Below, in pieces: positions 1 to 31,023 of a DNA stretch of 31,023 bases. Position numbers and translations under genes: made by a program. Under the pieces are notes generated by a model that ran no database searches, had not been told where the DNA came from, and worked only from the letters and a program-made list of their open reading frames with translations. Numbering within the stretch: position 1 is the stretch's first letter; each line of letters begins with the position of its first letter. The stretch is taken from the IMG/VR virus record IMGVR_UViG_3300042301_001794, positions 1 through 31,023 of that record. One strand, written 5' to 3'. Source of the stretch: a virus.

Positions 1-234
1 AACTATTTGACGGGCAGCATATCAAGCAGTGTCGGTGCAACACGCCAGACCGTTGATGCCGTCAGTAGCAGCGTTCGCAGTAGCGATGCACAGAACATGG
101 CAATGCAACGGGCGGTAATTGACCAGTTGCGTCAGCAAGACCAAGAGCAACAGCGCCGTATCAAGGAACTGGAAGCTGAAACGAAAGAACGTATCCAAAA
201 GACGCTGGCAAATCCGCTGGCAGGAAAGGACTAA
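1..234 (+). CDS. C-terminal part of a coiled-coil phage protein, cut by the window edge
   Basis: The reading frame is open from the first base and ends with TAA at 232-234, so the gene very probably starts upstream of the window. The visible 78 residues begin with a Ser/Thr/Val-rich stretch and then become a charged Gln/Glu/Arg/Lys helix with heptad-like spacing (QLRQQDQEQQRRIKELE), typical of a coiled coil. No signal peptide or membrane segment is seen. It lies 2 nt ahead of a membrane protein and the endolysin, so it may be a tail fibre end or a lysis-associated protein. Function is not recognised. The in-frame TTG at 7 could be read as a start but has no Shine-Dalgarno sequence within the visible bases. 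Confidence 0.7.
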   Translation, partial: NYLTGSISSSVGATRQTVDAVSSSVRSSDAQNMAMQRAVIDQLRQQDQEQQRRIKELEAETKERIQKTLANPLAGKD

Positions 235-236
235 GG

Positions 237-743
237 ATGGAAGATAAATTATTAGAAGCACGAATTAAAGCGTTGCTGATGGCTGCAAAAACGATGGCGT
301 TTGTCATTGTTGCTATCACTTGCGCGATGATTGTCGGGCTGTTTGTATCGAATGAAATTATCGACAACAAAGACGTATTCGGTTTGCTGTCATACGTCAT
401 GACTTCGGTTGTTGGCGCTGTGGCTGGCTCCTACGCCACGCTGATGGGCATGAAGGGCGAGTTGGTTCCACCACCCCCAGAAGACCGCAACGACCCAGAA
501 CCAGAGCCTATGGCCCCTGTAGCGCCTGAACCAGACCCGCTGCCGCTCACACCTGATATGGTCGCACCAGCGCCACGTTATGATGACCCTGCGGCCACTG
601 TGTTTATTGACGAACCAGAAGACGATGATGATGACGAAATGGAGCCTTGGGAAAAGTATCGCGGCGACCTGCGGTATGATGTCAACGGAGACGGCGTAGT
701 CGATGCAGATGATTTTCCTAACTGGAGAGAGGCTGGCAAATGA
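237..743 (+). CDS. Two-helix membrane protein, candidate holin, with proline-rich linker and EF-hand-like loop
   Basis: This 168-residue protein has two hydrophobic segments at about residues 20-40 and 48-70. A Pro/Glu/Asp-rich linker (about 76-135) with an acidic run follows, and the C-terminal segment contains DVNGDGVVDADDF. The Asp/Asn/Gly spacing of that loop matches a calcium-binding EF-hand or dockerin-type loop. Two membrane helices directly before an endolysin gene, joined to it by an ATGA overlap, are the classic setting of a holin. Known two-helix phage holins have a similar start, but they are normally much shorter and lack this tail. The holin role is inferred from context; a membrane-anchored structural protein is the alternative. 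A Shine-Dalgarno-like AAGGA lies at 227-231. Confidence 0.75.
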   Translation: MEDKLLEARIKALLMAAKTMAFVIVAITCAMIVGLFVSNEIIDNKDVFGLLSYVMTSVVGAVAGSYATLMGMKGELVPPPPEDRNDPEPEPMAPVAPEPDPLPLTPDMVAPAPRYDDPAATVFIDEPEDDDDDEMEPWEKYRGDLRYDVNGDGVVDADDFPNWREAGK

Positions 744-1354
744 GCTTAATGAACCTTCAAAGTAAATGCGGATGTCACCCAGACGGTGCGTTCGGCCCAT
801 CAACACTGAAAAAAGCTTGCGACCACTTCAAGCTGAACAAAAACCGTGCCGCGCACTTCTTCGCCCAAACAGCGCATGAAAGCGGCAACTTTAAGGCGTT
901 CAGTGAAAACCTGAACTATGGCGCAAAGGGTTTGCGCGGCATCTTTGGGAAGTATTTTCCCACGGATGCTATGGCCCGTGCTTATGAACGCCAGCCGCAA
1001 AAGATTGCCAATCGCGTCTATGCAAATCGCATGGGCAACGGCGACGAAGCGTCAGGCGATGGCTGGAAATACCGTGGGCGCGGCCCCCTCCAATTGACGG
1101 GCAAGAACAACTATCGCGCATTCGGTAAGTATATTGGGCGCGAACAGGAAGTGCTGGACAATCCAGACCTTGTTGCAAACGAACTTGGGTTTGAAAGCGC
1201 CCTGTGGTTCTTCGACGCAAACAAGTTGTGGAGCATCTGCGACCAAGGCATCAATGATGCTGCAATCCTTGCCCTCACAAAGCGCATCAATGGCGGAACA
1301 CATGGCCTTGATGACCGCAAACTGAAAACCAAGAAATACGCTTCTTGGCTATAG
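740..1354 (+). CDS. Endolysin, glycoside hydrolase family 19 (chitinase-fold) peptidoglycan hydrolase
   Basis: The 204-residue protein is a GH19-type lysozyme that would cut the peptidoglycan glycan strand at the end of infection. The general acid lies in AHESGNF (Glu47), a second acidic residue in SENLNY (Glu56), and the family motif YRGRGPLQLTGKNNY is at about 111-125. The first 30 residues (LQ...DGAFGPST) look like a short remnant of a peptidoglycan-binding repeat. There is no signal peptide, so export would need a holin; the preceding membrane protein is the natural partner. The start at 740 overlaps the upstream stop (ATGA). An ATG at 749 is a possible alternative. Length and motifs fit phage GH19 endolysins well. 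Confidence 0.93.
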   Translation: MSLMNLQSKCGCHPDGAFGPSTLKKACDHFKLNKNRAAHFFAQTAHESGNFKAFSENLNYGAKGLRGIFGKYFPTDAMARAYERQPQKIANRVYANRMGNGDEASGDGWKYRGRGPLQLTGKNNYRAFGKYIGREQEVLDNPDLVANELGFESALWFFDANKLWSICDQGINDAAILALTKRINGGTHGLDDRKLKTKKYASWL

Positions 1355-1364
1355 GAGACTGAAC

Positions 1365-1571
1365 ATGGATATTAAAAGCAAGCTGCAAAAAGAAGCTGGC
1401 AAGGCTTTGAAGAAAGAAGCCGAAAAAGCCATCATCAAGAAGGCCACTGGCAAGCTGTTGCCTATGGAAGATGTTGCTGAAGATAAGATTGGCTGGAAGG
1501 CCACGGTTGCTGCTGCGCTGGTGTTTATTGCCGCCACCGCTGCTGGCCTGTTGCAAATCATCGGCGGCTGA
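1365..1571 (+). CDS. Small membrane protein with basic amphipathic N-terminus, possible holin or lysis accessory
   Basis: This 68-residue protein has a Lys/Glu/Ala-rich amphipathic helix (residues 1-32), a short linker, and one membrane segment near the C-terminus (about 45-65, ending LLQIIGG). A good Shine-Dalgarno (AGGAGA) precedes the ATG by about 8 nt. It follows the endolysin by 10 nt in the same operon. Single-helix proteins beside phage endolysins are often holins, antiholins or spanin-like parts, but no family-specific motif is seen, so the role is inferred from position only. Either this protein or the two-helix protein at 237-743 is the better holin candidate; they could also act as a pair. 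Confidence 0.75.
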
Positions 1572-1572
1572 T

Positions 1573-1722
1573 ATGCCACTGAAAAAAGGCTACAGCCAAA
1601 AGACCATCAGCCGCAACATTAGCTATGAGTTGAAGAAGCATCCAAGCATGAGCCAGAAACAGGCCGTTGCCATTGCTCTTTCGACCGCAGCGGATGCAAA
1701 AAAGAAGCGGCGCAAGAAATAA
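1573..1722 (+). CDS. Small lysine-rich protein, DUF6496-like
   Basis: This is a 49-residue basic protein beginning [16 protein letters not shown] and ending in a run of Lys/Arg. The pattern 'KKGYS...[11 protein letters not shown]...KKRRKK' resembles a small phage and bacterial family that I know as DUF6496; the family name is from memory and should be checked. It starts 1 nt after the stop of the preceding gene, so translation is probably coupled. The highly basic C-terminus suggests nucleic-acid or membrane-surface binding, but no function is known to me. It is the last gene of the rightward lysis block and is followed directly by a terminator hairpin. Confidence 0.75.
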
Positions 1723-1725
1723 GAT

Positions 1726-1752
1726 ACGGGCCGCTCGTTATGGGTGGCCCGT
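1726..1752. terminator. Hairpin terminator between convergent operons
   Basis: A perfect 7-bp stem (ACGGGCC at 1726-1732 pairing with GGCCCGT at 1746-1752) encloses a 13-nt loop and is followed by TTCCTTTA. It lies between the end of the rightward lysis block (stop at 1722) and the end of the leftward operon (stop at 1758), which is where a terminator serving both directions is expected. The T-tract is weak, so efficiency is uncertain. Confidence 0.65.
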
Positions 1753-1757
1753 TTCCT

Positions 1758-1886
1758 TTACCCCCACCATTCGTCTTCCATTTCTTTGCGTTCTTGCTCT
1801 GTTATCTTTGGCACTGTCGCGGTAAGATAGGCGGTAAGAATAACCACCCCCATGACCAATATAAAAAGCCAGTTGTCGGCGGTCAT
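1758..1886 (-). CDS. Tiny single-helix membrane protein
   Basis: This is a 42-residue protein with a central hydrophobic helix (LFILVMGVVILTAYL) followed by an acidic, Trp-rich C-terminus (MEDEWWG). I chose the ATG at 1886 because it overlaps the stop of the upstream gene (ATGA) and follows an AGGAAC Shine-Dalgarno; the longer reading frame up to 1952 lies inside that neighbour. It is the last gene of the leftward early operon. Small phage inner-membrane proteins at such positions can act in superinfection exclusion or host takeover, but nothing in the sequence identifies a target. Confidence 0.6.
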   Translation of the reverse strand: MTADNWLFILVMGVVILTAYLTATVPKITEQERKEMEDEWWG

Positions 1887-2038
1887 TTGATTTGTTCCTG
1901 TTCCTTGCGGCGCTCTGCAAACGTCTTTCCGTCTGCACCGCGCAAAGGCCATGCTGATTGAGGGCTGATACGATGCTTCAGGCCCATTGGGGCGGCAGTG
2001 CGTATGGTCAATTCAGAAGTCGTGTTTGGCTGCGTCAT
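1883..2038 (-). CDS. Small basic hypothetical protein
   Basis: This 51-residue protein begins MTQPNTTSEL and ends with a charged Arg/Lys/Glu helix (FAERRKEQEQIK). The ATG at 2038 follows a strong AAGGGGA Shine-Dalgarno located inside the end of the upstream gene, which it overlaps by 26 nt. Its stop overlaps the next start (ATGA). The tight overlaps support real translation. No family is recognised and no membrane segment is seen. Confidence 0.55.
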   Translation of the reverse strand: MTQPNTTSELTIRTAAPMGLKHRISPQSAWPLRGADGKTFAERRKEQEQIK

Positions 2039-2273
2039 GGCGATAATCCCCTTCACTGGCTGCATAATCTTGAAAGTCTTCGTCCACCCGTTCATAACAG
2101 GCTTGCAAAATATCAAGGTCTTCTTTGTGCGTGGTTTCAAATGCTGCGCCGTCGAGCGTGACATTGGTAATATCTATATCGACTTCATCCCAATCACGGG
2201 TCGCCGTGTATTCAACCAGCAAGTCAAAGTCGATGTTGCCACGGGTAAGCGTATATTCAAAATCGACTATCAT
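2013..2273 (-). CDS. Acidic hypothetical protein
   Basis: This 86-residue protein is rich in Asp and Glu. Its N-terminal half looks like beta strands (VDFEYTLTRGNIDFDLLVEY), with a helical acidic C-terminus (HKEDLDILQACYERVDEDF). The ATG at 2273 overlaps the stop of the tiny upstream gene (ATGA). Similar small acidic proteins are common in the early regions of phages, but I do not recognise a family. The high negative charge would suit a DNA-mimic or protein-binding role; that is speculation. It is part of the four-gene cluster served by the promoter at 2428-2456. Confidence 0.7.
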   Translation of the reverse strand: MIVDFEYTLTRGNIDFDLLVEYTATRDWDEVDIDITNVTLDGAAFETTHKEDLDILQACYERVDEDFQDYAASEGDYRHDAAKHDF

Positions 2274-2383
2274 GGCAGCACCACCATCAATGCGATGAAC
2301 GCGATGGGCAGGACGATTGCCATTGCAATGCCGCTGATGATTTCGCTCAATGGCTGCGATTGGATAATTTCACGAATGGTCAT
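2270..2383 (-). CDS. 37-residue membrane protein
   Basis: The frame reads MTIREIIQSQPL and then a long hydrophobic segment (IAMAIVLPIAFIALMVVLP) that runs to the stop. The ATG at 2383 follows a good AGGAG Shine-Dalgarno, and the stop overlaps the next start (ATGA at 2270-2273). It is the first gene after the internal leftward promoter. The clear ribosome site, coupling and membrane helix make it a believable gene despite its size. Function unknown. Confidence 0.6.
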   Translation of the reverse strand: MTIREIIQSQPLSEIISGIAMAIVLPIAFIALMVVLP

Positions 2384-2405
2384 AATCAAAACTCCTATGG
2401 ATGGC

Positions 2406-2419
2406 GGGGCATTTGCCCC
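2406..2419 (-). promoter_or_regulatory. 5' leader hairpin ahead of a Shine-Dalgarno site (family member 1)
   Basis: On the minus strand the leader reads GGGGC-AAAT-GCCCC, then GCCA and an AGGAG ribosome site before the ATG at 2383. The hairpin sits close to the expected transcript start from the promoter at 2428-2456. The same arrangement, CAGGGG-loop-CCCCGCCA-(A)AGGAG, is found on the plus strand at 9031-9063, and a variant lies at 9348-9379. It may protect the 5' end or modulate translation. Confidence 0.55.
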
Positions 2420-2427
2420 TGACCACC

Positions 2428-2456
2428 CATATAAAGTCGCTTAATATATATGTAAA
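2428..2456 (-). promoter_or_regulatory. Internal leftward promoter
   Basis: On the minus strand, TTTACA (2456-2451) and TATATG (2433-2428) are separated by exactly 17 nt, an excellent spacing for sigma-70. The upstream sequence, GTAAAGCA followed by a T-run and then a TTGC...GCAA dyad (2473-2486), is shared with the promoter region at 6326-6364. It would drive the four tiny genes down to 1758. Confidence 0.65.
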
Positions 2457-2477
2457 GCACTTTTTTCATTTATTGCA

Positions 2478-2813
2478 TTATAGCAAACCCAATTCGGGAT
2501 TTAGCTTTGAAACTACATCGAAAAATCTGTCGTTCGATAGCCAGTGATGACCCGTTTCCAGTTGCTTGATAAGAAGGCTTTGGCTTGCAATCTTGATGGC
2601 TTCAGCATCCGTTTTGTAACGCAACGTCACTTGGCAATGCTTTCCAGTATCTTCGTTCAACCCTAAATCATCGCGCCTATGCCCACGGCTGTAAATCATG
2701 GGGCGACAGGCTTCGACCAAGGTGACGGGGCAATTCAGCACCTCCGCCACCTTTTTGTCGCAAGTGTAAATCCTGCACTGGTCAACAACTTCTTTGATTG
2801 TGATTTTTGTCAT
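2478..2813 (-). CDS. Hypothetical protein with possible helix-turn-helix
   Basis: This is a 111-residue protein. The segment KKVAEVLNCPVTLVEACR (about residues 16-33) resembles the two helices of a small HTH domain. The rest is charged, ending DVVSKLNPELGLL. I chose the ATG at 2813 because a GAGGG Shine-Dalgarno precedes it and the longer frame would run into the end of the SSB gene. The stop codon lies inside the dyad of the downstream promoter region. Its place directly behind SSB suggests an early regulatory or DNA-binding role; the HTH reading is tentative. Confidence 0.7.
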   Translation of the reverse strand: MTKITIKEVVDQCRIYTCDKKVAEVLNCPVTLVEACRPMIYSRGHRRDDLGLNEDTGKHCQVTLRYKTDAEAIKIASQSLLIKQLETGHHWLSNDRFFDVVSKLNPELGLL

Positions 2814-2823
2814 GGTGCAGCCC

Positions 2824-3258
2824 TCAAAATGGCGGCAAATCGTCATCAAGGTCATCCCATGATGTGCCATTGGTGTGCGTGATGCCAGTGGAGGCTGGCT
2901 TGCCCTCACCTTTGCTGCCCAGCAAAATCAGCGCCGCCTTCGGGCCGTTCAACACAATCTCCGTGCTGTATTTGTCGTTGCCGCTGGCGTCCTGCCATTT
3001 GCGGGTCTTTAGCTGGCCTTCGATATAGACCTTGCTGCCCTTGGTCAGAAAACGCTCTGCAACGCCGACCAAGCCATCGCTAAAGATGGACACGCTGTGC
3101 CATTCGGTTGTTTCTTTTTGTTCGCCAGTGTTTTTGTCTTTCCAGCGTTCGGATGTCGCCAGCCGCAAATTGCAGACCCGCCCACCATTCTGGAATGATT
3201 TTATTTCGGGGTCTGCGCCAAGCGAACCCAGCAAACTAACTTTATTCAATGATGACAT
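2824..3258 (-). CDS. ssb: Single-stranded DNA-binding protein
   Basis: The 144-residue protein has a typical bacterial/phage SSB OB-fold: MSSLNKVSLLGSLGADPEI at the start, RLATSERWKD, TEWHSVSIF, and KGSKVYIEGQLKTRKW. A short flexible linker leads to the acidic tip DDDLPPF. That tip is the protein-docking tail of SSB; it differs from the usual DDDIPF by an added proline. The ATG at 3258 follows AAAGGAAACACC; an upstream start at 3273 would overlap the neighbour and lacks a better site. It would bind ssDNA during replication and ERF/exonuclease-driven recombination, both encoded upstream in the same leftward operon. Confidence 0.95.
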   Translation of the reverse strand: MSSLNKVSLLGSLGADPEIKSFQNGGRVCNLRLATSERWKDKNTGEQKETTEWHSVSIFSDGLVGVAERFLTKGSKVYIEGQLKTRKWQDASGNDKYSTEIVLNGPKAALILLGSKGEGKPASTGITHTNGTSWDDLDDDLPPF

Positions 3259-3269
3259 GGTGTTTCCTT

Positions 3270-3503
3270 TCAAAGACCAAGGGCGGTCATATATGTGTCG
3301 AGGACGGCTTGGTATTCTTGGCGGTCATTATCTTCCATTGCACGAAGGCGTATAACGGCACGAATGATTTTGGTGTCATAACCATGAGCCTTGGCTTCGC
3401 TGTAAACATCACGGATGTCATCGCCGATGCCCTTCTTTTCTTCGTTCAAACGCTCGATACGCTCAATCAAAAGACGTAGCTGTTCGCTGTGTGGTTCACT
3501 CAT
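3270..3503 (-). CDS. GapR-like DNA-binding protein (DUF2312)
   Basis: This 77-residue protein matches the DUF2312/GapR pattern closely: [48 protein letters not shown], and a C-terminal helix ending [10 protein letters not shown]. GapR is an alphaproteobacterial chromosome protein that encircles overtwisted DNA ahead of replication forks and helps topoisomerases. The phage copy has the full helical core and is slightly shorter than the Caulobacter protein (about 89 residues). It overlaps the NinB gene by 8 nt. Its presence is the best host clue in the window. It may help phage replication or compete with host GapR; that role is inferred. Confidence 0.9.
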
Positions 3504-3876
3504 ATTTTTCGCTCCATTTCACGTTGTTGTTTGCGCCATAGGCATAGATAAACTCAATCAGGTCGGACATCTGGGCCTTGGTCAGCTTTGATGTCCTGAA
3601 CCCTATCGGAAACGGTCTGTTATCAAGACCATTCTCGAATAATGTTTCATGACCAAGCGCGGCCATAAAGATGCACTTCCAAACTTCGGGGATGTGCAGC
3701 CGACCATCTGGCTTTGCACGGCTGATGTCTGAAAGCATAGCCCACATTTTTGCGTTCTGGTCATCGCTGCGTTTCGCTTCGCTGATTTTGACAACCGCAT
3801 CGACAGGGGCTTTATCAATCAATTGCTTTGCCAAATCACGCTGTGGCTGACCCCGCAAAATAACTGTCTGGGTCAT
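3496..3876 (-). CDS. ninB: NinB-type recombination protein
   Basis: This 126-residue protein matches the NinB/Orf family: an N-terminal strand ([18 protein letters not shown]), [23 protein letters not shown] in the middle, a helix with [15 protein letters not shown], then [24 protein letters not shown]. In lambda the NinB (Orf) protein binds ssDNA and SSB and can replace host RecFOR. Here it lies between an HNH-like gene and the GapR-like gene, in one operon with SSB, ERF and exonuclease, which fits the role. Its start overlaps the upstream stop (ATGA). Confidence 0.9.
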
Positions 3877-4220
3877 AACCCCAATTCCCGCTTCTTGGCA
3901 GATATTTCTGCCGCTTTTGGGCTGGCCTTTGCAAACGCTTCAGCCAGTGCAAACGGGTTGATGTTATAATTGGCCCAGAACGTGCGCTCACCGACGCTGT
4001 GCTGGTTCGTATGGCATTGCTTGCACAGGCTGACAGTAAACCAATCGTGCGGCTTCTGCCCCATGCCAGTGCCGCTCCCATAGCGGATGTGGGCAACTTC
4101 AATTCCTGCCATGCTGCCGCATATGGAACAGGCGTGGCCCCTGACAAAATTGCAATGCGCTGGCGACTTCCAACGGCTTTGGCGTTTTGCCTCTTTTGGT
4201 ATTTTGCGCGGTAACATCAT
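3873..4220 (-). CDS. HNH/zinc-finger nuclease-like protein of phage recombination clusters
   Basis: The 115-residue protein carries CSICG, then AGIEVAHIRYGSGTGMG, then SLCKQCHTNQHSVGERTFW. The paired CxxC motifs and the H...H spacing form the metal site of a compact HNH-like fold, similar to YbcO/NinG-type proteins beside ninB in lambdoid phages. It may process recombination intermediates. I place the start at the ATG at 4220, which overlaps the upstream stop (ATGA); the longer frame to 4241 would need a TTG without a ribosome site. It is fully embedded in the operon, which argues against a homing endonuclease. Confidence 0.82.
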   Translation of the reverse strand: MMLPRKIPKEAKRQSRWKSPAHCNFVRGHACSICGSMAGIEVAHIRYGSGTGMGQKPHDWFTVSLCKQCHTNQHSVGERTFWANYNINPFALAEAFAKASPKAAEISAKKRELGL

Positions 4221-4597
4221 GACAGCAACGTCGATTGCCAAATGATGATGTGCCGTCCGTGCGTGGAGGCGCTTTTCGACCGCATGGTTTCAAACTCCAC
4301 CATGATGCCGTTCTTGCTGGCCTTCTTTGCGATATGGCCCCATGCGCTGTTGTTTGATGCCGCAGGGACGTTCTTTGCCGATTTCCGCACATCTTCGGTG
4401 GTAAAGAACCTGTGGCGCTTGGCGTGTTCCACATAAGCCTGATATGCAGCCGCTTGCCATTCTGGGCCTTGCTTATCGGCTGACAATTTAGCCAACCTTA
4501 GCCCTTCCCCTAATGCCGTCGATGGCTGCGAGGTCGGCTTCGACTTCTGCAAGAAATTCGCAAACAGATTGCTCCAATTCCAAAATTTGTTCGTCAT
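4217..4597 (-). CDS. Possible winged-helix DNA-binding protein overlapping the exonuclease gene
   Basis: From the ATG at 4597 the product has 126 residues. The C-terminal 90 residues (EWQAAAYQAYVEHAKRHRFF, TTEDVRKSAK, NSAWGHIAKKASKNGIM, RSKSASTHGR) have the helix-turn-helix-wing look of a small phage protein type often found in early regions. The start is uncertain. The ATG at 4597 has an AAAAGG site but makes the gene overlap the exonuclease C-terminus by 110 nt. A TTG at 4495 right at the exonuclease stop has a strong GGGGAAGGG upstream and would give 92 residues. The motif GEGLRLAKL, part of the family-like region, lies across that TTG and favours the longer form. Confidence 0.75.
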   Translation of the reverse strand: MTNKFWNWSNLFANFLQKSKPTSQPSTALGEGLRLAKLSADKQGPEWQAAAYQAYVEHAKRHRFFTTEDVRKSAKNVPAASNNSAWGHIAKKASKNGIMVEFETMRSKSASTHGRHIIIWQSTLLS

Positions 4598-5129
4598 TGC
4601 GATAGTGCCTTTTGATAAAAAGTTTGAGGTCTTCGGGAAAGTCTGGGTTGTAACAAACATAATCGACCCATTTCCGCTCTGGCATACAAGCAAGCTGCCA
4701 GTTGATTTGCGTCACATACTGCGATGGGATTTCACCCGACGTTAGCGTTTCAAGATGCCCTGCGGGTTGGCGGCACTTGATTTCGACAAGCCCATCATCG
4801 CCAACAAGACCATCGGGTGAACAATGCGTCCACGGGATGCTTGAATGCCTGACCAAACCCGTTTCCGTAACCGTGACGTTCTGTTCGAAGCAATATGCTA
4901 TTCGGGCTTCTTCTTCCGTGTCGATGCCATGCTGCATCGCCGCACTGGTGAACCCAGCCGCTTGCTTGCCTGTCAGCCGTTCCAGAGCCAGCTTAATGCG
5001 TAAATTGGTTCTGGTGGCGCTGTATCCGCTTTTGGTGCGGGATAGGGCGTCAGCAACCTGTGACGCCCCCAGCGAACCGCATCGCGCAGTATACCAATCT
5101 TCACTGCGCTGTTCGACATCAACCCGCAT
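4488..5129 (-). CDS. YqaJ/lambda-type 5'-3' exonuclease
   Basis: This 213-residue protein has the viral exonuclease layout: RSEDWYTARCGSLGASQVADAL near the N-terminus, an aggregated helical region with GIDTEEEARIAY, then the PD-(D/E)XK core SPDGLVGDDGLVEIKC (Asp in SPDG, Glu and Lys in VEIKC), followed by YVTQINWQLAC. It would chew one strand from double-stranded ends so that the ERF protein can anneal the exposed strand. The ATG at 5129 follows AAGGAAG; the long upstream extension of the frame lies inside the ERF gene and is rejected. It overlaps ERF by 11 nt, showing a coupled recombination pair. Confidence 0.93.
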   Translation of the reverse strand: MRVDVEQRSEDWYTARCGSLGASQVADALSRTKSGYSATRTNLRIKLALERLTGKQAAGFTSAAMQHGIDTEEEARIAYCFEQNVTVTETGLVRHSSIPWTHCSPDGLVGDDGLVEIKCRQPAGHLETLTSGEIPSQYVTQINWQLACMPERKWVDYVCYNPDFPEDLKLFIKRHYRNDEQILELEQSVCEFLAEVEADLAAIDGIRGRAKVG

Positions 5130-5691
5130 TTTGAAGCTTCCTTTCCAGTGCCGACTTTGCTGTTTCAAATGCAGTCGATGGAAGCATTGCGATGGCTGAC
5201 ACTTTGTAATGCGCTGCCATGACAGTTGCGTCAGTGCCTGTGCGGTCAATAAGGTCTTGCAGCACCGCGAACTGTTCCTGCGTAATGGGCTTTGCTGGCG
5301 CTGGCTGCTGCGATTTGACGGCTGCGTTGCCATCGTCATCTTCTTGGGGCAGCCCGAAACAGCACATCAAACTATACCTGCGGGCATAGGACAAAGCACT
5401 CCCAAAGCCGTGGGCGTCATGCTTATTGGCTGGCACAAACAACACACCCATCGACAATTTGTCGCCGCTGCTGTGTATCAGGATGGTTTCGATTGAAACA
5501 CCGCCTTCGCTTGGCTTTGGCATCTGCATGAATGCAAGGCCATGCTTCGACAGGTGAGGCTTGATGGCATCAATCACTGTCGGAAGGTCGGCGTATTTTG
5601 ATTTGAAATGCGGATTGCTGGCAGTCTTTGTTGCTGCTTCCAATTCCGCAAATGCTGCAACGTATGCAGCGCAGATTTTGTCTTCGCTCAT
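5119..5691 (-). CDS. erf: ERF-family single-strand annealing protein
   Basis: The 190-residue protein shows the ERF N-terminal domain: NPHFKSKYADLPTVIDAIKPHLSKHGLAFMQ, then ETILIHSSGDKLS and the signature GSALSYARRYSLMCCFGL, followed by an acidic DDDGN. A Pro/Gln linker then leads to a helical C-terminus. ERF proteins such as P22 Erf form rings on ssDNA and anneal complementary strands, serving recombination and genome circularisation. The exonuclease gene directly downstream (11-nt overlap) and SSB in the same operon complete the system. AAGGGCTAAATCA precedes the ATG. Confidence 0.95.
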   Translation of the reverse strand: MSEDKICAAYVAAFAELEAATKTASNPHFKSKYADLPTVIDAIKPHLSKHGLAFMQMPKPSEGGVSIETILIHSSGDKLSMGVLFVPANKHDAHGFGSALSYARRYSLMCCFGLPQEDDDGNAAVKSQQPAPAKPITQEQFAVLQDLIDRTGTDATVMAAHYKVSAIAMLPSTAFETAKSALERKLQNAG

Positions 5692-5702
5692 TGATTTAGC
5701 CC

Positions 5703-6059
5703 TTATCCTACACGCAGAACTTCAATGGTCTGCTTTTCCCGATTAAGTTTGGTTATGGCGTTACTAGCGCCCCAATTATGAACGCAATATCCGCTGATAT
5801 TGGATGACAAAATCCTTGGGTCGAAATAACTTATAGGGACTGAAGCGCCTTGCCCTTTTTTTAATCCGCCGATGATGGGCAAATAATGTGCGCTGGTTTC
5901 GCCTTTAGCATAACGGCGTTGACGCGATGGCGCTGGCTTGACTTGCAACGTGCCATATGTGTCGCCGTTGTATTGGATGGCGTATGTCGCACCAGCCGCA
6001 TCAAGAAACTTAATGGCCTTTTCGATTGCGGCTTGGTGGATGCTCAATAAATCACTCAT
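5703..6059 (-). CDS. Hypothetical early protein
   Basis: A 118-residue protein starting MSDLLSIHQAAIEKAIKFLDAAG, followed by a strand-rich basic central part (GTLQVKPAPSRQRRYAKGE) and a C-terminus with SGYCVHNWGASNAIT. The ATG at 6059 has an excellent AAGGAGC site, and the longer frame up to 6215 lies in the upstream gene. It lies directly ahead of the ERF gene in the leftward operon, so it may be part of the recombination set. No family or catalytic motif is recognised. Confidence 0.75.
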   Translation of the reverse strand: MSDLLSIHQAAIEKAIKFLDAAGATYAIQYNGDTYGTLQVKPAPSRQRRYAKGETSAHYLPIIGGLKKGQGASVPISYFDPRILSSNISGYCVHNWGASNAITKLNREKQTIEVLRVG

Positions 6060-6072
6060 AACATTTTGCTCC

Positions 6073-6282
6073 TTAATAAAACCGTGGATAAACTTTGCGG
6101 ACGTTGAAGGTCGTGTGCCAATCGTTGTCCAAAAGAATGTTGCCGATTTTTTCAGCCAACGCTTCTTTGAAATTTGGGTGACAGCCGCCAGCTTCAACGA
6201 TTGCGTCAGCCGCATCGCAAGCTGGGCAGCAAAAAGCAGATGTCAGCCCAAAGCCGCAAATTGTGCAAGTTTCAATGTTCAT
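6073..6282 (-). CDS. Small zinc-ribbon-like protein, first gene of the leftward operon
   Basis: This 69-residue protein has CTICG near the N-terminus and CCPAC ten residues later, a pair of CxxC knuckles that would bind one zinc ion. An acidic helix (FKEALAEKIGNILL) follows, and the end is basic. The ATG at 6282 has a strong AAGGAGC Shine-Dalgarno and lies about 20 nt from the promoter at 6303-6331, so it is the first product of the leftward transcript. Function unknown; a DNA- or protein-binding accessory factor is likely. Confidence 0.78.
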   Translation of the reverse strand: MNIETCTICGFGLTSAFCCPACDAADAIVEAGGCHPNFKEALAEKIGNILLDNDWHTTFNVRKVYPRFY

Positions 6283-6302
6283 AATGTTTGCTCCTTGTGT
6301 TT

Positions 6303-6331
6303 TTTATGCAACCCCCATTTACATTTGTAAA
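6303..6331 (-). promoter_or_regulatory. Leftward early promoter
   Basis: On the minus strand TTTACA (6331-6326) and CATAAA (6308-6303) are 17 nt apart, with a TG just before the -10. It would start the recombination operon. Its -35 box lies next to the -35 box of the rightward promoter, so RNA polymerase probably cannot occupy both at once. Confidence 0.65.
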
Positions 6332-6346
6332 GCATTTTTTTATAGG
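6318..6346 (+). promoter_or_regulatory. Rightward early promoter
   Basis: TTTACA (6318-6323) and TATAGG (6341-6346) are separated by 17 nt. It points to the Cro-like gene at 6376 and the replication genes beyond. The arms TTTACA and TGTAAA (6318-6331) form a dyad that holds both -35 boxes. Confidence 0.65.
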
Positions 6347-6349
6347 GCA

Positions 6350-6364
6350 TTTGCATTTAGCAAA
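6350..6364. promoter_or_regulatory. Dyad, candidate operator
   Basis: TTTGC-ATTTA-GCAAA is a symmetric site with perfect 5-bp arms just downstream of the rightward -10 box. A close relative, TTGC-ATTATA-GCAA, occurs at 2473-2486 at a comparable distance upstream of the second leftward promoter. Duplication beside two promoters suggests a repressor site; the HTH protein encoded at 6376 is the obvious candidate, by inference. Confidence 0.5.
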
Positions 6365-6375
6365 AAGGACATGAA

Positions 6376-6657
6376 ATGACGTTAAGCCACCAAGCCGTTA
6401 TGCGTATTTACGGACGCGCAGCAGAACACAATATCACCGCTGGCAAACTTGCCACCGCCGCTGGCCTTAGTCGGGTCACATTGAGCAACTGGAAGCGCAA
6501 ACGCTCAACGCCAATGTTGGAAGCATACCTTGCTGTTGAACAGGCACTGGATAAATTGATTTCCGAAAAAATCGCAAGCAGACCCAAGCGCAGTGAAGCG
6601 GATAAAAAAGCGATGTGGGACGCTGTTACAAAATACGATGAACAGCCATCGGAATAA
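6376..6657 (+). CDS. Cro/CI-type helix-turn-helix regulator
   Basis: A 93-residue protein whose residues 22-48 (TAGKLATAAGLSRVTLSNWKR) form a classic helix-turn-helix with the recognition helix starting at SRVTLSNWK. A helical C-terminus follows with a basic patch (RPKRSEADKK). It is the first gene rightward of the divergent promoters, the position of cro in lambdoid phages, and its stop overlaps the next start (TAATG). It probably binds the dyads at 6318-6331 or 6350-6364. No oligomerisation or protease domain of a CI repressor is present. Confidence 0.82.
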   Translation: MTLSHQAVMRIYGRAAEHNITAGKLATAAGLSRVTLSNWKRKRSTPMLEAYLAVEQALDKLISEKIASRPKRSEADKKAMWDAVTKYDEQPSE

Positions 6658-7010
6658 TGGCGGTGTTTAATCGTCGGTCGAAATTCAACGCCAAGAAAGC
6701 GTATTGCTCCCAATGCCACAAGCATGACAGCAAGCGCGAAGCTGCGCGATGTGATGAACTTCACGTTTTGTGGGCTGCGGGTGTGATTGCCGATTTGGTC
6801 ATCCAGCCGCAGTTTTGGTTCATCATCAATGGCAGTCAGGTGAAGCACGATAACGGGCGGCGCTGTGGTTACCGACCAGACTTTTCCTACACGGAAGGCG
6901 GTCAGGATTGCGTCGAGGATGTGAAGGGAATGGTCACGGCTGACTTCACGTTACGCAAGGCGATATTCAAAGCCTTGTTTCCAACAATCGAATTTCGGCA
7001 AACAAAGTAG
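6657..7010 (+). CDS. DUF1064 nuclease-like protein
   Basis: This 117-residue protein matches DUF1064: KFNAKKAYCSQCHKHDSKREAARCDEL, then VIADLVIQPQFWF, RPDFSY and VEDVKGMVTADFTLRKAIF. The Asp of RPDF and the Glu/Lys of EDVKG give a PD-(D/E)XK nuclease core, so it is probably a small endonuclease or resolvase-like enzyme. DUF1064 genes are common near phage replication genes. It is translationally coupled to the regulator before it. The two Cys in YCSQC are an uncommon addition for this domain and could bind metal. Confidence 0.85.
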   Translation: MAVFNRRSKFNAKKAYCSQCHKHDSKREAARCDELHVLWAAGVIADLVIQPQFWFIINGSQVKHDNGRRCGYRPDFSYTEGGQDCVEDVKGMVTADFTLRKAIFKALFPTIEFRQTK

Positions 7011-7043
7011 CTTTATGAAAAGACCATATTGAAGTAAGAGGGG

Positions 7044-7081
7044 GGCCAGCGAAATTAAGGAGCTTCAAAATTTCGCTGGCC
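7044..7081. repeat. Perfect 13-bp inverted repeat with 12-nt loop
   Basis: GGCCAGCGAAATT (7044-7056) pairs perfectly with AATTTCGCTGGCC (7069-7081). The loop contains AAGGAG. Neither side carries a T-tract, so it is not a normal terminator. It fills the middle of the 146-bp gap (7011-7156) between the DUF1064 gene and the replication gene; no gene is seen in the rest of that gap. Possible roles are an RNA processing hairpin, a DNA operator or part of a replication origin. Confidence 0.8.
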
Positions 7082-7156
7082 GCAATGCTAATCGAGGAAA
7101 GCACCGCATATGAACAATTATATACACCACAATACAATCGCGCAAGGGGCTTTGCA

Positions 7157-7978
7157 ATGAGCGCCCATCACTTCGACCCTGCCATCGCTGCACAGGTCGG
7201 TTGCAACGCCGCTGTGATTTACCAAAACCTATTTTACTGGGCCGAAAAGAATGCCGCCAACGACAGGCATTTTTATGATGGTCGCTGGTGGACATATAAC
7301 AGCATCACGGCATTCGCTGAATTGTTCCCGTATCTCACTGGTAAGCAAATCCGAACCGCCTTGGAGAAACTGGAAGCCAGCGGATTGATTATGAGCGGCT
7401 GTTATAACAAATCAGCTTATGACAGAACAAAATGGTATGCACCGACTTGCCTAAACGTGAAAACCCATTTGCCCAAAAGGTCAAATGAACTGGCCCAGAA
7501 TGGCGAACCAATACCAGATATAAAACCAGATATAAAACCAGTTAGTAAACAAGATATAGGGGATTTGCCCGATTGGATGCCTGTCCCTGCTTGGCTGGGG
7601 TGGGTTGAAATGCGGAAGGTCAAAAAGAAGCCGCTCACAGCCAGAGCCACAATGAAGGCGATAAACAAGCTTGATGCAATGCGCCAAGCTGGTCAGGATG
7701 TAGCGGCAGTATTAGACCGAAGCACATTGAACTGCTGGGCAGATATTTACGAAATAAAGGGGCAATCACATGGAAAAGAATTTGATGGAATGGGCGTTAC
7801 AGAACGAGCAGCCCGACAAGCACTGCACGAAATATCAGGCGGCACTGGAAGCTTTGAAAGCAGCGCGGGACAAATATCGACCAGCAACATCACAGGAAAT
7901 CATCACACTATTGATGCCATGCCTAATGCTGTGCGCTCCATCGGGTATGCAGGAGGGCGAACGGACAGCTTGGTGTAA
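7157..7978 (+). CDS. Replication initiator / helicase-loader-like protein
   Basis: The 273-residue protein has an N-terminal winged-helix region (about 1-105) with WWTYNSITAFAELFPYLTGKQIRTALEKLEASGLI, the pattern of phage replication organisers. A Lys/Pro/Asp linker with repeated PDIK follows at about 117-135, then a C-terminal helical domain KPLTARATMKAINKLDAMRQAGQDVAAVLDRSTLNCWADIYEIK, resembling the helicase-loading domain of DnaT- or O-like proteins. The start at 7157 follows AAGGGG; the frame extends back to 7085 without a good ribosome site. The last 69 residues lie in DNA that also encodes the next gene in another frame. Together with SSB and the DnaA-like protein it would start phage DNA replication. 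Confidence 0.85.
   Translation: MSAHHFDPAIAAQVGCNAAVIYQNLFYWAEKNAANDRHFYDGRWWTYNSITAFAELFPYLTGKQIRTALEKLEASGLIMSGCYNKSAYDRTKWYAPTCLNVKTHLPKRSNELAQNGEPIPDIKPDIKPVSKQDIGDLPDWMPVPAWLGWVEMRKVKKKPLTARATMKAINKLDAMRQAGQDVAAVLDRSTLNCWADIYEIKGQSHGKEFDGMGVTERAARQALHEISGGTGSFESSAGQISTSNITGNHHTIDAMPNAVRSIGYAGGRTDSLV
7514..7541. repeat. Tandem 12-bp direct repeat inside the replication gene
   Basis: CCAGATATAAAA occurs twice in tandem (7514-7525 and 7526-7537), followed by a partial CCAG, and AGATATA recurs at 7552. It encodes the repeated PDIK linker. Short A/T-rich iterons within the initiator gene are how the lambda origin is built inside gene O, so this is a candidate origin element; two copies are few for iterons. 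Confidence 0.6.
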
Positions 7979-8270
7979 AGCCGCTATCATGACAGTGAAC
8001 CATATCCCGTTGTCGATACTGCAACGCGCCTGTGAGCAAGCCCGTCGTAACTGCGACCACCCTGCCAAAATTGTGCCGTTCATCTGCAAGTTTGAACCTG
8101 AAGCCGTGCGTTGGGCGAATGACGCGATACGCCATGCACAGGCATTGGTCGATAACTTCAACGCGCCGCGCATCACCAAGCAAGAGCCAGAATATATCAC
8201 AGCCGACGAACTGGCAGAACTGAAGAACGAATTACTGCAAGCACTGAACACCAACAAAGGGATGAACTAA
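7770..8270 (+). CDS. Hypothetical replication-region protein overlapping the initiator gene
   Basis: A 166-residue, mostly helical protein. The central part RPATSQEIITLLMPCLMLCAPSG, AWCKAAIMTVNHIPLSILQRACEQARRNC, and KIVPFICKF has a conserved look; the C-terminus is a charged helix. The ATG at 7770 has a strong AAAGGGGC site, and an in-frame TAA 15 nt upstream fixes the start. It overlaps the end of the initiator gene by 209 nt in the +1 frame. It also overlaps the following start (TAATG). It may cooperate with the initiator, but I do not recognise the family. Confidence 0.82.
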   Translation: MEKNLMEWALQNEQPDKHCTKYQAALEALKAARDKYRPATSQEIITLLMPCLMLCAPSGMQEGERTAWCKAAIMTVNHIPLSILQRACEQARRNCDHPAKIVPFICKFEPEAVRWANDAIRHAQALVDNFNAPRITKQEPEYITADELAELKNELLQALNTNKGMN

Positions 8271-8566
8271 TGATTTACGCCAACTTAATCCGTGAATGGG
8301 CCAAAGACCGCAACCTGATTGAAGGCAGCACGGTTCAGGCTCAATTCGTGAAGCTGATAGAGGAAATCGGGGAACTGGCCGAAGCCATCGCCAAGGGCAA
8401 GGACGAACAGTTTATGGACAGCATCGGTGATGCCTTTGTCGTGCTGACCATCTTGGCAGCGCAAAAGGATTTGGAAATTGAGGAATGCGTCGTTCACGCA
8501 TGGCATGAAATCAAAGACCGCAAGGGTCGCATGGTGGACGGAATTTTTGTCAAAGAGGATAGCTGA
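8270..8566 (+). CDS. MazG-like nucleoside triphosphate pyrophosphohydrolase
   Basis: This 98-residue all-alpha protein contains FVKLIEEIGELAEAIAKGKD and, after a loop, DSIGDAFVVLTILAAQ. The EExxE and ExxD-type acidic residues on two helices form the magnesium site of MazG/dUTPase-superfamily enzymes, which cut NTPs to NMP and pyrophosphate. Phage MazG proteins are thought to tune nucleotide pools or clean modified nucleotides. It starts within the stop of the preceding gene (TAATG) and is the last gene before a terminator hairpin. Substrate is unknown. Confidence 0.9.
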   Translation: MIYANLIREWAKDRNLIEGSTVQAQFVKLIEEIGELAEAIAKGKDEQFMDSIGDAFVVLTILAAQKDLEIEECVVHAWHEIKDRKGRMVDGIFVKEDS

Positions 8567-8573
8567 AACAGGA

Positions 8574-8601
8574 ATGGCCCCACCAGTTAAGGCGGGGCCA
8601 T
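8574..8601. terminator. Bidirectional terminator hairpin
   Basis: ATGGCCCC (8574-8581) pairs with GGGGCCAT (8594-8601) around a 12-nt loop, followed by CTTTGTC rightward and TCCTGTTT leftward. It separates the rightward MazG-like gene from the leftward gene that ends at 8607. Confidence 0.7.
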
Positions 8602-8606
8602 CTTTG

Positions 8607-8843
8607 TCAGAACGGCATCATTGCCTTGCTTCTAACGCCACGTTCAAATTCAAGCTTGCGTAACGCTTCGCTCAATTCTTGATGGTCGGAACAATAATTT
8701 TCATCGTCCCAGACGCCATCGTTGGTCTTTTCATCAATGAGCCAATAGCCCCAGAAATTGCCCCCCACTGGAACGTCAAAGCGTTCAGCTTCAATACGGA
8801 TGCCAATGGACGCAGCCCGTGCGCGTAGGTCTTTCAAAGTCAT
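8607..8843 (-). CDS. Lone leftward hypothetical protein with its own promoter
   Basis: A 78-residue protein starting MTLKDLRARAASIGIRIEAERF, with an aromatic strand region (VGGNFWGYWLID) and an acidic middle (NDGVWDDENYCSDHQELSEALRKLEFE). The ATG at 8843 follows GGAGATTGAA; the frame to 8876 has no better start. It lies alone between two rightward operons, is bounded by a terminator, and has a near-consensus promoter with repeated half-sites. This isolation is typical of a prophage-expressed gene or a regulator, but no HTH is obvious. Function unknown. Confidence 0.78.
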   Translation of the reverse strand: MTLKDLRARAASIGIRIEAERFDVPVGGNFWGYWLIDEKTNDGVWDDENYCSDHQELSEALRKLEFERGVRSKAMMPF

Positions 8844-8888
8844 TTCAATCTCCAAATTGTCAAAGAGCGAGGCCAAGCCCCATCAACA

Positions 8889-8949
8889 GCTTTGTGCCGC
8901 TGACAAAGCCCTTATAGCAGGGTCGAAACACAATGTCAAGAGGCTTTGT
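8889..8949. promoter_or_regulatory. Three copies of a GCTTTGT half-site around a promoter
   Basis: GCTTTGT (8889-8895), its inverse ACAAAGC (8903-8909) and GCTTTGT again (8943-8949) surround the leftward promoter. The first two form a compact dyad with a 7-nt centre just downstream of the -10. The second and third extend to 9-bp arms (8902-8910 and 8942-8950) that bracket the promoter from -10 to -35, about 40 bp apart. The pattern suggests operators for a dimeric repressor with possible looping; a leader RNA hairpin is the alternative for the first pair. Confidence 0.6.
8911..8939 (-). promoter_or_regulatory. Strong leftward promoter for the gene at 8607-8843
   Basis: On the minus strand TTGACA (8939-8934), a consensus -35 box, and TATAAG (8916-8911) are 17 nt apart. 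The start site would be near 8905, giving a leader of about 60 nt. Confidence 0.75.
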
Positions 8950-8986
8950 CATATATAAAAAAAGTTTTATTTTATGAAAAAAGGTG

Positions 8987-9015
8987 TTGACAGGATAATT
9001 CACTGCTCATATAAG
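8987..9015 (+). promoter_or_regulatory. Strong rightward promoter for the 9064-10426 genes
   Basis: TTGACA (8987-8992), a 17-nt spacer and TATAAG (9010-9015) match the sigma-70 consensus well and have the same two hexamers as the divergent leftward promoter. Between the two -35 boxes lies a very A/T-rich tract (about 8950-8982) that could act as a shared upstream element. It may also feed the terminase and structural genes, since no strong terminator is seen before them. Confidence 0.78.
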
Positions 9016-9030
9016 GGGGCATCAACCACA

Positions 9031-9043
9031 GGGGTTCTGCCCC
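9031..9043 (+). promoter_or_regulatory. 5' leader hairpin ahead of a Shine-Dalgarno site (family member 2)
   Basis: GGGG-TTCTG-CCCC is followed by GCCACTT, then AAGGAGAAATAAA and the ATG at 9064. Flanks and spacing are shared with the hairpin at 9348-9360 and, in shorter form, with the leader at 2406-2419 on the other strand. Confidence 0.6.
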
Positions 9044-9063
9044 GCCACTTAAGGAGAAATAAA

Positions 9064-9324
9064 ATGACATGGATTACGGACGGAACGGATAGCGGCTGGT
9101 CTATTTTAAATGGCGAAAATGAACGCATCGCAACAGTATGGCGCACAGCGCATAACTCTCCGCGCATTGCAAGATTGGTTTCGGCAGCACCAGAATTGCT
9201 GGCTGCGCTGCTTCCATTAGTTGAGGCATCCACTGTTAGTGGCGGCATGATACGTTTTGATGGTGACGAATTGCAAGCCGCTCGCATTGCTATCGCTAAG
9301 GCTACTGGCGCTCAATCGCAATAA
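9064..9324 (+). CDS. Small conserved phage protein
   Basis: This 86-residue protein has an N-terminal strand-rich part (MTWITDGTDSGWSILNGENERIATVW) and a helical part with ARLVSAAPELLAALLPLVEA, ending ARIAIAKATG. The 'APELLAAL ... AIAKA' pattern is very common in small early proteins of phages of alpha- and other proteobacteria; no function is known to me. I chose the ATG at 9064 for its AAGGAGA site; the frame runs back to 8974, over the promoter, and is rejected. It is the first gene behind the strong promoter. Confidence 0.82.
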   Translation: MTWITDGTDSGWSILNGENERIATVWRTAHNSPRIARLVSAAPELLAALLPLVEASTVSGGMIRFDGDELQAARIAIAKATGAQSQ

Positions 9325-9347
9325 AGTGGCTTGGGCCATACCAACCA

Positions 9348-9360
9348 GAGGCCCAGCCTC
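9348..9360 (+). promoter_or_regulatory. 5' leader hairpin ahead of a Shine-Dalgarno site (family member 3)
   Basis: GAGG-CCCAG-CCTC is followed by GCCAAT, AAGGAGAAGTAAA and the ATG at 9380. Compared with the copy at 9031-9043, one stem pair changes from G-C to A-T on both arms, a compensatory change that supports RNA pairing. Confidence 0.6.
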
Positions 9361-9379
9361 GCCAATAAGGAGAAGTAAA

Positions 9380-9628
9380 ATGACAGTCGTTACACAAGCA
9401 ATCGAAACCAAATACCTTGGCGCTACAAATACTAAGGGCGGACGCATCAAAGCAACAGCATGGGCTGGCAGCGTCACGCTTCCATACGACTATGAATTAA
9501 GCGTCGAAAAAAACCACAAGAAAGCCGCTTTTGCATTGCTTCTTAAACTCCGGTGGAACGGCAAGTATGCCCAAGGCGGCAACGCTAAGGGTGACGGCTA
9601 CTATTTTGTAAACGTAGAGGGCGCATAA
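9380..9628 (+). CDS. Hypothetical early protein
   Basis: An 82-residue protein beginning MTVVTQAIETKYLGATNTKG, with strands (GRIKATAWAGSVTLPYDYELS), a helix (KNHKKAAFALLLKLRW) and a Gly/Asn/Lys-rich end. The ATG has an AAGGAGAAGTAAA site like the gene before it; the frame extends back to 9257 but that part overlaps the upstream gene. Its leader resembles that of the preceding gene, suggesting duplication of the upstream segment. Function unknown. Confidence 0.78.
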   Translation: MTVVTQAIETKYLGATNTKGGRIKATAWAGSVTLPYDYELSVEKNHKKAAFALLLKLRWNGKYAQGGNAKGDGYYFVNVEGA

Positions 9629-9629
9629 C

Positions 9630-9830
9630 ATGAAGACCACCGCATACATTCTGGAGTACATCGAAGGTTCAGACGACCCCCGCGCCATTGAAGGTGGCGG
9701 TGGCCCCAAGTGGCGTGTAATAGACAAGCGCACGGCTTCGCTTTGGTTGCTCCGCGCATATGTTAAGGCGCTAACGAACCGCTATGATGAACAATATAAA
9801 CTGGAAATTATTTCGGGGGGCGCAGCATGA
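9630..9830 (+). CDS. Hypothetical early protein
   Basis: This 66-residue protein starts MKTTAYILEYIEGSDDP, has a Gly-rich turn, then WRVIDKRTASLWLLRAYVKALTNRYDEQYKLEII. The ATG begins 1 nt after the previous stop, with AGAGGG upstream. Its stop overlaps the start of the DnaA-like gene (ATGA). No family is recognised. Confidence 0.75.
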   Translation: MKTTAYILEYIEGSDDPRAIEGGGGPKWRVIDKRTASLWLLRAYVKALTNRYDEQYKLEIISGGAA

Positions 9831-10069
9831 CACCACGCGAAAGAAACCTGACCATCATCGACCACATTGCATCTGATTATGGCTATGATAGACACGACAT
9901 TCTTGGGCCACGACGGTTTAAGGTGCTGGTTGAGATACGTCACGAATGTATAAAGTTTTTCCGTGAACAGGGCTTTAGCACTCCCGAAATCGGTCGCATA
10001 ATGCGCCGCGACCATAGCACCATCGTTCATGCCCTGCAAAAGATGGCAAAAACGGAAGCAGCACAATGA
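9827..10069 (+). CDS. Free-standing DnaA domain IV-like DNA-binding protein
   Basis: This 80-residue protein is almost entirely a DnaA C-terminal domain. Residues 36-70 read EIRHECIKFFREQGFSTPEIGRIMRRDHSTIVHAL, where the RRDHSTIVHA segment is the DnaA-box recognition signature. It has no AAA+ ATPase part. Such a protein could bind DnaA boxes in the phage origin, or block host DnaA at oriC. It lies downstream of a strong early promoter and is coupled on both sides by ATGA overlaps. The fold call is secure from the motif; whether it acts in replication or regulation is inference. Confidence 0.85.
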   Translation: MTPRERNLTIIDHIASDYGYDRHDILGPRRFKVLVEIRHECIKFFREQGFSTPEIGRIMRRDHSTIVHALQKMAKTEAAQ

Positions 10070-10311
10070 AACCATCAGACCTAAAGACAGCAAGAAATTA
10101 TCTTGGCTACAGCCTAAACGACATGGCCGACGCATTGCGCCTGTCACCAACAACGGGAGCAACCACGCTTCGCAAGATGGAAGCTGGCAAGGTCAACATC
10201 ACTGGGCCAATTTCCGTTGCCGTTGATGCTATGCTAAAGGGATACGACCCCTTCGAAGACGAAAACGATGATGACTGCCACGGACTATATGACCGACCTG
10301 ATACGCTATAA
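10066..10311 (+). CDS. XRE-like helix-turn-helix protein
   Basis: An 81-residue protein with KTARNYLGYSLNDMADALRLSPTTGATTLRKMEAGK (about 7-42), the helical pattern of XRE-type HTH domains, followed by an acidic tail (DPFEDENDDDC). It is coupled to the DnaA-like gene by an ATGA overlap. It may regulate early or late genes, since it lies near the end of the early rightward genes, but the target is unknown. Confidence 0.78.
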   Translation: MKPSDLKTARNYLGYSLNDMADALRLSPTTGATTLRKMEAGKVNITGPISVAVDAMLKGYDPFEDENDDDCHGLYDRPDTL

Positions 10312-10426
10312 GGGAAGCGCGGTTAAGGATAAGGCGGCACTGCTTGCCAAATGGCGCAAGCATGAATGGTCGAGTGATGCAATGCGGCAATGGGCCAACT
10401 GGCAATGGAAAGAGTTTGTCGGATAA
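10271..10426 (+). CDS. Small tryptophan-rich hypothetical protein
   Basis: A 51-residue frame with MTATDYMTDLIRYKG, a Lys/Ala helix (DKAALLAKWRKHEW) and WANWQWKEFVG at the end; six Trp residues in so short a protein are unlikely in random frames. It overlaps the end of the HTH gene by 41 nt. The ribosome site (GAAGA) is weak and two neighbouring ATG codons (10268 and 10271) could be used, so the call is moderate. Confidence 0.5.
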   Translation: MTATDYMTDLIRYKGSAVKDKAALLAKWRKHEWSSDAMRQWANWQWKEFVG

Positions 10427-10472
10427 TTATGCGCCAGTTGCCAAAATGATAATGGTCGTATAACAAGGTGCA

Positions 10473-11024
10473 ATGAGCAACCCCAAAATTGAACAGCGCC
10501 TTGTCGCTGACTTAATCCCGTATGCTGCAAACAGCCGCACACATTCCGATGCACAAGTTGCCCAGATAGCGGCAAGCATCAAAGAGTTTGGATGGACGAA
10601 CCCAATCCTGATTGATGGGGACAACACCATCATTGCTGGGCATGGCCGCTTACTGGCCGCACGAAAGCTTGGCATGGAAGAAGTGCCAGCCATTATCCTT
10701 GACCACCTTAGCAAGTCACAGCAACGCGCACTTGTAATAGCTGACAACCAGCTTGCTTTAAACGCAGGATGGGACATGGATATGCTGAAGGCAGAGATTG
10801 AAGATTTGATGCTTGATGATTTCAATATTTCTATATTGGGCTTTGATGATAAATTTTTGGATGCCCTGAATGCAGAAGCATTTGAAGAAACACGGATTGG
10901 TGAAGAACAAGATGTGGAAGCTGTTTTTGAAATAGCTGTCACCTGTGCGAATGAAGGCGAACAAGAAAAAGTTTATCAAATTTTAACAGAGCAAGGATTG
11001 AAATGCCGAGTTTTAACCATGTAG
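10473..11024 (+). CDS. ParB-like N-terminal domain protein of phage type
   Basis: The 183-residue protein has a ParB/Srx-type domain: LIPYAANSRTHSDAQVAQIAASI, then FGWTNPILID and the ParB box AGHGRLLAARKLG, followed by LSKSQQRALVIADNQLALNAGWD. In many phages this domain is fused to a DNA methyltransferase; here the C-terminus instead ends FEIAVTCANEGEQEKVYQILTEQGLKCRVLTM, a known-looking short tail without methylase motifs. It overlaps the ABC-GNAT gene by 22 nt, so the two are probably made together. A role in DNA binding, nuclease action or modification is possible. The gene and its partner are clearly more A/T-rich than the genes around them. Confidence 0.88.
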   Translation: MSNPKIEQRLVADLIPYAANSRTHSDAQVAQIAASIKEFGWTNPILIDGDNTIIAGHGRLLAARKLGMEEVPAIILDHLSKSQQRALVIADNQLALNAGWDMDMLKAEIEDLMLDDFNISILGFDDKFLDALNAEAFEETRIGEEQDVEAVFEIAVTCANEGEQEKVYQILTEQGLKCRVLTM

Positions 11025-12091
11025 TGAAAACAGAATATCAACCCACATTTCGCACGGAAAAGATTGTTGGAATGTTTGATGTTCCTATGGCCACAGAAAT
11101 GGTCAAAGAATGGTCTGTTAATTTGCCGATTGAAGATAAGCCTTGGTCGGTTGGCTTGATTGTGGGCGCATCTGGCGCTGGCAAAACTACCATTGCTAAA
11201 CGCGCATTTGAAAATGAACTATTTTTTGAAGGCCATGAATGGGGCAAAGATGCTTTTGTAAATTCATTTGCATCGGATTTAGACATCAAATCTATAACTG
11301 ATGCTTTGAGCCATGTTGGCTTTGCCAGCCCACCATCATGGCTGCTTCCATATCATTGCTTAAGCAATGGCCAAAAATTTCGCGCTGATTTGGCAAGGGC
11401 CATTTTGGAAACTGAGGGCGTTTTGGTTTTTGATGAATTTACATCATTGGTGGATAGGACAGTCGCGCAAATAGGCAGCTTTGCTGTTCAGAAATTTGTT
11501 CGCAAAATGAAACGCCAATTTGTGGCTGTGACTTGCCATTATGATGTTGCTGAATGGTTGGAGCCGGATTGGATATTCGATGTGTCAACGATGGAATTTT
11601 CACGGAGGTTACTTAGGCGACCACCAGTTGAAGTCGAGATACAACGGGTGCATCATTCCGTCTGGCGGATATTCAAAGGGCATCATTATTTAAGTGCTGA
11701 TTTGAATACAGCATCAAAAATATATGTTGCAACTATTCAAGGACAACCAGCGGCAATGACTGCAATTTTGCCGTTTCCGCACCCAAAAGTCAAAAATGTA
11801 TGGAAAGAACATCGAACGGTGGTGTTGCCAGACTTCCAAGGGTTTGGATTGGGTAACAGATTATCTGAACACGTTGGTGATTTGCTGCATTCTATGGGCA
11901 AGCGATACACTAGTGTTACGTCTCATCCATCTATGATACATTACAGGGCTAAATCTAAAAAATGGATTATGACACGAAGCCCAAGCAGGGTTGTGCCTCC
12001 GGGAAATGATGGAAGAATGAATAATAAAAGCAATAGGTCATCTAATAGGATTACTGCATCATTCGAATATATGGGCAACAAAAATGACTGA
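11003..12091 (+). CDS. ABC-type ATPase fused to a GNAT acyltransferase domain
   Basis: The 362-residue protein has an ABC ATPase domain with Walker A GASGAGKT (55-62), signature LSNGQ (120-124), Walker B VLVFDE (140-145) and the H-loop His179 in VTCHYD. It has no membrane helices, so it is not a transporter. From about 210 a GNAT domain follows: FKGHHYLSADL, KIYVATIQGQPAAMTAI, then VVLPDFQGFGLGNRL (273-287) with the acyl-CoA-binding QxxGxG loop, and SVTSHPSMIHY. Phage DNA-modifying proteins such as Mu Mom are also GNAT-fold enzymes. The fusion next to a ParB-like protein may modify phage DNA or load a complex on it before packaging; this is inference. The start follows AAGGATTGAA, and the stop overlaps the terminase small subunit start. 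Confidence 0.88.
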   Translation: MPSFNHVVKTEYQPTFRTEKIVGMFDVPMATEMVKEWSVNLPIEDKPWSVGLIVGASGAGKTTIAKRAFENELFFEGHEWGKDAFVNSFASDLDIKSITDALSHVGFASPPSWLLPYHCLSNGQKFRADLARAILETEGVLVFDEFTSLVDRTVAQIGSFAVQKFVRKMKRQFVAVTCHYDVAEWLEPDWIFDVSTMEFSRRLLRRPPVEVEIQRVHHSVWRIFKGHHYLSADLNTASKIYVATIQGQPAAMTAILPFPHPKVKNVWKEHRTVVLPDFQGFGLGNRLSEHVGDLLHSMGKRYTSVTSHPSMIHYRAKSKKWIMTRSPSRVVPPGNDGRMNNKSNRSSNRITASFEYMGNKND

Positions 12092-12476
12092 AATCAAACT
12101 GACCGCAAAGCAAGAAGCATTCTGCCAAGGCATAGCTGATGGCTTAGGCCAAGCAGACGCTTATCGCATGGCTTATGACGCTGATGGCATGAAGGATAAC
12201 ACCATTTATTCCAAAGCGTCTGTGCTTATGAGCGACGGAAAGGTTGCGGCAAGGGTTGCGGAATTGAAAGCACAGGTTGCTGAAAAGCAATTATGGACAC
12301 GCGAAATGTCCGTGAAGGGCTTAATGAGCGCATACAGGATTGCACTGGAAGCCAAGGCATCGTCAGGAATGACGGCGGCGGTCAAAGAACTAAACATCAT
12401 GCATGGCTATAACGAACCGACCAAGCTGGCAGTCAATATGAACTTCAAGCCCATCACGGACGAAGACTGGCTTTGA
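12084..12476 (+). CDS. terS: Terminase small subunit
   Basis: This 130-residue protein begins with KLTAKQEAFCQGIADGLGQADAYRMAYDAD, the N-terminal HTH pattern of Terminase_2-type small subunits, followed by SKASVLMSDGKVAARVAELKAQ and a helical C-terminal region. It recognises the packaging site and recruits the large subunit. It overlaps the ABC-GNAT gene by 8 nt and its stop overlaps the large-subunit start, as is normal for terminase pairs. Confidence 0.93.
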   Translation: MTEIKLTAKQEAFCQGIADGLGQADAYRMAYDADGMKDNTIYSKASVLMSDGKVAARVAELKAQVAEKQLWTREMSVKGLMSAYRIALEAKASSGMTAAVKELNIMHGYNEPTKLAVNMNFKPITDEDWL

Positions 12477-13720
12477 CCTTCACGCCAAGCCAAAGCGATT
12501 TCATATATAGCACAGAACCATTCCCTGCCTTTGTTGGTGGCTTTGGCTCTGGCAAGACGGCTGCGGGTATCGCACGGCTAATGCGCTTAAAGCGTTACTG
12601 CCCTTATCAGGATGTGGCGTATTACCTTCCGACCTATCCGCTGATTGAGGATATTGCCTTTCAACGCTTCCCTGCCCTGTTTGAGCGCAACGGCATCCCC
12701 TATAAGCTGAACCAGCAAAAGGCTGTGCTTGAAACGGAACTGGGCCGCATCGTCTTCCGCAACATGGAACAGCCTGACCGCATCGTCGGTTACGAAGTCG
12801 CTCACAGCATCGTGGACGAACTCGACACGCTGCCCATCGAAAAGGCACGGGCTGTCTGGAACAAGATTATCGCCCGTAATCGCCAAAAGGCATTTACCAT
12901 CGGCGGCAAGCCTGTCCGCAATACTGTTGGCGTTGCCACCACGCCTGAAGGCTTCCGCTTCGTTTATGACAGGTGGGTGAAGAACAAGGCTGAAGGCTAT
13001 GCGCTGTATAAGGCCAAAACATCCGACAACGCTGCCAACCTTCCGCCTGATTACATCCAGAACTTGCAGAACAGTTACAGCGCCAGCTTGCTTGCTGCAT
13101 ATCTGGATGGTGAGTTTGTAAACCTGACGGCTGGCAGCATATATCCAGAGTTTGACCGCAAGCTTAACATCACGTTTGCGACCATTGAACAGCGCGAACC
13201 GCTCCACATCGGTGTTGACTTTAACGTCAACAATATGAGCGCAGTCGTGTGCGTGATACGGAACAACGACCCGCTGGCACTGGATGAATTGTCGGGTGTG
13301 CGCGATACGCCGACGCTGATACGCATATTGCAGGAACGCTTTGCTGGCCACCAGATAACGGTTTACCCAGACGCATCGGGCGGGGCCACCAAGAGCGTCA
13401 ACGCCAGCCTATCCGATTTGACGCTGCTTCGGTCGGCTGGCTTTACGGTGTTGGCAAACAGCAAGAACCCTGCGGTCAAGGACAGGATTATTGCGGTCAA
13501 TCAGATGATTTACAGCCAAGGCAAGCGTCGGCTGTTGGTCAACCCTGACAAATGCCCCAATGTGATTGAAGGTCTGGAGCGCCAAGCATACGCCAAAAAT
13601 GGTGAGCCAGATAAATCAAGCGGCTTTGACCATCTGAATGATGCTATCGGCTATTTTATTGCATATAAATATGCTATCGGTAGAGGAACGGTATCCTTTG
13701 CTCAAATTTCTGGGGTGTAA
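12473..13720 (+). CDS. terL: Terminase large subunit
   Basis: The protein (about 415 residues) has the packaging ATPase motifs: Walker A GGFGSGKT (22-29) and Walker B HSIVDELD (about 109-116). The RNase H-like nuclease follows, with GVDFNVNNMSAVV (about 245), VYPDASG (about 297) and FDHLNDAIGYF (about 383), whose acidic residues bind metal. It would pump DNA into the prohead and cut it. The start is a TTG sharing bases with the small-subunit stop (TTGA); there is no early ATG, and translation is probably coupled. Length fits compact terminases of siphophages. Confidence 0.95.
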   Translation: MTFTPSQSDFIYSTEPFPAFVGGFGSGKTAAGIARLMRLKRYCPYQDVAYYLPTYPLIEDIAFQRFPALFERNGIPYKLNQQKAVLETELGRIVFRNMEQPDRIVGYEVAHSIVDELDTLPIEKARAVWNKIIARNRQKAFTIGGKPVRNTVGVATTPEGFRFVYDRWVKNKAEGYALYKAKTSDNAANLPPDYIQNLQNSYSASLLAAYLDGEFVNLTAGSIYPEFDRKLNITFATIEQREPLHIGVDFNVNNMSAVVCVIRNNDPLALDELSGVRDTPTLIRILQERFAGHQITVYPDASGGATKSVNASLSDLTLLRSAGFTVLANSKNPAVKDRIIAVNQMIYSQGKRRLLVNPDKCPNVIEGLERQAYAKNGEPDKSSGFDHLNDAIGYFIAYKYAIGRGTVSFAQISGV

Positions 13721-15220
13721 ATGTCTGTCTCCAACACCAACACCGAATATGACGCCAACCGCTTTAAGTGGAAGCGTTGCCGCGATGTCATCGCTGGGCG
13801 TGACGCTCTAATCCAGAACTATGTCAGCAATACGCGATACACTGGAAGCCTTTACAACCCATCGTTCGACACGAACAACTATCTGCCACGGCTGACAGGC
13901 CAGACGGATGTTGAATATATCACTTATCAAGAACGGGCTGGCTTCTTCAACGCAAGCGCACGGACGCTCGACGCCTTTACAGGCATGATATTTGCCAAAG
14001 ACCCAATCTATAAGCTGCCCACCGCGATTGAGCCTTATGCTGAAGACATCACGCTTGCTGGCGACAATCTGCGCGAATTTAGCGAACAGGTCGTGGAGCA
14101 ACAGATTGCCGTTGGTCGCGTCGGCATCATGGTCGATTACCCTGCCAACGCGCCGACCAACATCACGATTGCCGCTGCCGAAGCGTTAAACATCCGCCCG
14201 TTCTTGCGGTATTACACAGCGGAAAGCATTATCAACTGGCGCGTCAGCTACATCAACGGCGCACAGGTGCTGACCCTTGTGGTGCTTAAAGAAACTGTCG
14301 ATGTGCAGGAAAACGAATTTACCACCAATCAGGTAACGCAGTATCGCGTCCTTGACCTGACGGAGCAAGGCTATCGCGTTCGCGTGATGACCGACGACAA
14401 CGAACTGATTAGCGAAATGTATCCGATACAAAACGGTGGCCCATTGCGCTACATCCCGTTCGTCATCCTTGGCGCAAACAGCGCGACTGCCACAGTGCAG
14501 AAACCACCATTGCTCGACTTGGTGGATACGAACCTTGGTCACTATCGCAACAGCGCCGATTATGAGCATGGCTTGCACTTCACTGGATTGCCAACCCCAT
14601 ATGTTGCGGGTGTGCAGCTTCCCGAAGGCGCAACGCTTTCGGTCGGCTCAATGAGCGCGTGGATATTCCCTGACCCTGCTGCCAACGCTGGTTACCTTGA
14701 ATTTAAGGGCGATGGCCTGAAGACACTGCGCGAAGCCCTGAAGGACAAAGAGCAACGCATGGCAGTGCTTGGCGCACGGATGCTTGCCGACGATAAGCGC
14801 ACCGCTGAAGCGTTTGGCACGGTAGAATTGAAGACGGCTGGCGAACGGTCAGTGCTTGCATCAATCAGCCGTTCTGCATCGGACGCTATCACACGCGCAT
14901 TGAACTGGATGGCTGAATGGGTCGGCGCACCACAGGACGTTGAATTTAGCTTGAACACCGATTTCGGCGCTGCACGGATGGCTCCGCAGATGGTCACCGC
15001 ATTGCTTGGCGCATACCAAGGCGATGCAATGCCGCTTTCGGTGTTGTTCGAGAACTTCCAGCGCGGTGAACTTATTTCGCCTGATATGGAGTTTGAGGAA
15101 TACGAAGCGCAGTTGGCGGACGCTGGCCCAAGCTTTGATGAACAAGTGCCTGACGTTTCTGATGAAGTCGCGCCTGACAACAGCTTGCTTGACAACATCC
15201 GCAGCCGTTTGGGGCTTTAA
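13721..15220 (+). CDS. Portal protein, DUF4055-like
   Basis: A 499-residue protein with features of DUF4055 portals: NYLPRLTGQTDVEYITYQERAGFFN and ARTLDAFTGMIFAKDP, then EDITLAGDNLREFSEQVVEQQ and GRVGIMVDYP, and later LDLVDTNLGHYRNSADYEHG. An acidic C-terminal tail follows (FEEYEAQLADAGPSF). It forms the ring at the head vertex through which DNA enters. It follows the terminase directly, the standard order, but is separated from the MuF-like head protein by three fibre-related genes. Confidence 0.92.
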   Translation: MSVSNTNTEYDANRFKWKRCRDVIAGRDALIQNYVSNTRYTGSLYNPSFDTNNYLPRLTGQTDVEYITYQERAGFFNASARTLDAFTGMIFAKDPIYKLPTAIEPYAEDITLAGDNLREFSEQVVEQQIAVGRVGIMVDYPANAPTNITIAAAEALNIRPFLRYYTAESIINWRVSYINGAQVLTLVVLKETVDVQENEFTTNQVTQYRVLDLTEQGYRVRVMTDDNELISEMYPIQNGGPLRYIPFVILGANSATATVQKPPLLDLVDTNLGHYRNSADYEHGLHFTGLPTPYVAGVQLPEGATLSVGSMSAWIFPDPAANAGYLEFKGDGLKTLREALKDKEQRMAVLGARMLADDKRTAEAFGTVELKTAGERSVLASISRSASDAITRALNWMAEWVGAPQDVEFSLNTDFGAARMAPQMVTALLGAYQGDAMPLSVLFENFQRGELISPDMEFEEYEAQLADAGPSFDEQVPDVSDEVAPDNSLLDNIRSRLGL

Positions 15221-15222
15221 GA

Positions 15223-15918
15223 ATGGCTATCAGCGAGGAAATTATTGCCTCGCTAGTGGAGGCTGTTGCTGCGTTAAATCAGCGCACCAACGACGCATTA
15301 TCACGCACGATGATGGCGGGGCCACAAGGTGAGGCTGGGCCACAAGGTGAACGGGGCGAAGATGCACCTCCTATTACTGACGAACAAATCAAGTCTGCTG
15401 CTGTCGCTTGGCTGCAAGAAAACATCACCCAGCCAGCCGACGGACAGGACGGACGCGACGGACAGGACGGACAGCAAGGACGCCCACCCACAGATGAGGA
15501 AATACAGCTTGCCGTTGATGTCTGGTTTGAAGTCAACCGTGCTTCACTTATTGGCCCTGCTGGAAGCGATGGCCGCGATGGTGCTGATGGTCGTGATGGC
15601 CGCAATGGTAACGATGGTCGTAATGGCGCTGCTGGTGCTGCTGGTTCCGATGGTGTTGGTATCGCACTGGTGGAACAGCGTGACGACACGTCTTTCTGGA
15701 TAACACTGACCGATGGGCAAGAGTTTCAGATTGAACTGCCCAAGCCCAAGGTCAGCGGCTTTTACGGCGGTGGTGGTGGAGGCGGTGGCGCAACATCCTT
15801 GGCTGATTTAACAGATGTTTCGATAACAGATGTTTCCGATTTCGATGTTTTGCAGTATGATGCCGCAACATCATTATGGAAAAATGGCGCTGGCATTTTT
15901 GACGGCGGGACGTATTAA
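15223..15918 (+). CDS. Collagen-like repeat protein
   Basis: The 231-residue protein has a short helical N-terminus (AISEEIIASLVEAVAALNQ) and two blocks of Gly-X-Y triplets: GPQGEAGPQGERGED (about 33-47) and GPAGSDGRDGADGRDGRNG (about 110-145), with DGQDGRDGQDGQQGR between. A beta-strand region follows, then GGGGGGGG and a C-terminal domain with LADLTDVSITDVSDFDVLQYD. Such triplets form a triple helix, so the protein is probably a trimeric fibre or adhesin. Its site between portal and head genes suggests a head- or neck-attached fibre. The C-terminal motif resembles the fibre domain encoded next. Confidence 0.88.
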   Translation: MAISEEIIASLVEAVAALNQRTNDALSRTMMAGPQGEAGPQGERGEDAPPITDEQIKSAAVAWLQENITQPADGQDGRDGQDGQQGRPPTDEEIQLAVDVWFEVNRASLIGPAGSDGRDGADGRDGRNGNDGRNGAAGAAGSDGVGIALVEQRDDTSFWITLTDGQEFQIELPKPKVSGFYGGGGGGGGATSLADLTDVSITDVSDFDVLQYDAATSLWKNGAGIFDGGTY

Positions 15919-15955
15919 AAATTAGCCCAGCTATATAGCAACAAGGGGAAGCCAC

Positions 15956-18421
15956 ATGGCGTTGATGAAGTTTAAGCGGAGCGCAGTTCCGTCCAAAATA
16001 CCAAGCATTGCCGACCTTGCGTTGGGCGAACTCGCCATCAACACCTATGATGGCAAACTGTTCCTGAAAAAAGACGATGGGACGCAAAGCATTGTCGAGA
16101 TTGGCGGCGGCGGTGGCGGCGGCGCTGGAACTGTCACAAGCGTATCAGGGACGGGCAGTGTCAGCGGACTGACGCTATCAGGCACAGTAACCACATCTGG
16201 TTCACTCACCCTTGGCGGAACGTTGGCGCTTACATCTGGCGACATCACAGGCGGCTTGGGCTTCACGCCAGCAACTGCGGCGCAAGGCGCTAAGGCCGAC
16301 AGTGCTGTTCAAACCATTACATCGACTGACGGCTCTGTAACCATCACCGGAACAACGGAGATAGATTTATCTGTCGCTGTCGCTGGTGCAACATCTAACG
16401 TGCTTTTGCCTGTTCGTAACACCACGGGTGCAACGCTCACGAAAGGCACGGCGGTATATATCAGCGGGGCCACTGGTCAGATTTCCACTGTCAGCAAGGC
16501 AATCGCAACCAGTGACGCAACGTCAGCACAAACATTGGGATTGGTCACGGCCAACATTGCCAACAACGCCAATGGCAACGTGACGCTTATTGGAACCATC
16601 ACCAATATCAATACATCTGCTTACACGGATGGGCAGCAGCTTTACCTAAGCCCGACAACGGCTGGAACACTGACAGCGACCAAGCCATATGCGCCACAGC
16701 ATTTGGTTTACATGGCTGTGGTGGAACACGCTCACCCAACGCAGGGCAAGCTTTTTGTCAAAGTGCAAAACGGCTATGAAATGGACGAACTGCACAATGT
16801 TGCGGCCCAATCCCCTGCCAATAACGATGGCCTGTTTTACAACACATCGACAAGCCTGTGGGAAAAGAAGTCGATTGTAACGGCGCTTGGATACACGCCT
16901 TACAATGCCACCAACCCCGATGGATATACAACAAATGTCGGCACAGTCACATCGGTAAGCGGAACTGGCACTGTCAGTGGCTTGACGTTGACGGGCAGTG
17001 TTTCATCGTCTGGTTCTTTGACCCTTGGCGGCACACTGACCCTGACTTCTGAAAACGTCACTGCGGGACTTGGTTACACGCCTTACAATGCGACAAACCC
17101 AAATGGTTATACATCCAACACAGGCACTGTCACTTCCATCACGGCTGGCACAGGGCTTTCAGGTGGCACAATAACATCAAGCGGGACTATCGCGCTGGCT
17201 GACACTTCGGTGAGCGCAGGAAGCTATACCAACGCAAATATCACGGTGGACGCACAAGGTCGCCTTACTGCTGCATCAAGCGGAAGCGGTGGAAGCACGG
17301 CGGTATCTTATCCGCAAAACGCGCAAAACGGCAACTATACGCTTGTCCTTGATGACGCTGGTAAGCACATCTATTCAGCCAACACTGGCGCACAGACCAT
17401 CACAATCCCGACAAACGCATCGGTTGCGTTCCCGATTGGAACGCTGGTGACGATTGTGAACATGGGAACCACTAAAATCCTTCTGTCGATGTCCGGCGTT
17501 TCAGTTATACCCGTTGACAGCACCACAGCCTTATCATCTGCCAAAATACAATCTGGCGCATCGGTTCAACTGCTGAAGACAGGCACAAATACGTGGAAGG
17601 CCGTTTTCGGCACGGTGTCCATTAACGCAGTGACCGCGACCTACCTTGTTATTGCTGGCGGCGCTAGTGGCGGTTCTTTCACTGGTGGCGGTGGTGGCGC
17701 TGGTGGCTATCAAGAAAGCACTGCGTCTTTACAAGCTGGCTCAACATATACAGTTACAGTTGGTGCTGGCGGCGCTGCTAGAACTACATTCTCCGCTGGT
17801 AATGACGGTTCTAATTCAGTTCTTTCAGGGACAGGTGTGAGCGTCACCTCAACTGGTGGTGGCGGCGGTGGAGGCCTAGGCGACGCAAATAAAGCAGGGC
17901 GCACAGGCGGTTCTGGCGGCGGTGCGGCTCCCCTTAACGGCACTGCTGGCGCAGGCACGTCGGGGCAAGGCAATAGTGGCGGTCTCACTGTAACTGATGG
18001 GTATGTCGGTGGCGGCGGCGGTGGCGCTGGTAGCGCGGGTAGTAATGCCACAGGAACCTTCCCCTATAACGGTGGGAATGGCGGAAACGGGCTTGCAAGC
18101 TCCATTACAGGCACGTCTGTCACTCGCGCTGGCGGTGGTGGCGGTGGCACTGGTTCTGGTAGTGGTGGCACGGGCGGCACAGGCGGTGGTGGTAAAGGTG
18201 CGAAGGGCACGCCTGCTGGCGCGGGAACAGCGAATACCGGTAGCGGCGGTGGCGGCGCGGACAATGATACTGGCTTATCGGGCGCTGGTGGTTCTGGCGT
18301 TGTTATCCTTTCGATACCAACAGCCGATTATAGCGGCATAACAACAGGTTCGCCAACGGTTACCACCAGCGGCTCCAACACCATCCTTACGTTTACTTCA
18401 TCGGGAAGCTACACAGCATGA
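15956..18421 (+). CDS. Large glycine-rich fibre / receptor-binding protein
   Basis: This 821-residue protein begins with a short basic segment and IADLALGELAINTYDGKLFL, a particle-attachment motif of many phage fibres. Repeats follow (TVTSVSGTGSVSGLTLSG, SGSLTLGGTL; second copy near residue 325). A middle domain has LLPVRNTTGATLTKGTAVYISG, and GYTPYNATNP occurs twice as a linker. From about 560 to 780 the chain is extremely Gly-rich, with GGGGGAGGY, YTVTVGAGG and many GGGG runs, like the polyglycine-helix tip of some phage adhesins; such tips bind host receptors. AAGGGGAAGCC precedes the ATG. Its position beside head genes rather than tail genes is unusual. Confidence 0.87.
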   Translation: MALMKFKRSAVPSKIPSIADLALGELAINTYDGKLFLKKDDGTQSIVEIGGGGGGGAGTVTSVSGTGSVSGLTLSGTVTTSGSLTLGGTLALTSGDITGGLGFTPATAAQGAKADSAVQTITSTDGSVTITGTTEIDLSVAVAGATSNVLLPVRNTTGATLTKGTAVYISGATGQISTVSKAIATSDATSAQTLGLVTANIANNANGNVTLIGTITNINTSAYTDGQQLYLSPTTAGTLTATKPYAPQHLVYMAVVEHAHPTQGKLFVKVQNGYEMDELHNVAAQSPANNDGLFYNTSTSLWEKKSIVTALGYTPYNATNPDGYTTNVGTVTSVSGTGTVSGLTLTGSVSSSGSLTLGGTLTLTSENVTAGLGYTPYNATNPNGYTSNTGTVTSITAGTGLSGGTITSSGTIALADTSVSAGSYTNANITVDAQGRLTAASSGSGGSTAVSYPQNAQNGNYTLVLDDAGKHIYSANTGAQTITIPTNASVAFPIGTLVTIVNMGTTKILLSMSGVSVIPVDSTTALSSAKIQSGASVQLLKTGTNTWKAVFGTVSINAVTATYLVIAGGASGGSFTGGGGGAGGYQESTASLQAGSTYTVTVGAGGAARTTFSAGNDGSNSVLSGTGVSVTSTGGGGGGGLGDANKAGRTGGSGGGAAPLNGTAGAGTSGQGNSGGLTVTDGYVGGGGGGAGSAGSNATGTFPYNGGNGGNGLASSITGTSVTRAGGGGGGTGSGSGGTGGTGGGGKGAKGTPAGAGTANTGSGGGGADNDTGLSGAGGSGVVILSIPTADYSGITTGSPTVTTSGSNTILTFTSSGSYTA

Positions 18422-18774
18422 GCCATTTTGCAAAAGTCATTGACGGCATTGTCACCGAAGTTTTGGTCATTGACCAAGACGTTATCGACACAGGACTATT
18501 TGGCGACCCATCGCTTTGGGTGCAGACATCATACAACACCTATGGCGGCGAACACCCAGAAGGCCGTCCGCTTCGTATGAATTATGCTGGTGTCGGTTAT
18601 ACATACGATGCAGAGCGCGATGCCTTTATCGCGCCACAGCCGTTTGCTTCATGGACGCTGGATGATGCAAGGTGCGTATGGGAAGCGCCAATGCCATCAC
18701 CAAATGACGGAAAGATTTATTTTTGGGATGAAACTGCGTTGGCATGGGTTGAGGCAGAAACCCAAGCGGCATGA
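18418..18774 (+). CDS. Fibre-associated conserved protein
   Basis: A 118-residue protein starting MSHFAKVIDGIVTEVLVIDQDVIDTG, then WVQTSYNTYGG, MNYAGVGYTYDAERDAFIAPQPFASW, and IYFWDETALAWVE. The pattern of an N-terminal strand, 'Y.YD..RDAFI.PQP..SW' and a terminal 'W' repeat is familiar from small phage proteins encoded right after fibre genes, so it is likely a fibre cap, chaperone or base-like protein. It overlaps both neighbours by ATGA. Exact role unknown. Confidence 0.82.
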   Translation: MSHFAKVIDGIVTEVLVIDQDVIDTGLFGDPSLWVQTSYNTYGGEHPEGRPLRMNYAGVGYTYDAERDAFIAPQPFASWTLDDARCVWEAPMPSPNDGKIYFWDETALAWVEAETQAA

Positions 18775-19793
18775 ACGTATCAGACAAACTCCTTGACCTG
18801 ACCATCATACGGCAACTGCTATTAGAGCGGGTTATTGCTGGGCAAAGTGCCGCCCTCAATAGGCAGCTTGATGACATTGCCGCTGCGCTGCAAAAGCAAC
18901 TGAAGGGCAAGGAGCTTACCGAATACCAAGGCAAACGGCTGGATAAAGCCATTGCTGAATTGAAGGACATCGTAACAGTCAAAGAACCTGATTTAAGCGA
19001 CCTGACGGCAGCGGAAGCGGGTTTCTTTAGGGATAGCATGGTCAACGTCGGCATCGACGCTGTGCTGCCCCCTGTGACCGTATTGGAAAGCGTTGCACAA
19101 AGCAGCCTGATACAAGGCGCAACGATGGGCAACTGGTTCGCCCGTTTGAATGAAAGCGCACGTTTCGATATTGAGCGCACTGTTAAAAACGGCGTATTGC
19201 TTGGGCAAACCAACGCACAGATTGCCAAGGAACTTATCGGCGTTGGTGACAAGGGTGGTCAACCGATTGCCAAGGCGCGGCGTGATGCAATGACGATTAC
19301 ACGCACAGCCGTTCAGACTGTAGCGAAAGACGCAAGGCTGGCATCACTGGAAGCCAACGCCAACATCATCAAGGCCGTGCAATGGGTTTCGACCTTGGAC
19401 AGCCGCACCAGCGAAATTTGCATGGCACGTTCGGGGAAGACATGGAGTTACCCCGATTTTAAGCCCATCGGTCACAAAATCCCGTGGAATGGTGGCCCAC
19501 CCGCGCATTGGAACTGCCGAAGCAGCTTCATACCTATTACGAAGTCATTTGAAGAACTGACGGGCGGCAAGATTAAAGACAAGGTGGAGCCAGCGACCCG
19601 TGCCAGCATGGATGGATACGTTGCTGCCGACCTGACGTTTGACCAATTCCTGAAAAACAAACCACCCGAATTTGCAGACAAGATGCTTGGCAAAGGCCGT
19701 GCAGAACTTTGGCGCAGTGGAAAAATTACGTTAAACCAATTGCTCGACCAACGGGGCAACCCGCTGACTTTGGCGCAATTGAAGCGGCTATAG
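18771..19793 (+). CDS. MuF / SPP1 gp7-type head morphogenesis protein
   Basis: The 340-residue protein has a helical N-terminus and the phage_Mu_F domain: ITRTAVQTVAKDARLASLEAN, then VQWVSTLDSRTSEICMARSGKTW, then GHKIPWNGGPPAHWNCRSSFIPI (about 230-250) with its Cys and His residues. This minor capsid protein usually binds the portal and may enter the host with DNA. The C-terminal 80 residues (FDQFLKNKPPEFADKMLGKGRAELWRSGKIT) are also typical. It normally follows the portal gene directly; here three fibre-related genes intervene. Confidence 0.92.
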   Translation: MNVSDKLLDLTIIRQLLLERVIAGQSAALNRQLDDIAAALQKQLKGKELTEYQGKRLDKAIAELKDIVTVKEPDLSDLTAAEAGFFRDSMVNVGIDAVLPPVTVLESVAQSSLIQGATMGNWFARLNESARFDIERTVKNGVLLGQTNAQIAKELIGVGDKGGQPIAKARRDAMTITRTAVQTVAKDARLASLEANANIIKAVQWVSTLDSRTSEICMARSGKTWSYPDFKPIGHKIPWNGGPPAHWNCRSSFIPITKSFEELTGGKIKDKVEPATRASMDGYVAADLTFDQFLKNKPPEFADKMLGKGRAELWRSGKITLNQLLDQRGNPLTLAQLKRL

Positions 19794-19854
19794 TAATATG
19801 CTGTTTACCGTGATATTAGAAAAGTTACGCCAAGGCTGTGCTGCGGCATAAACC

Positions 19855-19867
19855 GCCCCCGTGGGGC
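19855..19867 (+). promoter_or_regulatory. Short hairpin ahead of the scaffold-like gene
   Basis: GCCCC-CGT-GGGGC lies about 25 nt ahead of the ATG at 19892, upstream of the AGAGGAC ribosome site, in the 98-bp gap after the MuF-like gene. No good promoter is seen in that gap. It may affect messenger stability or translation. Confidence 0.4.
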
Positions 19868-19891
19868 AACAATAGTCCAGAGGACAAATCT

Positions 19892-20485
19892 ATGAGTGAA
19901 GAACGGATTGCAGAGTTAGAAGAAGCGATGGAAGCGTTGAACGCCAAAAACCGCGAACTTCTTGGTGAAGTCAAAATTGCCAGAGCGAAAGCAAAGGGCG
20001 TGGAGATAGACCCAAATGATTTTATGGCGCTTCAAACTGAAAATGAAACGCTGAAGTCGCAACTCGACAAGGTTGCAAAGGAAAACACGAAGGTGATTGA
20101 AGGATTGCAAGCAACTATTTCCGAAAAGGATGGTGCGCTTCAGTCTTATCTAATCGACAACGGGTTGAACGATGCAATGCTGAAGGCTGGTATCAAACCT
20201 GAATTTATGGCGGCAGCAAAGGCCATGCTGAAGTCACAAACCAAGTTGATGTCTGATAACGGTCAATATTCTGCACTTATGGGTGACAAACCGCTGACCG
20301 AAGCAATTGCTGAATGGGCCGCTGGTGATGAAGGCAAGCACTTCGTTTCCGCACCCGCGAACTCTGGTGGTGGAGCCACTGGCGGGACAGGCAATGGCGC
20401 TCCTGCATTACCGAAGGGCAACCTTGGTGGTGACAAGACGCAGCGGACAAATGCAATCAAACAAATGTTCCCTGACCTACAATAA
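19892..20485 (+). CDS. Scaffold-like coiled-coil protein
   Basis: A 197-residue protein. Residues 1-90 are a long charged coiled coil (ERIAELEEAMEALNAKNREL, ALQTENETLKSQLDKVAKEN), followed by a helical region (GLNDAMLKAGIKPEFMAAAKAML), a Gly/Ala/Asn linker and a basic C-terminal helix (NAIKQMFPDL). Phage scaffolding proteins have this shape, with a C-terminal hook that binds the capsid protein, and they lie just before the major capsid gene, as here. The start at 19892 follows AGAGGAC; the longer frame to 19838 runs over the hairpin and is unlikely. Confidence 0.82.
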   Translation: MSEERIAELEEAMEALNAKNRELLGEVKIARAKAKGVEIDPNDFMALQTENETLKSQLDKVAKENTKVIEGLQATISEKDGALQSYLIDNGLNDAMLKAGIKPEFMAAAKAMLKSQTKLMSDNGQYSALMGDKPLTEAIAEWAAGDEGKHFVSAPANSGGGATGGTGNGAPALPKGNLGGDKTQRTNAIKQMFPDLQ

Positions 20486-20497
20486 GGATTTTGAATT

Positions 20498-21469
20498 ATG
20501 TCACTTTCGCAAATGAAGGTATTTAACGAATACGTTATGCCAGCCACCATCGAAACTCTCGCCCAGATGGTCGAGAAGTTCAATGCAGCATCGGGCGGCG
20601 CAATCCGTTTGACCACAACTGGCTTCGACGGCGACTTCTATCAGGAAAGCTTCTTCGCTGCCGTGCATAGCGCACAGCGTCGTGTTGACCGTTATGCAAA
20701 CCAAGCGTCTGCAAGCGCAACTGACCTGACCCAGCTTCAGCTTAACGGCGTAAAGGTTGCTGGTGGTTTCGGCCCAATCCGCTTTGAGCCTTCGCAGCTT
20801 ACATGGTTGCAGAAGCCAACATCGGAAGGCATCGAAGTTGCATCGCGTAACTTCGCTGAAGCTTTGATGGCTGACCAGTTGAACACCGCAATCGCTGCCC
20901 TTGTTGCTGCAATCGCTAACCAAGGCGCTGCAACGACTGTAGACGTTTCGGATGATGCTGCTGTAACCTATGGCACGATGAACTCCGCCAATGCTTTGTT
21001 CGGTGATAATTCGTCGAGCATCGTTGCCAACGTCATGAACGGCGCTGCGTATCACAAGCTGATTGCACAGAACCTGACCAACGGCGCACAGTTGTTCGTT
21101 GCACAGAACGTTCAGGTAGTTGACATCCTTGGCCGTCCTGTTGTCGTGACCGACGCCCCTGCGTTGTATGCTGCTGGCACACCAAACCTGTCGAAGGTTC
21201 TTGGTTTGGCCGATAGCGCAGCCATCGTTTATGACGGCGGCGACGTTATCAGCAACATCGAAACCAGCAACGGTCAGACCCGTATCGAAACCACGATGCA
21301 AGTCGATTACACCTTCGGCGTTGCCCTTAAGGGTTATAGCTGGGATGTAGCAAACGGTGGCAAGTCGCCAACGGATGCTGAACTTGCGACTGGTTCCAAC
21401 TGGGACAAGGTTGCCACATCAATCAAGCACACCGCTGGTGTCTTGGCAATTGGTGACGCTGACGCTTAA
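20498..21469 (+). CDS. Major capsid protein
   Basis: The 323-residue protein starts MSLSQMKVFNEYVMPATIETLAQMVEKFNAA and later has FDGDFYQESFFAAVHSAQRRVDRYA, GGFGPIRFEPSQLTWL, HKLIAQNLTNGAQLF and DYTFGVALKGYSWDVANGGKSP. This is the pattern of the Gp13-like major capsid group (HK97 fold). Codon use is biased to C-ending and common codons, as expected for a very highly made protein. AAGGATTTTGAATT precedes the ATG. No N-terminal delta domain is visible, in keeping with a separate scaffold gene before it. Confidence 0.9.
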   Translation: MSLSQMKVFNEYVMPATIETLAQMVEKFNAASGGAIRLTTTGFDGDFYQESFFAAVHSAQRRVDRYANQASASATDLTQLQLNGVKVAGGFGPIRFEPSQLTWLQKPTSEGIEVASRNFAEALMADQLNTAIAALVAAIANQGAATTVDVSDDAAVTYGTMNSANALFGDNSSSIVANVMNGAAYHKLIAQNLTNGAQLFVAQNVQVVDILGRPVVVTDAPALYAAGTPNLSKVLGLADSAAIVYDGGDVISNIETSNGQTRIETTMQVDYTFGVALKGYSWDVANGGKSPTDAELATGSNWDKVATSIKHTAGVLAIGDADA

Positions 21470-21478
21470 CCATAGTGC

Positions 21479-21507
21479 GGGGGCTGTCGGTTGGAAGGGC
21501 AGCCCCC
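21479..21507 (+). terminator. Hairpin after the major capsid gene
   Basis: A 10-bp stem with one wobble (GGGGGCTGTC at 21479-21488 with GGCAGCCCCC at 21498-21507) and a 9-nt loop lies 9 nt behind the capsid stop. A following AATCTGTTT is a poor T-tract. It may be a partial terminator that sets capsid above downstream genes, or a stabiliser of the capsid messenger. The next gene begins at 21527. Confidence 0.55.
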
Positions 21508-21526
21508 AATCTGTTTGGAGGATTTT

Positions 21527-21841
21527 ATGGCTAAAATCATTTACGAACCGCATCCAATAAACCCAGCGCGTAAAGCTAAGTTGCAAGCAGATGGTTACAA
21601 AATCATTGATGCTATTTTTGCCCCCGTTGGCACACCTTTGCACGAAAAACTGGATGTGGAAGAAAATGCTGTTGAAGCAGAACCCGTCATTGCCCCAGAG
21701 GTGGTGGAAGTGGTAGAAGCGCCAGTAGAAGAAACACCAGCCGTTGAGGAACCTGTTGAAGAAGCGCCTGTGGTCGAAGAAGCCCCAGTTGCCGAAGAAG
21801 CAGAAGCAACGACGAAAACTGGCAAAAGCCGCAAGGAGTAA
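21527..21841 (+). CDS. Acidic Pro/Val/Glu repeat protein between capsid and connector genes
   Basis: A 104-residue protein with an ordered N-terminus (MAKIIYEPHPINPARKAKLQADGYKIIDAIFAPVG) and an extended tail of Glu/Val/Pro/Ala repeats (VEEAPVVEEAPVAEE), ending in a basic TGKSRKE. The ordered part may bind the capsid, with the acidic tail exposed, as in head decoration proteins; this is inferred. TTGGAGG precedes the ATG. No catalytic motif is seen. Confidence 0.8.
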   Translation: MAKIIYEPHPINPARKAKLQADGYKIIDAIFAPVGTPLHEKLDVEENAVEAEPVIAPEVVEVVEAPVEETPAVEEPVEEAPVVEEAPVAEEAEATTKTGKSRKE

Positions 21842-21844
21842 CAA

Positions 21845-22357
21845 ATGGCATTCGTGGTCGAAACAGGTGCAGGGCTTTCTAACGCTAACAGCTATGCCAG
21901 CGTTTCGGCTGCGGATGGCTATGTTGCTGACCGTGGCATAACGGGCTGGGCAAGCCTGTCACAAACAATCAAAGAGCAATCGCTGGTTAAGGCAACCGAC
22001 TATCTGGAAGCCACATACCGCGATGCTTGGAAAGGCAATCGCGTCAAAGAAACGCAAGCATTGTCATGGCCCCGCTATAACGTGGTCGTGGATGGCTTTA
22101 ATTACGCCAGCAATGTTGTGCCGCCACAGGTCATCAACGCTTGCGTAGAGATGGCGCTACGGGCTTCGGCTGGCGACACGCTGATTGCCGACCAAGGCCA
22201 AAAGGTGAAGCGCGAAAAGATTGACGTAATTGAGATTGAATACCAAGATTATTCAGACCCGACGCAACGCTATCCCTTAGTTAATCGCATGGTCATGCCA
22301 TACCTTTTATCGTCATCGGAAAGCGGCTTTGGTGTAACACGGGTTGTCCGCACATGA
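21845..22357 (+). CDS. Head-tail connector, 'DnaT-like' family
   Basis: The 170-residue protein starts MAFVVETGAGLSNANSYASVSAADGYVADRG, then KEQSLVKATDYLEATYRDAWKGNRV, ALSWPRYNVVVDGF and VPPQVINACVEMALRAS. This family carries the automatic name 'putative DnaT-like ssDNA-binding protein' in databases, but by position after the capsid it is the head-completion adaptor (gp6/gp15-like). It would bind under the portal. It is followed by an ATGA-coupled neck gene. Confidence 0.85.
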   Translation: MAFVVETGAGLSNANSYASVSAADGYVADRGITGWASLSQTIKEQSLVKATDYLEATYRDAWKGNRVKETQALSWPRYNVVVDGFNYASNVVPPQVINACVEMALRASAGDTLIADQGQKVKREKIDVIEIEYQDYSDPTQRYPLVNRMVMPYLLSSSESGFGVTRVVRT

Positions 22358-22707
22358 GCAGCCAAGCGCAAACAGCATCACGGCTGCTTGCTAAATATGG
22401 CGAAGCGGTGTCCATCATCTTTCCTGTTTACGATGCAACAGACCCCATCACTGGCGCGGTCATCGGCACGGATACAAGCACGACAATAACGGGCAAAGGC
22501 TATCCGGCTGCTTACCACAAGCGCGATATTGACGGCACAGTGATACAGGCGGGTGATGTGCGCCTTATCCTTGAACTTATCGCCACGCGCCCCGCTGTGG
22601 GCTGCTTATCGACCATAGACGGCACAACATACCGCATCATGGATGTGCAACCCATCCGATTAACAGGTGAGGATGTGATTTACATATGCCAGCTAAGGTC
22701 AAATTGA
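22354..22707 (+). CDS. Neck / head-tail adaptor protein
   Basis: A 117-residue strand-rich protein with ASRLLAKYGEAVSIIFPVYDATDPITGAV, then GYPAAYHKRDIDGTVIQAGDVRLILEL and TIDGTTYRIMDVQPIRLTGEDVIYICQLR. The 'GEAVSI', 'GDVRLIL' and 'Y.I..VQPI' pattern is that of phage head-closure proteins (gp16/HK97 gp7-like). It is coupled to the connector by ATGA, and its stop overlaps the next start. Confidence 0.82.
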   Translation: MSSQAQTASRLLAKYGEAVSIIFPVYDATDPITGAVIGTDTSTTITGKGYPAAYHKRDIDGTVIQAGDVRLILELIATRPAVGCLSTIDGTTYRIMDVQPIRLTGEDVIYICQLRSN

Positions 22708-22874
22708 TGATACCAATCGGCCAGAGGGTTTTCTTTCCATCGCAATGGAACTCTGGCATTTTGGATAGCGTCCTTCACGATACGCAAAACCACGTTATCG
22801 CCTATATAATCAGGCTGGATGATGGTAAAAAGGTCGCCATTGATGTGCAAATCGTGGAGGCTTTAGATGATTAA
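22707..22874 (+). CDS. Small neck-region protein
   Basis: This 55-residue protein reads MIPIGQRVFFPSQWNSGILDSVLHD, then HVIAYIIRLDDGKKVAIDVQIVEAL. The all-beta look recalls a small SH3-like barrel. The ATG at 22707 overlaps the upstream stop (TGATG) and follows AAGG at 22694-22697; the frame also extends back to 22686, but without a comparable site. It lies among connector genes and may be a head-tail joining subunit. No family is recognised. Confidence 0.7.
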   Translation: MIPIGQRVFFPSQWNSGILDSVLHDTQNHVIAYIIRLDDGKKVAIDVQIVEALDD

Positions 22875-23262
22875 CAGCAAGATTAGCGCGGCACTTGCCA
22901 CGCAATTAAACACGCTTGAATTGCCGACACATTGGGAGAACGCGAAATTCGTTCCCCCTGCTGGCGACATTTATTTGAGCGAAACTTTATTGAGCGGTGA
23001 CACCATCCCTGTCGGCATTGCAAACGCAGCATCGGATGAATTTGGTGGCGTTTACCAAGTGCTTGTCTATGCCCCTGCGGACGCCAATAAAGGCCCAGCC
23101 CGTGCGACTGCCGATAATGTTGCCGCTGCCTTCCAGCGTGGCGATAGGCTCACTTATGATGGCGTGACAGTAACGATACAACGCACGACACAGAACCCAG
23201 CGTTTATGTCTGGTGACCGTTTTGTCATCCCTGTCAGCGTGACATATCGGGCATTTGCATGA
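22867..23262 (+). CDS. Tail terminator-like protein (DUF4128)
   Basis: This 131-residue protein begins MINSKISAALATQLNTLELP with IYLSETLLSGDTIPVGIANA, followed by GGVYQVLVYAPADANKGPARATADNVAAAFQRGDRL and PAFMSGDRFVIPVSVTYRAF. It matches DUF4128, a family in the tail-terminator place that caps the tail tube and joins it to the head. It overlaps the upstream gene by 8 nt and the next by ATGA. Confidence 0.85.
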   Translation: MINSKISAALATQLNTLELPTHWENAKFVPPAGDIYLSETLLSGDTIPVGIANAASDEFGGVYQVLVYAPADANKGPARATADNVAAAFQRGDRLTYDGVTVTIQRTTQNPAFMSGDRFVIPVSVTYRAFA

Positions 23263-23672
23263 CCACGTTCAGTCTGGACATCAAGGCGTTTGCTGAACGG
23301 GTTGAAAAGAACACCGACGAAGTTATTAGCAAGATATGCTTGGACTTATTGTCTGACATCGTTTTGAACACGCCTGTCGATACTGGTCGAGCAAGGGCGA
23401 ACTGGCAGTGTAGCATCGGCGCACCAGCATCGGGCGAAGTGTCGTATAATTCGGACGCTGGCAAGGGGATAGCAGCGCCAAAAGAAAGCGGCGCATCTGC
23501 TTATGCAATCGCTGCTGGAGCCACATCGGTAGCCAGTGCGCCGCGCAATATCTTTTGGATAACCAACAATTTACCATACATAAATCGACTTGAATTTGAC
23601 CAATGGTCAAACCAAGCGCCAAGTGGTATGGTGCGTTTGGCAATCAACCGCGCAGAACGCAAAATGCGTTAG
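23259..23672 (+). CDS. HK97 gp10-like tail completion protein
   Basis: A 137-residue protein with FSLDIKAFAERVEKNTDEVISKICLDLLSDIVLNTPVDTGRARANWQCSIG; the 'TPVDTGRARANW' motif is diagnostic of the gp10-like neck family. ITNNLPYINRLEFDQWSNQAPSGMVRLAIN follows, also typical. It would take part in head-tail joining. The next 58 bp (23673-23730) hold a T6 tract and a GGAG ribosome site, but no convincing promoter or terminator. Confidence 0.9.
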   Translation: MTTFSLDIKAFAERVEKNTDEVISKICLDLLSDIVLNTPVDTGRARANWQCSIGAPASGEVSYNSDAGKGIAAPKESGASAYAIAAGATSVASAPRNIFWITNNLPYINRLEFDQWSNQAPSGMVRLAINRAERKMR

Positions 23673-23730
23673 GGTGACTTGGCTGCTTTTTTGTGTTAAA
23701 TGTTCAATCCCATGCATGGAGATTTAAGTT

Positions 23731-24186
23731 ATGTCTGATATTGTTTCTTCGGTTGGCACTATCGTTTCAGTGTCCGCTACTGCCCCTGCCACTTATGACG
23801 CAACGGGCTTTGCTGCCCTCACTTGGTCGGCTTGTGGTGAACTTTCTGATTTGCCAGCATTCGGCGCAGAAGCTGCACTTGCAACCCACACGCCACTTGG
23901 CACGGGTATCGTTGCAAAGCGCCGTGGTTCGCTGAACTATGGTTCGGTTACGCTTGCAATGGCTTCGTCGTTTGACGACACAGGCCAAGGCGTATTGAAG
24001 ACCGCTGGTGAAGCAGCCGCTGGTTCGGACGCACAGGTGTCCGTCAAGGTTGCGCTTGTAACTGGTGAAATCCAGTATTTCACTGCACAGGTTATGTCAT
24101 ATAAAACGAATGTCGGTAATGCTGACGCCATCACGATGGCTGAAGTTACGCTTGAAATCGACAACTCGGTCGTTAAAGTAGACTAA
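23731..24186 (+). CDS. Major tail tube protein
   Basis: This 151-residue protein, beginning MSDIVSSVGTIVSVSATAPATYDATGFAAL, has VGELSDLPAF-like and THTPLGTGIVAKRRGSLNYGSVTLAMASSFDDTGQ motifs, then VSVKVALVTGEIQYFTAQVMSYKTNVGNADAITMAEVTLEIDN. This beta-rich layout with a C-terminal 'AEVTLEI' strand fits small siphophage tail tube subunits, which stack as hexamers. A GGAGAT site precedes the ATG. The strong hairpin behind the gene and its common codons fit an abundant product. Confidence 0.87.
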   Translation: MSDIVSSVGTIVSVSATAPATYDATGFAALTWSACGELSDLPAFGAEAALATHTPLGTGIVAKRRGSLNYGSVTLAMASSFDDTGQGVLKTAGEAAAGSDAQVSVKVALVTGEIQYFTAQVMSYKTNVGNADAITMAEVTLEIDNSVVKVD

Positions 24187-24197
24187 CGACAAACAAA

Positions 24198-24235
24198 CTT
24201 CCCCGTCGTGGCTGCATCCGACCACGGCGGGGGAG
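24198..24235 (+). terminator. Strong hairpin after the tail tube gene
   Basis: A 14-bp stem with two wobbles (CTTCCCCGTCGTGG at 24198-24211 and CCACGGCGGGGGAG at 24222-24235) encloses a 10-nt loop 11 nt behind the stop. Only ACATTTAAC follows, so no true T-tract. It is probably a partial terminator or a messenger stabiliser. Confidence 0.6.
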
Positions 24236-24270
24236 ACATTTAACATCGGTGCATTCGGATGGAGTTTAAT

Positions 24271-24678
24271 ATGTCTTTTGACCTTAATTCATTGAAGCCT
24301 GTAAAAGCCGATGACGGCGCTGTTTTGCAAATCGCACACCCTGAAACAGAAGAAATCATTGAGGGTATGACAATCACCCTGCTTGGACAGGACAGCAAGG
24401 TTTACCGCAAAATCCAAATGGCAAAGCAGCAAGCGGCATTGAACCGCATTTCCAAGGGCAAGAAGGCTGTCGATTTTGATGCCGAAAAGCTGGCAGAAGA
24501 CAGCATTGATGACCTTGTAAAGCTGACTGTTAATTGGGAAGGCTTTACGCTTGATGGCGCAAAGCTTGATTGCACACCTGAAAACGTCCGCAAAGTTTAC
24601 GGCGAATGGTCGTGGATAAAGGAACAGGTTTCGGAGTTTGTCGCAGACCGCGCAAACTTCTTTCGCTCAAACGATTGA
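24271..24678 (+). CDS. Tail assembly chaperone, upstream frame
   Basis: The 135-residue product begins MSFDLNSLKPVKADDGAVLQIAHPETEEIIEGMTITLLGQDS and has helical parts (KIQMAKQQAALNRISKGKKAVD, AEKLAEDSIDDLVKLTVNWEGF), ending with VYGEWSWIKEQVSEFVADRANFFRSND. This is the pattern of siphophage tail assembly chaperones (gpG-like), which coat the tape measure while the tube grows. I chose the ATG at 24271 because GGAG lies 5 nt upstream; the frame to 24259 has none. The end overlaps a second open frame, as expected for the gpG/gpGT pair. Confidence 0.85.
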   Translation: MSFDLNSLKPVKADDGAVLQIAHPETEEIIEGMTITLLGQDSKVYRKIQMAKQQAALNRISKGKKAVDFDAEKLAEDSIDDLVKLTVNWEGFTLDGAKLDCTPENVRKVYGEWSWIKEQVSEFVADRANFFRSND

Positions 24679-25099
24679 GCAATTAACCCTATTCGTAAAA
24701 CAAGCAGCTTGGCTTAACACAATCCCGTCGAAGGCAAAACGCCCTCGGCGGGAAACCAAGCCTGATACAATGCCACCCCTGCTTGGTGGAGCCTACCTTG
24801 TCGAAATTCTTTTCGAGGTTGGCCCCGCCAAGCCAATTGGCATGGGCGGCAACATCGCAATAGATGAAGTCGATTTGGCTGCTTGGATGTCGAACCAGTG
24901 CGTGACGTTGACGCCTTGGGAAGCCAAAACAGTCAGGCAGTTGTCCCGCGAATACGCTGCGATGCTATCGGAAGCTATTGAACCAAATACGCCAGCACCT
25001 TGGGTTGACCCTGCAATGATGACCCCCGAACGGCGGGATAAAATATCAAAAGCGATGTCTGATTGGGCAAATCGCATCAACACCAAGACAGGACGATAA
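24638..25099 (+). CDS. Tail assembly chaperone, downstream frame (probably made by frameshift)
   Basis: The open frame from about 24620 to 25099 encodes TIEQLTLFVKQAAWLNTIPSKAK, then MPPLLGGAYLVEILFEVGPAKPIGMGG, IDEVDLAAWMSN and TPWEAKTVRQLSREYAAMLSEAI. The 'wE...l..L...Y' part recalls the lambda gpT-like partner of tail chaperones. The only possible starts in the overlap are a TTG at 24638 without a good Shine-Dalgarno; the first ATG (24770) is late. The two frames differ by +1, so a fusion of about 275 residues by ribosomal +1 slippage, perhaps at TTT-C (24661-24664), is likely. A separately started protein remains possible. Confidence 0.8.
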   Translation: MSQTAQTSFAQTIEQLTLFVKQAAWLNTIPSKAKRPRRETKPDTMPPLLGGAYLVEILFEVGPAKPIGMGGNIAIDEVDLAAWMSNQCVTLTPWEAKTVRQLSREYAAMLSEAIEPNTPAPWVDPAMMTPERRDKISKAMSDWANRINTKTGR

Positions 25100-25112
25100 T
25101 CTTGTGTTATGA

Positions 25113-25138
25113 CCCAGATTAAGCGATAACGCTCTGGG
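25113..25138 (+). promoter_or_regulatory. Hairpin ahead of the tape measure gene
   Basis: CCCAG (25113-25117) and CTGGG (25134-25138) enclose an inner AGCG-ATAA-CGCT stem (25122-25133), with a 4-nt bulge on one side. It lies just before the AGGA ribosome site of the tape measure gene in a 57-bp gap and has no T-tract. It may tune translation of the tape measure. Confidence 0.45.
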
Positions 25139-25156
25139 CCTAACAGGATATTGCGC

Positions 25157-28100
25157 GTGGCAGATTTAGCAAACCTTCGTATTTCAGTTGATAGCCGTGA
25201 CGTGAAGTCTGCGTCAAATGACCTGAACGCAATGAAGTCTGCCGCTGGCACTGCGGAAGGCGCGTTGGGCAAATTTGGTTCGACCGTTAAAATGGCGACG
25301 GCATCGCAGCGCGAACTTAACAACGCAATAAAATCCACTGAACAGGCATACAAAGCAGCGGCTACATATGTGGCCGATTTGACTATGCAGACCAAGCGCC
25401 TTGGTATGTCGGCCATCGAAATTAAGAAGTTGGAAATCGCCACCGCAGCCGCGAACGCCCCGACACTGGCATTGCGAAATTCCATCCGTGAAGCTGGCGC
25501 AGAGTATCTTCGCGCTGCAAAATCGGGACAAGCATTTGCTGCAAGCGGTGGGATGGTCGGCGCATCGGCTGGCGCTCAACGCGCAGGGATGCAGCAACTT
25601 AGCTATCAAATCGGTGACGTTACCCAGCAATTTGCGCTCGGCACTAGCCCAATGGTTATTTTTGCTCAACAGGGCGGTCAGGTTGTTCAAGCCTTAAGCA
25701 TGATGAGGGGTGGCGCTAGCGGCTTGATTGGTTTCCTTGCAGGGCCGTGGGGAACTGTGTTCTTGGGCGTTATCATGATACTCGGCACATTCTTCAACAA
25801 AACGAAGGATGCCGAAAGTGCCACGTTGAATTTATCCGACGCCATCAATTTCCAAAAGATGAGCAATGCTGAACTTGGCAAATCAATTGATGAATTAAAT
25901 GCTGCCCAGCAGAAAGCCAACCGGACAAGTTTTGAAACCGAAAGGCAAGCTTACAACAATGCAGCGGGTGCGCTAACGCAAGCTGAAGGAAATCGTCAAC
26001 TTGCAATTTCACATTTGGAAGTGGCTAAAGCTGCGTTTACTGCACAAAAGGCAACATCAAAAGCGGGTTTAGAAATGAAGGCCGCACTTGGTTCTGCGGT
26101 ATACAATATCGAAAGCGAAATAAAAGCATTAGAAGGAAAGGTCGTAACTGCCAAAAACTTCTTAAAGGAAGCAAGCATTCCGATAGCAAGGCGCGAAGCT
26201 GCGGCGGCAACAGATGGCGCTGCCGCTGCAACATTGCGGTATGACAAGGCTGAACTAAAATTACGCCAAACCTTGCTTGCCAAAAACTTGTCGCAAGCAG
26301 AATTTACAAAGCAATACACAAGGGAACTTGTGCAATTGAATGTGACAAAAGAGCGTGAAATTCAATTGGCAAAGGAAGCTGAAAAGGAAGCCAACAAGCG
26401 TCAAAGAACGCCGAAACTTAGCGAAGCGCAGAAGCAGCAAATTGCCATCAAGGAAACCATTGATGATTTGAGGCAACAGGTTGAATTGTCGAAAGAGGGC
26501 GTTGTTGCCGAAGAAGCGCGTCTGAAGGTGGAATTGAAGCGTCAGGGCGCGACAGAAGAACAAATCACCACAATCCTTGATTTGACCAAGCAGTTAAAAG
26601 ACGTTGAAGAAAAGCGCAAAGAGGCCGAAAAGCGCACCGAATACGGAAGCCGCATTGATGACCTTAATAAAGAACTTTACCTTGTATCCACTGGCATGGA
26701 TATTGAGGAAGCAAGGCTGCGCGTTCAGCTTGCAAGGCAAGGTGCTTTGGAAAATGAAATCAACGCGATTGTCAAATTGACCCAAGAGCAAGCCGCTTTG
26801 AAGAAGGCTGAAGATGACCGCAAAAAGCTAATTGAAGATAGCAAAAAGGCATTTGAAGACTTTAATAACATAAAAATCGACATCAACTTCGACGCCATAT
26901 TTGGTGACATGGGCAAGGCGATGGGTGGCGTTGTTAATGTCTTTGACCAAATGCTTGACCGTCAAGAAAAATACAATGACCTTGTAAAGCTTGGCTTTAA
27001 GGATGACGCCGAACGTTCGGCGGCACAACAGCGCAACGCCCGTTTGCAGATTAACCAATACGCGAACCTTGTGAGCGCAGCCAAGGGCTTCTTCAAGCAA
27101 GGAACGACTGGTTACAAGGCTATGGAAGCCGCTGAAAAGGCATTCCGTTTGTTTGAATTGGCTATGGCCGCAAAGAGCGCCGCAGTTAAAATCGGGCTGA
27201 TTGCTGGAACGACTGGTGCTGTTGTTGCGGGTGCTGCGACTGAAACCGCTGCAACGGCTGCGGCTGAAGGAACGAAAACAGGGGTAACATTAGCTGGCGC
27301 GGCTGCGCGTATCCCAGTCAAAATAGCTGAAGGCGCAGCGTCAATGTTTGCGTCATTGGGGCCACTTGGCTTTGCTGCTGTTGCGGCGATGGTCGGCGTC
27401 ATGGCAGCATTTGGCTTTGGTGGTGGCGGAAGTCGCACCGCACCTAAATACAACACAGGCACTGGCACTGTAATGGGCGACACATCAGCGCAATCGGAAA
27501 GCCTGACCAAGAGCATTGAACGCTTGGCTGAAATAGACCGCTTGACCATGCGTTATAGCGCACAGATGGCTGGTAGCCTTAAGAATATCGAAATGAACAT
27601 AGGTGGTTTGACCAGCCTTCTTGTTCGCACGGGTGATGTGACAGCAAGCGGCGCAAACGTCAGAACTGGCACAAGCGGAATTGGTGACATCAACAAAACA
27701 CTTGGCGGCTTGATAAGCAAAATTCCTGTGCTGGGAACTGTTTTTGGTGGGTTGTTGAGCGCCGTTGGTTCTGTGGTCAACGCATTGTTTGGCACAAGAA
27801 CATCCATCGTCGGTCAAGGATTGAGCGCCGTTGCACAAACAATGGCTGACATTGTATCCCTTGGTTTTGAAGCAGAAAACTTCACCAATGTTCAAAGAAG
27901 AAGCAGATTTCTTGGGGTTACGGTAAGGACAAGGTATAGCACGGAAACCACAGAAGCCAGTGACGAAGTTAATCGTCAATTTACGCTTATTCTAAAAGGC
28001 TTTTATGATGCAATCAGTGCAGCATCAAATCCGTTGGGCTTGGCCCTTAATGAAGTGCAGGAGCGGTTAAACAGCTTTGTTGTCAACATCGGCCAAATAG

Positions 28101-31018
28101 ACCTTCAAGGGCTTACAGGTCAGGAAATCCAAGAAAAGCTGACCGCTGTTTTTGGCGCTGCCGCTGACAGCATGGCACGGGCAGCAATCACTGGACTTGA
28201 TGATTTCCAGCAAGTTGGTGAAGGCTATTTTGAAACTATCGTGCGCGTTGCGTCTGGTGTTGAGCAAGCGCAGCAATTTTTGCGTCAGCTTGGTGTTGAA
28301 GCAATCGCTTACACGGACATCTTGAATAAGCAGGGCGATGTTACCACTGAAATTATCCGTCAGTCTGTGCTGCTGAACGATGCAAGTGCGGGTATCGCTG
28401 GTGGCTTTGCTGAAATTATTGGCAATGCAGATGGCACTGGTCAGGAACTTTTTGACTTAGTTTTGACACTGCGCGGCCTTCAGCAACAAATATCAGCAAC
28501 AGGTCAAAAAGCTGAATACATGACCATTGCGATGATTTCTGCGGCTGGCGGATTGGACGCATTCCAAAGCGGCTTGCAATCATTCTATGATGACATTTTG
28601 ACTGATAGCGAACGCAGCGCAATTGAACTCGCACGTTTGACGGCTCAATTCCAGTCACTTGGTGTGGCAATGCCAGCAAGCAAGGAAGCCTTCAAAACGC
28701 TTATTCAATCCATTGATATTACAACTGCGGCAGGGCAATCGCTGTATGGTTCCTTGATTGCGCTCACCCCAGCATTTGTTGATTTGATTGAAAATACCAC
28801 CGTTGCTGGTGAACAAATTGATTTGAGCAACCAAAGGCGTGAACTTGAAATTCAACTGATGGAAGCAACTGGCAATGCGGCTGGCGCACTTGCCGCTCGT
28901 CGTCAGCTTGAATTGGCTTCGATTGATGAAACTTTGCGTGCGCTACAGCAGCAAATTTATGATGCCCAAGACGCAAAGGCTGCAAGTGAAGCAGCGGCGG
29001 CTGCGGCAAAGGCTGCTGCCGATGAGCAAGCTAAAATTGCAGAAGCCGCAGCAAAGTTAGCCCGTGACCGCGCCCAATTAGAAATCACCTTGATGGAAGC
29101 ACAAGGCAATGCTGCTGGTGCATTGGCTGCAAGGCGCGAACTTGAACTTGCTGGCATGGATGAAAGCCTCCGTGCTTTGCAACGTCAAATTTACACGGCA
29201 CAAGATGCAGCGAAGGCCGCTGAAGAATTAGCAGCAGCACAAGCAAAAGCCGCTGATTTAGCGCGTGAACGCAGAAGCCTTGAAATCCAGCTTATGGAAG
29301 CCCAAGGCAATGTTTCTGGGGCGCTTGCTGCACAACGCGCACTTGAACTTGAAGGCATGGATGCAAGCCTTCGCGCATTGAAACAGCAAATTTGGGCAGC
29401 AGAAGATGCCGCGAAAGCAACGCAAGAATTAGCTGAAGCACAAGAAAGGGCTGCTGATTTGGCGCGCCAACGTCAAAGCCTTGAAATTCAGTTAATGGAA
29501 GCGCAAGGTAATTCTGCTGGCGCATTAGCAGCGCAACGTGCGCTTGAACTGGCGGCAATGGATGAAAGCCTCCGTGGTCTTCAATCACAAATATACGCCG
29601 CACAGGATGCAGCAAAAGCGGCTGAAGAACTTGCACAAGCACAAGAACGTGCTGCCAATTTGTCGCGTCAACGCCAAGACCTTGAAATTCAATTGATGGA
29701 AGCACAGGGTAATTCTGCTGGCGCGCTTGCCGCTCGGCGTGAACTTGAACTTGCCGGAATGAATGAAACGCTTCGCGCTCTGCAAAGTCAAATTTATGCG
29801 GCAGAAGATGCAGCTAAAGCAGCACAGGAGCTTGCCGACGCGCAAGCTGCACAGGCGACATTGGCGCGTCAACGCCAAGACCTTGAAATCCAACTTATGG
29901 AGGCGCTTGGTAATTCAACTGGCGCACTTAATGCAAGGCGCGAACTTGAACTTGCTGGAATGGACGAAACGCTGCGCGCTCTCCAAAGGCAAATTTACAC
30001 GGCAGAAGACGCAGCTAAGGCAACGCAGGAACTTGCTGACGCGCAAGCAAGAGCCGCTGATTTGGCGCGCCAAAGACGTGGCCTTGAAATTCGCCTTCTG
30101 GAATTGCAGGGCAATGCCACCGCTGCATTGTCGGCCACCCGCCAGCTTGAATTAGAAGGCACGGACGAAACGCTCCGCGCTTTGTTAAGGGAAATCCACG
30201 CAGCAGAGGACGCGAAAGCTGCAAGTGAAGCTGCTGCTGAAGCTGCTGCACGAGCCGCTGAAGAACAAGCACGGGCATTGGAGGCCGCAACTGCACTAAA
30301 CAGGCAGCGCCGTGAACTTGAAATTGAGCTTCTGGAAGCACAGGGCTTTGCGGTGCAAGCATTGGCTGCACGTCGGGCCTTGGAACTTGAAGGCATGGAC
30401 GCCAGCCTTCGTGCATTGAAAGAGCAAATCTGGGCCGCCCAAGCTAAGGCAGAGGAAGATGCTAAAGCCGCTAAGGTCTTGGAGGACGCTGCTAATGCTA
30501 TGAAGCAATATCAGGATGCACTGGCGAATGTAACGGAAACCGTAATTGAAGAAATTAACAGGTTGCGTGGCATAAACGCATCATCATCGTCTGTATTGCT
30601 CAAAGCGCAATTCGCCACACTGACGGCGCAAGCGCGAACAGGTAACCTTGATGCACTTGGTAAGCTGCCAGAACTTAGCCGTTCGATTGAAGAAGCAACG
30701 CTTGGCACAGCTACATCTGCGCTTGAAGTTGCCCGTATTCGCGCATGGCTTGCAGCAAGCCTTAGCGAAACATTGGCGGTGCAATCAGCAAGCAATGCGA
30801 CAGTGACCACGACGGGCGCTGGCTTGACGTTTGATGGCAACAACACTGCGTCGGCAAATACTGAACAAACGTCCGGCGAACTATCCAACATGGGCAATAT
30901 GCTGTATAATGCCATGTATCAGGTTGCCAAAAACACGGGCAAATCATACGAATTGATGGACAGATGGGATGGCGACGGTCTGCCTGACATAAGGGAGGAC
31001 GCAAGTGATTATTATTAA
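25157..31018 (+). CDS. Tail tape measure protein with eight long C-terminal repeats
   Basis: The 1,953-residue protein starts at the GTG at 25157, 9 nt behind AGGA (a TTG at 25151 is too near), giving an N-terminus like MADLANLRISVDS. It is mostly coiled coil. Hydrophobic segments lie at about 189-213 (LIGFLAGPWGTVFLGVIMIL) and 735-758 (LGFAAVAAMVGVMAAF). Two imperfect repeats near 450-550 share EEARL.V.L.RQGA. Residues about 1223-1781 hold eight repeats of LEIQLMEAQGN..GALA-type units. The end (ELMDRWDGDGLPDIRED) is typical for this family. It sets tail length and enters the envelope during DNA delivery; at about 0.15 nm per residue the tail may be near 290 nm (estimate). Confidence 0.92.
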   Translation: MADLANLRISVDSRDVKSASNDLNAMKSAAGTAEGALGKFGSTVKMATASQRELNNAIKSTEQAYKAAATYVADLTMQTKRLGMSAIEIKKLEIATAAANAPTLALRNSIREAGAEYLRAAKSGQAFAASGGMVGASAGAQRAGMQQLSYQIGDVTQQFALGTSPMVIFAQQGGQVVQALSMMRGGASGLIGFLAGPWGTVFLGVIMILGTFFNKTKDAESATLNLSDAINFQKMSNAELGKSIDELNAAQQKANRTSFETERQAYNNAAGALTQAEGNRQLAISHLEVAKAAFTAQKATSKAGLEMKAALGSAVYNIESEIKALEGKVVTAKNFLKEASIPIARREAAAATDGAAAATLRYDKAELKLRQTLLAKNLSQAEFTKQYTRELVQLNVTKEREIQLAKEAEKEANKRQRTPKLSEAQKQQIAIKETIDDLRQQVELSKEGVVAEEARLKVELKRQGATEEQITTILDLTKQLKDVEEKRKEAEKRTEYGSRIDDLNKELYLVSTGMDIEEARLRVQLARQGALENEINAIVKLTQEQAALKKAEDDRKKLIEDSKKAFEDFNNIKIDINFDAIFGDMGKAMGGVVNVFDQMLDRQEKYNDLVKLGFKDDAERSAAQQRNARLQINQYANLVSAAKGFFKQGTTGYKAMEAAEKAFRLFELAMAAKSAAVKIGLIAGTTGAVVAGAATETAATAAAEGTKTGVTLAGAAARIPVKIAEGAASMFASLGPLGFAAVAAMVGVMAAFGFGGGGSRTAPKYNTGTGTVMGDTSAQSESLTKSIERLAEIDRLTMRYSAQMAGSLKNIEMNIGGLTSLLVRTGDVTASGANVRTGTSGIGDINKTLGGLISKIPVLGTVFGGLLSAVGSVVNALFGTRTSIVGQGLSAVAQTMADIVSLGFEAENFTNVQRRSRFLGVTVRTRYSTETTEASDEVNRQFTLILKGFYDAISAASNPLGLALNEVQERLNSFVVNIGQIDLQGLTGQEIQEKLTAVFGAAADSMARAAITGLDDFQQVGEGYFETIVRVASGVEQAQQFLRQLGVEAIAYTDILNKQGDVTTEIIRQSVLLNDASAGIAGGFAEIIGNADGTGQELFDLVLTLRGLQQQISATGQKAEYMTIAMISAAGGLDAFQSGLQSFYDDILTDSERSAIELARLTAQFQSLGVAMPASKEAFKTLIQSIDITTAAGQSLYGSLIALTPAFVDLIENTTVAGEQIDLSNQRRELEIQLMEATGNAAGALAARRQLELASIDETLRALQQQIYDAQDAKAASEAAAAAAKAAADEQAKIAEAAAKLARDRAQLEITLMEAQGNAAGALAARRELELAGMDESLRALQRQIYTAQDAAKAAEELAAAQAKAADLARERRSLEIQLMEAQGNVSGALAAQRALELEGMDASLRALKQQIWAAEDAAKATQELAEAQERAADLARQRQSLEIQLMEAQGNSAGALAAQRALELAAMDESLRGLQSQIYAAQDAAKAAEELAQAQERAANLSRQRQDLEIQLMEAQGNSAGALAARRELELAGMNETLRALQSQIYAAEDAAKAAQELADAQAAQATLARQRQDLEIQLMEALGNSTGALNARRELELAGMDETLRALQRQIYTAEDAAKATQELADAQARAADLARQRRGLEIRLLELQGNATAALSATRQLELEGTDETLRALLREIHAAEDAKAASEAAAEAAARAAEEQARALEAATALNRQRRELEIELLEAQGFAVQALAARRALELEGMDASLRALKEQIWAAQAKAEEDAKAAKVLEDAANAMKQYQDALANVTETVIEEINRLRGINASSSSVLLKAQFATLTAQARTGNLDALGKLPELSRSIEEATLGTATSALEVARIRAWLAASLSETLAVQSASNATVTTTGAGLTFDGNNTASANTEQTSGELSNMGNMLYNAMYQVAKNTGKSYELMDRWDGDGLPDIREDASDYY
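28823..30498 (+). repeat. Eight tandem coding repeats in the tape measure gene
   Basis: Units begin at 28823, 29057, 29258, 29459, 29660, 29861, 30062 and 30296. Units 2-6 are exactly 201 bp (67 residues); units 1 and 7 are 234 bp (78 residues) because of an added Ala/Glu-rich linker (KAASEAAA). Each unit holds LEIQLMEAQGN, a GALAARRELEL helix, MDETLRALQ and QIYAAEDA, with changes mostly at third codon positions. Confidence 0.9.
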
Positions 31019-31023
31019 GCCAG
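31005..31023 (+). CDS. Start of the next tail gene, cut by the window edge
   Basis: A GTG at 31005 overlaps the end of the tape measure gene and has a very strong AAGGGAGG site 6 nt upstream (30991-30998). The first residues would be MIIIKP, a start I have seen on small tail proteins behind tape measures. Only six codons are visible, so identity is open. Confidence 0.6.

Follow-up and report, generated by a model that had tools for sequence, protein, structure and literature searches.

Three genes of a tailed phage start behind leaders of one design, in which a short RNA hairpin is followed by GCCA, a Shine-Dalgarno (SD) sequence and an ATG, and since matched mutations keep the stem paired across dozens of genomes, this hairpin is a real control element in a family of uncultured bacterial viruses. 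The structure, spacing, recurrence and gene-independence of the module are established, and together they describe a compact RNA control element that covaries, is common to an uncultured phage group, is absent from Rfam, is portable, and is locked to the start codon.

The window analysed, i.e. the whole stretch of DNA under study, is the entire IMG/VR record IMGVR_UViG_3300042301_001794 (31,023 bases), which carries phage genes for portal, terminase, capsid and tail proteins and a RecE-like exonuclease. Its comparison with GenBank phages returned zero megablast matches, and leaders A and D (see below) gave only short chance pieces against GenBank phages at the DNA level. No relatives of P0002 were found in GTDB genomes, and the relatives of the capsid protein are spread over genomes of many taxa, so that the host is not fixed by this protein.

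Architecture of the three leaders

Leader A (9020-9066, + strand) lies ahead of an 86-aa gene and behind a predicted promoter, TTGACA-17 nt-TATAAG (8987-9015, +), which has TGAAAAAA just upstream and is conserved at sites found without demanding the hairpin or GCCA. The predicted transcription start is spanned by CATCAACCACA (9020-9030, +), which is unpaired, lies 5' of the hairpin, and is conserved in alignments A1 and A6 as well as at promoter-anchored sites. Hairpin A (9031-9043, +; GGGGU-UCU-GCCCC) has five base pairs, one of them U-G, and a 3-nt loop; GCCA (9044-9047, +) abuts the 3' side of the stem and is followed by the SD sequence AAGGAG (9051-9056, +) and the 86-aa gene (9064-9324, +; phrog_1273, no assigned function). 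Leader B (9348-9382, +) occupies part of the 55-nt gap between this gene and the phrog_3199 gene, and its intercistronic hairpin (9348-9360, +; GAGGC-CCA-GCCUC, 5 bp and a 3-nt loop), which has at least 31 class B relatives, is followed by GCCA (9361-9364, +), AAGGAG (9367-9372, +) and the gene itself (9380-9628, +; 82 aa, phrog_3199, no assigned function, 69 relatives in viral contigs). Leader C (2419-2381, - strand) is found on the opposite strand, 6-7 kb from leaders A and B, behind a predicted promoter (2428-2456, -; TTTACA-17 nt-TATATG) that has relatives with the same architecture. Hairpin C (2406-2419, -; GGGGC-AAAU-GCCCC, 5 bp and a 4-nt loop) has syntenic relatives, and is followed by GCCA (2402-2405, -) and an ORF for a hydrophobic 37-aa protein (2270-2383, -). 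Class A thus denotes a promoter with a 5'-UTR hairpin, class B an intercistronic hairpin for which no promoter is seen, and class C the third leader of the preliminary description of this DNA.

The letters of all three leaders stand where that description placed them, and its third relative, a 5-bp stem with a 4-nt loop on the other strand (2419-2406), was confirmed. The stems of the first two leaders are indeed hairpins, although they had been given four base pairs and a 5-nt loop and are best read with five base pairs and a 3-nt loop. The promoters ahead of leaders A and C are considered sigma70-like on the basis of their conservation; a sigma70 consensus scan of the window listed neither, as both -10 hexamers lack a final T.

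The complete arrangement of hairpin, GCCA, SD sequence and ATG occurs three times in the window, exactly at leaders A, B and C, and in none of 200 dinucleotide shuffles, while the hairpin with GCCA and no further demand occurs four times against a mean of 0.7 in 200 such shuffles. Matches to the covariance model have E-values of 2.4e-8 for hairpin A and 4.8e-10 for hairpin B, both of which are within the training set, and hairpin C is found with an E-value of 0.003 by a model trained on classes A and B alone. The flanks of hairpin C (NNTGG/CCANN; 2427-2400, -) could form an outer helix that lengthens the stem; these flanks co-vary in a few class C copies (AA/TT, GG/CC, GG/TC and GA/TT), and the predicted transcript start in class C would put the TGG of such a helix outside the RNA.

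Pairing, register and recurrence among related phages

The difference between GGGG/CCCC in leader A and GAGG/CCTC in leader B had been proposed to be compensatory, and both partners do differ, but a comparison of two leaders (classes A and B) of one genome is weak when taken alone. Across relatives, pairs 2-5 are altered on both sides, also before genes that appear to be orthologues: those with the protein start MIIFPGDY have the stems GGGAA/TTCCC and GGGGC/GCCCC, and those with the start MTWITDGT have GGGGT/GCCCC in the window and GGGGC/GCCCC in a related locus (L152). Among 30 aligned hairpin variants of classes A, B and D, two-sided changes are found in four of the five pairs, and pairing amounts to 100%, against 52-63% when the strands are slid, with a covariation score of 0.40 compared with 0.17 in shuffles and at most 0.15 with slid strands. 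As the rows of this alignment came mostly from paired sites, the better test is the one in which pairing was not demanded; here each genuine promoter-anchored site is fully paired, none is unpaired, and the one-sided changes are of the G-U kind.

The stems comprise 4-5 bp and the loops 3-4 nt, with energies mostly between -5 and -9 kcal/mol, ten leaders with 4-bp stems reaching only about -5 kcal/mol. The first pair is invariably G-C, and an A stands just before the stem in 97 of the 101 class A and B leaders listed. GCCA follows the stem in about 90% of leaders overall (66 of 71 in class A and 25 of 31 in class B among the matches listed), a fraction that is somewhat inflated because many loci were fetched by patterns containing GCCA; the unselected value, from a scan in which stem and GCCA were free, is 47 of the 51 hairpin sites listed, the others having GCCT (3) or ACCA (1). 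The class B exceptions are GCCT, GTCA, GCTT and GCTA. A variant leader in L366, L375 and L388 has the same promoter and CATCARC, a hairpin of the form GGGC(AATTTC)GCCC, and then ATCC rather than GCCA.

The position of the hairpin relative to the start codon is narrowly fixed. For 875 distinct starts with SD and ATG from 76 loci, 98 hairpin 3' ends fall 18-20 nt before the ATG (23, 59 and 16 at 18, 19 and 20 nt, respectively) where about 8 were expected, the background being about 2.6 per position. The distance from stem to SD is 7-8 nt in 67 of the 70 class A leaders listed, and that from stem to ATG has a standard deviation of 0.84 nt in class A and 0.4 nt in class B. The distance between -10 hexamer and stem shows more variation (13-15 nt in most cases), and no promoter is visible for class B, which argues that the register is tied to translation rather than to the transcription start. 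The predicted start lies about 3-4 nt before the stem in class C and about 8-10 nt before it in class A, with none visible in class B.

The same 875 starts give a second peak of hairpin ends 40-41 nt before the ATG, which we read as matching a UUCG-type hairpin upstream of many class B leaders; a strong hairpin of this type (GGGGGCTTCGGCCCCC), about 40 nt before the ATG and after the upstream gene, with no T-run, is seen in L002, L006, L050 and L053.

With the protein behind leader B as the query, 69 viral loci were obtained, many of which have the same order of hairpin, GCCA and SD upstream, and another group of which has a different hairpin, TGGCGCTAGTGCCA. In this second phage group, 17-19 nt separate the end of the hairpin from the ATG, which is almost the same register. 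Upstream of the phrog_3199 genes concerned (L009, L014, L024, L035 and others), the sequence of TGGCGCTAGTGCCA is fixed, shows no covariation, and is preceded by longer, variable hairpins.

An IMG/VR scan that left the stem free gave at least about 37 distinct sites with strong stems, nearly all of which also have the promoter, and the other matches listed have neither such a stem nor such a promoter, which is a clean split. A scan with a partial promoter and CATCARC, with stem and GCCA unspecified, gave at least 51 hairpin sites of this type and also listed other leader types that lack this hairpin. Tabulation of the 76 loci yielded at least 105 sequence-distinct leaders, namely at least 71 of class A (70 with a GGG-type stem), at least 31 of class B and at least 3 of class C, the last being under-counted by the tabulation pattern, as a separate listing holds 8. 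The downstream proteins have at least 53 distinct starts after class A and at least 20 after class B; with at least 53 different proteins behind class A, the module is gene-independent, and it is repeated at the starts of unrelated genes.

The preliminary description had suggested a covariance-model search for more copies, and with R1, a model of hairpin, GCCA and SD, copies were found in 20 related contigs besides the window, with two to seven matches per contig at E ≤0.5, of which mostly 2-4 are clear. In a typical contig, leaders A and B share one strand at a distance of 200-700 nt, and the opposite strand bears a further copy about 6 kb off; this third copy is promoter-driven in nearly all genomes examined, and many of them have it in the class A form and before a different gene. 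R1 gave marginal matches or none in three distant phrog_3199 carriers and three isolate phages. In 659 bacterial genomes (385 from a class centred on Kaistia and 274 from a second class, centred on Roseateles), no convincing match was obtained under strict filters that weak copies could escape; a single match, inside a coding gene, was judged to be chance. The hairpin-GCCA module therefore looks phage-specific. None of 4227 Rfam covariance models matched at gathering scores, and a single sub-threshold match inside a coding region was also taken as chance.

Both further examples and covariation in relatives, for which the preliminary description had asked, were thus found, and its proposal of a single functional RNA element behind these leaders has strong support from the covariation, the fixed spacing to SD and ATG, the recurrence in related phages and the gene-independence.

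Proposed role and competing explanations

The reading that we favour, with about even confidence, is that of a cis-acting RNA module of early mRNAs that aids stability and translation via the ribosome-binding site; a positive effect on mRNA life and translation is what we infer for it. A hairpin of 4-5 bp would be parked just upstream of the ribosome-binding site, ending near the expected edge of a bound 30S subunit, and would leave the SD sequence and start codon single-stranded while blocking their pairing with upstream sequence. In leaders A and C, its location near the predicted 5' end would hinder 5'-dependent decay, mRNA being stabilised against RppH and RNase E by 5' secondary structure (PMC3997798), and in leader B the operon's second gene would benefit in the same way. 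The conserved, single-stranded GCCA beside the helix indicates that the module is also read by something, be it the ribosome, a host enzyme or a phage protein. A purely passive hairpin leaves GCCA, the invariant first G-C pair and the near-invariant A before the stem unexplained, and as GCCA in particular is left over by the passive reading, a reader of the module is to be expected; judging from its conservation, GCCA is probably read by a factor, for which RNase P is an attractive candidate. Finding such a reader would bring to light either a natural mRNA-processing signal for RNase P or a translational regulator that acts phage-wide, or else explain how a minimal hairpin improves a ribosome-binding site.

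The interpretation in the preliminary description is, as a whole, partly supported, the roles that it named, 5' protection or a translation switch, being candidates. Protection of the 5' end fits classes A and C, class B being without a visible promoter, but an overhang of about 8-10 nt, as predicted for the 5' end of leader A, is longer than one would expect in classical protection. A switch that hides the SD is disfavoured, since the hairpin does not include the SD and the leaders showed no conserved alternative pairing; on inspection, sequestration of the SD by the pyrimidine-rich 3' arm would involve at most about 3 pairs, which are not conserved. The conserved GCCA is explained by neither role.

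That the leaders are operators for a trans-acting RNA-binding regulator is possible but on balance rather unlikely. A phage or host protein on the helix and GCCA would compete with the ribosome or recruit it and thereby control how much of a few early proteins is made, or when, as T4 RegA or the RNA-phage coat proteins do at their targets; the retention of GCCA while stem and loop drift, the fixed 7-8 nt to the SD, and the few copies per genome before unrelated genes would all suit such an operator. However, it comes without a candidate protein, and the loops of these leaders are variable, in which most known protein-bound hairpins differ.

Processing by RNase P is, in our estimate, unlikely, although several features of the leaders recall the acceptor end of a tRNA: A(-1), in 97 of 101 leaders listed, precedes a helix whose first pair is always G-C (G1-C72), and GCCA, or more rarely GCCT or ACCA, comes after it, the minihelix layout of G1-C72 with RCCA being present in 67 of 71 class A and 25 of 31 class B leaders listed. 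The host enzyme would cut at the base of the stem and give a decay-resistant mRNA with a blunt hairpin at its start, and in leader B the cut would separate two cistrons. Some mRNAs and phage RNAs are cut by RNase P (PMC11143913), and hairpins of the size of pMini3bp are cut at the helix junction, with GCC pairing to G292-G293-U294 of the RNase P RNA (PMC12710915). These minimal substrates resemble the phage leaders in having a short hairpin and then RCCA, but pMini3bp is a laboratory model substrate, and the best-cut model hairpin has U(-1), not the A found before the phage stems (PMC12710915). Furthermore, the class B variants GTCA, GCTT and GCTA break RCC, stems of 4-5 bp fall short of the longer stacked helix found in normal substrates, and the tight spacing from hairpin to ATG is not needed by this model. 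Its fullest version, a miniature tRNA-acceptor mimic by which host RNase P would trim early mRNAs and cut an operon between genes to leave blunt, decay-resistant 5' ends 18-20 nt before the start codon, seems to us quite unlikely.

We regard as highly unlikely an element acting in DNA or in transcription, with an inverted repeat past the promoter that binds a repressor or a nascent hairpin that acts on RNA polymerase. Leaders A and C do lie directly behind a strongly conserved promoter, and a divergent, boxA-like leader with two hairpins adjoins leader A, but leader B has no visible promoter, the spacing is fixed to SD and ATG and not to the promoter, GCCA renders the site asymmetric, and the one-sided changes are of the G-U kind. 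The stems have no T-run and are therefore not intrinsic terminators or attenuators; GCCA and the SD follow them, and none of the three leaders was reported by a terminator scan.

Known start-associated elements and a divergent leader

The closest published relative of the hairpin-GCCA leader is SAS/ESAS (Start-Associated Sequences and extended SAS) of the Cluster K mycobacteriophages, short elements that sit where translation of some non-structural genes, unrelated to one another, begins (PMC3203893). SAS is a fixed 13-bp sequence, GGGATAGGAGCCC, that contains the SD, lies 3-7 bp before the start codon and occurs in 11-19 copies per genome; in about half of cases the imperfect 17-bp inverted repeats of ESAS lie upstream; and both are essentially absent from the host, a role in translation being suspected (PMC3203893). 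The two systems share the linkage to starts, the gene-independence, the near absence from the host and, sometimes, an upstream inverted repeat, whereas the present leaders have a 5-bp hairpin before the SD and GCCA after the hairpin, mostly 2-4 copies, and compensatory changes. The SAS 13-mer has two matches with 2 mismatches in the window, neither at a leader, and the leaders have 4-5 bp stems with 3-4 nt loops rather than imperfect 17-bp inverted repeats; on account of the missing 13-mer and the different repeat length, we regard the module as a parallel to SAS/ESAS and not a member. It thus offers a structural parallel to the unexplained mycobacteriophage elements.

The ompA-type stabilising hairpins and the leader of T7 gene 10 also combine a 5'-UTR hairpin with a free SD downstream, in which they resemble the phage leaders. 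To our knowledge each of these serves a single gene and has no conserved GCCA; the phage register, in contrast, is also used between two cistrons, in leader B, where no promoter is visible.

The window also has a fourth leader, class D, which runs divergently from class A (8911-8841, -; promoter 8939-8911, gene 8843-8607). It opens with the promoter and a 9-bp hairpin at the predicted 5' end, followed by a 5-bp hairpin, GCTCTTTGACAATT and an SD, and is conserved in several related phages, with nine distinct sequences aligned and seven records giving model matches above 87 bits. The element GCTCTTTGACAATT resembles boxA of rrn and nut leaders; a scan of nine possible host genomes for the boxA-like pattern gave nothing. 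Class D has two stem-loops just past an early promoter, like HK022 putL (PMC9378689). It could be an antitermination site of the nut/put kind, which we offer as a hypothesis only. In two distant phages (L033, 6385-6440, and L028, 5409-5460), a promoter-linked hairpin, CATCAAG...CTTGATGG or similar, is followed by the boxA-like TCTTTGACAAT or TTCTTTGACATT.
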